In this document: positions 1 through 64,000 of the stretch, in pieces
Layout: every line of letters starts with the position of its first letter
Numbering within the stretch: position 1 is the stretch's first letter
Assembly: GCF_029338515.1 (NCBI RefSeq)
Contig: NZ_CP119988.1
Coordinates: forward strand, 2,790,001 to 2,854,000
Length of the DNA: 64,000 bases
Origin: Haloglomus litoreum
GTDB taxonomy: Archaea; Halobacteriota; Halobacteria; Halobacteriales; Haloarculaceae
Reading direction: 5' to 3'
Notes under the pieces: model-generated
The model's input: the letters and a program-made list of their open reading frames with translations, nothing else
Told to the model about the DNA's origin: nothing
Databases searched by the model: none
Position numbers and translations under genes: made by a program

Positions 1-2
1 GG

Positions 3-1904
3 GAAGGCGTCGACGAAGAGGAGTTCGCGCGGGCGGAACGGCTTGCCCAGCTCCTCGCCGACGTGGTCGCGCAGCTCCTCGCGCAGCGCGTCGGACTCCT
101 CGACATCGGGTTCGAGCTGGACGAAGGTCACGACCGCGGTGCCGGTGGTGTCGTCGGGGACGCCGATGGCGGCCGCCGCGTTGACGGCGTCGTGGTCGAT
201 GAGCGCGCCCTCGACCTCCGCGGGGCCGACCTTCCGACCGGCGACGTTGAGCGCGTCGTCGGCCCGGCCGTGGAGGAACCAGAAGCCGTCCTCGTCCTCC
301 TGGGCCCAGTCGCCGTGGTCCCACATGTCCTCGAAGCGGCCCCAGTACTCGTCGAGGTAGCGCTCGTCGCCCGACCAGAGGGACTTCGTCATCGACGGGC
401 ACGAATCGCGCGCGACGAGGTAGCCGCGCTCGTGGCTGTCCCGGATGGACTCGCCCTTCGCGTTCACGATGTCGATGTCCATACCGAGGCCCGGCGAGCC
501 CAGGGTACAGGGCTTGAGCGGCTGGCCGGGCAGGGGCATCAGGAAGCAGCCGAAGATCTCCGTACCACCGGAGATGTTGATGATGGGACAGCGCTCGCCG
601 CCGACCTGCTCGTAGAACCACATCCAGGATTCGGGGTCCCAGGGCTCGCCCGTCGAGCCGAGCAGGCGGAGGCTGGAGAGGTCGTGGTCCTCGACCCACT
701 CGTCACCCTTCTTGCGGAGCGCGCGGATGGCGGTCGGCGAGATGCCGAAGACGGTGAGGTCGTGCCGGTCGATCATCGCCCAGAAGCGGTCGGGCTCGGG
801 GTGGTCCGGCGCCCCCTCGTACATGAAGATGTTCCCGGCGAAGGTGTGGTTCCCGATGAGCGTCCACGGCCCCATCATCCAGCCGATGTCCGAGACCCAG
901 AAGAACCGATCCGAGGGCTCGTGATCGAAGCCGAAGTAGATCTCCTTCGCCGCCTGCATCTGGGCGCCGGCGTGCGTGTGGACGATGCCCTTCGGCTTGC
1001 CGGTCGTGCCCGAGGAGTAGAGCAGCATACACGGGTCGGAGGCGTCCGTCTCGACGGTGTCGAACGCGTCGTCCTGTGCCCCCACGGCCTCGCTCCAGAA
1101 CTCGTCGCGGCCGTCGGTCATCGGCGGGTCGCTATCGCCGGACTGCGTCCGGCTCTCCGAGGCGTCCGAGGACGCCTCGCTGTCCTCGAAGCGACGGTAG
1201 ACGACGACGCTCCCCACGTCGGTGTCGGCTTCCTCGATGGCCTCGTCGGCGGGCTCCTTCAGGCCGACCTCGCTTCCCCGGCGGTAGAACCCATCCGCCG
1301 TGAAGAGGAGGTCCACCTCGGGGTCCTCGATGCGCGTGGCCGTGGCGTCCACACCGAACCCGGAGAAGATGGGCACCGCGATGGCGCCGGCCTTGAAGAT
1401 GCCGTACATGATGGCCGTGACCTCCGGCACCATCGGCATGTACAGCCCCACGGTGTCGCCCTTCTCGATGCCGCGCTCGCGGAGGCAGTTGGCGACCTGG
1501 TTGGCCTGGCGTGCGAGCTCGTGGAAGGTCGTCTCCCGGACCTCGCCGTCCTCGCCCTCCCACGTGATGGCGACGCGGTTGCGCTCGGGCGCGCCGAGCT
1601 GGGCCCAGCGGTCGACCGTGTTGTGCGCGACGTTGATGGAGCCGCCGGGGTACCACTCCGTGAACTGCGGCCCGTCGCTGTCGTCACGGACGGAGTCGTA
1701 CTCCTCGTACCACTCGACGCCGAGGTACTCCGGGAGTGCGTCCCAGAACCACTCCACGTCGTCGGCCGAGGCCGCGATGAGTTCCTCCAGCGAGTCGTAA
1801 CCGTGTTCCTGTGCGAACTCGTAGGCGTTCGTCCCCTCGACGTAGCCCTCGGGTGGTTCGAAGACCACCCGATCGGTCTCCTCGAGTGTGGTGTCGGACG
1901 GCAT
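3..1904 (-). CDS. Acyl-CoA synthetase (acetyl/propionyl-CoA synthetase type), C-terminus cut by window edge
   Basis: ATP-dependent acyl-AMP-forming ligase that activates a short acid such as acetate or propionate to its CoA thioester. The frame runs from an ATG at 1904 (MPSDTTLEETDR) off the left edge, giving about 634 residues. The P-loop YSSGTTGKPKG is near residue 295, followed by GWMMGPW, a STGEPWDPESW segment and the hinge region GRADDALNVAGRKVGPAEVE. Only the last part of the C-terminal domain, including the catalytic lysine, is missing. A 30-residue Ser/Asp-rich insert (around EASSDASESRTQSGDS) lies before the P-loop. The nearby mutase and epimerase genes make propionate a reasonable substrate, but this is inference. 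Confidence 0.9.
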   Translation of the reverse strand, partial: MPSDTTLEETDRVVFEPPEGYVEGTNAYEFAQEHGYDSLEELIAASADDVEWFWDALPEYLGVEWYEEYDSVRDDSDGPQFTEWYPGGSINVAHNTVDRWAQLGAPERNRVAITWEGEDGEVRETTFHELARQANQVANCLRERGIEKGDTVGLYMPMVPEVTAIMYGIFKAGAIAVPIFSGFGVDATATRIEDPEVDLLFTADGFYRRGSEVGLKEPADEAIEEADTDVGSVVVYRRFEDSEASSDASESRTQSGDSDPPMTDGRDEFWSEAVGAQDDAFDTVETDASDPCMLLYSSGTTGKPKGIVHTHAGAQMQAAKEIYFGFDHEPSDRFFWVSDIGWMMGPWTLIGNHTFAGNIFMYEGAPDHPEPDRFWAMIDRHDLTVFGISPTAIRALRKKGDEWVEDHDLSSLRLLGSTGEPWDPESWMWFYEQVGGERCPIINISGGTEIFGCFLMPLPGQPLKPCTLGSPGLGMDIDIVNAKGESIRDSHERGYLVARDSCPSMTKSLWSGDERYLDEYWGRFEDMWDHGDWAQEDEDGFWFLHGRADDALNVAGRKVGPAEVEGALIDHDAVNAAAAIGVPDDTTGTAVVTFVQLEPDVEESDALREELRDHVGEELGKPFRPRELLFVDAF

Positions 1905-2100
1905 CGTACCCCGTGGTGCGACCGGACCCGACAAGAAACCTTCCGAACGGGGCAACGAGCAACCAGTTTGGTGTGTATCCACCGTGGCCGGCCCGGGAAC
2001 CAGGGCGGGCCGGGGGCTCCGAACGACCGGCGCCGGCGACCGTGTCATCTCCACACCCGCGGCCTACACACTTTAGCGTGTCAGGGGTCAATGGCTGCTC

Positions 2101-2688
2101 ATGTACGTTCGGGACGCGCGCAACCGGGACGAGGCGTGGCTACTGGACGGGATCGAGGCGATGGGCCTCGACGAGACAGCGTTCCGATCACGGGACTACG
2201 TCATCGCGGTCGACAACGAGTCCGACACGCGCGCGGGCTTCGGTCGCCTGCGCTACCACCCGACGCCGAGCGACCCGGAGGTGGCCGAGCTGACGAGCAT
2301 CGGCGTGATGGACGGCTGGCGGAACCAGGGCGTCGGCGCCCACGTCATCGAGCGGCTCGTCGACACCGCGGAGATGGAGGGGTTCGGCCGGGTCTACTCG
2401 CTGACCAGCGAGCACGAGTACCTCTCACAGTTCGGCTTCCACCCCGTGGAGAGCGAAGACCTGCCCGCGGTGCTGCGCGACCGGCTGGAGGCCAAACGCG
2501 AGGAACTGGACCCCGAGGCCATCCCGATGGCCATCGACCCGGACCGGTTCCGGATGCCCGAGGCGCTGCGCGAGCGGTTCAAGCGCGCCGCCGAGGCGGT
2601 CGACGAACCCGAGGAGCCCGAGGAGACCCCCGAGGACTTCGGCATCGACCCCGACGAGGCCACGTACAAGTACGACACCGGCTCGTAG
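2101..2688 (+). CDS. GNAT family N-acetyltransferase
   Basis: Probable acetyl-CoA-dependent N-acetyltransferase of 195 residues; the acceptor is unknown. The acetyl-CoA binding motif A is visible as WRNQGVGAHVIERL (about residues 78-91), followed by the usual YSLTSEHEYLSQFGFHPVE strand-helix segment. The last 45 residues are acidic (EEPEEPEETPEDFG) and lie outside the fold. The start at 2101 is chosen because the frame opens with MYVRDARNRDE at the first GNAT strand; a TATA-like ACTTTAG lies about 30 nt upstream, so the transcript is probably near leaderless. It stands alone between a divergent acyl-CoA synthetase and a Tat-secreted protein. Confidence 0.82.
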   Translation: MYVRDARNRDEAWLLDGIEAMGLDETAFRSRDYVIAVDNESDTRAGFGRLRYHPTPSDPEVAELTSIGVMDGWRNQGVGAHVIERLVDTAEMEGFGRVYSLTSEHEYLSQFGFHPVESEDLPAVLRDRLEAKREELDPEAIPMAIDPDRFRMPEALRERFKRAAEAVDEPEEPEETPEDFGIDPDEATYKYDTGS

Positions 2689-2737
2689 CGGACGGCTCGT
2701 CGGTACGGTTTAGTTATCCCGGCGTGAGGGCGGAGAT

Positions 2738-3688
2738 ATGCCCTCTCGACGGCAGTTCCTGCTGAGTAGCGCAGCACTCGGCGCGATGACCCTCCCCGGT
2801 ACCGCGGCCGCGGGTTCCAGTCGGCCGACGGCCGACGTGGACGCCGCCCTGGACGGCTTCGGCTCCGGTGCGGTCAGTGGTCGCGTCGCCCCCCGTGCGC
2901 TCCCGCGCATCGGCGAGGCCGCCACCCGCGTCGCGGCCGAGGCCCCCGAGGTCGCCGACGGTGTGGCCGGCCGACTCCCCACGGCCACGGACGCGCTCGC
3001 GGCGCCCGACGGTACGCTCGGCGCACTCGGGGAGGCACCCCTGCACGTGGAGACGGTCGCCCCGGCCATCGACGGTGTCGACGCGCTCGCGGTCGGTATC
3101 GACTTCACCACCCGCGGGCCCGTCGTCCGGGCGCGCGTGACGGGCACGGATGGCGCACCCTCGCGCGCGGCGGCGCTGGACGCGCTCGCCGATGCGGGCC
3201 TCCCCGTCGCCGCGCTTGACCCGTTCGCCATCGCGGACAGCGACGACCTCGCGCTGTACGCCGGCGTCGCCGACCGGGACGACGAACAGCCGTTCATCCT
3301 CGCCCTGTTGCTCGTCGTCCTCGCCGCAGTCGTCGGGACGTTCGTACTGGGGCTCGGCAGCAGCGTGGGTTCCAGCGGGGGGTCCAGCGGGAGCGCGAGG
3401 GAGGCCCCGCAGGTGTCGTTCTCGTTCGATTACAGCGCCGACAACCAGCTCGTGACCATCATCCACAACGGCGGGGACAGCGTCGACGCGAGCGAACTGC
3501 AGGTCGTCTACGAGTCCGACGGGAGCACCGCGGTCGAACGCTGGCGTGACGACGACGACGGGACCGTCACCGCGGGCGACTCGTTCACCACCCGCCGGCC
3601 CATCGACTCCGGGGCGACGCTCCGTGTCGTCTGGCAGAACAGCGACGGGAGCGGCGGGGCGGTGCTGGGCGCGTTCGAGGCACCGTAG
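2738..3688 (+). CDS. Tat-exported, membrane-anchored protein with C-terminal pilin-like domain
   Basis: 316 residues of unknown function. The N-terminus PSRRQFLLSSAALG is a twin-arginine signal ending near an Ala-Gly site at residue 26. The next 150 residues are Ala/Asp-rich without a recognisable family. One membrane helix (FILALLLVVLAAVVGTFVLG) spans about residues 187-206, followed by a Gly/Ser spacer and a domain starting VSFSFDYSADNQLVTIIHNGG. That pattern is what haloarchaeal type IV pilins carry after their hydrophobic segment. The TATA element TTTAGTTA at 2709-2716 is 25 nt before the ATG, so the transcript is leaderless. The family of the central part is not recognised. Confidence 0.75.
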   Translation: MPSRRQFLLSSAALGAMTLPGTAAAGSSRPTADVDAALDGFGSGAVSGRVAPRALPRIGEAATRVAAEAPEVADGVAGRLPTATDALAAPDGTLGALGEAPLHVETVAPAIDGVDALAVGIDFTTRGPVVRARVTGTDGAPSRAAALDALADAGLPVAALDPFAIADSDDLALYAGVADRDDEQPFILALLLVVLAAVVGTFVLGLGSSVGSSGGSSGSAREAPQVSFSFDYSADNQLVTIIHNGGDSVDASELQVVYESDGSTAVERWRDDDDGTVTAGDSFTTRRPIDSGATLRVVWQNSDGSGGAVLGAFEAP

Positions 3689-3718
3689 GGCACGCGACAC
3701 GACCCCCTTCACGGCTTC

Positions 3719-4645
3719 TCAGGCACCCGTCGTCCGCGCCCTCGAGACGACCGCCAGCAGCGCCTCGTGCTTCACGAGCAGGAAGCCGGCCGCGACCAGC
3801 AGGAACCCCAGCACCGCGCCCGCCGACGGCACGTACCCGAACAGCCCCCAGGCGAGCGCCGCGGCGGTGACCGGTTCGGCGTAGTCGACGAGGCTGGCCT
3901 CGGTCGCACCGACGGTCCCCAGCAGGTAGAAGTAGAGGAGGAAGGCGACGACCCCCGAACCGAGGACGAGGAAGGCGAGCGCGCCGACCGCGGTGGGTGA
4001 CGTGGGCAGCGCCTGTCGCTCGCCGCCCAGGAGGCTCCCCGCGTGGAGCGCGCCGGCGCCGAGGAGCATCCCCCAGCCCTGGAGCGCCCCGGGCGTGAGC
4101 CGCGGCGAGAGTCGGCGGACAAGCACCGTCCCGAGCGCCCACAGCACCGTGGCGCCGAGGATGAGCGCGACGCCAACGGGCGGGGCGGCGCCGACGCTCC
4201 CGGGCGCGCTGACGACGACGACGCCGAGGAACCCGAGCGCGACTCCGCCGTAGCCGGCCGGGGCGAGCCGCTCGTCGTCGAGGAGGACGGCGGCGAACAG
4301 GGCCGTGAGGACCGGCACCAGTGCGACGACCGCCGCGGCGACGGCTCCCGGGACGGTGGTCTGCCCGACGTACAGCAGCGCGTGGTAGCCGGCGATGAGC
4401 AGCGCCCCGACGAGACCGACCGCGAGCAGGTCGTCGCGCGTCCGGGGCAGCCAGACGCCGCGGAGCGCCCCCCACGCGAGCACGAACACGCCCGCGAGGT
4501 CGTACCGGAGCGCGGCGAACAGCAGCGGCGGCACCTCGTCCACCCCGGCCTCGATGGCGACGAACGACCCACCCCAGAGCGTGGCAAGCACGACGAACGC
4601 GAGCCCGACCGTTGGGAACTCGCTCCAACTATCTCCCACAGACAT
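3719..4645 (-). CDS. EamA/DMT family transporter
   Basis: Inner-membrane drug/metabolite transporter of 308 residues with about ten predicted helices arranged as two EamA repeats. The first repeat begins GLAFVVLATLWGGSFVAIE and the second begins VGVALILGATVLWALGTVLV. Substrate is not deducible; relatives export amino acids, purines or other metabolites. It is divergent from an Lrp/AsnC regulator, a common arrangement for amino-acid exporters controlled by the neighbouring regulator. The TATA region TTTAACAA lies about 30 nt before the ATG and falls inside a 16-bp palindrome (4671-4686). Confidence 0.88.
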   Translation of the reverse strand: MSVGDSWSEFPTVGLAFVVLATLWGGSFVAIEAGVDEVPPLLFAALRYDLAGVFVLAWGALRGVWLPRTRDDLLAVGLVGALLIAGYHALLYVGQTTVPGAVAAAVVALVPVLTALFAAVLLDDERLAPAGYGGVALGFLGVVVVSAPGSVGAAPPVGVALILGATVLWALGTVLVRRLSPRLTPGALQGWGMLLGAGALHAGSLLGGERQALPTSPTAVGALAFLVLGSGVVAFLLYFYLLGTVGATEASLVDYAEPVTAAALAWGLFGYVPSAGAVLGFLLVAAGFLLVKHEALLAVVSRARTTGA

Positions 4646-4670
4646 GATTCCAGTTCAACCGAATCGGCGT

Positions 4671-4686
4671 AGAGTTGTTAAACTCT
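4671..4686. promoter_or_regulatory. Palindrome AGAGTT-GTTA-AACTCT over the EamA promoter
   Basis: Two perfect 6-bp inverted arms separated by four bases, centred about 33 nt before the EamA start on the minus strand and covering its TATA-like TTTAACAA. The position fits an operator where a bound dimer blocks TBP access. The divergent Lrp/AsnC gene starts 128 nt away, so its product is the obvious candidate to bind; binding itself is inference. Confidence 0.5.
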
Positions 4687-4813
4687 TCTATCAATGTCGA
4701 GTGGATAGCTGTACCAGATTCGAGGATGATGGCCGGTAGCTAGGACCAGTCCGGATATCGCCGACCACTGTCGGGGACGGTGGAGTATTGGGCCCTCCCC
4801 GGGACCGACCAGT

Positions 4814-5299
4814 ATGGATGAACGCGACGTTCGCATCCTGAAGGCCATCGCGGACCTCGAGACGGGGAGCCCCGAGCGGCTCCACGAGGCGACCGACATC
4901 CCGGTCTCCACGATCCACTACCGGCTGAACAACCTCCGCGAGGCCGGCGTCATCGAGAACGATCTCTACGACTTCGACCTCGACGAACTCGGCCTCGGCG
5001 TGACCGTGCTGGTGGAGGTACTGGCGGACTACTCCGGGCACCACGAGGCCGTCGCCGAGGCGATCCAGGAGATCGAAGGCGTGACACACCTCTTCTCGAC
5101 GATGGGGGAGACGGACTTCGTGGCGCTCGCGCAGCTGCCGGGCGACGACACCGTGGGGGAACTGCTCCGGGCCTTCGAGGAGGTCCCGGAGGTCGAACGG
5201 ACCAACTCGACGTACGTCATCGATACCCTCTACGAGGACGACCGCGCGCTGTCGTCGTACGGTATCGAGTCGCTGCTCTCTCACCTGGCCGACGAGTGA
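4814..5299 (+). CDS. Lrp/AsnC family transcriptional regulator
   Basis: 161-residue DNA-binding regulator. The N-terminal helix-turn-helix runs DERDVRILKAIADLE through PVSTIHYRLNNLREAG (residues 2-45). It is followed by a ligand-binding/oligomerisation domain with the pattern GLGVTVLVEVLADY and GVTHLFSTMGETDFVALAQL. Proteins of this type bind as dimers or octamers to palindromes and usually sense amino acids. Divergent arrangement with the EamA transporter and the palindrome between them suggest it controls that exporter. The ATG at 4814 is used because the HTH begins immediately after it. Confidence 0.92.
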   Translation: MDERDVRILKAIADLETGSPERLHEATDIPVSTIHYRLNNLREAGVIENDLYDFDLDELGLGVTVLVEVLADYSGHHEAVAEAIQEIEGVTHLFSTMGETDFVALAQLPGDDTVGELLRAFEEVPEVERTNSTYVIDTLYEDDRALSSYGIESLLSHLADE

Positions 5300-5402
5300 G
5301 TGGTCGGCGCCGGGGGTCCCCGGTGCGGGTCCGACCCGGCGGCACGGGTGAGGGCCAGCCGCGTCCCGACCATTCAAGCGGGCCGCCGTGGTAGCCCGGT
5401 GC

Positions 5403-7085
5403 ATGTTCGACGAGGAGGACCTCGAAGCGATCCGGACGGGCCACGAGGAGTGGGCGGATGAGACGTACGGCCCGACGGTCGACCGCTTCGGGGAACGCAA
5501 GGAGACGTTCACCACCGACACCGGCGGGACCGAGGTGGACCCGCTGTACACGCCGGCCGACGTGGCCGACCTGGACTACGAGGAGGACCTCGGCAACCCG
5601 GCCGAGCCGCCGTACACGCGGGGTGTCTACTCGACGATGTACCGCGGGCGACTCTGGACGATGCGCCAGTACGCCGGGATGGGCACCGCGCGCGAGACCA
5701 ACGAACGGTTCCACTACCTGATGGACGAGGGCCAGACCGGCCTCTCGATGGCGTTCGACCTGCCCACGCAGATGGGGTACGACTCGGACGCCGACATGGC
5801 CCAGGGCGAGGTCGGGAAGAGCGGCGTCGCCATCGACTCGCTCGACGACTTCGAGACCGTCTTCGACGGCATCCCGCTCGACGAGGTGAGCACGTCGATG
5901 ACCATCAACGCCCCCGCGTCCGTCCTGCTCGCGATGTACATCGCCGTCGGCGACAAACAGGGCGTCGACCGCGAGGAGCTCCGGGGCACTATCCAGAACG
6001 ACGTGCTCAAGGAGTACATCGCGCGTAACACCTTCATCTACCCCCCGGAGCCGTCGATGCGGCTCATCACGGACATCTTCGAGTACGCCGCCGAGGAGAC
6101 GCCGAACTTCAACACCATCTCCATCTCCGGCTACCACATCCGGGAGGCCGGCTCGACCGCGGCCCAGGAGATCGCCTTCACCCTCGGCGACGGCATCGAG
6201 TACGTCGAGGCCGCCATCGAGGCCGGGCAGGACGTCGACGAGTTCGCCCCCCAGTTGAGCTTCTTCTTCGCCTCCTACAACAACATCCTCGAGGAGGTCG
6301 CGAAGTTCCGCGCCGCCCGGCGGATGTGGTACCGGATCATGGAGGAGCGCTTCGACGCCCAGAAGGAGGCCTCGAAGCAGCTGAAGTTCCACACCCAGAC
6401 CGCGGGCTCGACGCTCACCGCCCAGCAGATCGAGAACAACGTCGTCCGCGTGGCCTACCAGGCCCTCGCAGCGGTGCTCGGCGGCACACAGAGCCTCCAC
6501 ACCAACGGGAAGGACGAGGCACTCAGCCTCCCGACGGAGAAGTCCGTGCGGACGGCGCTCCGGACCCAGCAGATCCTCGCCCACGAGTCCGGGGCGGCCG
6601 ACACCATCGACCCGCTCGCCGGGAGCTACTACGTCGAGTCCCTGACCGACGAACTCGAGCAGGAGGCGTTCGACATCCTCGACGAGGTCGACGAGCGCGG
6701 TGGGATGCGCCAGGCCGTCGAGGCGGGCTGGGTCCAGCGCCAGATCCAGGATACGGCGTTCGAGCGCCAGCGCGAGATCGAGGCCGGCGAGCGGACCATC
6801 GTCGGCGTCAACGAGTACCGTGTCGAGGACGAGGAGAAGGCCGAGGACATCGAGGAGGTCTCGGAGGAGGAACAGGAGCGCCAGCGCCAGAACGTCCAGC
6901 AGCTCCGCGAGGAGCGCGACGGCGCGGCCGTCGAGGCCGTGCTGGAGGACCTTCGCGCGGCCTGCGAATCCGACGAGAACGTGATGCCGTACATCGTCGA
7001 CGCGGTCAAGGCATACGCGACGACGGGCGAGATCTGTGACGCGATGCGGGACGTGTTCGGTGAGTACCGTGGGGCGACGGTCTGA
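5403..7085 (+). CDS. mcmA: Methylmalonyl-CoA mutase, large (catalytic) subunit
   Basis: TIM-barrel half of an adenosylcobalamin-dependent acyl-CoA mutase, interconverting succinyl-CoA and (R)-methylmalonyl-CoA. 560 residues from the ATG at 5403; a GTG at 5388 in frame is also possible but less likely. Landmarks are [37 protein letters not shown], the [20 protein letters not shown] segment and [15 protein letters not shown] near the C-terminal third. The B12-binding domain with its DxHxxG motif is absent, as expected for archaeal split enzymes; the small subunit gene is not in this window. A methylmalonyl-CoA epimerase follows 0.6 kb downstream. A related mutase (for example an isobutyryl-CoA type) cannot be excluded. 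Confidence 0.92.
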
Positions 7086-7184
7086 GCGACGACCGAGGTA
7101 GCGGGCACCCAACCGGCGAAGAACCCACTATACGTTCGAGGTTTGCTCCAGACGGCACACGAGCGTCAGACACGCTCGACGCTA

Positions 7185-7192
7185 TTTATATA
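7185..7192 (+). promoter_or_regulatory. TATA box TTTATATA for the 7214 gene
   Basis: A strong archaeal TATA element in otherwise GC-rich DNA. Its centre is about 25 nt before the ATG at 7214, so transcription should begin at or next to the start codon (leaderless mRNA). Confidence 0.7.
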
Positions 7193-7213
7193 CGACGTCG
7201 GCGTACCGGGGGC

Positions 7214-7534
7214 ATGCACCCGAGCGCGACCCCGGAGGACGTGGCGGCCTCACTCGCGACGGCGCGACGTGCCCTCGACGAGGGAGACGAGACGGTCGCC
7301 GCCGCCGATCTCGGCCGGGCGGCGGACTGGCTCCGAGCGCTCGGTCGCGGGATCGACCGGCCGGAGGCGTTCATCTACTACGAGGTCCTCGACGAGCGGC
7401 TGGCGGCCATCGACGCCGCGGTCGACGCCGGCGAGGACTCCGCCCCCGCCGTCCGGATCGCCCTCCAGCACGCCGAGCAACTGGTCGCGACGCTCCTCGG
7501 CCCGGAAGCGGCGAACCACGAGCCAGCGATGTAA
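7214..7534 (+). CDS. Hypothetical small helical protein
   Basis: 106 residues, acidic and alanine-rich, predicted almost entirely helical (EDVAASLATARRALDEGDET, DERLAAIDAAVDAGED, ALQHAEQLVATLLG). No signal peptide, membrane segment or metal motif is visible, and I recognise no family. The strong TATA element TTTATATA just upstream and consistent haloarchaeal codon use support a real gene. It lies between the mutase and epimerase genes on the same strand but with its own promoter, so a functional link is not implied. Confidence 0.65.
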   Translation: MHPSATPEDVAASLATARRALDEGDETVAAADLGRAADWLRALGRGIDRPEAFIYYEVLDERLAAIDAAVDAGEDSAPAVRIALQHAEQLVATLLGPEAANHEPAM

Positions 7535-7699
7535 TCTCGGTACAGCCACCCGATCCCCACCCTATCTGAGTTGTGATCGGATTTCAGCCATAATTCAGCA
7601 TATCCCTCCATGTCCTCCGCCCCCAGTCCCGTTCGCCACACGGGTCGCCAATCGGTCCGGCGACGGTAGCGATTAGTGCCGTCCCGCGGAACCGTCACC

Positions 7700-8083
7700 A
7701 TGCACATCGACCACACCGGTATCGCGACCGACGACGCCGAGCGACTGGCCGACCTGTACGTCGACCTGCTCGGGTGCGAGTACGCCCACAGCGAGGAGTT
7801 CGACGGGATGGACGTCCACTTCCTCGACTTCGGGAACGGCTACCTCGAGCTGCTGGAGCCGCTGGAGGAGGGCACCATCGCGCGCTACCTCGAGAACAAC
7901 GGCCCCGGCATCCACCATCTGGCCTTCGCGACCGACGACATCACGGCAGCGCTCGCCCGTGCCCGCGACCTGGACATCGAGGCCATCGATGAGGAACCCC
8001 GGCCGGGCGCGTGGGGCCACCGGGTCGCCTTCCTGCACCCCCGCGACACGGGCGGCGTGCTGATCGAGTTCGTCCAGCACTAG
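7700..8083 (+). CDS. mce: Methylmalonyl-CoA epimerase
   Basis: Vicinal-oxygen-chelate (glyoxalase-fold) metalloenzyme that interconverts (S)- and (R)-methylmalonyl-CoA, feeding the mutase. 127 residues from the ATG at 7700 (MHIDHTGIATDD). Metal ligands fit the family: His4 in IDHTGI, His in GPGIHHLAF, and Glu in GGVLIEFVQH near the C-terminus. Length matches the family. A GTG at 7676 would add eight residues ahead of the first strand and is rejected. Proximity to mcmA supports the assignment over other glyoxalase-fold proteins. Confidence 0.92.
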   Translation: MHIDHTGIATDDAERLADLYVDLLGCEYAHSEEFDGMDVHFLDFGNGYLELLEPLEEGTIARYLENNGPGIHHLAFATDDITAALARARDLDIEAIDEEPRPGAWGHRVAFLHPRDTGGVLIEFVQH

Positions 8084-8820
8084 CCGAGCACGTCGCCGGC
8101 CGCGACCGTCCGTGGTTCGGGTGCCCCGTCGGGGTCTGGTCCGAGGACGGCGCAGTCGCCCGCCGCCTCGGCGTCCGGGAGGAGTATCTCGCCGCCGGCC
8201 AGGAGTGGCGCCACGACGCCGGCAGCCACGACGCCCGGATGCGTCAGCGGCCCCCGGACCGCGACCGTCGCGTCGGCATCGAGGCCCCACTCGCCGGCGA
8301 CCTCGCGGGCAGCACCCAGCACGGTGCCGTGGCTCAGACTCCGGTCCTCGACCGCCAGGAGCGCGGTCTCCGGGTGGACCACGTCCGGCGGGGCGGTCGG
8401 GTTCTCGCTCCAGACCTCGCGCTCGAAGTAGGCGTGCGAGGGGTCCGCGGGGTCGTCGCCGTACGCGACGTACCGTGTGCCGGCGGGGTGGTCGTACTCC
8501 CCGACCCGCGCCGTCGGCACGACGAGCGCCTTCAGGTCGCCCTGGGCGCCCGTCTTCGGCGGGTCGAACTGTACCGTCGCACCGAGCATGGACGCACCGA
8601 CGAGCGTCAGCACGGGCTCCGGGACCCGCTCGGCCGCGACCCCGACGACGGCACCCTCCCGGACGCCCTCGTTCCGGAGGTAGTTGCCGACCTTCCACGC
8701 CGTCGTGCAGAACCGCCGCCAGTCGTAGGCTCGCCCGGAAGGGGGATGGCGGAGCGCGGGGCGGTCGCTCCGGCGCTCGCGGGCCACGCAGTCGCCGAGG
8801 ACTGCGAACTCGTCGGACAT
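8080..8820 (-). CDS. Shortened AMP-binding (acyl-CoA synthetase-like) protein
   Basis: 246 residues resembling only the N-terminal part of the acyl-adenylate ligase fold: RRSDRPALRHPPSGRAYDWRRF, then VGNYLRNEGVREGAVVGVAAE and LVGASMLGATVQFDPP. The residues where the nucleotide P-loop (SSGTTGxPKG) should stand read AVEDRSLSHGTVLG, so adenylation is doubtful. There is no C-terminal lysine domain. I believe similar short proteins occur in other haloarchaea, so this is probably a real family rather than a broken gene. The start at 8820 (MSDEFAVLGD) matches the domain start. The stop overlaps the stop of the epimerase by 4 nt, tail to tail. Confidence 0.7.
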   Translation of the reverse strand: MSDEFAVLGDCVARERRSDRPALRHPPSGRAYDWRRFCTTAWKVGNYLRNEGVREGAVVGVAAERVPEPVLTLVGASMLGATVQFDPPKTGAQGDLKALVVPTARVGEYDHPAGTRYVAYGDDPADPSHAYFEREVWSENPTAPPDVVHPETALLAVEDRSLSHGTVLGAAREVAGEWGLDADATVAVRGPLTHPGVVAAGVVAPLLAGGEILLPDAEAAGDCAVLGPDPDGAPEPRTVAAGDVLG

Positions 8821-9029
8821 ACCGGAGCCTATGGACGGGCCGGCGAAAAGGGTCCGGGGCTGGCCCGGTTCGCGAACAGGCGGCACCGCTCCCGCGCGCC
8901 GGGCCGTGGTACCGCGCTGGCGGAACCGACCGGAGGGTGGCGTTCCCCCCGCTCGGGTCGGCGGCCCGGCGATGGCTCGTCAGGGCACGGGGGCGCTGGC
9001 CGGGGACTGGTACTTGAATCTCCGTGTGC

Positions 9030-10199
9030 TCAGTAGCTCCGCGGCATCCCCAGTTCGTGCTCGCCGAGGTAGTTGAGGATCATCTCGTTGGAGACTGGCG
9101 CGGTCTTGGTCAGCCGTAGATTGCGCCAGATGTCGAACACCTCGTACTCGGGGGTGAAGCCGTTGCCGCCGTGGGTCTGGATGGCGCGGTCGGCCGCCTC
9201 CAGCCCGAACTCGCTGGTGAGGAGGCTCGCCGAGTTGGCTTCGGCGCCGCAGTCCTCGCCCTCGTCCCACTTCTTCGCGGCCTTGTAGGTCACCTCGCGC
9301 GCGGCGGTCAGTTTGGCGTACGACTCCGCGATGGGGTGCTGGATGGCCTGATGCGAGCCGATGGGGGCGCCGAAGACGTTCCGCTCGTTCGCGTAGTCGA
9401 CCGCGAGGTCGACGGCCCGGAGACCCCCACCCAGTGCCGACGCTGCGCCCGCGATGCGCTCGGTGTTGAGCGTGTCCCACAGGAGGTAGAGCCCGCCGTC
9501 GACGGTGCCGAGCACGTCGTCCTCGGTCACACGGAGGCCATCGATGTCGACCTGGTACTGCTTCTCGAACCACGGGAGCTCGACCTCGACGTGTGTGAGG
9601 TCGATCGCGTCCCGGTTCGCGGGGTCCTCGACGAGGAACAGCGTCACGCCGCCGGTCGGGTTGGACTTGTCGAACTCCGAGGTCCGCGAGACCAGCAGCA
9701 TCGTATCGGCGTTCTCCACGCCGGAGATCCACATCTTCTGGCCCGTCACCTCCCACTCACCGTCACCGACCTCCTCGGCCATCGTGTCGATGTTGAGGGT
9801 GTTCGTCCCGGCGGCGGCCTCGGTCAGGCCCATGCAGAAGGTCACGTCACCGTCAGCGATGCGTGGGAGGTACTCCTCCTTCTGCTCGGGCGTGCCGTGG
9901 CGCTGGATGCCGATGCCACCGAAGACGGGCGTGAGGACGAAGACGATGCCGCCCATCGTCCCGGCCCGCGACAGCTCCTCGATGACGATGGTCATCTCCA
10001 GCATCCCCAGTCCCTCGCCGCCGTACTCCTCGGGGATGGCGACGCCGAGCCAGCCAGCGTCGGCGAGCGCGTCCCAGTACTCGCGTGGGAACTCGTAGTT
10101 CTCGACGCACTCGCGCCAGTACTCGCGCGGGAAGTCGGCCGCCAGGTCCTGCACCGAGTCACGGATCATGTCGTGCAGCTCCGATTCGCCGGTTGCCAT
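9030..10199 (-). CDS. Acyl-CoA dehydrogenase
   Basis: FAD-dependent flavoenzyme that introduces an alpha,beta double bond into an acyl-CoA and passes electrons to ETF. 389 residues, the normal length. Visible landmarks are the N-terminal helical domain with IPEEYGGEGLGMLEMTIVIEE, the FAD/substrate strand FCMGLTEAAAGTNTLN, QKMWISGVENADTMLLVSRT, the helix DYANERNVFGAPIGSHQAIQ and the C-terminal GGNGFTPEYEVFDIWRNLR. Chain-length specificity is not clear. It is monocistronic, next to acyl-CoA metabolism genes on the left. Confidence 0.93.
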   Translation of the reverse strand: MATGESELHDMIRDSVQDLAADFPREYWRECVENYEFPREYWDALADAGWLGVAIPEEYGGEGLGMLEMTIVIEELSRAGTMGGIVFVLTPVFGGIGIQRHGTPEQKEEYLPRIADGDVTFCMGLTEAAAGTNTLNIDTMAEEVGDGEWEVTGQKMWISGVENADTMLLVSRTSEFDKSNPTGGVTLFLVEDPANRDAIDLTHVEVELPWFEKQYQVDIDGLRVTEDDVLGTVDGGLYLLWDTLNTERIAGAASALGGGLRAVDLAVDYANERNVFGAPIGSHQAIQHPIAESYAKLTAAREVTYKAAKKWDEGEDCGAEANSASLLTSEFGLEAADRAIQTHGGNGFTPEYEVFDIWRNLRLTKTAPVSNEMILNYLGEHELGMPRSY

Positions 10200-10304
10200 G
10201 TCCCGTGAGAACGGGCACCACGACTTAGCGGTTGTCCCCCGCAGGAGGGGACTATTTATCCGTGGAACCGTGTCTCGACGGGCCAGCCATGCCCGTTCGG
10301 TCGC

Positions 10305-10961
10305 TCACCGACCGGCCACCGCTCGTCGTCCCAGGGTGCCGCCGCCGAGCAGGTAGCCCCCCAGCGCGACCAGCCAGAGCATCACCGGGTAGACGATGAG
10401 GCGCTCGGTCCCGCCGTGACCGAAGGGGCCGAAGACGGCCGTGTTGCCACCGTCCCCGAGAACCATCAGGACGACGAAGACGAGGCCGAGCGCGCCCGCC
10501 AGCACCGACAGCCACCGCATCACGCCCGGGAACCGGGTCGCGAGGCCGAGCGCCTGCACGTTGAAGAACACGAACGCGAACAGCGCGCCGAGGCTGTGCG
10601 GTGCGCCCGTATCGAGCGGGAAGACGCCGGCGACGACCGCGCCCACACCGGCGAGGACGAAGGTGCCCAGCAGCCACCGCTTCCCGTGGCTCCGGTAGAG
10701 CAGGTAGCCCCCGGCGATGTTGGCGAGGCCGGCCAGGACGAGCAGCCCGTTGAACACGAGTGCCGTCTCCGGCGCGACGCCGAGGTCGCTGATGGCGCCG
10801 TTACGGAAGTCGTAGCCCGGAACCATCGCCGCCGCCAGCATGACGACGGTCAGGAAGCCCACGCCCAGCCCGAGGAAGACGCCCCCGGCGAGCCGCAGGT
10901 AGTCAGGTCCGTCCTCGCGGGCCGTGGATACGGCCCCGCGCTCGACGATTGTCTCTTGCAT
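10305..10961 (-). CDS. DUF998 family membrane protein
   Basis: 218 residues with about six transmembrane helices, for example GGVFLGLGVGFLTVVMLAA and WLSVLAGALGLVFVVLMVL. The order of motifs (YDFRNGAISDLGVAPETALVFNGLL, then GVFPLDTGAPHSLGALFAFVFF) is that of DUF998, whose biochemical role is not known. It has its own short leader and no obvious operon partner. Confidence 0.8.
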   Translation of the reverse strand: MQETIVERGAVSTAREDGPDYLRLAGGVFLGLGVGFLTVVMLAAAMVPGYDFRNGAISDLGVAPETALVFNGLLVLAGLANIAGGYLLYRSHGKRWLLGTFVLAGVGAVVAGVFPLDTGAPHSLGALFAFVFFNVQALGLATRFPGVMRWLSVLAGALGLVFVVLMVLGDGGNTAVFGPFGHGGTERLIVYPVMLWLVALGGYLLGGGTLGRRAVAGR

Positions 10962-11074
10962 CGTGGTTCACCAGGTGGAGAGACGGTTCGTGGCAGCATA
11001 GCCGGGTTCGACGGTTCTCTCGCCGTGGGAACGACTCGTGAAGCGTGCTAGCGGTCGTCGCTGGTCGGCCGACG

Positions 11075-11521
11075 CTAGCCGATGGTTGCCCGCCCGACGA
11101 GCCGTTCGACCGTCAGTTCGAACAGCCGGAGAGTCAGTTCGGGGACGGACTCGTCGAACACGCGGACGGGGCCGAACCAGTCGTTGACCGTCGCGGCGTC
11201 GATGCCCCGTTCGTCGGGGTCGATCTCGTGGAGGTCGCCGCGGACGAGGATGCTCCAGGACTCGTACTGCCCGCCGTGGCCGTAGACGAGGAACTCCGGC
11301 CGCTCGGTCGCCGCGAGGAACTCGAGTTTGTCGCTCTCCCCGTCGTCGGTCAGCCGGACGTAGAAGTGGTCACCGTCGTAGTGGTAGTCGACGGGGACCG
11401 CGTACGCGTCGCCGCCGTCGGCGAGTGAGAGGACGCCGACATGGTGGGCAGCGAGCAGCTCGGCCACCTCCTCGTCGCTCAGTCCCCGCGTCGTGGCGTA
11501 CTGGATGTTGTCCATATCCAT
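11075..11521 (-). CDS. Pyridoxamine 5'-phosphate oxidase family flavin-binding protein
   Basis: Split-barrel FMN/F420-binding protein of about 148 residues. LSDEEVAELLAAHHVGVLSL, then DAYAVPVDYHYDGDHFYVRLT and the W of SWSILVRGDLHEID follow the family pattern. Such haloarchaeal proteins act as flavin-dependent reductases or carry haem or flavin; the substrate is unknown. The start is placed at the ATG at 11521 (MDMDNIQYATTRGL); an ATG six nucleotides inside is equally possible. Confidence 0.8.
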   Translation of the reverse strand: MDMDNIQYATTRGLSDEEVAELLAAHHVGVLSLADGGDAYAVPVDYHYDGDHFYVRLTDDGESDKLEFLAATERPEFLVYGHGGQYESWSILVRGDLHEIDPDERGIDAATVNDWFGPVRVFDESVPELTLRLFELTVERLVGRATIG

Positions 11522-11619
11522 GCACGAAGAACGCACCAGCACGGCTTCAACACCCCCGCTGTTCCCGGGTGATGGGAGTCACGCCAGGCAGGGCCCCGGG
11601 GCGGCGCTCGTCGGCGTGG

Positions 11620-13668
11620 TCAGTCCCCGACAACCGTCACGCGTGCGGCCGAGTGTTTGAACTCCGGGATCTTCGCCACGGGGTCGAGTTCGTCGCCCGT
11701 CAGCCGGTTGACCAGCGGGTCCGCGTAGTGGAACGTCGCGAAGACGGTGCCACGTCGGATGGCCGGTGTCACCTCGGCGGCCAGCGTCACGCTCCCGCGG
11801 TCGTTGGCCACCTCGACGGTGTCACCGTCCGTGATGTCGCGCGCCGTGGCGTCGTCCGGGTGGATCTGGAGAACGTCCTCGCCGCGCATCCGCATCAGTG
11901 TCCCCGAGCGCCGGGTGACGGCGCCGCTGTTGAAGTGCTGTAACACCCGTCCGGTCGTCAGCACGAGCTCGTCGTCGGCCACCGGGTCGACCGGGTCGAC
12001 GTGCTCGACCGGCACGAGCGGTGCGCGCTGCGCGCCCGATTCGAACCGTTCGGCGTGGAGGACACCGACGCCCTCCGTGGCACCCTCCGGGAACGGCCAA
12101 CGCTGGCTCCCCGTCCCGATCCCGTCGTAGCTCATCCCGGCGTAGATGGGTGAGACGCGCGTGAACTCCTCGAAGACCGCCTCCGGACCGTCGTAGTCGA
12201 ACGGCTGGTCGGTGAGCCGGGCACCGAGTTCGCGGATGATCTCGAGGTCGCGCCGCGCATCGCCCGGCGGGTCGGCGTTGCGTCGCATCCGGATGACCTG
12301 GCGGTCGGTGTTGGTGACCGTTCCGGCCTTCTCCGCCCAGACGCACCCCGGGAGGACCACGTCCGCGTGTTCGACGGTCTCGGTGCGGAAGATGTCGTGG
12401 ACCACGAGGCAGTCCAGGCGGTCGAGCGCGTCCGCGACCCGGTTCGCGTTCGGTTCGGTCACCGCGGGGTTCTCGCCGAAGACGTAGGCCCCCCGGACCC
12501 CGTCGCCGAACCGGTGAGTGGCCTCGACCTCCGTCAGCCCGGGTTCCGCGGGTGGCTCGACACCCCACTCGGCCGCGATGCGTTCGCGCGCCACCGGGTC
12601 GGTGACGGACTGGTACCCCGGCAGCACGTTCGGGAGTGCCCCCACGTCGCCCGCGCCCTGGACGTTGTTCTGGCCGCGGAGCGGGTTGACGCCGGTGCCC
12701 CGCTTGCCGACGTTCCCCGTGAGGAGCGCGAGGTTCAGCAGGGCGTGGACGTTGTCCGTCCCGCAGTGGTGCTGGCTCATCCCCATCCCGGTGAAGGCGG
12801 CGGCGCGGTCGGCCGCGCCGTAGGCCCGGGCGGCCGCCCGCAACTCGTCCGGATCAACGCCTGCCAGCTCGGCATTCGCCTCGACATCCACGTCCGCGAC
12901 GAACGCCCGGAACGCCGCGACGCCCTCGACGCGCTCGTCGAGGAACGCCTCGTCGGTCAGTGCCTCCTCGACCAGGACCGCGGCGATGGCGTTCAGGAGT
13001 GGGATGTCGTATCCCGGGCGGACCGGGAGATGGTGGGTCGCGGCCTCCGTGGTCGCGTTCTCGCGGGGATCGATGTGGATCAGTTCGGTCCCGTTCTTGA
13101 TGGCGGGGTAGAGATACGACCGGAAGATGACCGGGTGCTGTTCGGCGGGGTTGGCGCCGACGACGAGGAAGACGTCCGCCTCGCCGAGGTCGTCCAGCGA
13201 ATTGGTCATCGCGCCCGCGCCGAACCGCTGGGCCATCGCGGCGACGGTCGAGGCGTGGCAGAGCCGCGCGCAGTTGTCGACGTTGTTGGTGCCGAGCAGG
13301 CGCGCGACCTTCTGGAGCAGGTAGTTCTCCTCGTTCGTGCAGTTCGAGGAGGCGAAGAAGGCGAGCGCGTCGGCGCCGTCGGTCGCGACGATGTCGGCGA
13401 ACGTCCCGGTGACGCGGTCGAGGGCCTCGTCCCAGGAGGCGGTCACCAGCCGGCCCGACTCCCGGACGAGCGGTTGCGTGAGGCGGTCCTCGTGCTCGAC
13501 CATCTGCCACGCGGCGCCGCCCTTCGGACAGATCTCGCCCTTCCGGTTGACCGGCCCCGTCCAGCCCCGTGCGGACGCCGTCTTCTCGCTGTACTGGAGG
13601 CTACAGCCGACCCCGCAGAACGGGCAGACGCTGGGGGCGGCCCGGAACGAGCGCTCACCGTCGTCCAT
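11620..13668 (-). CDS. Molybdopterin oxidoreductase, formate dehydrogenase alpha subunit-like
   Basis: Cytoplasmic molybdopterin/[4Fe-4S] enzyme, 682 residues, most like the catalytic subunit of formate dehydrogenases. The N-terminal cluster ligands are Cys15, Cys18, Cys22 and Cys47 (CPFCGVGC...ICPKG). The probable Mo ligand is Cys137 in NNVDNCARLCHAST, where selenocysteine enzymes have U. GQNNVQGAGDVGALPN and the C-terminal molydopterin-binding barrel (LTTGRVLQHFNSGAVTRRS, HYADPLVNRLTGDELDP) match FdhA/F. No signal peptide is present, and no iron-sulfur, FdhD or membrane subunit lies next to it, so the electron partner is unknown. Assimilatory nitrate reductase is the main alternative; the HxxT segment near the Mo ligand favours formate. 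Confidence 0.85.
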   Translation of the reverse strand: MDDGERSFRAAPSVCPFCGVGCSLQYSEKTASARGWTGPVNRKGEICPKGGAAWQMVEHEDRLTQPLVRESGRLVTASWDEALDRVTGTFADIVATDGADALAFFASSNCTNEENYLLQKVARLLGTNNVDNCARLCHASTVAAMAQRFGAGAMTNSLDDLGEADVFLVVGANPAEQHPVIFRSYLYPAIKNGTELIHIDPRENATTEAATHHLPVRPGYDIPLLNAIAAVLVEEALTDEAFLDERVEGVAAFRAFVADVDVEANAELAGVDPDELRAAARAYGAADRAAAFTGMGMSQHHCGTDNVHALLNLALLTGNVGKRGTGVNPLRGQNNVQGAGDVGALPNVLPGYQSVTDPVARERIAAEWGVEPPAEPGLTEVEATHRFGDGVRGAYVFGENPAVTEPNANRVADALDRLDCLVVHDIFRTETVEHADVVLPGCVWAEKAGTVTNTDRQVIRMRRNADPPGDARRDLEIIRELGARLTDQPFDYDGPEAVFEEFTRVSPIYAGMSYDGIGTGSQRWPFPEGATEGVGVLHAERFESGAQRAPLVPVEHVDPVDPVADDELVLTTGRVLQHFNSGAVTRRSGTLMRMRGEDVLQIHPDDATARDITDGDTVEVANDRGSVTLAAEVTPAIRRGTVFATFHYADPLVNRLTGDELDPVAKIPEFKHSAARVTVVGD

Positions 13669-13756
13669 ATCCTGCCCTTGTGTCTAGTTCACAAAGCACT
13701 ATCGGGGGGACGCGAGAACGGCGCCGCTGGGCAGGTGATGGACCGCGATGAATGGT

Positions 13757-14066
13757 CGGACGGCCGGGATTGCCTGGGGGTTCCAGCACGGGTGAGGCCT
13801 GCTCGCCTCCTCCACCCCGCGACCCCACGGGCGACAGGTGTCCCCGATACCGGTGCTCGCTTCCGCGCCTGACGGGGTTCTCGGGGTTAACCGGGCTCGT
13901 GCCTCCCTGCAGAGGCCGGTGCCCGGACCGCTGCCCTCGTGGGACGAGGCTTCGACGTTGGCTCGCAGGGCCCGCACTGGTTCTCCCAGACGCGCCCGGT
14001 GTTCGGTCCCAACATGAAGACCATTGGAGGCGAGGGAGCAGTGGCCTAACTGCCCGACCTAGTCCG
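13757..14066 (-). ncRNA. ffs: Signal recognition particle (7S/SRP) RNA
   Basis: RNA component of the SRP, which targets nascent membrane and secreted proteins. No plausible protein is coded here. On the minus strand the conserved helix-8 sequence GTCAGGCGCGGAAGCGAGCA (13854-13873) contains the asymmetric loop and GGAA-type tetraloop that bind SRP54. The ends pair: CGGACtagGTCGGG near 14066 with CCCGgccGTCCG near 13757, forming the terminal helix typical of archaeal SRP RNA. About 310 nt matches the archaeal length. A TTAA-containing element near 14090 is about 25 nt ahead of the 5' end. Exact ends are inferred from pairing. Confidence 0.92.
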
Positions 14067-14163
14067 GTCAGGTCGTAGACCGGTCCGGGTTAAGGGCCTT
14101 TCGGGAAGTGGGCGAGGATGCGGCGGGTTCCCGTGGGGGGAAACCGCGCGACCGCGGCGGTGT

Positions 14164-14568
14164 TCAGAGCAGTCCGAGCGTGCGTGCGTACCAGCCGGCG
14201 CCGGCCACCGGGACGACGGAGACGGCGGCGAGCGCCCACCGCTGGTAGGTGAGCAGCGCGGAGCTGCCGCCCAGAACGTCGACCCGCGCGGTGAAGGCGA
14301 AGGAGACCCCGATGACGAGGACGAACAGCCCGAACACGAGCGCGGCGCCCGCGACCAGCGCCGGGTCCGAGCGCTCCTCGCGGCCGGCCGCGAAGACGAT
14401 GATGCTCACGAACGCCAGCAGGCCCGCCGCCAGCGGCGTCACCAGGCCCGAGCCGTAGTACGCCGAGACCGACGCCGCCGTCTCCTGCAGGTACGGCCAC
14501 ACCAGCACCGCGAGCACGAGCAGACAGCCAACGATACCCAGCGTCGGCGCCGCCTTCGTCCGGTCCAT
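14164..14568 (-). CDS. Small four-helix membrane protein
   Basis: 134 residues with four predicted membrane helices: GIVGCLLVLAVLVWPYLQ, VTPLAAGLLAFVSIIVFAAG, ALVFGLFVLVIGVSFAFTA and RWALAAVSVVPVAGAGWYA. No catalytic motif or known family is evident. The ATG at 14568 (MDRTKAAPTLG) is chosen because the first helix begins ten residues later. It lies between the SRP RNA and a divergent coiled-coil gene. Confidence 0.7.
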   Translation of the reverse strand: MDRTKAAPTLGIVGCLLVLAVLVWPYLQETAASVSAYYGSGLVTPLAAGLLAFVSIIVFAAGREERSDPALVAGAALVFGLFVLVIGVSFAFTARVDVLGGSSALLTYQRWALAAVSVVPVAGAGWYARTLGLL

Positions 14569-14692
14569 GTCGGGGCGTGCGACCGTCCACGTCTTAACGA
14601 CGGCGTCTCCGGGTGCTCGGGTGTGTTCCGGACCCCCCGGGGCCGGCGCCCCGACCCACAACCGATAGGGTCCCCCGCCCGGAATGGCCGGT

Positions 14693-15046
14693 ATGGCCCT
14701 CGGAGGCGCGACGAAGAAGCTCCAGCAGATCGTCGACATGGCGGAGGAGACGTACAAGCGGCTGAACGAACTGCGCGACCAGGTCCAGGAGATGCGCCAG
14801 ACGGTCATCGACACGAACCGGCGGGTCCGCCGGCTGGAGCGGACCGTCGACGACCAGGGCGCGCTGATCGAGGCGCTCGCCCGGGACGCCGACGTGGACG
14901 TCGAGCAGGTGCTCGCGGAGGCCGCCATCGAGGAGGCCGAACCCACCACGTCGGAATCGGTCCCTGACGCGCGTGCCGACGCGACCGGCGACGCGACTGG
15001 CGACGCGGACGAGGTGGTCGGCGACGCGGAGGGGACGGACCCGTAG
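14693..15046 (+). CDS. DUF5798-like coiled-coil protein
   Basis: 117 residues (an upstream ATG at 14684 would add three). The core ATKKLQQIVDMAEETYKRLN followed by heptad-like LRDQVQEMRQTVIDTNRRVRR forms a coiled coil, then DDQGALIEALARDADVDVEQV. This resembles the haloarchaeal DUF5798 family, of unknown function. The tail is acidic with short ATGDATGDAD repeats. It is cytoplasmic with no membrane segment. Confidence 0.72.
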   Translation: MALGGATKKLQQIVDMAEETYKRLNELRDQVQEMRQTVIDTNRRVRRLERTVDDQGALIEALARDADVDVEQVLAEAAIEEAEPTTSESVPDARADATGDATGDADEVVGDAEGTDP

Positions 15047-15088
15047 GCGTGGCTCCGTGGGCTCCGAGCCGGACGTGAACTGGCGGTG

Positions 15089-15499
15089 CTAGCCCATGAG
15101 CCGCTGATGGACGACCTTGATGCAGCGGTCCTGCACGAACTTGCGGCCGGACTCCTCGACGCGCGCGCCGGCCTCGTCGTCACGGATGTTCAGCTGGAGC
15201 CACACGGCGGCCACGTCCTCGCGCGCGAGCACCTCGTCGACGATGCCGGCGACCTCCTCGCTCGGGCGGAACACGTCGACGACATCGATCTCCGCCTCGA
15301 CCTCGGCCAGCGAATCGTAGGCGCGGCGGCCCTGCACCTCGTCGGCGGTCGGGTTGACCGGGATGACGTCGTAGCCGTGCTCGATGAGGTACTGCGGGAC
15401 GCCGTGTGCGGCCTTCCCCGGGGTGTCGGACATACCGACGACGGCGATGGTGTCGTGTTCGAGTATCTCGCGGAGTTCCTCGTCGGATTCGACCGGCAT
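15089..15499 (-). CDS. CoA-binding domain protein
   Basis: 136-residue single-domain Rossmann protein of the CoA-binding (YccU-type) family. TIAVVGMSDTPGKAAHGVPQ is the nucleotide loop; HGYDVIPVNPTADEVQGRRAY and VDVVDVFRPSEEVAGIVDE follow the family. The single Cys lies near the C-terminus (DRCIKVVHQRLMG). Members bind CoA and may take part in CoA homeostasis or protein acylation; no reaction is assigned. The ATG at 15499 places the first strand at residue 17. Confidence 0.88.
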   Translation of the reverse strand: MPVESDEELREILEHDTIAVVGMSDTPGKAAHGVPQYLIEHGYDVIPVNPTADEVQGRRAYDSLAEVEAEIDVVDVFRPSEEVAGIVDEVLAREDVAAVWLQLNIRDDEAGARVEESGRKFVQDRCIKVVHQRLMG

Positions 15500-15645
15500 G
15501 GGTCGATGGAGTCGCCGGGGGGAGTAAAGCCTGGCGCGGGGACACCGGTAGCGCCGCGACGAGTGTCGTCTGGCGTCCAGGAGGGCCGAGCCCTGCGTCC
15601 CCGTACGATGACGGTTCCGGAACGGGCCGGCGGTCCACCTCGCAG

Positions 15646-15654
15646 TTTTTATAT
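15646..15654 (+). promoter_or_regulatory. TATA box TTTTTATAT for the 15680 gene
   Basis: AT-rich element whose centre is about 29 nt before the ATG at 15680, giving a leaderless or very short leader. It is the only AT-rich stretch in the 180-nt gap. Confidence 0.68.
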
Positions 15655-15679
15655 CCCGCGGCGGGCGGATGTAGTGTAG

Positions 15680-16900
15680 ATGAGACGGCCGGGCGCGTTC
15701 GGACTCGCGGTGCTCCTCCTCGTCGCCAGCGTCGCTCCCGCGCTCGCACTGTCGGCGGCAGCCGGGGCCGGCGCGCCCGGCGGCCCGGCGACGGTGGCCC
15801 AGGTCGGCAACCAGGAGGTGGACTCCACCGAGTTCCGCATCACCGTCCACGAGAACACCTCCGCGCGGTGGACCTTCGTCTACAAGGTGACGCTCAGCAA
15901 CGAGTCCCAGCGCGAGGACTTCCGGGCGTACGCCGAGCGGTTCAACACCCAGGAGACCGAGCTGTACACGAACTTCAGGGAGCGCTCGCGGCGCGTCACG
16001 GAGCAGGGAACCGACGCCACGGGCCGGCAGATGAACGCGACCGGGTTCTCGAAGCGGGCCTACATCCCGAGCCTCAACGAGAACCGGGGACTCGTCCGCA
16101 TGAGCTTCGTGTGGACGAACTTCGCCATCAGGGAGGGTGACAGGATCGAGATGGGTGACGTCTTCGAGGGCGGGTTCTACATCGGCCCGGACCAGCGCCT
16201 CGTCGTCGAACACGGTCCGAACCTGCGGTTCCAGTCGGCCAACCCGAGCCCCATCATCGACGAGGAGTCCATCGCCGAGAGCGACACGCTGACCTGGCTC
16301 GGCGAGCAGGAGTTCGTCGACGAGCGCCCGCAGGTCCGCCTGGTCCCGCCGTCACAGCCAACCGCCACACCGTCGGCCACGCCGACGTCGCCACCGGGCA
16401 GCGAGAGCCCGACCGACACGGATCCCGGAGGCGGCTCGACGGGCTTCCTCCCCATCCTCGGGCTCGGCGTCGTCCTGTTGCTCGGCCTGGGGGTCGCGCT
16501 GGCGTACGGCGCCGGCGCGCTCCCGGGGACGGGTGACGACGACGACGGCGCCGCGGCGGCGACGGTCGATGACGGCGACGGTGACGGTGGAGGCGCGGAC
16601 ACCGGGGGCGGTGGTGCTGCGGCGGGCGCCGCTACCGAGCAGCCCGAGCCGGCCGTCCCGGACGAGGAGCTGCTCGAGGACGACCAGCGCGTCATGCAGT
16701 TGCTCGAGGAGAACGGCGGTCGGATGAAACAGGTCAACATCGTCGAGGAGACGGGCTGGTCGAAGTCGAAGGTCTCCATGCTCCTCTCGGACATGGAGGA
16801 GGAGGAGCAGATCTCGAAGCTCCGCGTCGGCCGCGAGAACATCATCTCGAAGAAGGGGATGGAGCCGGACGCCGCCGGCTCCCCCTTCGACGACGAGTGA
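15680..16900 (+). CDS. Membrane-anchored winged-helix protein with extracellular sensor domain
   Basis: 406 residues. An N-terminal signal (FGLAVLLLVASVAPALALSA) is followed by an extracellular domain of about 210 residues (FRITVHENTSARWTFVYKVT, RAYIPSLNENRGLVRMSFVW). A Thr/Pro/Ser linker comes next, then one membrane helix (FLPILGLGVVLLLGLGVALAYGAG). An acidic Gly/Ala/Asp linker leads to a C-terminal winged helix (EDDQRVMQLLEENGGRMKQ, GWSKSKVSMLLSDMEEE). This layout is known from haloarchaeal HTH membrane proteins that may carry an outside signal directly to DNA. The target genes are unknown; no operon partner lies downstream. Confidence 0.8.
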   Translation: MRRPGAFGLAVLLLVASVAPALALSAAAGAGAPGGPATVAQVGNQEVDSTEFRITVHENTSARWTFVYKVTLSNESQREDFRAYAERFNTQETELYTNFRERSRRVTEQGTDATGRQMNATGFSKRAYIPSLNENRGLVRMSFVWTNFAIREGDRIEMGDVFEGGFYIGPDQRLVVEHGPNLRFQSANPSPIIDEESIAESDTLTWLGEQEFVDERPQVRLVPPSQPTATPSATPTSPPGSESPTDTDPGGGSTGFLPILGLGVVLLLGLGVALAYGAGALPGTGDDDDGAAAATVDDGDGDGGGADTGGGGAAAGAATEQPEPAVPDEELLEDDQRVMQLLEENGGRMKQVNIVEETGWSKSKVSMLLSDMEEEEQISKLRVGRENIISKKGMEPDAAGSPFDDE

Positions 16901-16906
16901 CGGCGC

Positions 16907-17743
16907 TCACCCGGCAGCCCGGCCTTCGTGTCCGGTCCCCCGGAGCGAGCCGAGGTAGCGCCACGCCAGCACCGCCGCCAGCAGGACCGGCAGGAACGTG
17001 AACACGGCGGCGACCGGCGAGAGCGTGATGGCGTCGCCGGCCGCGATGGTCAGCGTCATCGCCGTGATGCTCACCCCGACGGTGGCGCCGAAGACGAGCA
17101 TGACGCCGGCGACGAGCGGACCCCAGCGGTGCCCCCGGTGGAGCCAGACGGCCGCCAGCAGGAGTGCCGGCACGACCAGCGAGAGGTCGAGGAAGTGCGA
17201 GACCAGCGCCATCGGGCCCCGTTCCGCGACGAGCAGTGGGGCCTCTCCGGTGAGGGTCGCCGGGACGAGTTCCGAGAGCCACAGCGCGGCCAGTCCGAGC
17301 GCGATGACGGTGAGAACGCCCGCGTACAGCGGACGGGAGACGTGCTCGCCGAGCGCCGCCGCGACCGTGTCCGGGTCGGTCGCGAGGAGGCCGCCGACGA
17401 GTGTGAACGTCGAGAGCCCGAACAGCGCGACGTAGACGAGGAACAGCTCGTTGAACGCGGTCGCCAGCCCGATGTTGGCCCACATGTAGCTCATGTAGAC
17501 CAGCCCGCCGAGCCAGACGAGCCGGCCCCCGAGCGACCCGCGGGCCGCGTACCAGAGCCCGCTCGCGAGGACGGGGGCGCCGGCGAGGAGGATGGTGGCG
17601 TCCTGGACGCGGTTGAGTTCGACGATGGCCGCCGCCTCACGGTAGTGGCCGGGGCGGAACAGGCCGAGCAGTGTCGAGGCGATTGAGAGCAGGAGGATGG
17701 CGATGGTCGCACGGACCATCCACCGGTCGAGGTATCGGGTCAT
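16907..17743 (-). CDS. Polytopic membrane protein of unknown function
   Basis: 278 residues with about eight membrane helices, among them TIAILLLSIASTLLGLF, LVYVALFGLSTFTLVGGLLA, AGVLTVIALGLAALWLSEL and AAVFTFLPVLLAAVLAWRYL. Between helices 2 and 4 the pattern GLVYMSYMWANIGLATAFNE is striking, but I recognise no family. No transporter signature is visible. A TATA-like GTTAAATC lies about 35-40 nt upstream of the ATG. It converges with the HTH membrane protein gene, 6 nt between stops. Confidence 0.68.
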   Translation of the reverse strand: MTRYLDRWMVRATIAILLLSIASTLLGLFRPGHYREAAAIVELNRVQDATILLAGAPVLASGLWYAARGSLGGRLVWLGGLVYMSYMWANIGLATAFNELFLVYVALFGLSTFTLVGGLLATDPDTVAAALGEHVSRPLYAGVLTVIALGLAALWLSELVPATLTGEAPLLVAERGPMALVSHFLDLSLVVPALLLAAVWLHRGHRWGPLVAGVMLVFGATVGVSITAMTLTIAAGDAITLSPVAAVFTFLPVLLAAVLAWRYLGSLRGTGHEGRAAG

Positions 17744-17893
17744 CTGTAATCACCGCTAGAACGGACGCGAGCAGCCGATTTAACCGGGTATTCCGGTTCT
17801 CGACCATCGAGAATCGAAGCCCGGAGCGAGCGGTCACCGGCCGTGGTCGCTCCCAGCCCTTGCCCGAAGTCGCTTCCGGGCTCCCCGCGGTCG

Positions 17894-19057
17894 CTACCGC
17901 CGGCCGATACTCGTCGAGAACAGCCCCCCGCCGTCAGGGGCGATGACCTCGACGGTCACCTCCTGCCCAAGCGTCGCCGTCGCGTCGGGTGCGGGCGGGT
18001 CGGCGGTCGCGCGGAGCGTGCCGTCGGCGGCGACCCAGAGGTAGCGCTGGTCGTCGCCGAACGGCTCGTCGAGCGTCGTCTCGTACAGCGTCCCGTTGGA
18101 GACGACGGTCACGATGGAGCCCTCTGGCACGGCATCCCCGTACAGGTGGACCAGTTCGATGCTGGACGCGTCGAACGCGAAGACGTCGAGTTCGAGGTCG
18201 AGCGAGGCGCTCGGCGGAACGGCGTCGACCCACGCGGGTCGGGTCGGGGCCGCGGTGCCGAGCCGGACCACCTCGTACGTGGTGTGGTAGGTCTGGCCCT
18301 CGCCGTAGTCGACCCGCACGTCGGCACTCCGGATGACCCCGTTCTCGTCGACGACGAGTCGCGAGACCGTGTCGGTCACGCCGTCGTTCCCGACACGGTC
18401 GATGGTCGCCTCCAGCGCGACGTAGCGCACGCCGTCGCGGGTCTCGATGCCTCTCACCTCGTGGTCGGTGCCGGCGAACTGGATGTCGCGCTGGAGGGTG
18501 CCGAACCAGACGAAGTACTCCGGCGGGTAGAGCCGTCTGGTCACGTCGTAGGTGGTCGAGCCGCTCTCGACGTGCCGGTTGTACTGGTGGGTGGTGTTGA
18601 CCCACACGTCGTTCGTGATGACGCTCTCGTCACCACCGGCGTCGAACCCCGCCGAGGTGCCGTTCATGAGAGCGACCTCGCCGCCGGGCCCGGCCGTCAG
18701 CGTCAGGTCCAGTCGGTTGCTGACCGTACCGTTGTAGGTGCTCGTGACGGTCTGGTTCACCACGAACCCCTCGGCCAGCAGCACGCGCTGGTGGGCGCCG
18801 GTCAGGGCGACCGGGTTGACGATACCCTCGCGAGTGACGCCCGGTGCCAGGTCGTCGCCGACAGGGGTCTGGGTCGCTACGGGGGTATCGGTCGATGTCG
18901 GGGTCGCTGCGGGGGTGCCGGTCGCTGCGGGGGTGCCGGTCGATGTCGGGGTGGCCGTCGGTGTCGCGGTCGGCGTGCCTGCGGGGTCGCCAGTCAGAGA
19001 GGAGCAGCCGGCGAGCAGGACGAACAGCGCGACGAGGACGGTAACTCCGCGGTCCAT
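17894..19057 (-). CDS. Secreted lipoprotein, DUF7537-like
   Basis: 387-residue surface lipoprotein. The signal TVLVALFVLLAGCSSL carries a lipobox with Cys18. A Thr/Pro linker with degenerate TPAATGTP-type units (residues 27-65) follows; at DNA level it is a short direct-repeat tract at about 18870-18980. The globular part is beta-rich with N-glycosylation sequons (NQT, NGT, NTT). YGEGQTYHTTYEVVRLGTAA and related segments resemble the haloarchaeal DUF7537 lipoproteins, whose role is unknown. It has no obvious partner gene. Confidence 0.78.
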   Translation of the reverse strand: MDRGVTVLVALFVLLAGCSSLTGDPAGTPTATPTATPTSTGTPAATGTPAATPTSTDTPVATQTPVGDDLAPGVTREGIVNPVALTGAHQRVLLAEGFVVNQTVTSTYNGTVSNRLDLTLTAGPGGEVALMNGTSAGFDAGGDESVITNDVWVNTTHQYNRHVESGSTTYDVTRRLYPPEYFVWFGTLQRDIQFAGTDHEVRGIETRDGVRYVALEATIDRVGNDGVTDTVSRLVVDENGVIRSADVRVDYGEGQTYHTTYEVVRLGTAAPTRPAWVDAVPPSASLDLELDVFAFDASSIELVHLYGDAVPEGSIVTVVSNGTLYETTLDEPFGDDQRYLWVAADGTLRATADPPAPDATATLGQEVTVEVIAPDGGGLFSTSIGRR

Positions 19058-19343
19058 GCGTACCCGCCGTCGCCCATCGACGACACGCTGTCGGCGATTC
19101 CCGCGCGATGAGAGCCTTGTGGCATATCGACACGACCACCCACTCTATACACCGCCAGTTATCCATTTATTGTGCCCATCCATGTAGAGTCTCGCCCGCA
19201 ACACCGATAATGGACCCATATTCCAATAATCTCAGCCAGCGGCAGCGAGTCCGGAGCGACCCGTGGGGGTCGGGGGGTGGCCCCGGCAACGTATTTCTGC
19301 GAGGACCGCGTCGGTTCGAGATGCGCGCGCCAGCGCCAGCACC

Positions 19344-19493
19344 ATGACCCACACACTCGAGATCAGCGACAACCTGAAAGAGCGGATGGAACGCCACCTG
19401 GAGGAGGACGAGACCCTCGAGGAGTTCGTCGAGGAGCTCCTCTCCATGTACGAGACGGAGGGCGCGTTCCTCCAGGAGGGGTACTCGGAGTGA
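19344..19493 (+). CDS. Small DUF7557-like protein
   Basis: 49 residues: THTLEISDNLKERMERHLEE then ETLEEFVEELLSMYE. The strand-helix-helix pattern with LEISDxLxxRLE is that of short ribbon-helix-helix-like haloarchaeal proteins (DUF7557), possibly antitoxin-like DNA-binding proteins; no toxin gene is adjacent. The ATG at 19344 is chosen because the family starts here and a TATA-like GTATTTC lies upstream near 19290. Confidence 0.65.
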   Translation: MTHTLEISDNLKERMERHLEEDETLEEFVEELLSMYETEGAFLQEGYSE

Positions 19494-19565
19494 CACCACG
19501 CCGCGAGTGAGACCCACCTTCTCGTTCCGTGCGCGACCGCCGTCGAACCGCCGCTGGCGACAGTC

Positions 19566-20153
19566 TCACTCCTCGCCGAGGCCGTACTCGCCGCCGTAAC
19601 GCATGAAGAAGTACGCGAGTCCGAGCACCGACAGCCCCGCGACCAGCGCGCCCAGAGCGAGCGTCCGTGCGTTCTCCGGTACCTCCGGAACGAGGCCGCC
19701 GCTATCCGTCGGCGTGGCGCCGGCGGTCCCCACGTTGACGGTGCCGATCATCCCAGCGCCCTCGTGCGGGATGCAGAAGTAGCCGTAGGTGCCCTCGACC
19801 TCGAAGGTGTGCTGGTAGGTTTCGCCACCACCCACCTCGCCATCGGGGTAGGAGTTGCGCGCGGCCCCCTCGGTGTCGAAGCCGCCGCTCGCGAAGAACT
19901 CGGCCTCGGCGGGGATGTCGTCCTCGTAGGCGGTCACGGAGTGGCCGATGGAGCCGACGTTCTCCCAGACCACCGTGTCGCCGGGCTCGATGGCGATGGT
20001 CTCGGGGTCGAACACGAGTCCGTCCGTCATCGCCACGGTGTGGGTGGTACCGTCCTGTGCGGTGGCGGTGCCGGTCGCGCCGGCGAGCGCACCGGCGCCG
20101 GCGGCCGTTCGGAGGAAGTCGCGCCGTGAGACGGCTGTGGACTCCGTGGACAT
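19566..20153 (-). CDS. Halocyanin/plastocyanin-type blue copper protein, Tat-exported, C-terminally anchored
   Basis: 195-residue electron carrier at the outer face of the membrane. The Tat signal is VSRRDFLRTAAGAGALAG. The cupredoxin domain (about residues 35-150) has the copper ligands His in SIGHSVTAY and Cys-His-Met in YFCIPHEGAGMIGTV. A C-terminal helix (TLALGALVAGLSVLGLAYFF) anchors it rather than a lipobox. It may carry electrons between respiratory complexes; no oxidase gene is adjacent. Confidence 0.9.
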   Translation of the reverse strand: MSTESTAVSRRDFLRTAAGAGALAGATGTATAQDGTTHTVAMTDGLVFDPETIAIEPGDTVVWENVGSIGHSVTAYEDDIPAEAEFFASGGFDTEGAARNSYPDGEVGGGETYQHTFEVEGTYGYFCIPHEGAGMIGTVNVGTAGATPTDSGGLVPEVPENARTLALGALVAGLSVLGLAYFFMRYGGEYGLGEE

Positions 20154-20366
20154 ACTCGTGCTTGCATCCACACCGGTATCATCCAATCCGTCGTTCTCAC
20201 TGGTTGAGAGGTGACAGAACGCTCGCATGCTGCTCCTGGGTGGAGATTCCCGGCGCCGGGGAACCGCCGCTGCTTCTAATCCGTCTCGCGTCCCAGCCGA
20301 TGGCGAGCAGATGTTCGACAGTACCCGGCCTCCGCTCGACACCGACGAGGGGGTGGGAAGGCTCCG

Positions 20367-20813
20367 ATGACACGACACGTGCTGGTTCCCACCGACGGGT
20401 CGCCGCTGGCGCGCCAGGCGCTCCGGTACGCGCTGCGGGAGTTCCCGGACGCCGACATCACCGTCCTGCACGTGGTCGACCTGTTCGAGCCGACGTACGG
20501 CGAGCACCAGGGGTTCGAGCCGACGTACGAGCACATGATGGGCTCGGCGGAGTGGTACGAGGCCACCGAGCGGGTGACCGACGCCATCCTCGGCGCGGCC
20601 CGCGACCTGGCGGCGGACTACGACCGCGAGGTGGCCACCGACTCCGACATCGGCGACGTCGACCGGATCGTCCTGAGCTACGCCGACGAGGAGGACGTGG
20701 ACCACATCGTCCTCGGAGCGCACGGCAGGGAGGGCGCGGACAGGCCGTTCTTCGGGAGCGTCGCCGACACGGTCGCTCGCCGGGCCTCGGTCCCGGTGAC
20801 GCTCGTCCGGTGA
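20367..20813 (+). CDS. Universal stress protein (UspA family)
   Basis: 148 residues, one Usp domain. The N-terminus TRHVLVPTDGSPLARQALRY and C-terminal nucleotide motif GAHGREGADRPFFGSVAD (G-2x-G-9x-G-S) indicate an ATP-binding type. The role is stress adaptation; no specific partner is evident. It is convergent with a second UspA gene 27 nt away. Confidence 0.92.
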   Translation: MTRHVLVPTDGSPLARQALRYALREFPDADITVLHVVDLFEPTYGEHQGFEPTYEHMMGSAEWYEATERVTDAILGAARDLAADYDREVATDSDIGDVDRIVLSYADEEDVDHIVLGAHGREGADRPFFGSVADTVARRASVPVTLVR

Positions 20814-20840
20814 GGCCGGCGCATCCTCGCCGCCCGTCCG

Positions 20841-21251
20841 TCAGCGCGCGACGGTGACGGGGACGGGTGACCGCCGGAGGACGGTCTCGGCGACGCTGCC
20901 GAGCAGTATCCGCCCGACGCCCGTCCGCCCGTGACTTCCGATGACGACGTGGTCGACCTCGTCGAGCGCGGCGTACTCGAGGATGGTCCTGGCAGGATCG
21001 CCGAACGCGACCTCCGTCTCGGTCGCGACACCCCGCGAGTCGGCGTGGGCCGTGGCCGCCGCCAGGATCCGCTCGGCATCGTGCTGTGCGGCATCCATCG
21101 CGCCGTCGAGCCCCCGGCTCCCGTGCGTGGCGAGCGCCCGCAGCGGGTCGACGACGTGGACCACCAGGAGCGTCCCCGGGAACGCCTCGACGGCGAGTTC
21201 CAGTGCCGTCCACGCCGGGTCCGAGTCGTCGATGGGGACCAGTACGACCAT
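20841..21251 (-). CDS. Universal stress protein (UspA family)
   Basis: 136 residues starting at the ATG at 21251 (MVVLVPIDDSDPAW). The nucleotide motif GSHGRTGVGRILLGSVAE is intact, so ATP binding is expected. It faces the preceding UspA tail to tail; the two differ clearly (REGADRPFF versus RTGVGRILL), so this is not a recent duplication. Confidence 0.92.
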   Translation of the reverse strand: MVVLVPIDDSDPAWTALELAVEAFPGTLLVVHVVDPLRALATHGSRGLDGAMDAAQHDAERILAAATAHADSRGVATETEVAFGDPARTILEYAALDEVDHVVIGSHGRTGVGRILLGSVAETVLRRSPVPVTVAR

Positions 21252-21434
21252 GGCTGCGGCTACGTGTCGGGGAAGAAGAAGCGGTGGGGTGACTCCGGCG
21301 ATCTGAGAACGCCGAGCGAGGGCCTGCTGGCACACGACGGTTCGCTACCGGCGTGCCGGAGCCGGGGCGGTGGCAGAACCGGGGGTTCGGGAGTCGGGGG
21401 GCGACCGGAAGTCGCCGGGGGGTGTGCCGGGTGC

Positions 21435-22019
21435 TCAGACCAGCAGCTGGATGTCGGCCTCGGCCATCTCCTGGAAGGCGCTGGCCGCACCGACGCCGGT
21501 CTCGACCTCGTCGAAGAAGTCGTCCTCGTCGTAGCCCATCAGGTCGATGGTCATCTGGCAGGCCTGGAACCGGACGCCCTGGTCGATGGAGGTCTCGATG
21601 AGTTCGCGGACCGTGGCGACCTCGTTGTCGGCGATCTGCTTCGCCATCATCCGGGTCGTGACCCGGTCCATCCCCGGGAGCGCGCCGACCACGTTGGGGA
21701 CGGGCATATTGGGGTTGCCGACGGCGCTCAGCTTGAGGTCGTCGGCCTTCTCCTCGTGGAGGATCTCGAGCCCCCAGAAGGTGTGGAACACGGTCACGTC
21801 GTATCCGAAGGCGGCCGCCGTGCTCGCGAGGATGAGCGGCGGGTAGGCCATGTCGAGGGTCCCCTTCGTCGCGATGATGACCATCTTCTGGGTATCGTCG
21901 TCCACCTCGGTACGGACGGCCGCGAGTTCGTCCTCCAGGTCGTCGATACGGGACTGGAGTGCCTCGAACTCCTCGGCCGAGGGTGCGCCGTCGGGGGTGG
22001 GCTGGGTGTCCGTGCTCAT
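21435..22019 (-). CDS. DsrE/DsrF/DrsH-like sulfur carrier protein
   Basis: 194 residues. Residues 15-42 form a coiled-coil (EEFEALQSRIDDLEDELAAV); the rest is the DsrE fold beginning KMVIIATKGTLDMAYPPLIL. The conserved Cys154 in VRFQACQMTIDLMG is the likely persulfide-carrying residue. Relatives accept sulfane sulfur from TusA or rhodanese. The gene starts 2 nt after the stop of the upstream tusA (22022-22276), so the two form an operon. This is the left edge of the sulfur island. Confidence 0.9.
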   Translation of the reverse strand: MSTDTQPTPDGAPSAEEFEALQSRIDDLEDELAAVRTEVDDDTQKMVIIATKGTLDMAYPPLILASTAAAFGYDVTVFHTFWGLEILHEEKADDLKLSAVGNPNMPVPNVVGALPGMDRVTTRMMAKQIADNEVATVRELIETSIDQGVRFQACQMTIDLMGYDEDDFFDEVETGVGAASAFQEMAEADIQLLV

Positions 22020-22021
22020 CG

Positions 22022-22276
22022 TCACTCGGTCTTGCGGATGTAGTGGCGGTAGACGGCCTCGCCGTCCTCCGTGCCCTCCTCCTGGTCGACGAGCTCGGCG
22101 TCCTCGGTCGAGTCCGCCCAGCCCGCGATGTCGCTCATGCTCCCGGAGTCGGTCGCGACCACCTCCAGCGTGGCGCCGGGGGCGAGCCCGTCGAAGGCTC
22201 CCTTGGTCTTGATGACCGGCATCGGGCAGTTCTGTCCCTTCACGTCGAGCGTCTCGGTAGGTGTTTCCGTGCTCAT
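22022..22276 (-). CDS. tusA: TusA family sulfurtransferase (CPMP type)
   Basis: 84-residue sulfur-relay protein. The active-site motif is CPMP with Cys17 (DVKGQNCPMPVIKTKGAF), which carries sulfur as a persulfide. The C-terminal beta strand has DGEAVYRHYIRKTE. Co-transcribed with a DsrE-like gene, which fits the TusA-DsrE relay of sulfur oxidisers. It is divergent from the rhodanese-MBL gene over a 305-nt shared regulatory gap. A CACAATAT-type motif at 22304-22313 is about 30 nt before its ATG. Confidence 0.92.
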   Translation of the reverse strand: MSTETPTETLDVKGQNCPMPVIKTKGAFDGLAPGATLEVVATDSGSMSDIAGWADSTEDAELVDQEEGTEDGEAVYRHYIRKTE

Positions 22277-22303
22277 GTTTCGGATGTCCTCTATTGGGAC
22301 TAT

Positions 22304-22313
22304 CGCACAATAT
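22304..22313 (-). promoter_or_regulatory. CAATAT-type motif CGCACAATAT before tusA
   Basis: Identical to the ten bases at 27019-27028. On the tusA strand it reads ATATTGTGCG and lies about 30 nt before the start, over the expected TATA position, so a bound protein would probably repress. A CCCAAT element 7 nt closer to the gene may be its second half. Confidence 0.5.
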
Positions 22314-22510
22314 CGGCTTGCCCGTGATAAGTATATCGATTATTGCCCAATCAATACACAACCATCTCGGCTACGCACACGCGGGGAACGAGAACCCGTG
22401 ACGGCAGGGACATCCTCTGAAGGCTTCGGAGCGCCATCTGTCGCAGTCCGGGAGCAGTTCGTTCCGTGCTCCCCCGCGAGAGCGGGCCATAGATCGCTCC
22501 GGCGCGAACC

Positions 22511-22519
22511 TAATATTGC
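22511..22519 (+). promoter_or_regulatory. CAATAT-type motif TAATATTGC before the rhodanese-MBL gene
   Basis: Reverse complement GCAATATTA is the same nine bases as 24796-24804 before the second tusA. It lies about 20 nt upstream of the probable TATA element of the 22582 gene. Confidence 0.45.
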
Positions 22520-22581
22520 GGTAGATTGGAAATACTATGCAAAATCTTAAGTCGATCACTCCAGTACGGGGGAATGCACAC

Positions 22582-23781
22582 ATGAACCCGGACGAGTTGG
22601 GCGTCGAGATGCCCGACGTGACTGTTGAATCGACCAGCCCCGAGCAGCTCAAGGCCCGTATCGACGACGGGGAGGCGGTCACCCTGCTGGACGCCCGGAT
22701 GTCGAGCGACTACGAGGAGTGGGCCATCGACGGCGAGAACGTCGAGTCCATCAACGTCCCCTACTTCCAGTTCCTGGACGAGGAGATCGACGACGCGGTG
22801 CTGGAGCAGCTGCCCGAGGACGACCACATGACCGTCCTCTGCGCGAAGGGCGGTGCCAGCGAGTACGTCGCGGCCGAACTCTCCGTCCGCGGCTACGACG
22901 TCGACCACCTCGAGGACGGGATGAACGGCTGGGCCTCCATCTACGAGGCCGAGGAGATCACCGGCTACGACGGCGCGGGGACGCTCGTCCAGTACCAGCG
23001 CCCCTCCAGCGGCTGCCTGGGCTACATGGTCTACGACGGCGACGAGGCCGCCGTCATCGACCCGCTGCGCGCGTTCACCGACCGCTACCTCGAGGACGCC
23101 GCCGAACTCGGTGTCGACCTGACGTACGCCATCGATACCCACATCCACGCCGATCACATCTCCGGCGTGCGCGCGCTCGTCGAGGAGGGCGTCGAGGGTG
23201 TCGTCCCCGCGGCCGCCGCCGAGCGCGGCGTCACCTACACCGACCAGGTGACGCTGGCCGAGGACGGCGACGAGTTCGATGTCGGCGACGCCACCATCGA
23301 GACCGTGTTCACCCCCGGCCACACGACCGGGATGACGAGCTACCTCGTCGACGACAGCCTGCTGGCGACGGGTGACGGCCTCTTCATCGAGAGCGTCGCC
23401 CGCCCGGACCTCGAGGAGGGCGACGACGGCGCGCCGGACGCCGCCCGGATGCTCTACGAGAGCCTGCAGGAGCGCGTCCTCACGCTCGACGACGACGTGC
23501 TGGTCGGCGGCGCCCACTTCAGCGACGCCGCAGAACCCGCCGACGACGGGACCTACACGGCCCCCATCGGTGACCTCAGAGAGCGGATGGACGCGCTCTC
23601 GATGGACGAGGACGACTTCGTCGACCTGGTGCTGGCGGATATGCCGCCCCGGCCGGCCAACTACGAGGACATCATCGCGACGAACCTCGGACAGCAGGCG
23701 GCCGACGACGAGGAAGCGTTCACCCTCGAGCTGGGCCCGAACAACTGCGCCGCCAGCCAGGATGCGCTCACGAGTGACTGA
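22582..23781 (+). CDS. Rhodanese - metallo-beta-lactamase fusion (persulfide dioxygenase-like)
   Basis: 399 residues. Residues 15-125 are a rhodanese domain with active-site loop CAKGGAS (Cys87). From about 135 on is a glyoxalase II/ETHE1-type metallo-beta-lactamase domain with THIHADH (His187, His189, Asp191, His192) and FTPGHTTGM. ETHE1-like enzymes oxidise glutathione- or protein-bound persulfide to sulfite; the rhodanese would supply or remove the sulfane sulfur. I use the ATG at 22582 because an in-frame ATG at 22537 would put the TATA-like AAAATCTTAA (22541-22550) inside the gene. It is followed after 10 nt by the YeeE/YedE pair, probably one operon. Confidence 0.9.
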   Translation: MNPDELGVEMPDVTVESTSPEQLKARIDDGEAVTLLDARMSSDYEEWAIDGENVESINVPYFQFLDEEIDDAVLEQLPEDDHMTVLCAKGGASEYVAAELSVRGYDVDHLEDGMNGWASIYEAEEITGYDGAGTLVQYQRPSSGCLGYMVYDGDEAAVIDPLRAFTDRYLEDAAELGVDLTYAIDTHIHADHISGVRALVEEGVEGVVPAAAAERGVTYTDQVTLAEDGDEFDVGDATIETVFTPGHTTGMTSYLVDDSLLATGDGLFIESVARPDLEEGDDGAPDAARMLYESLQERVLTLDDDVLVGGAHFSDAAEPADDGTYTAPIGDLRERMDALSMDEDDFVDLVLADMPPRPANYEDIIATNLGQQAADDEEAFTLELGPNNCAASQDALTSD

Positions 23782-23791
23782 GGGGAGATAG

Positions 23792-24274
23792 ATGCTCAGT
23801 GGACTACTCGGGCTGGAGACGTTCTTCCCGAACGGCGTGAGTCACTACGCCATCGGCGGCCTGCTCGTCGGACTCGGGACGGCCGTCATCTACTACGGGA
23901 CGGGCATCCCGGCCGGCGCGAGCACGTTCCTGGAGTCGACCCTGTCGTACGTCTCCGACCGGGACCGGTTCCAGCGGTACCGCGCGTCCCGTGACTGGCG
24001 AGTGGTCTTCACCGTCGGCATCGTCCTCGGGGCGGCCGTCTACGCCCTCACGATTCAGGGCGGCGCGTGGACGACCGCGGTCGCCCCGTGGCGGCTGTTC
24101 GTCGGCGGTACGCTCGTCGGTGTCGGCACCCGTGTCGGGAAGGGCTGTACCTCCGGCCACGGCATCTGTGGCGTCGGCTCCGTCTCCCGGACGTCCATCG
24201 TCGGCGTGGTGACGTTCATGCTCGTCGCCATCGTCACCGCGAACGTCGTCGCCGCGCTGGGGGTGACACCGTGA
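23792..24274 (+). CDS. YeeE/YedE family sulfur-transport protein, N-terminal half-type subunit
   Basis: 160-residue membrane protein with about four helices. The signature VGKGCTSGHGICG contains Cys119 and Cys126. In YeeE/TsuA thiosulfate transporters such in-membrane cysteines pass thiosulfate along by transient S-S interaction. It is half the size of the bacterial single-chain protein and its stop overlaps the next gene, which supplies the other half. A GGGGAGAT Shine-Dalgarno-like stretch precedes the ATG. Substrate (thiosulfate or another sulfur compound) is inferred. Confidence 0.9.
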   Translation: MLSGLLGLETFFPNGVSHYAIGGLLVGLGTAVIYYGTGIPAGASTFLESTLSYVSDRDRFQRYRASRDWRVVFTVGIVLGAAVYALTIQGGAWTTAVAPWRLFVGGTLVGVGTRVGKGCTSGHGICGVGSVSRTSIVGVVTFMLVAIVTANVVAALGVTP

Positions 24275-24735
24275 GCAGCGGCCGACACCCGCTGTTCCTG
24301 CCGACGGTGCTGGTCGGCGGGCTGATCTTCGGCTTCGGCCTCGGCATCAGTCAGATGGCCCGCCCGGAGGTCGTGCTCGACTTCCTCACGTTCGAGGACC
24401 TGGGGCTGCTGTTCGTGATGGGTGGCGGCTCCGTGGTCGCCGGGCTCGCGTTCTGGTTCGTCCCGCGCCTGCGCGACGGGGCACCACTCACCGGCCGCCG
24501 GTACGAGCGCCGGCTGAAGGCGTTCGACCGGCGGGTCCTCGTCGGCGGCGGCATCTTCGGCGTCGGCTGGGGGCTGGCCGGCATCTGCCCCGGCGCGGCC
24601 TACGCCAGCCTCGGGGTGGGCAACTGGCCCATCCTCTACGCCATCGCCGGGATGTTCCTCGGCGCGTACGCGCAGGGCGTCTGGCGAAGCAAGCGCGCCG
24701 ACGATACGGCCACCCCGACCCCCAGCGACGACTGA
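24271..24735 (+). CDS. YeeE/YedE family sulfur-transport protein, second half-type subunit
   Basis: 154 residues with about four helices. It starts at a GTG whose last two bases begin the TGA of the preceding gene (GTGA overlap), indicating coupled translation and a 1:1 partner. The signature GWGLAGICPGAAYASLG has Cys106, the counterpart of the conserved cysteine in the second half of single-chain YeeE. With the preceding protein it should form one transporter. Confidence 0.9.
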   Translation: MSSGRHPLFLPTVLVGGLIFGFGLGISQMARPEVVLDFLTFEDLGLLFVMGGGSVVAGLAFWFVPRLRDGAPLTGRRYERRLKAFDRRVLVGGGIFGVGWGLAGICPGAAYASLGVGNWPILYAIAGMFLGAYAQGVWRSKRADDTATPTPSDD

Positions 24736-24791
24736 CCACCACTCCGGTCGCTTCCCCGTTCTCCGCCTCGCTCCCATAACCTTGGAATTAC

Positions 24792-24801
24792 CGTGCAATA
24801 T
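24792..24801 (+). promoter_or_regulatory. CAATAT-type motif CGTGCAATAT before tusA-SQR
   Basis: Lies 35-44 nt before the second tusA start. GCAATATTA here (24796-24804) equals the reverse complement at 22511-22519. It overlaps the only AT-rich stretch available for a TATA element, so it may combine both roles. Confidence 0.45.
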
Positions 24802-24835
24802 TATGTCGGGAGACGCTCTAGGTGAGGGTAGCATT

Positions 24836-25072
24836 ATGAGCGAGACACAGGCGGAGAAGACGGTCGATTCGCGGGGGGCTGCCTGCCCTGGTCCCCTGAT
24901 GGACCTCGTCGGCGCGATCCGCGAGGTCGACTCCGGAACCGTGGTCGCCCTGCTGAGCGACAACGACCAGTCGCTGGTCGACGTGCCCGAGTGGGCCGCC
25001 GAGTCCGGGAACGAGGTCGTCGGGACCGAGGAGGCAGAGGACCACTACCGCATCCTGGTGAGGAAAGCATGA
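24836..25072 (+). CDS. tusA: TusA family sulfurtransferase (CPGP type)
   Basis: 78 residues with the active-site motif CPGP and Cys17 (VDSRGAACPGPLMDLVGAI). The motif differs from the CPMP of the other copy, suggesting a different partner. The start at 24836 (MSETQAEKTVD) is chosen because the strand carrying the Cys motif begins about residue 9. It overlaps the SQR-like gene by 4 nt (ATGA), so sulfur made by that flavoprotein may be handed straight to it. Confidence 0.92.
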   Translation: MSETQAEKTVDSRGAACPGPLMDLVGAIREVDSGTVVALLSDNDQSLVDVPEWAAESGNEVVGTEEAEDHYRILVRKA

Positions 25073-26214
25073 CCCGAGATGTCGTCATCGTGGGCGGCGG
25101 GACAGGCGGCGCCGTCCTCGCCAACGACCTGGCCGACCGGTTCGCGTCGGAGATCGACGCGGGCGACGTGCGCGTCACGCTCGTCAACGACAGCGATGAC
25201 CACGTCTACAAACCGGTCTGGCTGTACGTCCCGTTCGGCAAGCGCGAGCCGTCGGACGGCCGGCGACCCCTCCGCGACCTGGTCGACAGCCGTGTCGATG
25301 TCGTCATCGACCGTGTCACGGACATCGACACGGACGCCCAGCGCCTGACCTACCGCGACGGTAGCGGGCCGGGCCGGTACGACAAACTGGTGCTCGCGAC
25401 GGGGTCGCGACTCGCGCCCGAGGAGATCCCCGGCCTGGTCGAGGGAGGCCACGACTACTACACCGAGGAGGGTGCGCTGGCGCTGCAGGAGGAACTGCTC
25501 TCGTTCACCGAGGGGCACCTCGTCCTGAGCGTCATCGGGTCACCCCACATGTGCCCGGCGGCGCCGCTGGAGTTCGTCTTCATGGCCGACGACTGGTTCC
25601 GCAAGCGTGGCCTCCGCGAGGACATCGACATCACCTACACCTACCCCATCCAGCGCGTCCACGGCAACCCCCACATCGCGGAGTGGGCGGCACCGCTGAT
25701 GGAGGAGCGGGACATCAACGTCGAGACGTTCTTCAACGCCGAGGAGATCGACGCCGAGAACGGCGTGATGACCTCGATGGAGGGCGGCGAACTCGACTAC
25801 GACCTGCTCGTCACCATCCCGCCCCACCGGGGCATCGACCTGGTGGAGGAGGCGGGGCTCGGCGACCGCGGCTGGGTCGAGGTCGACAAGGGGACGCTGG
25901 AGGCCGTCCACGCCGACAACGTCTACGCCATCGGCGACACCGCCGACACGGGCGTCCCGAAGGCCGGCAGCGTCGCGCACTACCAGGCCGGCGTCGTCGC
26001 CCAGCGCATCGCCAGCGAACTCCGGGACCGCCCCGCGACGGAGGTCTACCACGGCAAGACGGTCTGCTTCATCGAGACCGGCATGGACGCGGCCTCGTAC
26101 GTCGAGTTCGACTACGAGAACCCGCCGACGCCACCGGCACCGTCGAAGAAGCTCCACTGGGCGAAACTCGCGTACAACGAGTCCTACTGGCTGACCGCAC
26201 GGGGGCTGCTCTGA
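25069..26214 (+). CDS. Sulfide:quinone oxidoreductase-like FAD protein
   Basis: 381-residue flavoprotein of the SQR/flavocytochrome c family. VVIVGGGTGGAVLANDLA is the FAD-binding loop, YDKLVLATGSRL the second nucleotide motif, and NVYAIGDTADTG the FAD-closing motif. Two cysteines, Cys162 (SPHMCPAAPLEF) and Cys333 (TVCFIETG), are at the places of the SQR redox pair. The C-terminus is amphipathic (KLHWAKLAYNESYWLTARGLL), consistent with membrane association. It would oxidise sulfide to sulfane sulfur and reduce quinone. Operon order is tusA, this gene, DUF1641. Confidence 0.9.
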   Translation: MTRDVVIVGGGTGGAVLANDLADRFASEIDAGDVRVTLVNDSDDHVYKPVWLYVPFGKREPSDGRRPLRDLVDSRVDVVIDRVTDIDTDAQRLTYRDGSGPGRYDKLVLATGSRLAPEEIPGLVEGGHDYYTEEGALALQEELLSFTEGHLVLSVIGSPHMCPAAPLEFVFMADDWFRKRGLREDIDITYTYPIQRVHGNPHIAEWAAPLMEERDINVETFFNAEEIDAENGVMTSMEGGELDYDLLVTIPPHRGIDLVEEAGLGDRGWVEVDKGTLEAVHADNVYAIGDTADTGVPKAGSVAHYQAGVVAQRIASELRDRPATEVYHGKTVCFIETGMDAASYVEFDYENPPTPPAPSKKLHWAKLAYNESYWLTARGLL

Positions 26215-26216
26215 GC

Positions 26217-32691: not shown

Positions 32692-34038
32692 TCAGTCCAC
32701 CTTTCCACTCAGCACCCGCGCCGCGGTGGCGACGGGGTCCCAGACCGGGCTGAACGGCGGCGCGTACGCGAGGTCGAGGTTCTCGACCTCCGCGACGGTC
32801 AGGTCGGCGTGGAGTGCGGTTGCGACGGTGTCGATACGCTTGACGCCCTCACGCCCGACGATGCTGGCCCCGATGACCCGACCGCTGGGTCGGTCGGCCA
32901 TGAGCATCACCGTCAACTCCGTCGCACCGGGGTAGTAGTGCGCCCGTGAGGGGGCCTGTATCTCGACGGAGACGGGGTCGAACCCCGCATCGCGGGCCTG
33001 CTCCTCGTCGGTGAGCCCCGACCGGGCCGCGCCGAGGTCGAACGCCTTCACGATGGCCGTCCCCGCCATCCCGCCGACCTCGGTCGGCGTCCCGGTCACG
33101 CTCTGGCCGATGGCGCGCCCGGCCCGGTTCGCGGTCAGCGCGAGCGGCACGTGGTCGGGGGCGTCGGTGACGACGTTGTGCGCCTCCGCGCAGTCCCCGG
33201 CGGCGTAGATGTGGTCGACGTTCGTCCGGCCGTACGCGTCCGTGGCGATGGCCCCCGTCTCGCCGATCTCGATGCCCGCGTCCTCGGCGAGCGCGACGTT
33301 CGGCGCCACGCCGACACCGACGACCACGATGTCGGCGGGGACGGTCTCGTCCTCCAGCGCCACGCCGTCGACGGCGCCGTCGCCGGTGAACCCCTGGACC
33401 GCGGTGTCGAGGTGGAGTTCGATGCCCTGCTCGCGGAGGTGGGCCTCGACGACGGTCGCCACGGAGTCGCCGAACGGCTGGAGGACGTGGGGCAGCATCT
33501 CGTACATGTGGACCTCGAGGCCGCGCTCGTCGAGCGCTTCTGCCATCTCGATGCCGACGTAGCCGCCGCCGACGATGGCCGCGCTCTGGGGGTCACGCTC
33601 CGTGACGTACTCCTGGATGGCGTCGGCGTGGTCCATCGAGTGGATGGTGAACACGCCGTCGAGGTCGATACCGTCGAACGGCGGCTTCACGGCGTGGGCA
33701 CCTGTGGCGACGAGGAGCTGGTCGTACGGCTGGTCGAACTCGCCGTTGGGCCCCTCGACCCGCACGGTGCGGGCCTCGGGGTCGATGCCGACCACCTCGT
33801 GACCCGTCCGGAGGTCGATGTCGCGCTCCTCGCGGAACTCCTCGGCTGTCACCTGCACGAGATCCTCCAGTTCGTCGATCTCGCCCTTCACGTAGTACGG
33901 CATCCCGCAGGCCGCGTACGACACCCACTCGCCCTTCTCGAAGACGACGATATCGAGGTCCGGGTCCTCCCGCTTGGCCTTGCTCGCCGCGCTCATTCCT
34001 GCTGCGTCCCCGCCGACGACGACGAACGTATCTACCAT
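32692..34038 (-). CDS. CoA-disulfide reductase / persulfide reductase-like FAD-NAD(P)H oxidoreductase
   Basis: 448 residues of the single-cysteine pyridine-nucleotide-disulfide reductase group. TFVVVGGDAAGMSAASKAKR binds FAD, SYAACGMPYYVKG holds the redox Cys44, AAIVGGGYVGIEMAEALDE binds NAD(P)H, DHIYAAGDCAEAHN closes the FAD site. It has no C-terminal rhodanese domain, unlike CoADR-Rhd. Members reduce CoA disulfide or CoA persulfide, or act as NADH oxidases. Its place at the end of the sulfur island favours a persulfide or disulfide substrate. It converges with the second HTH gene. Confidence 0.87.
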   Translation of the reverse strand: MVDTFVVVGGDAAGMSAASKAKREDPDLDIVVFEKGEWVSYAACGMPYYVKGEIDELEDLVQVTAEEFREERDIDLRTGHEVVGIDPEARTVRVEGPNGEFDQPYDQLLVATGAHAVKPPFDGIDLDGVFTIHSMDHADAIQEYVTERDPQSAAIVGGGYVGIEMAEALDERGLEVHMYEMLPHVLQPFGDSVATVVEAHLREQGIELHLDTAVQGFTGDGAVDGVALEDETVPADIVVVGVGVAPNVALAEDAGIEIGETGAIATDAYGRTNVDHIYAAGDCAEAHNVVTDAPDHVPLALTANRAGRAIGQSVTGTPTEVGGMAGTAIVKAFDLGAARSGLTDEEQARDAGFDPVSVEIQAPSRAHYYPGATELTVMLMADRPSGRVIGASIVGREGVKRIDTVATALHADLTVAEVENLDLAYAPPFSPVWDPVATAARVLSGKVD

Positions 34039-34143
34039 ACCAGGAGGGAGGCTCGGCGACCAGTAATGAGGAGCCGGTGGTTCGCAGAATGTTGGAAACA
34101 GCGAAAGACTGGAGGTGGCGTCACGGTCACCCCGCCGTCGGAG

Positions 34144-34725
34144 TCACCCGGGCAGGAAGAGGTTGATGACGGCGACCACGAGTCCGGCCAGCGCCATCCG
34201 CGCGGCGGCGACGTACCAGCGCTGCCCGGAGATCGAGCCCATGTAGGCGCCGAAGACGCCGAGAACGCCGATGCCGAGCCCGACGGCGAGGAGGGCGGCC
34301 TCGACCATCGTCAGGAGGCCCCCCTCCAGCAGGAACGGGGAGAGCGGGATGAGGATGCCGAGTATCGGCCCGAGGCCGCTGGCCATCGCGTGGAGGAGGC
34401 GGGCGGTCGAGCGCTCGCGCTGGATGCGGGTGTCGTCGAGGTCGGTCAGCATCGCCCGCTCCATCCGGATGATCTCCGCCTTCGTCTCGGCACGCTCGAT
34501 CTCCCAGACGCTCCAGACCGCCGACGTGCCCAGACCGACCGCTGCACCGAGGCCGATTTTGATAACCGTCGCGCCGTCGGGGATGCCGGAGAGGACCGCA
34601 CCGACGACGACGCCGATGCAGGTGAGCGTCCCGTCGAAGCCGTTGGAGACGAAGTAGCGACGGGCGATGGGGAGGACGTCCTCACGCGAGAGGACCTGTG
34701 CCAGCCGCTGTCGGAGGGGCGACAC
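34144..34725 (-). CDS. VIT1/CCC1-like membrane protein (TIGR00267-type)
   Basis: 193 residues with about five helices. The N-terminal RRYFVSNGFDGTLTCIGVVVGAVLSG resembles the start of VIT1/CCC1 iron/manganese transporters, followed by a charged helix (VWEIERAETKAEIIRMERAML) in place of the metal-binding segment. The metal-ligand glutamates are not clearly kept, so transport is uncertain. It starts 3 nt after the DUF211 stop (two-gene operon). Confidence 0.75.
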   Translation of the reverse strand: MSPLRQRLAQVLSREDVLPIARRYFVSNGFDGTLTCIGVVVGAVLSGIPDGATVIKIGLGAAVGLGTSAVWSVWEIERAETKAEIIRMERAMLTDLDDTRIQRERSTARLLHAMASGLGPILGILIPLSPFLLEGGLLTMVEAALLAVGLGIGVLGVFGAYMGSISGQRWYVAAARMALAGLVVAVINLFLPG

Positions 34726-34728
34726 GGT

Positions 34729-35019
34729 TCAGCGGTCCTGTGGTGTCGGTCGTTCGTCGACGAGGTAGTCGCCACAGGCCACCTGGTCGACGGAGTGGAC
34801 GGTCCCGCCCTGTCCCTCGATGGCGTCCTCGACCGCCGCGAACTCGATGTCCGTGCCCTCGAAGGTGAGCTTCAGGTTCTGCACCTCGTTGTCGAGTTCG
34901 ATGAGCGACGCGTTGACCGCCTCGATACTGTCGACATCCGCGACCCGTCGGCTGAACTCCAGTACCGACGGCTCGTGGGGCTTCAGCACGTCCAGTACGA
35001 GGCGACGAATGGGGGCCAT
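34729..35019 (-). CDS. DUF211 protein
   Basis: 96-residue archaeal protein with a ferredoxin-like fold. PIRRLVLDVLKPHEPSVLEF and LTFEGTDIEFAAVEDAIEGQGGTVHSVDQVACG match DUF211, whose role is unknown. It is upstream partner of the VIT1/CCC1-like gene, so it may be a cytoplasmic metal or ligand sensor for it; that is inference. Confidence 0.88.
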   Translation of the reverse strand: MAPIRRLVLDVLKPHEPSVLEFSRRVADVDSIEAVNASLIELDNEVQNLKLTFEGTDIEFAAVEDAIEGQGGTVHSVDQVACGDYLVDERPTPQDR

Positions 35020-35123
35020 ATCTCCGGGTCCGCCCGGACGCGTCTAAAGCGTGGTGTGTCTTCTCCCCCGCTGGGAGCGGCCGACGGCCGACGCCAGGCG
35101 TTCCAGCCGATAGCCGCCGGTGG

Positions 35124-36671
35124 TCACCCCAGCACGTGGGGCCAGAGGAACCGGATGAGCAGGTAGGCCGCGCCGGTGGTGAGCAGGATGACGACGGCGT
35201 CCAGCAGCACACCCGCCCGGAGCATGTGGTCGCGCTCGACGTAGCCGGCGCCGAAGACGATGGCGTTCGGCGGCGTCGCGACCGGGAGCGCGAACCCGTA
35301 GCTGGCGGCGATGGCGCCAGTCACCGCCAGCAGGACGGCTGCGAGTTCGCTCGTCGTCCCGAGCGCGGCCGCGTAGGCGGGTCCGGCGTTGATGAGCAGC
35401 GGCGCGAGGATGGCCGCCATCGCGGTGTTGGATGCCAGTTCGCCCACGAGGACGGTCAGCGCCACCACGGCCAGCAGGACGACCACGACCGACGTCCCGG
35501 CCAGCGCCTCGACGGTCACGCTGGCCATCCAGCGCGTGGCCGCCGTATCCCGGAGGGCGTTCGCGAGTGAGATGCCCCCACCCAGCAACAACAGCGTCCC
35601 CCAGTCGATGTCGACGAGGTCGTCCCACTCGGCCGCGCCGCTCACGACGAGCACGGGGATGGAGACCATCCCGACGAGGACGTAGAACAGCAACCCCTCG
35701 TGGCCGGCGGTCCCGAAGACGCTGGCCCCGTCGCCGCCGAACAGCGTCACCCGGACCGCCGACGGGAGCAGGTCGCCGAGGAGGAACTCGAAGCCGCCCA
35801 GCAACCAGAGCCCGGCGGTCGCGGCGAAGACGACGACGGTCCGTCGCGCCGCAGGCGAGAGCGGCCCCATCGCCCGATGCTCCTCGCGAGCGCGCTCGCG
35901 GGCCGCCTGCACGTCGTATGGCTCGGGTGGGTAGACGACGTACGTCAGGAGGACCCACGCGACGGGGAGCAACAGCACGACCATCGGGAGGCCGATGGCG
36001 AGCCACTCGACGAAGGTGATCTCGAAGCCCAGCAGCTCGTCCAGTTGGCCGACCACGATGGCGTTGGGTGGCGTCCCGATGAGGGTACCGACGCCGCCGA
36101 GACTGGCCGCGTAGGCGATTCCCAGCAGCATCGCCACCTGCAGGTTCGAGGCCCGCTCGCCGGAGCCGGCCGCCTCGGCGGTCGTCAGGTCGGTCACCGA
36201 GTCGACGATGCCCAGCACGATGGGGACCATCATCGCGACGGTGGCCGTGTTGGAGACGACCATCGAGAGCAGCGCCGTCGCCACCATCACGCCCGCGACG
36301 AGGCCGCGCGAGGACGTGCCGAAGCGGACGAGGATGCGGTAGGCGATGCGGCGGTCGATCCCGTGGGCCTGCAGCGCCTCGGCCAGCACGAACCCCGCCA
36401 GCAACAGGAAGATGACCGGGTCCGCGAAGCCGGCGACGGCGTCCCCGAACGAGGGATAGACGCCGAACGCCGTCAGGAGGATGGGGATGCAAAGCGCCGT
36501 CAGCGGGAGTGGGATCGCACCCGTCACCCAGAGGATGGCCGCGAAGGTCATCGTCGCGAGGGCGAACTGACCGGCCGTGGTGAGGCTCCCCCCGACAGGG
36601 GCGAGCGCGACCAGCCCGGTGGCGAGGAGTGCGACGACGAGGGTCAGGGCGCGGGCGTTCGATGAGGCCAC
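35124..36671 (-). CDS. SLC13/DASS family anion permease
   Basis: 515-residue membrane protein of the divalent-anion:Na+ symporter family. Two repeat halves each have the Ser-Asn-Thr signature: MVVSNTATVAMM and ELASNTAMAAIL. Both have a Pro-Pro-Asn loop: GTPPNAIVVGQ and ATPPNAIVFGA. Substrate is a dicarboxylate, sulfate or similar anion; it cannot be decided from sequence. Its place near the sulfur island makes sulfate possible but it is separated by unrelated genes. Confidence 0.9.
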   Translation of the reverse strand: MASSNARALTLVVALLATGLVALAPVGGSLTTAGQFALATMTFAAILWVTGAIPLPLTALCIPILLTAFGVYPSFGDAVAGFADPVIFLLLAGFVLAEALQAHGIDRRIAYRILVRFGTSSRGLVAGVMVATALLSMVVSNTATVAMMVPIVLGIVDSVTDLTTAEAAGSGERASNLQVAMLLGIAYAASLGGVGTLIGTPPNAIVVGQLDELLGFEITFVEWLAIGLPMVVLLLPVAWVLLTYVVYPPEPYDVQAARERAREEHRAMGPLSPAARRTVVVFAATAGLWLLGGFEFLLGDLLPSAVRVTLFGGDGASVFGTAGHEGLLFYVLVGMVSIPVLVVSGAAEWDDLVDIDWGTLLLLGGGISLANALRDTAATRWMASVTVEALAGTSVVVVLLAVVALTVLVGELASNTAMAAILAPLLINAGPAYAAALGTTSELAAVLLAVTGAIAASYGFALPVATPPNAIVFGAGYVERDHMLRAGVLLDAVVILLTTGAAYLLIRFLWPHVLG

Positions 36672-36772
36672 GGGACACCCGCTTCGGCAAGCGCGCGGCA
36701 GTTAGTCCTGTCCCTCGGGTGGACTCCGGAGCGCCGGTGACGCCCCGGAACCGGTCCACGGAGGGCGCCGCC

Positions 36773-37216
36773 TCACTCGATGTCGATGGTGTGTGCGTCC
36801 GCGGCCTCCGCCTTCGGGAGCGTGACCGTCAGGACGCCGTGCTTCATCGTGGCGGAGACGGCGTCGCGGTCCACCGTCTCCGGGAGCCGGATTGACCGGC
36901 TGGCCGAGCGGTGACGGCGCTCGCGCCGGAGGTACTGTTCGTCCTCATCGACGGTCTCCTCGTCGTGGTCGGCCTCGATGCGGACCCTGTGGTCCGTGAC
37001 CGTCACCTCGACATCGTCGCGCTGGAAGCCGGGCAGGTCGACCGTGAGGACGAACGTGTCGTCGCGGTCGGCGAGGTCGACGGCCATCTCCTCGACCTCG
37101 GCGAAGCGGCCCAGCGGGCCCTCACCCTCGAACATGTGGGCCGCGTCGTCGAACTGGCGGCCCATGGTCTCGAACAGGCGCTCGATCTCGCGGAACGGGT
37201 TCGAACGTGAACTCAT
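36773..37216 (-). CDS. Hsp20/alpha-crystallin small heat shock protein
   Basis: 147 residues. N-terminal NPFREIERLFETMGRQFDDAA is followed by the alpha-crystallin domain (MAVDLADRDDTFVLTVDLPG to KHGVLTVTLPKAEA). The GVLTVTLPK motif is intact; the C-terminal IxI anchor reads TIDIE. ATP-independent holdase in the cytoplasm. Confidence 0.93.
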   Translation of the reverse strand: MSSRSNPFREIERLFETMGRQFDDAAHMFEGEGPLGRFAEVEEMAVDLADRDDTFVLTVDLPGFQRDDVEVTVTDHRVRIEADHDEETVDEDEQYLRRERRHRSASRSIRLPETVDRDAVSATMKHGVLTVTLPKAEAADAHTIDIE

Positions 37217-37474
37217 GGTACATGGGGCGGTTCGAGCCGGGAGCTGAAAACCGTGCGACCGGTTCTCATCCAGTGAGAGCGGACTGCCGGTTTGGTATCA
37301 CTGGCGGCGCAACTGCGCGAGCGGGGGGGAGAGGAGGGGGCTGGACCCGCTGGCGCCGCAGGTCGTCGCCGGTGTCGCGTCCCCCTCCGAAGCACCCTGA
37401 CGCCGGCCCTCGCCGGACCGTTCGGCCCCGGTCCCGCCGGTCGCGGGTGGGTCCTCGACGGCGTGGCGATCAGC

Positions 37475-38245
37475 TCACATGTACATCCGGTTCGTGGGAT
37501 AGTCGTGGCCCTCGGTCGGTTCCTCGGCCTCCTGAATGGACTGCATCCGCTCGGCGAGGTCCGCGAAGTAGCGCTCCATCTCCTCGGCCCGGTCGCGGAG
37601 TTCCCCCTCGTCCACCTCGATCCCACAGACGGGCTCGAGTGCGTCAAGCAGCCGGACGGCCGCGTCGAGGTCCGGTCCCGGCATGTGGGTGGGCGTGACC
37701 AGCACGCCCGTTGCCGGGGCCTCGCCGTCCAGTGCCCGGACCAGGAGCTCGCCGATGACTCCGTCGAAGAAACCGCCCGCCAGCGGTTCGATCTCCGGGC
37801 CCCCCTCGGGCGGGAAGTGTGCCTCCCGATAGGCCTCGGTGGCGACGTGGTAGACGACGTGTTCCTCCTCACGGTGCGGGAACGGCGTCCCGTGCAGGAC
37901 GGTCACCTCCCGGATGTCGTGGCTGCCGGCCCAGCCGAGCAGGGCGTCCGTCAGCGGGTCCGCCACCCACGTCGGGAGGAAGACCTCGCTGATGAGCACC
38001 GTCACGTCCGAACCGGTCGCGCTGTAGAGCCGAATGGGGTGGCGCGGCTCGCCGTTCGTGAACGGCGTGATGTCCGGGAGGTTCCGCGTTCGGATGTGGC
38101 CGATCTGCTCGGTCTCGACGTTGTTGACGAGGTAGTCCGCCGCGGTCAGGCCGGCTACACCGACGCCGGCCATCCCGACGAGCAACCGCTCGCCCGGTGG
38201 CGTCTGGCTCGTCAACTCGACGGTGAACGATGGGTCACTGGCCAT
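37475..38245 (-). CDS. PAC2 family protein
   Basis: 256 residues of the PAC2 (proteasome assembly chaperone-like/ATP-grasp-associated) family. LLVGMAGVGVAGLTAADYLV at the start, TVLISEVFLP, then LHGTPFPHREEEH and GVLVTPTHMPGPDLDAAVRLLD are the family pattern. A C-terminal coiled segment (LRDRAEEMERYFADLAERMQ) follows. Role in archaea is not established. The ATG at 38245 fits the family start. Confidence 0.87.
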   Translation of the reverse strand: MASDPSFTVELTSQTPPGERLLVGMAGVGVAGLTAADYLVNNVETEQIGHIRTRNLPDITPFTNGEPRHPIRLYSATGSDVTVLISEVFLPTWVADPLTDALLGWAGSHDIREVTVLHGTPFPHREEEHVVYHVATEAYREAHFPPEGGPEIEPLAGGFFDGVIGELLVRALDGEAPATGVLVTPTHMPGPDLDAAVRLLDALEPVCGIEVDEGELRDRAEEMERYFADLAERMQSIQEAEEPTEGHDYPTNRMYM

Positions 38246-38374
38246 GCGCCAGCCTTTCACCGGGGGGTGCATAACTGACCCGACGATTCCCGGGCTGTGG
38301 CCGACGTCGACCGCTCGCGGAAGTCCGCCGTTCGACACCTCCCACATCACGAGCGTTCCGCCGTTCGCTCCATC

Positions 38375-39295
38375 CTACAGCACGAAGAACGAGGGGAAGT
38401 ACAGCAACAGACAGAGGACCGCCGCTCGGCGGTCGATACCCTCACGCCAGTAGAACAGCGCCAGCACGGCGATAGACACTGCGAGCATGTACGTCAGCGA
38501 GGGAAGCAGCGTGGCGGTGTCCTCGACGACGACGTCGAAGAAGAGGGCCCCGACGCCCAGCGAGAACACGGGGTCGGTGATGTTGCTTCCGAGGATGGAT
38601 CCGACGGAGATGCCACCCCGCCCCTCGTGGGCGGCGATACCTGCGACGACGATCTCGGGGAGCGTGGTTCCCAGCCCCGTGAGGAGGCCGACAACGTACT
38701 CCGGAATCCCCGCGAGGCGCGCGAGCGCCACTCCGTTTGTGACCATCAACTGCCCACCGCCGACCACGAAGACCAGCCCGACGACGATGACCGCGACCGA
38801 GCGGGCCGGTGGCTCGGTGGGCTCGACGACCTCCTCGGTGATCTCCTCACCCCCCTCGTTCGTGTAGAGGGTGTAGATGAACTGGAGGTACGCGAGCATC
38901 ATCAGGAACCCCTCGGCACGCCCGATGACGCCGTCGTCGAGCGTGAGTATCATGATGATCATCGCCAGGATCATCGCCGAGCCGTACACCAGCACGTTCC
39001 GCCGCTCCGTGACGAACGGGGCGATGAACGCGACGAGGGCGATGGCGAGGGTGATCTGGGCGGTCTCGGAGCCGACGATGTTGCCGACCACCAGGTCACC
39101 TGCGCCGTAGTACGCGGCGTAGACCGAGGTGACCATCTCCGGGACGGATGTGCCGACGGAGATGAGCGTGACGCCGATGAAGAACGCGGAGACACCGTAG
39201 TAGAGCGCGAGGTCGGCGGCGGCCGTCACGGCGCGGTCCGCGCCGGCGACGAGCGCGGCCAGGCCGACGACGAACAGGGCGGATTCGACCAGCAT
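38375..39295 (-). CDS. Na+/Ca2+ exchanger family antiporter (CaCA)
   Basis: 306 residues with about ten helices and two alpha repeats: LISVGTSVPEMVTSVYAAYY with GNIVGSETAQI, and GLGTTLPEIVVAGIAAHE with GSILGSNITDPVFS. The Glu in each PE motif and the Asn/Asp of GSNITDP are the ion ligands. It should exchange Ca2+ (or another cation) for Na+, sensible at high salt. It lies near a P-type Ca2+ ATPase. Confidence 0.92.
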   Translation of the reverse strand: MLVESALFVVGLAALVAGADRAVTAAADLALYYGVSAFFIGVTLISVGTSVPEMVTSVYAAYYGAGDLVVGNIVGSETAQITLAIALVAFIAPFVTERRNVLVYGSAMILAMIIMILTLDDGVIGRAEGFLMMLAYLQFIYTLYTNEGGEEITEEVVEPTEPPARSVAVIVVGLVFVVGGGQLMVTNGVALARLAGIPEYVVGLLTGLGTTLPEIVVAGIAAHEGRGGISVGSILGSNITDPVFSLGVGALFFDVVVEDTATLLPSLTYMLAVSIAVLALFYWREGIDRRAAVLCLLLYFPSFFVL

Positions 39296-39364
39296 CGTTC
39301 CCTACCTCATCGTCGTCCGCCGTAACGGTTGCTCCGCCCGGCGGTATCGAGGCGACGGGGGTGC

Positions 39365-39931
39365 TCAGGCGACGCCGCCGAGCAGGCTCCCGACCGCGTA
39401 GGCGACGGCGGCCGCGGCCATCCCGACCACGAACATCTCCATGCCGTTGATGGCCCAGTGGCGGTCCGTCACGAGGCTCCGGCTCGCGCCGACACCGAAG
39501 AACGCGAGCGCGGTGAACGCGATGGAGGCACCGAACAGCGGCCCCAGTTCGAACACGTACGGCAGCAGCGGCGCCCACCCCGCCACGACGAACGCGAGGA
39601 ACGTGACGAACGCCGTCCGTGCGGGTGACTTCCCGCCGTCGTGGGGCTCGCCGGTGCCCGTCGCGCCCGCGCCCTGCTCGGCCCCGGTTCTCGACTCGCG
39701 GTAGTCGATCTCCGAGCGGCGGCTGAGGTAGTTACTCATCCCCATCGAGAAGCCGTCGGCGAACAGGTTCGCCACGCCGAGGATGAGGACGATGGAGGGC
39801 GAGAGCGCCGCACCCGCGACGCCGGAGACCACGGCGAACGTCGTGACGATGCCGTCGTTCGCACCGTAGATGACCTCCGCGAGGTACCGGCCCGAGGGCT
39901 CGACCTCGTCACCGAGCAGTTCTGCGAGCAT
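39365..39931 (-). CDS. VIT1/CCC1 family Fe2+/Mn2+ transporter
   Basis: 188 residues with five helices. The signature EVIYGANDGIVTTFAVVSGVAGA is intact, followed by LFADGFSMGMSNYLSRRSE; the cytoplasmic metal-binding helix is shortened and replaced by a Gly/Ala-rich loop (GAEQGAGATGTGEPHDGG). It should move Fe2+ or Mn2+ out of the cytoplasm. The start at 39931 (MLAELLGDEVEPSG) fits the family. It differs from the 34144 protein, which is a more distant member. Confidence 0.9.
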   Translation of the reverse strand: MLAELLGDEVEPSGRYLAEVIYGANDGIVTTFAVVSGVAGAALSPSIVLILGVANLFADGFSMGMSNYLSRRSEIDYRESRTGAEQGAGATGTGEPHDGGKSPARTAFVTFLAFVVAGWAPLLPYVFELGPLFGASIAFTALAFFGVGASRSLVTDRHWAINGMEMFVVGMAAAAVAYAVGSLLGGVA

Positions 39932-40029
39932 ACCCGCATCCCGCCGGGTGGAGACAAATGCCCGTCGCTCGGTCCGACGGGCCGGGAACCGGACGAAACG
40001 TTTCGTGCCGTGGGACCGAGTGGGGCGGT

Positions 40030-40458
40030 ATGAGCGAACACGTCCTGGTCCCGTTCGACGGGTCGCCACTCTCCGAGCGGGCGCTCGAACGGGTCTGCAC
40101 GAGGCACCCGGACGACGACGTGACCGTCCTCTGCGTCATCGACCCCATCGACGCGGTGTACGAGGCCGAGGCGAAGGGCCTCGGGGCGGCCGAGTCGTGG
40201 GTCGAGCGCGCCACCGCCGAGGCCGAGGCGAGGCTCGAACGGGCCGAGGCACTCGCCGCCGACCACGGGGTCGCGGTGACGACGGCCGTCGAGCACGGCA
40301 AGCCCGCGAGCGAGATCCTCGACTACGTCGGAGCCCACGCAGTGGACCACGTGGTGATGGGGAGCCACGGTCGCAAGGGCGCCTCGCGGCTCCTCCTCGG
40401 AAGCGTGGCCGAGCGGGTGATGCGCGGCTCGCCCGTTCCGGTGACGGTCGTCCGCTGA
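40030..40458 (+). CDS. Universal stress protein (UspA family)
   Basis: 142 residues, one Usp domain with SEHVLVPFDGSPLSERALER at the start and the ATP-binding motif GSHGRKGASRLLLGSVAE. ATG at 40030 chosen because strand 1 begins two residues later. Divergent from the VIT1 gene with 98 nt between starts. Confidence 0.92.
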   Translation: MSEHVLVPFDGSPLSERALERVCTRHPDDDVTVLCVIDPIDAVYEAEAKGLGAAESWVERATAEAEARLERAEALAADHGVAVTTAVEHGKPASEILDYVGAHAVDHVVMGSHGRKGASRLLLGSVAERVMRGSPVPVTVVR

Positions 40459-40482
40459 GTCGGGGGCTCGAGCGGTCCGTCC

Positions 40483-41040
40483 TCACCCGCCGGAAGTGAC
40501 CCGGTCGCCGCTCGCGGTCCGGTGCTGGTCGTCGATGTGGAGTTCCAGCCGGACGGTCTCGGGCGGCGCCCGGTGCTGGGCGGTCACCCGGACCAGAAGC
40601 GTCGTGACCACCTGTTCGTCGGACGCGGGCGTGTGGCTGTCGAGGCTCGCGACGACGGTGCAGTTGGTGTCGCTCTCGGCCACGTCGGGGACGCTCCCGA
40701 CCATCGAGGCGGGGACCGCACTCACCTGCACCACAGCCAGGTACTGGTCGGCGAAGTCGGTGGCGTCGAGGAAGTCGGCCGCGGCGTCGGTGAGTCGCTC
40801 GCGGTCGAACGCGTCGAGTCCCGACGCCGCGACGACGAGGCCCGCGTAGACGGCGTGCTCGCGCTCGTCCTGCAGTCCCGGCCCGAAGACCGGCCCGTCG
40901 TCGAGTTCGTGGACCGCGTACGGCGGGCCGCCCGAGGCAGGCGACAGTGAACAGCCGGCCAGCCAGAGTGCGAGGCCCATCCCGGCCCCCGCGAGCAGTC
41001 GCCGTCGGGTGGTCGGAAGCCGCGGCCGGTCGGACGGCAC
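40483..41040 (-). CDS. Tat lipoprotein of unknown function, downstream of the Ca2+ ATPase
   Basis: 185 residues starting at a GTG only 2 nt after the ATPase stop. The signal is TTRRRLLAGAGMGLALWLAGCS, a Tat-type lipobox with Cys30. The mature part is small and acidic (HELDDGPVFGPGLQDE, DAAADFLDATDFADQYLAVV); the C-terminal half is beta-rich (TTLLVRVTAQHRAPPETVRL). No family is recognised. The tight spacing implies translation with the pump, but a joint role is not shown. Confidence 0.72.
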   Translation of the reverse strand: MPSDRPRLPTTRRRLLAGAGMGLALWLAGCSLSPASGGPPYAVHELDDGPVFGPGLQDEREHAVYAGLVVAASGLDAFDRERLTDAAADFLDATDFADQYLAVVQVSAVPASMVGSVPDVAESDTNCTVVASLDSHTPASDEQVVTTLLVRVTAQHRAPPETVRLELHIDDQHRTASGDRVTSGG

Positions 41041-41042
41041 CG

Positions 41043-43805
41043 TCAGTTCTCCCCGGTGCGGTCCAGCGCCCGGTCCGTGGCGGCCGAGAGCGCCGCATTG
41101 GCGACCAGTACCGCGGCCACGGCGAGGCCGATGGTCTGCCAGCCCGCCAGTCCCGGCTGCACCACGTCGAACAGGCGCGCGAGCGGGGTGTACAGCACCG
41201 CCAGCTGGAGCGCCAGCGAGCCCGCGACGGCGGCGAGGAGCCACCGGTTCGACAGGAGCGACGCGCCGAACCGCCGCCGGATGACCTGGACGAGTCCCAT
41301 CTCCGCCACCACGAGGAAGGTGAACAGCAGCGTCTGGGCCCGGACGAGCGACCCGGTCGCCGAGAGGGCCTCGAAGAAGATCACCAACCCGGCGACCGTC
41401 GCGGTGACCGCGATGGTCAGGACCGACAGCACGACGTCACGGTCGATGACGGAGTGGCCCGGCTCCCGTGGCGGCCGGTCGAGCACGTCCGGTGCCTTCG
41501 GGTCGACGCCCAGCGCCAGCGCCGGCAGGCCGTCGGTGACGAGATTGATCCACAGCAGCATCACGGGCGTCAGCACGAGCGCCTCCGTTCGGGAGGCGAA
41601 CAGCTCGGGGAACAGCGCGCTCCCGAGGAGGACACCGAGGAAGACGATGAGCACCTCCGCGGTGTTGGCCGACAGGAGCAGGTTGACGAACTTCTGGATG
41701 TTGTCGAAGATGGCACGGCCCTCCGCGACGGCGTCGCGGATGGTCGCGAAGTTGTCGTCCTGGAGCACCATGTCCGAGGCCTCCTTCGTCACGTCCGTCC
41801 CGCGGATGCCCATCGAGATACCGACATCGGCGTTCCGGAGGCCGGGCGCGTCGTTGACGCCGTCACCTGTCATGGCGACGGTGTGGCCGTTGGCCTGGAG
41901 CGCCTGCAGCACGCGCACCTTGTGCTCCGGGGCGACGCGGGCGAACACCTCCACCTCCTCGACGACCTCGCGGAGTTCGGCATCGCTCAACGCGTCGAGT
42001 TCCGGCCCCGTCAGTGCGCCCGCGGGGTCGAAGCCGATGGCCTCGCCGATCGCGGCGGCGGTGACACGGTTGTCGCCGGTCACCATCACGACGCGGATGC
42101 CGGCGTCCCGGCAGTCCGCGACGGCGTCGGGGACCTCCCCGCGCGGCGGGTCGAGCATCCCCTGCAGGCCGAGGAACGTCAGTCCGGTCTCCAGCGTCTC
42201 GGCGTCGGCGTCCGGGTCGACGCCCGTCCGCCGTGCGAACGCCAGCACGCGGAGCGCCTCGCCCGCAAAGGTGTCGGTCCGCTCCTGGATGGCCGCGCGG
42301 CGCTCGTCGGTCAGCGGGACCACCTCGCCGTCCACCAGCACGGTGTCACACCGCTCCAGCACGGCGCCCGGCGCCCCCTTCGTGTAGGCCGTCGGGCTCT
42401 CTGGACGACCGGCAGCACCGTCGCCCGCGCCCACGACGACGGTCATCCGCTGGCGCTCGGAGGCGAACGGGACCTCACGCAGGCGTTCGACCTCCTCGCG
42501 GTCGATGCCGGCCTTCGCGGCGGAGACGACCAGCGCCACCTCCGTCGGGTCGCCGAGGAACGCCTCGTCGGCGTCGTCGGCAGCGCGCTCGGCGTTGTTG
42601 CAGTACGCCCCGCACCGGAGGACGGGGGCGAGGTCCTCGGCCGGGGCCGGTTCGCCGTCGCGCAGGAACTCGCCCGTCGGTTCGAGGCCCTGGCCCGTCA
42701 CCTCGTAGACGGCGTCGCCGGCCGAGACCCGGGTGACGGTCATCTGGCCCTCGGTGAGCGTGCCGGTCTTGTCCGTGAGGATGGTGTCGACGGAGCCGAG
42801 GCTCTCGACGACGGGGAGCCGGCGGACCAGCGCGTTCCGGTCGACGAGTCGCTGCGAGCCCAGCGCCAGCGTCAGCGTCACGACCGCAGGGAGCCCCTCG
42901 GGGACCGCGGCGACCGCGAGCGTGATGGCGGTCAGGAGGATGGCGATGGGGCCGGTCTCCGTGAACAGGAACTGGACGGCGACGACGAGGCCGATGAGGC
43001 CGAGGACGCCCAGCCCGATGCGCCGGCCGAGTTCGTTCACCTCCTGCTGGAAGGGCGTGTCGTCGCGCTCGGCCTCCTGTATCTGCGTCGCGATGGCGCC
43101 CACCTCCGTCTCCATCCCCGTCTCGACGACGAGCGCCCGCCCACGCCCCCGGACTGCGGTGGTGTTCATGAACAGGCTGTTCGCACGCTCGGCGAGCGGG
43201 GTCGCTGCCGGTAGCGGGTCGGACGCCTTCGACGTCGAGGCGCTCTCGCCGGTCAGCGCGGCCTCCTTCGTCTCGAGATCGGTCGCCTCGAGGAGGCGCG
43301 CGTCCGCCGGGACCGCATCCCCCTGTTCGATCACGACCACGTCGCCGGGAACCACCTCGCGGGCGGGGACCCGGCGCTTCTCCCCGTCGCGGATGACGGT
43401 CGCGTCGGGCGTCGCCATCTCGCGCAGCCGGGCCATCGCCTGCTCGGCGCGGTAGTCCTGGACGAAGCCGAAGACGCCGTTGGCGAACAGGATGAGCAGG
43501 ATGAGTCCGGCGTCGACGTAGTTGGGTTCCTCGCCGGGGAGCAGGCCGACGGCGAGCGACAGCGCCGCCGCCAGCACCAGCAGGTAGATGAGCACGTCCT
43601 GGAACTGCGAGACGAACAGCGCGAGCGGGGAGACCGACTCGCCCTCCCGGATCTCGTTCGGGCCGTGCCGCTCGAGGCGACGCGCGGCCTCGGTCGCCGA
43701 GAGCCCGGCCTCGTCGGTGTCGAGCGCCCCGTAGAGATCGTCGAGGGGGGCTGCGTGCCAGTCCTCGGGCGGCGTCAGCGCCGTCCGCCCGTCGGCATCA
43801 CTCAT
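41043..43805 (-). CDS. P-type cation-transporting ATPase (Ca2+-type, P2)
   Basis: 920 residues. DWHAAPLDDLYGALDTDEAG begins the cation-ATPase N-terminal domain. The TGES motif of the actuator (AALTGESASTSK), the helix-4 site AAVPEGLPAVVTLTLALG, the phosphorylation site DKTGTLTEGQM and the hinge MTGDGVNDAPGLRNADVG are all intact. The PEGLP site and ten-helix length match Ca2+ (SERCA/PMA1-type) pumps rather than heavy-metal pumps. The ATG at 43805 (MSDADGRTAL) is preferred over an in-frame start 72 nt upstream. It shares an operon with the 40483 lipoprotein. Confidence 0.92.
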   Translation of the reverse strand: MSDADGRTALTPPEDWHAAPLDDLYGALDTDEAGLSATEAARRLERHGPNEIREGESVSPLALFVSQFQDVLIYLLVLAAALSLAVGLLPGEEPNYVDAGLILLILFANGVFGFVQDYRAEQAMARLREMATPDATVIRDGEKRRVPAREVVPGDVVVIEQGDAVPADARLLEATDLETKEAALTGESASTSKASDPLPAATPLAERANSLFMNTTAVRGRGRALVVETGMETEVGAIATQIQEAERDDTPFQQEVNELGRRIGLGVLGLIGLVVAVQFLFTETGPIAILLTAITLAVAAVPEGLPAVVTLTLALGSQRLVDRNALVRRLPVVESLGSVDTILTDKTGTLTEGQMTVTRVSAGDAVYEVTGQGLEPTGEFLRDGEPAPAEDLAPVLRCGAYCNNAERAADDADEAFLGDPTEVALVVSAAKAGIDREEVERLREVPFASERQRMTVVVGAGDGAAGRPESPTAYTKGAPGAVLERCDTVLVDGEVVPLTDERRAAIQERTDTFAGEALRVLAFARRTGVDPDADAETLETGLTFLGLQGMLDPPRGEVPDAVADCRDAGIRVVMVTGDNRVTAAAIGEAIGFDPAGALTGPELDALSDAELREVVEEVEVFARVAPEHKVRVLQALQANGHTVAMTGDGVNDAPGLRNADVGISMGIRGTDVTKEASDMVLQDDNFATIRDAVAEGRAIFDNIQKFVNLLLSANTAEVLIVFLGVLLGSALFPELFASRTEALVLTPVMLLWINLVTDGLPALALGVDPKAPDVLDRPPREPGHSVIDRDVVLSVLTIAVTATVAGLVIFFEALSATGSLVRAQTLLFTFLVVAEMGLVQVIRRRFGASLLSNRWLLAAVAGSLALQLAVLYTPLARLFDVVQPGLAGWQTIGLAVAAVLVANAALSAATDRALDRTGEN

Positions 43806-44065
43806 CGGCCGGCCTCCCGGGTAGTCGCCCTCTGGCGGGGAGCGAGGGCGGGCTGTTCGTTCGCTCTCGGAGGGCACATCGGTTGGCTGGGTTGGCCGAC
43901 ACTCGGTCGGGACTTATGCCCTCCGCCGGCTCTCTCGCCGCGGGAACCGGAACCGTAGCGAAGTTGTCCCCCGCCCCAGTCGGGCATGGATATGTCGTCC
44001 GAACCGGGTCGTCGCTGTCGTCACGGGGGATACGTGTGGCGGACGCGGGCAGCGGGTGGTGTCCC

Positions 44066-45319
44066 GTGAGCGCACCCGAGGGGCCGGGCGCGAGCGAGGC
44101 CGCAGTGCCCTCGCTCAGTCGCGAACTCGGACTGTTCGAGGTCACGGTGTACGGCGTCGGGCTCATCCTCGGGGCGGGCATCTACGCCATCCTCGGCGAG
44201 GCCACCGCTGTCGCCGGCGAGTCCGTCCCGCTGGCGTTCCTCGCAGCCGCCGTCGTCGCCGGGCTGACGGGTCTGAGCTACGCGGAACTCGCCTCGCGCT
44301 TCCCGAAGGGCGAGGGGGACTACGTCTACGTCCGCGAGTCGATGGGGAGCAAGCGCCTCGCCGAGGTCGTGGCGGTGCTGCGGGTGTTCGTCGGCGCCGT
44401 CTCGGCGGCAGCCGTCGCGCTCGCGTTCTCGGGCTACCTGACCGCCTTCACCGACGTGCCCCCAGCCCTGGCGGCGCTCGCGCTGGTGGCACTCGCGTCG
44501 GCGGTCAACTTCTGGGGCATCGAACTCTCCGCGAAGCTGAACGTCCTGTTCACGGCCGCCGAGGTCGGGGGCCTCGCGCTGGTCATCTGGCTCGGGCGGA
44601 ACACGTGGGGCTCGGTCGCGGTACTGGACGCGCCGTTCGGCGGCTCGGGTGTCGTCGCTGCCACCTTCCTCGTCTTCTTCGCCTACCTCGGCTTCGGCTC
44701 CATCGTCAACGTCGCCGAGGAGACCCGCGACGCCACCCGGACGGTGCCGCGGGCCATCCTGCTCTCCATCGCCACCACGACGGTCCTGTACGTGCTGGTT
44801 GCGTTCTCGGCGGTCGGCCTCGTGGACTGGCGGGCACTCGGGGCGTCGGCGTCGCCGCTCGCGCTGGTCGCCGAGGCGGGCGGTGGCGCGGTCGCCGGCT
44901 CCGTCGTCGGGGCCATCGCGCTCACCTCGACCGCGAACACGGTCCTCATCCTGCTGGTGTCGACCTCGCGACTGCTGTACGGCGTCTCGAAGAGCGAGTA
45001 CCGCTCGTTCCCCACGATGTTCTCGCGGATCCACGCCGGCCGCCGGACGCCCTACCTCGCGGTCGCGCTGGTCGGTGGCCTGACGGTCCCGTTCGTCCTG
45101 CTGGGCGACCTCGGGCAGGTGGCGGCGCTGGCCAATGCGGCGCTGCTCGTCGTGTTCGTCGTGGTGAACGCCGCACTCCTCAAGCTCCGATTCGACCACC
45201 CCGGCGACCGGGCGGGGTTCACCGCACCACTCACCGTGGGGCGGCTCTCGGTCACCGCGCTCGCGGGGCTGGTGACGACGGTGGCGCTGCTGGTGGTCTA
45301 CGTCGCGGGGCTGCTCTGA
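44066..45319 (+). CDS. APC family amino acid/polyamine permease
   Basis: 417 residues with about twelve helices. TVYGVGLILGAGIYAILGEA is the broken helix 1 of the APC fold; FLVFFAYLGFGSIVNVAEET and SRLLYGVSKSEYRSFPTMF follow. Substrate not deducible. The GTG at 44066 (VSAPEGPGASEAAV) is chosen because it lies about 23 residues before helix 1; an upstream ATG at 43883 would add 61 residues of non-protein-like sequence. Divergent from the Ca2+ ATPase. Confidence 0.88.
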   Translation: MSAPEGPGASEAAVPSLSRELGLFEVTVYGVGLILGAGIYAILGEATAVAGESVPLAFLAAAVVAGLTGLSYAELASRFPKGEGDYVYVRESMGSKRLAEVVAVLRVFVGAVSAAAVALAFSGYLTAFTDVPPALAALALVALASAVNFWGIELSAKLNVLFTAAEVGGLALVIWLGRNTWGSVAVLDAPFGGSGVVAATFLVFFAYLGFGSIVNVAEETRDATRTVPRAILLSIATTTVLYVLVAFSAVGLVDWRALGASASPLALVAEAGGGAVAGSVVGAIALTSTANTVLILLVSTSRLLYGVSKSEYRSFPTMFSRIHAGRRTPYLAVALVGGLTVPFVLLGDLGQVAALANAALLVVFVVVNAALLKLRFDHPGDRAGFTAPLTVGRLSVTALAGLVTTVALLVVYVAGLL

Positions 45320-45395
45320 TAGCTGCGACTCACCGGCCTTCCGCCGGCACGGATATCTCGAAAACCCGGAGTTTCATTGATAAATGTGCTGGTAG

Positions 45396-45404
45396 CTATA
45401 TAAC
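45396..45404 (+). promoter_or_regulatory. TATA box CTATATAAC for the halocyanin gene
   Basis: Centre about 27 nt before the ATG at 45427, supporting that start as leaderless. Confidence 0.62.
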
Positions 45405-45426
45405 TCCGAGAATTATCTGGTAATTC

Positions 45427-45984
45427 ATGTCGGGAGGGTCCGTAGCCCAGGTCATGACTGCACCGAGTGATCCGCGGATGGACCGGCGGACCGTACTGAG
45501 GGGCGTGGGGGTCGCTACCCTGGCGGGTTTGGCCGGCTGTACCGGTGACGGCGGCGATGGTGGTCAGGACACCGTTCCGGGGAACGACTTCCCGGCGGTC
45601 GACGACTGGCTGACCGAGACCGACGTGGGCGGCGCCGACGACACCTACGAGGGGACGCTGGTCGACCTGCGCGACCAGGACACCGTCACCATCGGTGTCG
45701 GGACGGAGGGCAACGGCGACGACTTCGCGTTCGGGCCCTCTGCGGTCCTCGTCTCGGCAGGCACGGAGGTCGTCTGGGACTGGACCGGCGACGGCGGCCG
45801 GCACAACGTCGAGGCCGAACCTGACGACCAGCTCGGCGAGTCCGACTACGAGTTCAGCTCCGGCGAGCCCACCCAGAGCGCCGACACCGAGTACCGGCGG
45901 ACGCTCGACGAGGCCGGCGTCGTCCTCTACCACTGCGAGCCACACCTCTCGGTCGGCATGAAGGGTGGCATCGCCATCGAGTAG
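45427..45984 (+). CDS. Halocyanin (blue copper lipoprotein, Tat-exported)
   Basis: 185 residues. Tat signal with lipobox: DRRTVLRGVGVATLAGLAGC (Cys about 38). The cupredoxin domain has His in GGRHNVEAE and the Cys-His-Met set in LYHCEPHLSVGMKGGIAIE, binding one copper. It is tethered by lipid at the outer face and carries electrons. The start at 45427 agrees with the TATA box 27 nt upstream; ATGs at 45454 and 45478 are alternatives that keep the signal. Confidence 0.9.
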   Translation: MSGGSVAQVMTAPSDPRMDRRTVLRGVGVATLAGLAGCTGDGGDGGQDTVPGNDFPAVDDWLTETDVGGADDTYEGTLVDLRDQDTVTIGVGTEGNGDDFAFGPSAVLVSAGTEVVWDWTGDGGRHNVEAEPDDQLGESDYEFSSGEPTQSADTEYRRTLDEAGVVLYHCEPHLSVGMKGGIAIE

Positions 45985-46041
45985 GGCCCATCCGGCGTCG
46001 GCGTCCCGTCGGCCACACTCCTCAGGAGCCTGTCGTCGCCG

Positions 46042-46713
46042 TCACTCCTCGATGGATTCGGCGATCTCGACGCCCGAGGACGCGCCGATACGGGTCGCGC
46101 CGGCATCGACCATCGTGAGGACTTCCTCGAAGGAGCCGATGCCGCCGGAGGCCTTGACCTCGACGTGCGGGCCGGCGGCCTCGCGCATCGCGCGGACCTC
46201 GTCGACGTCGCAGCCGCCCTCGTAGCCGACGGCCGTCTTCACGAAGTCGGCGCCGCCCTCGTCGACGAGCTCCGACGCTCGGCGGATCTCCTCGTCGGTG
46301 AGCGTCGGCGACTCGATGATGCACTTCAGCGTCTTCTCCCCGACGGCCTGCTTCACCGACCGGATGTCGTTGACCACGTACTCGTGGTCGCCGTTGACGA
46401 AGGCGGTCCGGTTCATCACCATGTCCAGTTCGTCGGCGTACTCCAGCAGTTCTTCGACCTCGGCCCGCTTCGCTCGCGGGTTCTGGACCCCGTAGGGGAA
46501 GCCGACGACCACCACCACGTCGGCCTCGTCACCCAGGATGTCGGCCGCGAGTTCAGCGTGGTAGGGGACGACGCACGCCGCGTTGAACCCGTACTCCAGC
46601 ACCTCCTCACAGAGCTCTCGGATCTCGGCCTCGGTCGAGTCCGGCTCGACGTTCGTGTGATCGATCAGCTCCACCACCCGCTCGGGCTCCGCTCGAAGGG
46701 TCTCGGCGTCCAT
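46042..46713 (-). CDS. deoC: Deoxyribose-phosphate aldolase
   Basis: 223 residues. TIM-barrel class I aldolase that splits 2-deoxyribose-5-phosphate to glyceraldehyde-3-phosphate and acetaldehyde. VELIDHTNVEPDSTEAEI at the start, then AACVVPYHAELA, DMVMNRTAF, and the Schiff-base Lys in ADFVKTAVGYEGG; VEVKASGGIGSFEEVL is the phosphate-binding region. The start at 46713 matches the family length. It is followed upstream by a small membrane gene on the same strand. Confidence 0.93.
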   Translation of the reverse strand: MDAETLRAEPERVVELIDHTNVEPDSTEAEIRELCEEVLEYGFNAACVVPYHAELAADILGDEADVVVVVGFPYGVQNPRAKRAEVEELLEYADELDMVMNRTAFVNGDHEYVVNDIRSVKQAVGEKTLKCIIESPTLTDEEIRRASELVDEGGADFVKTAVGYEGGCDVDEVRAMREAAGPHVEVKASGGIGSFEEVLTMVDAGATRIGASSGVEIAESIEE

Positions 46714-46762
46714 GCCCGGGGCGACTCGGGCGAGCGGCTTCCGTGTTTCGGGCGCTCGCGGC

Positions 46763-46858
46763 CTACAGTTTCCCCTGGCGCTCCGCGCGGCTCCGCTCGG
46801 CGGCCCGGCGCAGCTGGAACCAGACGACGGCAAGCGCGAGGAGTGGCGGGAACGCCAT
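46763..46858 (-). CDS. Small single-helix membrane protein, in frame behind the 46871 gene stop
   Basis: 31 residues: one hydrophobic helix (FPPLLALAVVWFQLRR) then a basic tail (AAERSRAERQGKL). The ATG at 46858 is 12 nt behind the TAG of the bactofilin-like gene and in the same frame. It could be an independent small protein, or the last helix of the upstream protein cut off by a TAG. Codon use is like its neighbours. Too short for certainty. Confidence 0.45.
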   Translation of the reverse strand: MAFPPLLALAVVWFQLRRAAERSRAERQGKL

Positions 46859-46870
46859 CGAGAGGACGTC

Positions 46871-47737
46871 CTACCCGGGGAGCTCCGGCGGCTCGAACGC
46901 CCGAAGGCCGAAGTAGGAGACGAGGACGGCGCCGAACCCGACCGTGACCAGTGTGACCTGCACCAGCCCGCCCACCAGCGGGAGTCGCGAGAGGAGTTCC
47001 ATGACGAGGACGAACCCCGCCCCGCCCAGCGCCGCGGCGAGCGCCGGGCGCTCGACGGGCAGGCGCCGGCCCAGCAGGTGCCCGTACACCACGTACGCGT
47101 AGGCGACGACGAGGAACTGCCCGAACAGGCCGAGGATGCTCACGGGCAGGAGTATCAACGTGAACGCCATGTAGACGAACAGGACGAGCAGCGTCACGCC
47201 CGCCAGCGACCCGACGACGCCGCTGACCACCGGGTGGCCGGTGACGGTGGCGCCCACGTTGTCGAGGAGCGTGGGGGCCCGCCGGGTCAGCAGCGCGGCC
47301 GCGCCCCCGACGACGAGCATCTGGAGCAGGACGAAGCCGGCCACGGTCGCGGGCGAGCGCTGCTGTGGCGTCACGTCGACCGTCGTCCGCGAGCCGATGC
47401 TGGCACCCTCGGCCACCGCGGTCGTCCCGGAGATGGACTGGAGGTCGCCCGTGATGGCGGCGCCGTCGGCCACCGAGAGGTTGCCGGCGAGCTGTGTCAC
47501 GTCGCCTGCCACCCGGCCCTCCACGTCGAGCGTGCCCCCGACGACGAACAGGCGGCCGCGGGCGGTGGCGTCCGGGGGCACCGTCACGGTCCCCCCGGCG
47601 ACGACGAACGCCGGCGCGGGCCCCGAGAGGGCCCGGTCGCCCTCGAAGGTGATCTCCATCGACGCGGGCTCGGCGCCACTGGCCGACAGGAGGAGGACGA
47701 CGACGACCAGCAGCGGCAACACCTCGACGGGGTTCAT
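46871..47737 (-). CDS. Bactofilin/polymer-forming-like domain membrane protein
   Basis: 288 residues. A signal or helix (VEVLPLLVVVVLLLSASGAEPA) is followed by a short right-handed beta-helix-like region (APAFVVAGGTVTVPPDATARG, RLFVVGGTLDVEGRVAGDVT) typical of polymer-forming proteins. About four to five helices follow (VAGFVLLQMLVVGGAAALLT, LAGVTLLVLFVYMAFTLILL). It may scaffold the envelope. It starts in an ATGA overlap with the upstream MFS gene, so they are co-translated. Confidence 0.78.
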   Translation of the reverse strand: MNPVEVLPLLVVVVLLLSASGAEPASMEITFEGDRALSGPAPAFVVAGGTVTVPPDATARGRLFVVGGTLDVEGRVAGDVTQLAGNLSVADGAAITGDLQSISGTTAVAEGASIGSRTTVDVTPQQRSPATVAGFVLLQMLVVGGAAALLTRRAPTLLDNVGATVTGHPVVSGVVGSLAGVTLLVLFVYMAFTLILLPVSILGLFGQFLVVAYAYVVYGHLLGRRLPVERPALAAALGGAGFVLVMELLSRLPLVGGLVQVTLVTVGFGAVLVSYFGLRAFEPPELPG

Positions 47738-49095
47738 CGGGTCACCTCCTGGCGTTCCGGGTCGCCGCCGGACTCACGGTCCGTGGCGGACCCGCCGCCC
47801 CCGCCGGACGTGCGGGCGACCCCGACGGCCCGCTGGACGTACAGCCCGATGCCGAGCCCCAGCAGGAGGAGCATCGCCAGCGCGTTGACGAGGTTGAGGT
47901 GGGTCAGCAGCGTCACCTCGGCGTGGTCGAGGTAGAGCGCGACGGCCGTGCTGAGGAAGGTCGCCAGCCAGCCGGCCATCCCGATGCCGATGGCGGTGTG
48001 GGTGCCGACCGTCTCGGCGGTCGAGAGGTCGGGCCAGAGCGCGAAGTTCAGCGTCGTGTAGAAGCTGACCGCCAGCGCGTAGAACAGCGGGTTGACGATG
48101 GAGGGGGCGCCGCCGGCGACGCCGGGGAACAGCGACGCCAGCCGCAGGTCCGACGTGTAGAGGACGTGCGTGAGCGCGAACAGGGCGAACACCGAGATGA
48201 AGAGGCCGTTCCGGTCGAAGTTGACGTAGAGGACACCGGCCATCAGCGCGCCGACGACGTGGACGGCCGCAAGCGCGAGGCGTGGCCCGAGGTCGGGCGA
48301 CTGCCACGAACTCAGGACGAGCGCCGGCGTGTCGATGATGCGGAGGAACCCGAGGCTGTCGACGAAGAAGACACCGAACATCAGCAGAACGGGCGACCAG
48401 AACGCGAGACTCCGGGTCGTCACGGGGGCGGGCCGGCAGAAGCGCCCGGGCCCGAACTCGTCGGCCTGCCCGGAGAGCGCGTCGAGGACGTCCTCGACGG
48501 CCGCGACCCGTCCGGAGACGATGACACCGAGGACGACGAGCCCGGGCAGCATCGCCGCCACCATCACCCGGGCGAACACGTCGATGGACCACGCCAGCGG
48601 GACGGCGTTGGCGAGGCCGTAGGTCGCCGCCGTGATGAGGGCCGCGACGGGGCCGCGGTCCGGGACGGGGATCAGGTCGACCGCGAGGCTGAACGAGACG
48701 GGAAAGCCCACGCCGAGCGCGACCGACGCCGCGAGAATCCACGCACCGAACGCCGGTACGGTCCGGATGGCGGGCGCGGCGACCGTCAGCCCGAACTGGA
48801 CCACGAGGACGCCGAACAGGAACCGGAGGCGCATCCGGAGGTCGCGGCTCCAGCCCCGCCGGTCCATCGTCACGCCGAACGCGACGGCGACGGCGAACGT
48901 GACCAGCGCCAGCCCGCCCATCCAGAGCGAGACGGCGGTCCGGCTCATCCCGACCAGACGCGTCCCGAGGTCGATGAGCCCGAGCTGGACGAACGTGATG
49001 TTGTAGTAGTACCCGGCGGTCATCAGCGCGACGAACAGGCCGTACCCGGCAACCGTCGGCCACCGCCCCTCGCGGACGTAGCGGAGCAGTCTCAC
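47734..49095 (-). CDS. Major facilitator superfamily transporter
   Basis: 453 residues with about twelve helices, starting at a GTG at 49095. TAGYYYNITFVQLGLIDLGTRLVG is helix 1, and AVAFGVTMDRRGWSRDLRMRLRF is the loop 2-3 signature region (G-x-x-x-DRRGW-R). A second half has FALTHVLYTSDLRLASLFPG. Substrate not deducible. It is the first gene of an operon with the bactofilin-like protein. Confidence 0.85.
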   Translation of the reverse strand: MRLLRYVREGRWPTVAGYGLFVALMTAGYYYNITFVQLGLIDLGTRLVGMSRTAVSLWMGGLALVTFAVAVAFGVTMDRRGWSRDLRMRLRFLFGVLVVQFGLTVAAPAIRTVPAFGAWILAASVALGVGFPVSFSLAVDLIPVPDRGPVAALITAATYGLANAVPLAWSIDVFARVMVAAMLPGLVVLGVIVSGRVAAVEDVLDALSGQADEFGPGRFCRPAPVTTRSLAFWSPVLLMFGVFFVDSLGFLRIIDTPALVLSSWQSPDLGPRLALAAVHVVGALMAGVLYVNFDRNGLFISVFALFALTHVLYTSDLRLASLFPGVAGGAPSIVNPLFYALAVSFYTTLNFALWPDLSTAETVGTHTAIGIGMAGWLATFLSTAVALYLDHAEVTLLTHLNLVNALAMLLLLGLGIGLYVQRAVGVARTSGGGGGSATDRESGGDPERQEVTR

Positions 49096-49170
49096 GCACT
49101 CACACCCCCGCGTCCCACCGGTCGGGGGTCGATATACCGCCGTGACCGAAGGGCTGGTGCGTCGGCGCCA

Positions 49171-50016
49171 TCAGAGCGCGACGACGAGGACGGCCGAGAC
49201 GGTCAGTAACGTGACGTGGAAGCTGGCGTGAGCGACCATTGCCGTCTCCAGCGAGCGCCGCCAGAACAGCCAGCCCAGCGCGACGCCGGCGATGGTGTTC
49301 AGGAGTACCGTCCGGACGACGAGTGCGACGCTCGCGTCGTAGGTGGCCAGCAGGGCCGGGAGGTGGCCCAGGCCGAACAGGACGGCGGCGACGACGATGG
49401 CCGCCCACACGGCCGCCGCGGAGGGGGATGGCCGTCGCTCGCCGACGCGGTTGCCCACCCACCAGAGGGCCCAGGCGAGCGGGGCCATCACGCCCCAGCG
49501 CAGGAGGAGCTCCTCCGTGATGCCGCCGTAGAGGAGCCGGTAGGGTGCCGAGGCAGCCAGCGCCCGGAGGGTCTCGGCGTCCGACCCGGCCATCCCGCCG
49601 TCGATGGCGACGAACGGCGCGAACGCCGCGTCGAGAACGAAGACCACGACGAACGTCGCGGCGCCGACGGCGACCGCCAGCGGGAGCGAGTCCCGGACGG
49701 CCGACCAGTCCGGGCGCCCACCGCTCGCCCACGCGTAGACGTGTGACCGGAGGCCGACCCGTGGGGCGGTCACCGCACCGAGTGCCACGAAGACGGCGAG
49801 CAGGACCGTCGAGTTGGCCGCCGCGACGGCGACCAGCGCCGGGTACGAGAGCCCCTCCAGTCCGGGCGTCCCCCGGAGCGTCGGCGCGACGGTCATCGCG
49901 ATGGCGACGACGCCCGTCATCCCGAGGGCGAACAGCGCGAGGCCACCGCGGAGCCGGCTGCCGGCCGGGGGGCTGGCGCCGTCATCGGCCCGCGTCTCGG
50001 TGATGTCGGCGGTCAC
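49171..50016 (-). CDS. CPBP family intramembrane metalloprotease
   Basis: 281 residues with about eight helices. The catalytic EELLLRWG motif (GGITEELLLRWGVM) is followed by FGLGHLPALL with one His, and by SLETAMVAHASFH with the last His. These are the Rce1/CPBP metal and catalytic residues. Substrate unknown; CPBP proteins act in immunity to bacteriocins, signalling or processing prenylated proteins. It starts at a GTG in a GTGA overlap with the upstream DUF7544 gene. Confidence 0.88.
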   Translation of the reverse strand: MTADITETRADDGASPPAGSRLRGGLALFALGMTGVVAIAMTVAPTLRGTPGLEGLSYPALVAVAAANSTVLLAVFVALGAVTAPRVGLRSHVYAWASGGRPDWSAVRDSLPLAVAVGAATFVVVFVLDAAFAPFVAIDGGMAGSDAETLRALAASAPYRLLYGGITEELLLRWGVMAPLAWALWWVGNRVGERRPSPSAAAVWAAIVVAAVLFGLGHLPALLATYDASVALVVRTVLLNTIAGVALGWLFWRRSLETAMVAHASFHVTLLTVSAVLVVAL

Positions 50017-51050
50017 GCGCCGCCCTCCGCCTCGGGTCCGGCGTCGGTGTCCTGCTCGCGGACCGCGGTCCGCTGCTCGGGGACCAGATCGAGGTCCGGC
50101 TCGATGTCACCGAGGATCAGCAGCGAGTAGTACCGGAGGTAGGTCACCACCGGTACCTGTGCCAGCGCGACGGCCACCAGCACGGCCAGCAGGAACACGA
50201 ACCCGACGACCACGAGCACGACGATACCGGCGGGCTCGGCGACGAGGAAGACGCCGAAGCCGACGGCGAACAGGATGCCGAACGGGAGCAACAGCACGAG
50301 GACGGCGAGCAGGACCAGGATGCCGACCAGGACGCCGCCGGTCGCCGAGAGGAGGAAGCCGACGACGGCGTACGCGAGATACTGCTTCCACTCCGCACGG
50401 AGACTGGGCCACAGCCGCCGCCACCCCGAGAGGACGCCGCGCCCCTCGGCCATCATGATGGGCACGACGAAGGCGGTGGTGAAGGCGTAGATGGTGGCGG
50501 CGAGGAACGCGAGGACCAGGAACACCGGGATCAGGAGGACGAGGAGCGCGAGCGAGATGCCGAGGCTGGCGGGGCCGATATCCAGCGCCGAGAGGACGAC
50601 CGGACCGATGATGGCGAGGAAGCTCCCGAGGACGACGATTCCCAGCAGCAACCGGAACCCGAACAGGCGGACACCCTGCCGCCACCGGTCGGACCAGTAG
50701 CGCCGGATCGCGACGGTTTCGGTCCGGACCGTGTCCACGAGGACGAACTCCATCACGGACGAGACGAACAGGTATACGAGTCCGACGAGGACGACGACCG
50801 CGACGACGGCACCGACGATGAGCCACAGCTGCGGGCCCACATCGACGTTGGGGGTGACGCCCGGCGGAACGGGGCCGCCACTGCCGTCTCCGCCGAAGGA
50901 GGTCTGGAACCCGGAGAAGTTTGCACCGGGGACGCCGACGAAGAACGCCACCACGGCGAGCTTCAACCAGGTCCGCCACTCGACGGGGGTGAGGAACGAC
51001 CTCGTGACCTCGAACGCATCACCGAGGTCATCCAGGGCATAGAGGGCCAT
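50013..51050 (-). CDS. DUF7544-like polytopic membrane protein
   Basis: 345 residues with about eight helices. It begins ALYALDDLGDAFEVTRSFLT and has WRRLWPSLRAEWKQYLAYAV; this order is that of a conserved haloarchaeal membrane family (DUF7544). Function unknown. TATA-like ACTAAATC about 27 nt upstream. It overlaps the CPBP protease gene by 4 nt, so the two are translationally coupled, and one may be the other's partner. Confidence 0.78.
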   Translation of the reverse strand: MALYALDDLGDAFEVTRSFLTPVEWRTWLKLAVVAFFVGVPGANFSGFQTSFGGDGSGGPVPPGVTPNVDVGPQLWLIVGAVVAVVVLVGLVYLFVSSVMEFVLVDTVRTETVAIRRYWSDRWRQGVRLFGFRLLLGIVVLGSFLAIIGPVVLSALDIGPASLGISLALLVLLIPVFLVLAFLAATIYAFTTAFVVPIMMAEGRGVLSGWRRLWPSLRAEWKQYLAYAVVGFLLSATGGVLVGILVLLAVLVLLLPFGILFAVGFGVFLVAEPAGIVVLVVVGFVFLLAVLVAVALAQVPVVTYLRYYSLLILGDIEPDLDLVPEQRTAVREQDTDAGPEAEGGA

Positions 51051-51226
51051 AACCGACGTTTCACGGCATCTGATTTAGTAGTGGGTGGTGGTTCTCTTCC
51101 GCCGGAACCCGACCGCTCGCGTCGTCTCCGTGATGAGATCGCCCGACGACCTGGGCCGTCCCGATCCAGTCGTGGCGCCCGCTACGCCATGTGGATTCGG
51201 GCCACGGCGTCGGGGAAGCGCAACGG

Positions 51227-51233
51227 TTAATAA
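51227..51233 (+). promoter_or_regulatory. TATA-like TTAATAA before tRNA-Glu
   Basis: Centre about 28 nt before the 5' end of the tRNA, the normal archaeal distance. Confidence 0.62.
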
Positions 51234-51257
51234 GGCCAGTCAGTTACGAGAAAACGC

Positions 51258-51332
51258 GCTCTGGTAGTGTAGTCCGGCCAATCATATTGCCCTCTCGAGG
51301 CAATGACCGGGGTTCAAATCCCCGCCGGAGCA
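51258..51332 (+). tRNA. tRNA-Glu, anticodon CTC
   Basis: Cloverleaf read directly: acceptor GCTCTGG pairs with CCGGAGC (one T-G), anticodon stem TTGCC/GGCAA encloses loop CTCTCGA giving anticodon CTC (Glu), T-arm CGGGG-TTCAAAT-CCCCG. A single A follows the acceptor stem; the CCA is not encoded. No intron. Confidence 0.93.
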
Positions 51333-51365
51333 TTCCGTTCTTCACCCGTTCACAGCGTCCCGATT

Positions 51366-51878
51366 TCACCTCCAATCGTCCTCACAGATGTCGGTCCGCT
51401 CGTCCTGCAGACGCGGGTCGATAGCGGGCGCCCGATGCCGGTCACTAGCTCGTCGCTGCGCACCTGCGATCAGCGATTCCTCGTCCGTCCCTCGGAACTC
51501 GCGGTCACCGATCCGTTCGCGAGCGATGCGTTCGAGCGATGATACCGACGAGGGATCCTCGCCCGTCCCATCCCCCGCTTCATCTCCCGGGGTGGTCACT
51601 CCCTCGGCCGGCGGGTCGCTCCCGGTCTCCGCGTCGAGCGCGGGCACCACGTCGGTCAGGAACAGCACGTCCGGGCGGTCACCGGTTCCCCGCTTGTAAC
51701 TCGATACCGTTGCCCGGATCCGTCGCCGTTCCGGTTCGTCGTCCGGCTCCGTCCCGAACGCACCAGCGAGGCACCTGACGGCCGATTCCTTCGACCGCCC
51801 CGCAACGTACCAGCTTCCGTCCCGAGGCTCGACCTCCAGAACGTCCCGCTTGCCGACGGTGTTGAACCACTCGGTCAC
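51366..51878 (-). CDS. Hypothetical protein
   Basis: 170 residues from a GTG at 51878 (VTEWFNTVGKRDVLEVEP). A TATA box CATAAAAAG (51901-51909, read on the minus strand as CTTTTTATG) is 27 nt upstream, which decides the start. The first 85 residues look like a folded alpha/beta domain (GSWYVAGRSKESAVRCLAGA, RIRATVSSYKRGTGDRPDVL). The rest is Asp/Gly/Arg-rich and disordered. No family recognised. It is 33 nt from the tRNA, tail towards it. Confidence 0.6.
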   Translation of the reverse strand: MTEWFNTVGKRDVLEVEPRDGSWYVAGRSKESAVRCLAGAFGTEPDDEPERRRIRATVSSYKRGTGDRPDVLFLTDVVPALDAETGSDPPAEGVTTPGDEAGDGTGEDPSSVSSLERIARERIGDREFRGTDEESLIAGAQRRASDRHRAPAIDPRLQDERTDICEDDWR

Positions 51879-51980
51879 GGGCCAGGGTCCCGCGTAATGA
51901 CATAAAAAGTCTCGCCGAATGCGCGACGGCCTCCAGCCACGAGGCCAACGCCTACCACCCCTGCCCGCCACGCTCCGACG

Positions 51981-52733
51981 ATGACCGACACGGAGCGTCA
52001 CCGCATCGAGGTCGCGGACGGGGAGTCACTGGTCGCGGTCCATCATCCCGCCACGGACCCGGACGCCGACTGGTTCGTCTGCTGTCACGGCTTCGCCAGC
52101 GACCGCACGGGGAGCTACGAGAGCCGCTGTGAGCGCGCCGTCGCGGAGGGCTACCACGGCGTCCGGTTCGACTTCCGGGGCTGCGGAGATGCCGACGGGG
52201 AGTTCGCCGCCGCCACGCTCTCGGCCCGTATCGCTGACCTCCGTGCGGTGCTGGACCACCTCGTGCCCGACGACGAGGCCGTGGTCCTGTTCGGCTCCAG
52301 TTTCGGCGGCAAGACCGCCCTCCACGCCGCCGTCGGCGACGGACCCGGCGGTGACGGCACGCCCGACGAGCGCGTGCGGGCCGTCGCGACCCGGGCGCCC
52401 GTCACGTACGCGCGGGCGTTCGAACCCCTCGCCGAGGCCGTCCGCGCGCAGGGCGAGGTGGAGTACGCCCCCGGGTTCCCGGTCGACGAGCGCCTGGTCG
52501 AGGATCTCGCGGGCTACGACTTCGCCGACGTGGCCGCCGCGCTGGCCGTGCCGGTCGCCGTGTTCCACGGCCGCGAGGACGACTCCGTCCCCCTGCAGGA
52601 CAGCCTCGACGCCGTCGGGGCGCTGGCGACCGACACGGCGCTGTGGGCGGTCGCCGACGAGGGGCACCGCTTCTCGCACGACGCCGAGGACCGGATGCGG
52701 GACGCCCTGTTCGACTGGCTACGGCGGCGCTGA
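51981..52733 (+). CDS. Alpha/beta hydrolase
   Basis: 250 residues. Nucleophile elbow LFGSSFGGKTALHAA (Ser in G-x-S-x-G), acid in FHGREDDSVPLQ, catalytic His in DEGHRFSHDAEDR; oxyanion motif CCHGFASDRTG. It resembles small esterase/acylhydrolases of archaea. Substrate unknown. Cytoplasmic. Confidence 0.9.
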   Translation: MTDTERHRIEVADGESLVAVHHPATDPDADWFVCCHGFASDRTGSYESRCERAVAEGYHGVRFDFRGCGDADGEFAAATLSARIADLRAVLDHLVPDDEAVVLFGSSFGGKTALHAAVGDGPGGDGTPDERVRAVATRAPVTYARAFEPLAEAVRAQGEVEYAPGFPVDERLVEDLAGYDFADVAAALAVPVAVFHGREDDSVPLQDSLDAVGALATDTALWAVADEGHRFSHDAEDRMRDALFDWLRRR

Positions 52734-52801
52734 ACGGGAGAGCCCCAGACGACTCTTTGAGCCTCCACAAGGCCCTTTCCGTCCCCTGTGTGAGACCCGA
52801 T

Positions 52802-54145
52802 ATGGTCTCCCGCAGACGACTCCTCCAGGTAGGCGCCGGCACGCTGGCCGCGGCGGCCGGCTGTACCGACACCACCGACAATCCGCCGGCCGATGCCGGC
52901 CCCTCCGACCAGCCCTCCCCGACCGACGCCGGCGACGGGCCCACGACCACCCCCGACGGGGACCTGGACGCGTGGGAGCCAGCGTGGACGCTCTCCTTCG
53001 ACCACGACGTTCTCGGGGTCGACGCCGGCGAGAACCACCTCTTCCTGACGGTGAGTGCGAACGACGGCCCGTCGGCGGTGGTCGCCGTCGACCCCGCCGA
53101 GCAGTCCATCGTGTGGCGCACCGAGTCCGAGGGTGAGGCCGTCGCCGCCTCCCACGCGGCCGCGAGGCCCATCGCCCGCGGGCACTGGGGGGCCACCGTC
53201 ACCGCGCGGTCGGTCTACACCGTCGCGGGCCCCGCGGAGGAGCGCGAGTGGACCGCGCTGCACGCGCTCGACCGGGCCACCGGGGACCGGCGCTGGTCGG
53301 TCCGCAGGGACCGCCGGTTCTCGGTCGCCGGCGTGACGGACGGTCTCCTGGTCGCGACCGGACAGGAGTTCGTCGACCGCGGGACGCCGGCGCACCCGAC
53401 CCCGACGCCCGAGCGGACCAGTACGGTCGTCTACGGTATCGACGCCGCAGACGGGTCGGTCAGGTGGACACGGGAGTTCGTGGCGGTCGGCGCGCCAGAC
53501 GTCGCGCTCTCGTCCGACGGCATCTTCGTCGCCACCGGCGACCGACTCGTCGGCCTCGACCACCAGGGGAGCACCACCTTCACCCTCGACCACGGGCCCG
53601 CGACACGGGTCGAGGCGGTCCCGGGGCGGGTCTACTACCTGTCGGGCGACCCGTACGAGGGTGGCCCGCAGACGCTCCACGGCGTCTCCCCGGACGGGAC
53701 GCGGGCGTGGGCACACGACCTCGCGGTCCACGAGCTCCTGCTCGATGGCGACCGGCTGTACGCCGGCGGCGATGTCGTCGTCGCGGTCGACCCGGACGGG
53801 ACCGTCGCCTGGCAGGACGGCGACTACGGCGAGTGGCTCCTGCTCGACCCGGACGGGGACACGCTGTACACCCGGAGCGGCGTGCAGGCCGACGCCGCGA
53901 CCGCCTACGACACCGCCGGGGAGGCTCGCTGGACGTTCGACCCGCCGGCGAACAACGCGTGGCCCGAGGCCGCCACCGCCGACGCGCTCATGGTCGACAC
54001 GGTCTCCGGACCCACGTACCTCGTCGATGCCGAGGGCGAGGCCACGGCCACGCTGGAGCGCGAGACCATCTTCGACGCGCTCGGACTCGACGGGACGATG
54101 TTCGTCGCCGACGGTCGGAACCAGCTGCTCGCGCTGGACCCCTGA
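52802..54145 (+). CDS. Tat lipoprotein with PQQ-type beta-propeller repeats
   Basis: 447 residues. Tat signal SRRRLLQVGAGTLAAAAGC with lipobox. A Thr/Pro/Asp linker is followed by beta-propeller blades of the PQQ-enzyme type, for example VVAVDPAEQSIVWRTESEGE, LHALDRATGDRRWSVRRD and VYGIDAADGSVRWTREFVAV (each W..D..TG..W-type). No catalytic residues for a quinoprotein dehydrogenase are evident, so it may be a BamB-like scaffold or a binding protein. The start at 52802 follows a GATATG context. Confidence 0.85.
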   Translation: MVSRRRLLQVGAGTLAAAAGCTDTTDNPPADAGPSDQPSPTDAGDGPTTTPDGDLDAWEPAWTLSFDHDVLGVDAGENHLFLTVSANDGPSAVVAVDPAEQSIVWRTESEGEAVAASHAAARPIARGHWGATVTARSVYTVAGPAEEREWTALHALDRATGDRRWSVRRDRRFSVAGVTDGLLVATGQEFVDRGTPAHPTPTPERTSTVVYGIDAADGSVRWTREFVAVGAPDVALSSDGIFVATGDRLVGLDHQGSTTFTLDHGPATRVEAVPGRVYYLSGDPYEGGPQTLHGVSPDGTRAWAHDLAVHELLLDGDRLYAGGDVVVAVDPDGTVAWQDGDYGEWLLLDPDGDTLYTRSGVQADAATAYDTAGEARWTFDPPANNAWPEAATADALMVDTVSGPTYLVDAEGEATATLERETIFDALGLDGTMFVADGRNQLLALDP

Positions 54146-54288
54146 CGCGAGCGCGCCGCTCCGGGTCGGCGTCGGCTCCGGACCGGCGGCAAGAACGCAC
54201 CCCGGATGCGCGCGGAAGGATTTATCGGGGGACCGCCGGTTCGTTGGGATATGCGACAGGGACACACACATCGCGGGAGGGCGTGGCC

Positions 54289-54906
54289 GTGAGCTACACC
54301 CGTGGCACCATCGCGGCGCTGGTCGACGCCGTGGTTCCGGCGACGCCGGAGGCCGGAGACGACGTGGGGGCGGCCGGCGCGCTCGACATCGACCTCGACG
54401 AGACGGTCGAGACCGCGTTCAACGAACTGCAGGAGGCGCCCGAGGGACCCATCCGGTCGCTGGGCTACGAGACGATGCCGTTCGCGCCGCTGCTGGCGCT
54501 GCTGCTGGATTTCGGCGCGCTGGAACTCATCCTGGCGCGCGAGCGCGAGGAACCGCTCCAGTCCCCCGGAGAGCGGTTCGCCGGCGGGCCCTTCTCCCGG
54601 CTCGCGCCCGAGGACCGGATGCGGGCCATCCGCCTGCTGGAGGCCGACGGCCTGTTCCCGGCGCTCGACGAGCGGTACGACGCACCCATCGGCATCGTGG
54701 CCTACCTGATGCAGGGCGCGCTGTTCATCACGACGATGGCGGCCTACAGCGACTGGGGCGACGACGCCGAGGAGCCCCAGGGCTGGCAACAGGCCAATTA
54801 TCCCGGCCCCGCCGACGGCTACGCCGTCCACATGGGCTACGAGGTCGACGAGTTCGAGGAGAACGACTACGGAACGGCCTCGACCGATGGGGGTGACGAG
54901 GCATGA
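54289..54906 (+). CDS. Probable small subunit of the GMC dehydrogenase (gluconate 2-dehydrogenase subunit 3-like)
   Basis: 205 residues. YTRGTIAALVDAVVPATPEAGDD and the distance to a following helix pair resemble the subunit 3 of gluconate 2-dehydrogenase. Start: GTG at 54289 with GGAGG 8 nt upstream, preferred over GTG at 54283. The stop overlaps the ATG of the GMC gene (ATGA), so it is co-translated. No Tat signal is present, unlike the bacterial homologue, so the complex may be cytoplasmic. Family assignment is moderate. Confidence 0.6.
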   Translation: MSYTRGTIAALVDAVVPATPEAGDDVGAAGALDIDLDETVETAFNELQEAPEGPIRSLGYETMPFAPLLALLLDFGALELILAREREEPLQSPGERFAGGPFSRLAPEDRMRAIRLLEADGLFPALDERYDAPIGIVAYLMQGALFITTMAAYSDWGDDAEEPQGWQQANYPGPADGYAVHMGYEVDEFEENDYGTASTDGGDEA

Positions 54907-56684
54907 CGGGCTCCGGCATCGACATGGCGGACCCGGACGTGGTCGTCGTCGGTGCGGGCGGCGACGCCCCGGCGCTGGCGTGGCGCCTGGGTCAGCAGGG
55001 CATCGACGTGCTCATGCTCGAAGCGGGGCCGTTCCACGGGAACGAGCAGTTCCCGAACCCGCACGACGACCGCGGGAACGCCGCCTCAGCTGCGACCGGC
55101 GACCTCTCGGGGGATCTGCTGGACCAGCAGTTCACCGCCCGCGAGGGGGACATGGGCAGCCCCGTCGACGGCAAACTGCGCTGGGGGCCGGCGGACGCCG
55201 AGCGGGCGCCCTGGGCCCGGACGGTGCCGCAGACGGGCGTCATCTCGCAGGTGGCCGGCGTCGGCGGCACGACGCTGCACTACTACGGCAACCACCCGCG
55301 CGCGTTCGTCCCGGCCATCGACGACCAGCCCCACTGGCCCATCGACTACGCCGACCTGGTGCCGTACTACCAGCACCTGGAGTCGGTCCATCCGGTCAAG
55401 CCCGCGCCGACCACGCCGAAGGCGGAGCTGTTCTTCGAGGGGGCCCGCCGGTCGGGGTACGACCTCACGACCGGCCTGAACGTCGATGACGAGGGCTACC
55501 GGCCGTTCCCGAACGCCATCCACCAGCCCGACGAGGCACTCGCACGCGACGGCGACTACGACGGCGACTTCCGCGACATCGACGGCGATACGCTGGCCTG
55601 CCACGAGCACCAGGGCGGCCCACACCCGCGCGGCGCGGAGTTCGAGGACCGCGCGAAGCGAGGCTCGCTGGTCTCGCTCGTCCCGAAGGCGCTGGACACG
55701 GGTCACGTCGAGATCCGGCCGAACGCCTTCGCGACCCAGGTACTCACCCGCGCCGGCCCCGGGCCGCTCGAGGCGTGTGGCGTCGCGTACCGCGACACCT
55801 GGACCGGCCGGACTCGCCGCATCTTCGCCGACTGTGTGGTGCTCGCGGCGGGCTGCATCGAGACGCCGCGCCTCTGGCTCAACTCGGGCCTCCCGGACGA
55901 CGGCTGGGTCGGCCGCGGGTTGACCACCCACCACTTCGATTTCGTCTCCGGGGTCTTCGACTCGGAGACGCTGGAGGATATCATCGGCCAGCGGAAGGTC
56001 GAACCCCACCAGGGACAGGCCGCCGGCTCGCGGCTCGACGTGCCCGGGAAGGGCGGCATCGCGGTCAACACCTTCGCGCCCGGCATCACCGCCTCGGTCA
56101 TGTTCTCGGAGTCGGTCAACGGGTTCGCCTTCGAGAACGACACGAGCGGCGAGCCGTGGGACACCGAGGGGCGCATCACGGGGACGAAGCTGAAGGAGCA
56201 GATGAGCGACTACCGGCGGATGCTGACCCTCATCTGCCACACGGACGACCGGCCCCGCCAGGACAACGGCGTCTCGCTCGACGCGAACACCGAGGACGAG
56301 CACGGCCCCGTCGCCCGCCTCGACTGGTCGCCCCACCCCGAGGACGACGAGCGCCGGCTCGACCTCGCCCGTCGGTCGGCGAAACTGCTCGACGAGGCGG
56401 GCGCGACCCACATCCACCGGGCCGCCGCCGCGCCCATCTTCCTCCACCTGCAGTCCTCGATGGCCATCGGGAAGGTGCTCGATGCGGGCGGGGAGGCCCT
56501 CTCGGTCGACCGGCTGTTCGTCGCCGACCACTCCGCGCTCGCCAACGGCGTCGGCGGCGCGAATCCCACGCACACCGGGCAGGCGCTCGCCCTGCGGACG
56601 GCCGAGCATCTCGCCGAGCGCTACTTCGACGGCGTCGCCGACCCCATCCCCGCGGACCAGACGCCGGCGTCGGCCGACGACTGA
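54903..56684 (+). CDS. GMC family oxidoreductase
   Basis: 593-residue FAD-dependent dehydrogenase. The FAD loop is VVVVGAGGDAPALAWRLG (Gly-x-Gly-Gly), then VGGTTLHYYGNHPRAF at the flavin. The C-terminal GGANPTHTGQALALRTAEHL holds the catalytic Asn/His region. It oxidises an alcohol or aldose; the substrate is unknown. It sits in an operon with the small subunit-like protein. The start at 54903 is fixed by the ATGA overlap. Confidence 0.9.
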   Translation: MTGSGIDMADPDVVVVGAGGDAPALAWRLGQQGIDVLMLEAGPFHGNEQFPNPHDDRGNAASAATGDLSGDLLDQQFTAREGDMGSPVDGKLRWGPADAERAPWARTVPQTGVISQVAGVGGTTLHYYGNHPRAFVPAIDDQPHWPIDYADLVPYYQHLESVHPVKPAPTTPKAELFFEGARRSGYDLTTGLNVDDEGYRPFPNAIHQPDEALARDGDYDGDFRDIDGDTLACHEHQGGPHPRGAEFEDRAKRGSLVSLVPKALDTGHVEIRPNAFATQVLTRAGPGPLEACGVAYRDTWTGRTRRIFADCVVLAAGCIETPRLWLNSGLPDDGWVGRGLTTHHFDFVSGVFDSETLEDIIGQRKVEPHQGQAAGSRLDVPGKGGIAVNTFAPGITASVMFSESVNGFAFENDTSGEPWDTEGRITGTKLKEQMSDYRRMLTLICHTDDRPRQDNGVSLDANTEDEHGPVARLDWSPHPEDDERRLDLARRSAKLLDEAGATHIHRAAAAPIFLHLQSSMAIGKVLDAGGEALSVDRLFVADHSALANGVGGANPTHTGQALALRTAEHLAERYFDGVADPIPADQTPASADD

Positions 56685-56864
56685 GCGACGATCCGGCGGC
56701 CCACCGCTCCAGTCTGCGCCCGACCCGCTCTCCCCGTCGATGTCCCGTGGCGGCGTGAAGGAACACTCATTTACCGACGACCCGCGTCCCTCAGGCAGAG
56801 CGAGGCGGGACCGTCGGCTGACGGGCCCGGACGCGAGACGAAGACAGACACGACCCAGACGATC

Positions 56865-58058
56865 ATGAACGAACGGACGCGAGAGTACCTCCGGGGCCGG
56901 TTTGGCGACCACTACCGGCGGGTCTCCATCGAGCCGCCGCCGCGCGCCAACGAGCGCGAGTGGGGGTACATCCCCTTCAGCGAGGGGGGCACCCGGATGG
57001 TCCGACACCGCGCGTGGATCGACCTCGTCGGCGGTGCGGACGACCTGGCGGACGCGCTGGCCGACGACTCCGTGCGCCCCCGGCACGTCTACTACTCCGC
57101 CGGGAGCTACGACGACCCCGGGGCGAACTCGATGGGGCAGAAGGGGTGGCGTGGCTCGGACCTCGTGTTCGACCTCGACGCCGACCACCTGCCCGGTGTC
57201 GACCCCGAGGAAGCGACCTACGCCGAGATGCTGGCGACCTGCAAGGACGCCCTCCTGCGCCTGCTGGACATCCTCGAATCGGATTTCGGCTTCACGGACA
57301 CGGACGTCGTCTTCTCGGGCGGCCGGGGCTACCACGTCCACGTGCGCCGCGAGGACGTACAGGCTCTGGACCGGAGCGCGCGCGGCGAGATCGCCGCGTA
57401 CGTCCGGGGCGCCGAGGTCGAGTTCGAGGACCTCATCCGGACGGAGGCGGTCGGCGGGGAGGCCGGGCGCAAGAGCCCGGCTGAGAAGCGGACGCTCCCA
57501 CCCGACGGCGGCTGGAGTGGCCGGCTCCACGCCGAGCTCCTCGAGTTCGTCGACGAGGTGGCCGGGCTGGACGACGAGGCCGCAATCGAGCGGCTCCGCG
57601 AGTTCGAGAACGTCGGCGCGAAGAAGGCGGAGGGGGCGCTGCGCGCGATGCGGAACAACCGCGACGCCATCGCCGACGGCAACGTCGACGTCCACCCCGC
57701 CTTCTTCAGCGTGGCACGGACCCTCCTCGAGGACGAACTCGCGAGTGCGGGCGCACCCATCGACGAGCCGGTGACCACGGACATCAACCGGCTCATCCGG
57801 CTGCCGGGGAGCCTCCACGGCGGGAGCGGGCTGGAGGTCAAACCGCTCGACCGTGCGGAACTCGCGGACTTCGACCCGCTGGACGACGCCGTCCCGGAGA
57901 CGTTCCGCGACAACGAGATCCGCATCACCGTGACCGAGGCGGGGCCGGTCGAGCTGCTGGGCGAAGCGTTTACCATGCAGGAGGGAGAGCAACGAGTGAC
58001 AGAGGCACGGGGCGTCTTCCTCATGGCGAGGGGGCGCGCCGAGAAGGCACCCGAATGA
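56865..58058 (+). CDS. priS: DNA primase small (catalytic) subunit PriS
   Basis: 397 residues. The archaeo-eukaryotic primase makes RNA/DNA primers for replication; this is the catalytic subunit. Catalytic DLDAD is at Asp103/Asp105 (LVFDLDADHLPG), nucleotide motif SGGRGYHVHVR near 150, and the FxxRLPGSL-type strand TDINRLIRLPGSLHGG near the C-terminal third. A zinc motif is not obvious, as in some haloarchaea. The next gene is a GINS subunit 13 nt downstream, a conserved replication pair. Confidence 0.94.
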   Translation: MNERTREYLRGRFGDHYRRVSIEPPPRANEREWGYIPFSEGGTRMVRHRAWIDLVGGADDLADALADDSVRPRHVYYSAGSYDDPGANSMGQKGWRGSDLVFDLDADHLPGVDPEEATYAEMLATCKDALLRLLDILESDFGFTDTDVVFSGGRGYHVHVRREDVQALDRSARGEIAAYVRGAEVEFEDLIRTEAVGGEAGRKSPAEKRTLPPDGGWSGRLHAELLEFVDEVAGLDDEAAIERLREFENVGAKKAEGALRAMRNNRDAIADGNVDVHPAFFSVARTLLEDELASAGAPIDEPVTTDINRLIRLPGSLHGGSGLEVKPLDRAELADFDPLDDAVPETFRDNEIRITVTEAGPVELLGEAFTMQEGEQRVTEARGVFLMARGRAEKAPE

Positions 58059-58071
58059 GACACTCGAACTG

Positions 58072-59613
58072 ATGGATCTGGACGAACTCCGAAGCGCGCA
58101 GAGCCGGGAACGACAGGCCTCCCAGCTCCAGCACCTGCGCGACGGCTTCTACGAGGAGGCGGCCAGCTTCATCCGTGGCCTGCGCACCGAGCGCGAGCGC
58201 GCGGCCGCGAACACGGACTACTCCTTCCCGTACGACGACCCGGAGGTCCAGCGGCTCACCAACGAGATCCAGACCGCCGAGGAGGTCGTCGAGTCGCTGT
58301 ACGAGCGCCGCGTCGGCAAGGTCGTGAAGATGGCCTCCTTCGACGCAGCCGGAATGGCCGTCGACGCCGAGGGACTCACGGCCGAGGAGGCGGACCTCTT
58401 CGAGACCCTTGTCGGTGACATCGAGGCCAACCGCGAGCGCGTCCTCGACGCCCTCGCGGGCACGTCCGGCGACGGCACCGGACCGGGGACGTCGGCCGGC
58501 GAACCGGCCGAGACCGCCGCCGACGGCCGTGCCGCGAACGCGACCCCGGATACCCCCGGACGGGCCGACGCGCCGGCCGCAGGTGGCGACCAAGAGGGCC
58601 AGCCGCGCGCGGCCGAGGACGAACCGGTCCACATCGGCTCGGGCCCGGCCGCCGACGGCCCGGTCTCGACGGCAGACGAGGGGACCGACCCCGAGAACGC
58701 CTCGCCACCCGGGCAGGCACCGACGCCGGGAACGGGGACCCGGGAGGCCGGCGCGCCCGAGTCCCAGTCGGGTTCGGGGCCGGCATCGACGTCGGACTCC
58801 GGCCAACCAGCGCCACCGCGGGAGTCGTCCGACGGGAGCAGCGTCCCCGGGAACGGACCCGGCGACGCCGACCCGACGGACGACGCTATGGACGCGGCAT
58901 CGGCGATGGGAGGCGTCGGAGACGGCGCGAGCGGCGAGGCGGGCCCAGGCGGGGCCGACGGCCGGTCCGCAGGCAGGGCGGACGCGAGCCCGTCCCCGGA
59001 CCCGGAGCGCGCGCCGACCGAGACGCCACCGGCGGAGCGGGGGCCCGCCGCTGCGACAGCGACGACCGAGACCGCGGGCGGAACCACCGACGCCGTGACG
59101 ACCGATACTGCGAACGGAGCAACCGACGTGGCCCCGGCCGATACCGCGAGCGGGCGCGCTGGCGACGCGACCGGCGACGCTGCAGCCGACCCCGGGCCGG
59201 ATACCGCCGCCGAGGCGGGCCACCAGCCGGTCCCGCCCGCCGACGGCCCACCGGGGAGCGACCCGGTGCCAGCTGACGAGGCCGCGTCGCAGGAGCCATC
59301 CCCACCGGCCGACCCCGACCCGGCGCCAGCCGGCTCCGACTCGACGGCCGCCCCCACGACCGGGGACACCCCGAGGGAGGCGTCGGCCCGGTCGGACGCC
59401 GGTGGGGCGGACGCGTCAGGGACGAACGGCACGCTGGTCCAGGTGACGGCCGACGTGGGGGAGATCTTCGGCGTCGACGGCCGGGCGTACGACCTCGCGG
59501 CCGGCGACGTGGCGGTCCTCCCGGCCGACAACGCGGAGCTACTGGTCGGGGACGGCGAGGCCGAACGCCTGGACTCCGCGGTCCCCTTCTCCGGTCACTC
59601 GAACCGCTCCTGA
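58072..59613 (+). CDS. GINS complex subunit (Gins51/Gins15-type) with very long linker
   Basis: 513 residues. Residues 1-130 form the helical A domain (DELRSAQSRERQASQLQHLR, ERRVGKVVKMASFDAAGMAV). The C-terminal 65 residues form the small B domain (TLVQVTADVGEIFGVDGRAY, DLAAGDVAVLPADNAELLV). Between them are about 315 residues of Pro/Ala/Gly/Thr/Asp low-complexity linker; the usual total length is 180-300. The linker is acidic and disordered, with repeats such as TTDTANGATDVAPADTASG. It is part of the CMG-like helicase and is likely co-transcribed with priS. Confidence 0.88.
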   Translation: MDLDELRSAQSRERQASQLQHLRDGFYEEAASFIRGLRTERERAAANTDYSFPYDDPEVQRLTNEIQTAEEVVESLYERRVGKVVKMASFDAAGMAVDAEGLTAEEADLFETLVGDIEANRERVLDALAGTSGDGTGPGTSAGEPAETAADGRAANATPDTPGRADAPAAGGDQEGQPRAAEDEPVHIGSGPAADGPVSTADEGTDPENASPPGQAPTPGTGTREAGAPESQSGSGPASTSDSGQPAPPRESSDGSSVPGNGPGDADPTDDAMDAASAMGGVGDGASGEAGPGGADGRSAGRADASPSPDPERAPTETPPAERGPAAATATTETAGGTTDAVTTDTANGATDVAPADTASGRAGDATGDAAADPGPDTAAEAGHQPVPPADGPPGSDPVPADEAASQEPSPPADPDPAPAGSDSTAAPTTGDTPREASARSDAGGADASGTNGTLVQVTADVGEIFGVDGRAYDLAAGDVAVLPADNAELLVGDGEAERLDSAVPFSGHSNRS

Positions 59614-59840
59614 TACCAGCGGTCGATCCGCTCCCAGTTCGAGTCGACGACGAACGGGAGCGCCAGCAGCACCGTGATGAGGAGGATGGAGAAGACATCA
59701 CCGGGGATGCCGAGCCGCGAACTCGGGATGGCCGACCCGAGGAACGCGCCGGTGTGCGAGCCGGCGATGACGAACAGTAACTGCCGGACGCTCCGTCGCC
59801 GCCGATCCGACCGAGTGGCCACCTGCTGGTCCTGGCTCAT
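59595..59840 (-). CDS. Small two-helix membrane protein
   Basis: 81 residues. A basic N-terminus (RSDRRRRSVRQLLFVIAGSH) and two membrane helices (FVIAGSHTGAFLGSAIP, VFSILLITVLLALPFVV), ending in SNWERIDRWYQERFE. No family recognised. The stop overlaps the GINS stop by 19 nt, tail to tail. The start at 59840 is followed by a Gln-rich head (MSQDQQVATRS). Confidence 0.68.
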   Translation of the reverse strand: MSQDQQVATRSDRRRRSVRQLLFVIAGSHTGAFLGSAIPSSRLGIPGDVFSILLITVLLALPFVVDSNWERIDRWYQERFE

Positions 59841-60230
59841 GTTCCAGGGTGCGATTGCGCGCCCCAAAACCGGTCCGGCTTCGATGGACGGTGCATCCGT
59901 CACCCCCCGACACGAACCCACACCGCCAGCGTGTGTCCGGGCCGCGAATCGGCGCACATGACGCGAGTCGAATGCGCGCCCGCGCGCTCACCACCAGCGA
60001 CAGCCCGGCTCCCACCACCGCGACCACCACCACCATCGGCGTCACGTCCGGCCTCCCACCAAGGCGGCCGGACAACCCGCTGCCTGACGTGTGTCCGGCC
60101 TCCCACCGGTACACCCACCGTGCACCGGGGGTCGCGCTCTCGCGCTGCCCACCAAGGCGGCCGAACGACCCCGTTCCGTGCTCCGCTCCGTTTGCGGCCG
60201 CCCGCGCGGCCGACCGGGAGCCGTGGCGAG
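59841..60230. other. 390-nt gap with hairpin and CACCAAGGCGG repeats, no gene seen
   Basis: GC-rich. Frames open but look like noise. It has the hairpin at 60046-60073 and two further partial copies of its sequence (60092-60107 and 60149-60178). Confidence 0.55.
60046..60073. repeat. Hairpin GTCCGGCC...GGCCGGAC with CCACCAAGG loop, REP-like
   Basis: Perfect 8-bp stem around a 12-nt loop (TCCCACCAAGGC). The loop side CCCACCAAGGCGGCCG reappears at 60151-60166, and TGTCCGGCCTCCCACC at 60092-60107. Such units could be REP-like elements or terminators for the convergent genes on either side. Confidence 0.5.
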
Positions 60231-60881
60231 CTACTGGACCAGGCCGGAGACGACGCGTGACTCGGCCTTGCGCAGGTGCTCGTCGACGGTCGAGGGGGCA
60301 CAGCCGAGGTTGTCGGCGATGTCCTTGTGCGTCGCGCGCCGCGGGACGTCGTAGTAGCCCTCCTCGACGGCCGTCTCGAAGACCTCCAGCTGGCGGTCCG
60401 TCAGCGGCGAGAGCAGGTCCTCTCCACCGGGGACGTACGGACCGGCGTTCTCGACGGTGAAGTCGAGCGCGCTCGGCAGCTGGCCCAGGGCCTCGCGCAG
60501 GTTCCCGTGCGTGCCGACGAGCGTCGCCTTGAGGCCGCCCTCGGTGAACTCCAGCGGCGTGTCGATGATGAGGGCGTTCTCGTGGGCGATCTCGAGCAGG
60601 GCACTCCCGTCGTCCGGGGAGTCGGCCTGGACGAACGCGTGGAACCCCTCCTCCTCGACCTCGACGACGTCGTAGTCGCGGACGCTGGCCCGCTGGGAGA
60701 GCGCGGTCTCGAACGAGTCACGGTCGCCCAGTAGCCGGTACAGCAGGACGGTCGTCCCGTCGGCCCGTGCGTCGACGTGGAGGAGCTCCTCTCGCGTGAC
60801 GCTCCGGTGCCCCTCGATGAACCGGTCGACTGGGTGGATCGCGCGGTGCGTGGGTGACAGCGTGAGTTTGAGGTACTGCAT
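60231..60881 (-). CDS. Bat-type transcriptional regulator with HTH-10 domain
   Basis: 216 residues. N-terminal domain (residues 1-155) of the bacterio-opsin-activator kind with QYLKLTLSPTHRAIHPVDRF. The C-terminal HTH is LTDRQLEVFETAVEEGYYDV then ATHKDIADNLGCAPSTVDEH. The N-terminal part lacks PAS or GAF, so the ligand is unknown. TATA-like TTTAACCC lies about 50 nt upstream. Confidence 0.88.
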   Translation of the reverse strand: MQYLKLTLSPTHRAIHPVDRFIEGHRSVTREELLHVDARADGTTVLLYRLLGDRDSFETALSQRASVRDYDVVEVEEEGFHAFVQADSPDDGSALLEIAHENALIIDTPLEFTEGGLKATLVGTHGNLREALGQLPSALDFTVENAGPYVPGGEDLLSPLTDRQLEVFETAVEEGYYDVPRRATHKDIADNLGCAPSTVDEHLRKAESRVVSGLVQ

Positions 60882-61225
60882 TGTTGTTATGCCCCGGTTG
60901 CTCCCGGTGTACCTCCATCTGGATGCTACGGGTTAAAGAAGAAATTGACAACTGCGTCCAAAGGTTAGGTAGAGCGCCTCTAACCCAAGAATTCTACCCC
61001 AGGACCGATCGAAGGGGTACTTGAACACCCGGTGGAAACCTGGCACCCCATTTACCAGCGGTCGGCAGTCGCTGGGGGGTCGTTCCCCCGACGGCTCCGG
61101 CCATCCCGCCGACGTGAGCGCCGGAGGCCGGGCAACTGACCGGCGGCGGGCCGACGCAGCGGGGAGCATCCGGTGCACGCGCGCAGAGCATAACGACTAT
61201 GCGCGGGCCAATCCGAGTTCGGGGT
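60882..61225. other. 344-nt divergent intergenic region, no gene seen
   Basis: Between the Bat-type regulator and the DUF5785 gene. It has an AT-rich stretch at 60930-60950 (AAAGAAGAAATTGAC) for the left promoter and a GCATAACGACTATG element near 61190 for the right. Otherwise GC-rich. Confidence 0.6.
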
Positions 61226-61534
61226 ATGAGCGACTGGCCGCACGACCCCGACGGCGAGGAGGGGAGCGAGGGGATGCGCAAGTACGGACAGGCCATCCTC
61301 GCGAAGAAGCTCGACGAGGAGGAGGACTTCCCCCTCGAGCGCGACGCGTTCGTCGAGGAGTACGGCGATCACCCGGTCCGGCTGAACCACGACCGCGTCG
61401 TCAGCGTGGCCGACATCATGGAACACGTCGAGGAGGCGGAGTTCGAGGACTTCGTGGCGTTCCACAAGGCGGTCGGACACGCGATGCGCGAGAACGATAT
61501 GTGGGAGATCACGCCCGAGGAGATCGGTCGGTAG
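61226..61534 (+). CDS. DUF5785-like protein
   Basis: 102 residues, acidic and mostly helical: SDWPHDPDGEEGSEGMRKYG, AILAKKLDEEEDFPLERDAF and FVAFHKAVGHAMRENDMWEI. It resembles a conserved haloarchaeal family (DUF5785) of unknown function. The ATG at 61226 is chosen since the conserved part starts there. Confidence 0.75.
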   Translation: MSDWPHDPDGEEGSEGMRKYGQAILAKKLDEEEDFPLERDAFVEEYGDHPVRLNHDRVVSVADIMEHVEEAEFEDFVAFHKAVGHAMRENDMWEITPEEIGR

Positions 61535-61665
61535 CCGCACGGAGACCGGGCCGACGGCCCGCCCCCGGCCCCGAACTCGACAGCGCCACCGAGCGGCCGC
61601 ACCGAACCACATCTCGGAACCGTGAACGGTAACGCATTTACTACGCACCCCCGGAGTCTCCGGCA

Positions 61666-62439
61666 GTGACGAACACGCAGGTCACCCTCGTTCAGATCGA
61701 CAACTACGGGCCGTGGACGGTCACGCCGGAACCGCGTCGCGAGGTCGACCTCCAGACGCTCCAGTCCCGGCTGTACGCAGACCTCTCGCAGCTCATCGGC
61801 AACCGCGACGGGTACGTCTTCTTCACCCGCTTCGACAACATGATCGCGGTCACCAACGGGCTGGACCGCGAGGCCCACGCCCTGGTCCAGGAGTCGGTCG
61901 CGAACCGGTACCCGGTGACGGTGTCGCTGGGTGTTGCAACCGACCCCTCGCCCGCTGCCGCGCTCGGTGACGCGACGGACCTCCTGCAGGCCGCCGGCAG
62001 CGCCCAGGACGAGGACCGGACCCAGATCCTCGGTGGCGGGTTCCTCGCCGAGGACGACCGCACCGACGATGACGTCCAGATCGCCCACTTCGACGTGATC
62101 GACGCCACCGGGAAGTACACGGACCGGCTCAACGCCTTCGACTCGTTCATCCAGATCGAGCAGGGGTACGCCGAACTGATGCGGCATATGCGCCGGGCGC
62201 ACGACTCGCTGTCGTTCTTCGTCGGCGGCGACAACGTCATCGCGGTCTGTCCGGACCTGGACCGGGCCGCCTACCGCGACGCCGTCGACCACGTCGCCGG
62301 CGAGGTCGACGTCGACCTGCAGGTGGGCGTCGGCCGTGCGAGAACCGCGCAGGATGCCGGGATGGGCGCGAAGCACGCCCTGGAGACCTGCCGGCACGAG
62401 GGCACGACCGTCGAGTTCGCGGACGGCCACGAGATTTAA
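61666..62439 (+). CDS. gch3: GTP cyclohydrolase III (IIa)
   Basis: 257 residues, GTG start. Archaeal enzyme that opens GTP to 2-amino-5-formylamino-6-ribosylamino-pyrimidinone 5'-phosphate, entering riboflavin and F420 synthesis. It has two nucleotidyl-cyclase-like repeats: VTLVQIDNYGPWTVTPEPRR with GYVFFTRFDNMIAVTNGLD, and IAHFDVIDATGKYTDRLNAF with LSFFVGGDNVIAVCPDLD. The GGDN and paired Asp fit the family metal site. Length matches. Confidence 0.92.
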   Translation: MTNTQVTLVQIDNYGPWTVTPEPRREVDLQTLQSRLYADLSQLIGNRDGYVFFTRFDNMIAVTNGLDREAHALVQESVANRYPVTVSLGVATDPSPAAALGDATDLLQAAGSAQDEDRTQILGGGFLAEDDRTDDDVQIAHFDVIDATGKYTDRLNAFDSFIQIEQGYAELMRHMRRAHDSLSFFVGGDNVIAVCPDLDRAAYRDAVDHVAGEVDVDLQVGVGRARTAQDAGMGAKHALETCRHEGTTVEFADGHEI

Positions 62440-62524
62440 TACACCGGGACGCTCCGGTGTTCCGCCCCGAATGTGGGGAAAGGAACCGCTGTATGGTGAA
62501 ATCCGGGTTTCATCTTTGACAGAC

Positions 62525-62532
62525 TTTATATA
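62525..62532 (+). promoter_or_regulatory. TATA box TTTATATA for the binding-protein gene
   Basis: Centre about 31 nt before the ATG at 62559; a second AT-rich AATATAAG follows. Strong promoter with a very short leader. Confidence 0.7.
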
Positions 62533-62558
62533 TTCTCCAATATAAGGGAACAGTTGAC

Positions 62559-63887
62559 ATGACACGGGAATACCGACGTCGTGATGTAGTGAAAGGTGCT
62601 GCCGGTCTCGGTGCTGTCGCGGGAGTCGCCGGCTGCACGCAGCTGGGTGGCGATGGCGGTGACGGTGGCGGTGGTGACGGCGGTGACGGTGGTGACGGTG
62701 GCTCCGGGGGAGCAGAGGCACTCGTCGTCATCGGCTATCCGGAGTCCGGGGTCCAGCTGTTCAAGGACTTCTACAGCGACTTCGACACCGACGTGCCCAT
62801 CTTCGTCACTGACGGCCTGAAGGCCCCGGAACTGCCGGGGCAGGTCGGCAACGACATGAGCAACGTGACGGGGACGGCCCCGACCGCGGCCGGGCCGGGC
62901 CAGGAGTTCTTCACCAACCGATTCCAGGAGGAGTTCGGTGCCGAGCCGGGCGTGTTCACCTCGCAGGCGTACGACGCCAGCGCGGTCCTGATGCTCGCCA
63001 ACCTCGCCGCCGGTGAGAACAACGGGAAGGCCGTCCGCGACCAGATGCGCGCGGTCGCCAACCCGAGTGGCGAGGAGTTCGGTCCGTCCGAACTCGCCGA
63101 CGCCGTGGAGGCCGTCGCGGCCGGCGACGACATCAACTACGCCGGTGCCTCCTCGTCGGTCAACTTCGACGAGAACGGCGACATGCGCGCGGTCACCTAC
63201 GAGGTGTTCGGCTTCACCTCCGACGGCGTGACCCAGCAGAGCACCATCGACTTCGGCGGTGGTGGCGGCGATGGCGGCTCCTCCGCCGACTACCCCGGCT
63301 CCTCGTCGGGCCGCACCGTGAAGTTCGGCGTCCTGATGCCGCTCACCGGCGACCTCGCCCCGGTCGGGAAGCCGATCCGCGACGGTGCCATCCTGCCGGC
63401 CCGCCAGCTCGAGGGGAACACGGACTTCACCTTCGACTACCAGGTCGAGGACACGCAGACCAACCCCGACGCCGGGGTCTCGGCCGCGGAGACGCTGGTC
63501 AACGCCGGCTACCCGGCGGTCACCGGCCCGGCCTCCTCCGGTGTGAACCTGCAGGTCTCGAAGCAGGTCTTCATCCCGAGCAAGGTCGTCGGCTGCTCGC
63601 CCTCCTCGACCTCGCCCACCGTGACGACGCTCGAGGACAACGACTACATCTACCGGACGCCGCCGAGCGACGCGCTGCAGGGCCAGGTCCTCGCACAGCT
63701 GGCTGCCGACAACGACGTCTCCAGCGTCTCCACGCTGTACGTCAACAACGACTACGGCCAGGCGCTCAGCCAGTCGTTCAAGAAGGCCTTCGAGGACAAC
63801 CACGACGGCACCGTGCCCCAGCAGGTCGCCTTCGAGAAGCAGAAGTCCTCGTACACCTCGCAGCTCAACACGGCGCTCGGGCAGTAA
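62559..63887 (+). CDS. Leu/Ile/Val-type substrate-binding lipoprotein, circularly permuted order
   Basis: 442 residues. Tat signal YRRRDVVKGAAGLGAVAGVAGC with lipobox (Cys26), then a Gly/Asp linker. The receptor halves are in reverse of the usual order. Residues about 52-228 match the usual C-terminal half (EALVVIGYPESGVQLFKDFY, FTSQAYDASAVLMLANLAAG, VNFDENGDMRAVTYEVFGFT). A Gly/Ser linker follows, and residues 254-442 match the N-terminal half (VKFGVLMPLTGDLAPVGKPI, YPAVTGPASSGVNLQ, YVNNDYGQALSQSFKKAF). The join in a normal protein, SQLNTALGQ to EALVVIGY, is at the two ends here. It should bind an amino acid or similar ligand; no permease genes are seen before the window end. Confidence 0.88.
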   Translation: MTREYRRRDVVKGAAGLGAVAGVAGCTQLGGDGGDGGGGDGGDGGDGGSGGAEALVVIGYPESGVQLFKDFYSDFDTDVPIFVTDGLKAPELPGQVGNDMSNVTGTAPTAAGPGQEFFTNRFQEEFGAEPGVFTSQAYDASAVLMLANLAAGENNGKAVRDQMRAVANPSGEEFGPSELADAVEAVAAGDDINYAGASSSVNFDENGDMRAVTYEVFGFTSDGVTQQSTIDFGGGGGDGGSSADYPGSSSGRTVKFGVLMPLTGDLAPVGKPIRDGAILPARQLEGNTDFTFDYQVEDTQTNPDAGVSAAETLVNAGYPAVTGPASSGVNLQVSKQVFIPSKVVGCSPSSTSPTVTTLEDNDYIYRTPPSDALQGQVLAQLAADNDVSSVSTLYVNNDYGQALSQSFKKAFEDNHDGTVPQQVAFEKQKSSYTSQLNTALGQ

Positions 63888-64000
63888 GCGAACATCTCGG
63901 ATTTCTGAATTTTTCACCTCTCGACCGAAGAGCTTCGCCATTACTGCCCATATACGTGACTCTAGTCGCATATCTCGTCGAGAATCGGATAACGAGTCCT

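Follow-up and report, generated by a model that had tools for sequence, protein, structure and literature searches.

The question raised by the ORF at 62559-63887 of a 64,000-nucleotide stretch of the Haloglomus litoreum genome (contig NZ_CP119988.1; hereafter the window) is whether it encodes a Leu/Ile/Val (Liv)-type binding protein (SBP) whose two halves have changed places and, if so, how often and by what route the order of the chain has changed. Natural circular permutations are usually ancient and are seen only between very distant proteins, and therefore their route and fitness cost cannot be studied. In what follows, P1 denotes the order found in the window and P2 a second rotation. 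We consider it very probable that the ORF specifies the SBP of a Liv importer with a permuted chain, that the normal order is ancestral, that the order at this locus changed several times, and that P2 was rotated again. The features of the gene and its surroundings are as follows.

61666-62439, plus strand: GTP cyclohydrolase III (GCH3) gene, which is conserved on the upstream side of the SBP gene (Pfam GCH_III, E 1.2e-85)
62525-62532, plus strand: TATA-like box TTTATATA, about 30 bases 5' of the ATG, read directly from the sequence
62559-63887, plus strand: SBP ORF of 442 aa, a predicted Tat-type lipoprotein whose mature part is a permuted Liv-type SBP
62559-62633, plus strand: Tat-type (twin-arginine) lipoprotein signal peptide MTREYRRRDVVKGAAGLGAVAGVAG, weak match to Pfam TAT_signal
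62634-62636, plus strand: lipobox Cys, residue 26 (AVAGVAGC), predicted lipid anchor
62637-62711, plus strand: Gly/Asp-rich tether, residues 27-51
62712-63242, plus strand: first half of the mature chain (half B, residues 52-228), equivalent to the C-terminal half of a normal Liv-type SBP
63243-63314, plus strand: new Gly/Ser linker FGGGGGDGGSSADYPGSSSGR from the old C-terminus to the old N-terminus, residues 229-252
63315-63884, plus strand: last half of the mature chain (half A, residues 253-442), equivalent to the N-terminal half of a normal Liv-type SBP

The position of the TATA-like box suggests that a nearly leaderless transcript would be made from this putative promoter. The match of the signal peptide to TAT_signal (E 0.0048) is under the family cut-off; the peptide is specific to the genus and also precedes the normal-order SBPs of three relatives (G001, G003 and G004). 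The protein would be lipidated and anchored to the membrane via Cys26.

In its native order the protein aligned to Peripla_BP_6 in two stretches totalling more than the gathering score, the better of which (residues 253-438, in half A) corresponded to profile positions 1-185. Using phmmer against PDB 3td9, two inverted pieces were obtained, residues 252-440 matching 15-201 and residues 81-187, in half B, matching 233-345. The canonical order of Liv/HAAT type I SBPs, with the N-lobe strand first, is absent, the order in the window being inverted. A rotated construct (residues 251-442, then 52-230 onward, with the linker taken out) gave a single continuous match to 3td9 (2-328 to 15-345, E 1.4e-16) and a single stretch against Peripla_BP_6 (profile 1-311 of 343, E 5e-33). 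Near-complete coverage of this profile was reached only after rotation. An earlier note on this DNA had proposed that the halves of a Leu/Ile/Val-type SBP are reversed and that aligning them in swapped order against the Peripla_BP_6 family would reveal it; the two inverted pieces and the uninterrupted match after rotation bear this out. The note was also right in placing the C-terminal half early; this half comprises residues 52-228 and is not confined to residues about 175-215, where the note had located the FDENGD part.

The same exchange is seen in the DNA. The window is collinear with the normal-order locus L163 (genome G001) over 60193-62701 at 83.6% DNA identity, that is, through GCH3, the promoter region and the signal peptide into the tether, inside which collinearity stops. 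Past the tether, window 62721-63201 (half B) corresponds to L163 5748-6228 and window 63331-63878 (half A) to L163 5191-5729; the two sequences become collinear again at 64040, within LivF, so that nothing but the two halves is exchanged. In L163 the equivalent of the last residues of the window SBP ends at 5729 and that of its first mature residues begins at 5748, with 19 bases between them, in agreement with the earlier statement that these residues would normally be joined. In L161, one of the two closest normal-order homologues, half B matches 5598-6136 and half A 5038-5587, and each half is 67-75% identical to its counterpart.

The fold was predicted with AlphaFold2, using an alignment of 54 permuted homologues and residues 50-442 of the window SBP. 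The model had a mean pLDDT of 89.9 and a pTM of 0.85, and the only run with pLDDT below 50 lay in part of the new linker (model residues 186-190). Foldseek matched it to LivJ/LivK structures, but in sequence order the alignment took in only about 193 of its 393 residues, with a TMq of about 0.4. As a control, L161 was modelled in the same way (pLDDT 91.9, pTM 0.90) and aligned with 3td9 over 377 columns (TMq 0.82). Since the model is confident and its list of strands and helices is a rotation of that of the control, the prediction confirms a single bilobed type I domain with a rotated chain, rather than the two separate incomplete domains that the earlier note had named as the alternative outcome. 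The motifs ASSG, SPSST, GYPESG and DGL in the pocket region are conserved, as are residues of both halves, and the ligand would be a branched-chain or related amino acid.

The search of haloarchaeal genomes for the same order made use of a doubled-core query, to which any rotation aligns unbroken and for which the start of the match shows the cut site. It was applied to 148 genomes from the family of the window and to 394 from its order. P1 was found in about 48 genomes of the family and, as a count of the rows listed, in at least 40 further genomes, giving roughly 90 sampled haloarchaeal genomes in eight families in all, a few of them seen only outside the two scans. Among them are the named isolates Haloarcula sebkhae, Haloarcula argentinensis, Haloarcula japonica, Haloarcula salina and Haloarcula mannanilytica. 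Dozens of separate assemblies carry the window order as one continuous match, 53-63% identical. Since the homologues from the same phylum outside Halobacteriales (28-38% identical) are all in normal order among the matches listed, the distribution of these sequences indicates that the normal order is ancestral. Profile searches report the permuted SBP as an incomplete protein, of which annotators should be warned.

Two further permuted genes were observed in the course of this work. A divergent SBP from another family of the order (L172; G212:C1:3193774-3194934) is 49% identical and joins clade d with G045. In genome G290 the permuted SBP gene (L171, 3076-5871, plus strand) is split by about 1.4 kb containing a transposase-like ORF (4198-5364), as read by eye.

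An assembly or annotation artefact, in the form of a misassembled tandem duplicate or a collapsed repeat, might be suspected because Gly/Asp-coding repeats lie on both sides of the first half (B) in the window DNA. We rate the chance of this as practically nil, and misassembly is rejected because independent genomes, the Haloarcula isolates included, carry the same order. In addition, the contig of the window is a single 4.70 Mb chromosome, and in the permuted lineages the reading frame is open and under purifying selection. The natural circular permutation put forward in the earlier note thus has the support of sequence, DNA collinearity, fold prediction with a normal-order control, and orthologues. 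What the note did not see is how widely haloarchaea carry this order, the second cut site and the recurrence of the change.

Four genes lie 3' of the SBP gene on the opposite strand, just past the window, and were assigned by Pfam to LivF, LivG, LivM and LivH. Most of the fetched loci read GCH3 and SBP on one strand, converging on LivF, LivG, LivM and LivH on the other, or the same without GCH3 in range, and this arrangement is alike for normal, P1 and P2 genes. From its neighbourhood, the SBP would serve a branched-chain-amino-acid-type ABC importer with the adjoining LivFGMH proteins. A permuted SBP could have left the importer for another role, for example as a sensor, given that ligand and partner are assigned from sequence. 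This seems improbable in view of the complete LivFGMH set that stays beside normal, P1 and P2 genes, the residues conserved in both halves and the low dN/dS values (0.04-0.32), which point to purifying selection on all forms.

Both orders occur within the genus of the window: the window and G002 have P1, and G001, G003 and G004 have the normal order. Comparison of L162, L163, L164 and window 60193-62701 revealed that GCH3, the signal peptide and the tether are conserved in this genus, and that the mature SBP belongs to three lineages with two orders. The pattern resembles a replacement of the mature domain, with one boundary of the exchange lying inside the Gly/Asp tether.

To count the changes of order, a tree was built from 129 SBP homologues, each first rotated to a common order. 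The permuted proteins fall in separate places: the window, genus g5, a Haloarcula-type clade, clade c and the large clade d. The window stands beside the normal-order L122 and L161, and clade c is sister to the normal-order L101. Parsimony on the outgroup-rooted tree required a minimum of five order changes (bootstrap range 4-5) and two more for P2; some backbone branches of this tree are weak. AU tests rejected a single clade of all permuted proteins (dlnL 143, p 3.7e-9), a grouping of c with d (p 0.003), and one of c with the window, g5 and Haloarcula-type proteins (p 0.0001), and were marginal for d with window, g5 and Haloarcula-type (p 0.039). Window with g5 and Haloarcula-type (p 0.16), d with Haloarcula-type (p 0.11) and window with g5 were not rejected. 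These subgroup hypotheses were picked after the tree was seen. Trees of the A-half and the B-half separately gave the same main groups, and a mosaic origin by swapping of halves was discarded on this concurrence. The tree of LivF and LivG, proteins untouched by permutation, gave the same pairings, placing the window beside L161 and clade c beside L101 and L097. Since the permuted proteins do not form one clade and the tree of the neighbouring ATPases agrees, the order at this locus changed several times within Halobacteria, by repeated permutation, reversal or both.

P2 was found in five genomes (G016, G035, G160, G163 and G169). In it the first strand-helix unit alone is shifted to the C-terminus, behind a P1-type linker. 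The genes are located as follows.

L121, 4986-6407, minus strand: P2 gene
L102, 4755-6161, minus strand: P2 gene
L103, 4980-6674, minus strand: P2 gene
L104, 4977-6422, minus strand: P2 gene
L105, 4731-6188, plus strand: P2 gene

Because the P1-type linker is kept, P2 is a further rotation of an already permuted protein. It forms two separate lineages on both the SBP and the LivFG tree, both within clade d, and P2 as a single clade was rejected by the AU test (p 0.0003).

The linkers bear on how many of the changes may have been gains and how many reversals. Those of the window, g5, Haloarcula-type and clade d proteins are closer to each other than to most normal N-termini, and have in common a PGSxSxRTVxxG-like segment that most normal N-termini do not have. 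This likeness across the four groups favours fewer origins with reversals. An alternative history would have a single early permutation in Halobacteria followed by several reversals, or replacements by a normal-order allele, with the scatter on the tree being due to reversal. It gains from these linkers, from the AU tests that left window, g5 and Haloarcula-type, or d and Haloarcula-type, together, and from the replacement of mature domains at one locus that is visible within genus g1. We regard it as possible but rather unlikely, since clade c lies nested among normal-order proteins whether the tree is made from the SBP, its halves or LivFG, its placement as sister to other permuted groups was rejected (p 0.003 and p 0.0001), and its linker best resembles the N-terminal segment of its normal-order sister L101. 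One gain would also cost more than the five changes counted by parsimony, because the normal order is universal outside the order among the homologues listed from the same phylum. P1 therefore likely had at least two origins, clade c and the rest, and the normal-order L122 and L161 nested next to the window represent either a further origin or a reversal. On balance we lean towards regarding the locus as a permutation hot spot, at which the same loop was cut independently at least twice, P2 was re-rotated, reversal possibly occurred, and all forms were kept under purifying selection beside the same importer.

The P1 cut is always in the same helix-strand loop, and the old ends are joined by a linker of about 20 residues. 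This helix-to-strand loop belongs to the C-lobe (the cut falls between SYTSxLxxAL and PDxLxVIGYP), the linker between the old ends is a flexible Gly/Ser one, and the fold and the conserved pocket motifs are unchanged. The membrane tether would then lead into the N-lobe in the normal form, into the C-lobe in P1 and into the N-lobe again in P2. The probable route is duplication, fusion and trimming, the classical route of permutation (reviewed in PMC3320104). This route is compatible with the tether rich in Gly, where the fusion could have taken place, with the tandem SBP genes of G229 and G315, and with the linker of clade c. In L143 (3365-6176, plus strand) and L158 (3339-6170, plus strand) two permuted copies of the SBP gene follow one another between GCH3 and the Liv operon and may represent the duplication stage; the ORFs of the fetched loci included no fused A-B-A-B intermediate. 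Perhaps lipoproteins tolerate rotation because their tether is long and flexible, which may make the position of the chain ends nearly neutral. A link between tethering and permuted topology has also been proposed for TpMglB-2 (PMC4990184). Fission and fusion, in which two genes, one for each half, were joined in the opposite order, is likewise a recognised permutation route (PMC3320104). It appears very improbable here: among the fetched loci no homologue has a half-length SBP gene beside it, the handful of partial matches met contig ends, a frame break or an insertion, and at this locus the close relatives carry intact genes in normal order.

TpMglB-2 (Tp0684) of Treponema pallidum is the first member of a proposed class of ligand-binding proteins, "Type Ic / Cluster Bc". 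It is a naturally permuted type I SBP with a lipid tether, serves an ABC importer, and is reported still to bind its ligand, glucose, and to change conformation (PMC4990184). Its N-lobe is cut, with the first three N-lobe strands moved to the C-terminus, and the permuted part is 13% identical to EcMglB (PMC4990184). The window SBP is likewise of type I, naturally permuted and assigned to an ABC importer, with a predicted lipid tether. It does not have the TpMglB-2-type cut after N-lobe strand 3, and TpMglB-2 was not among the PDB sequence or fold matches listed for it. In contrast to TpMglB-2, the haloarchaeal proteins are Liv-type, with the cut in the C-lobe for P1 and behind the first strand-helix unit for P2; their halves reach 67-75% identity to the normal-order orthologues from the same locus, and their order has changed repeatedly. 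With LivJ/LivK (PDB 3td9, 4gnr, 4n0q and 1usg) they share the fold, the Pfam family and the transporter neighbourhood, but those proteins have the normal order and a tether leading into the N-lobe. In the open-access literature searched, we found no report of permuted Liv-type or permuted haloarchaeal SBPs, and TpMglB-2 is the one natural permuted type I SBP known earlier.

The permuted families of DNA methyltransferases and of saposin/swaposin are divergent. They resemble the present case in that natural permutations within one family have left more than one order among relatives, and they were permuted by duplication (PMC3320104). The haloarchaeal case differs from them in that a single orthologous locus shows three orders in close relatives, and one genus contains two of these. 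This recurrence is new and surprising, as is the finding that three orders coexist at such a locus. Close homologues, partly from one genus, are available here in normal, permuted and re-permuted order, and the locus is a natural experiment on how proteins are cut, rejoined and still fold. The haloarchaeal SBPs also offer a ready supply of naturally permuted binding proteins for sensor design.
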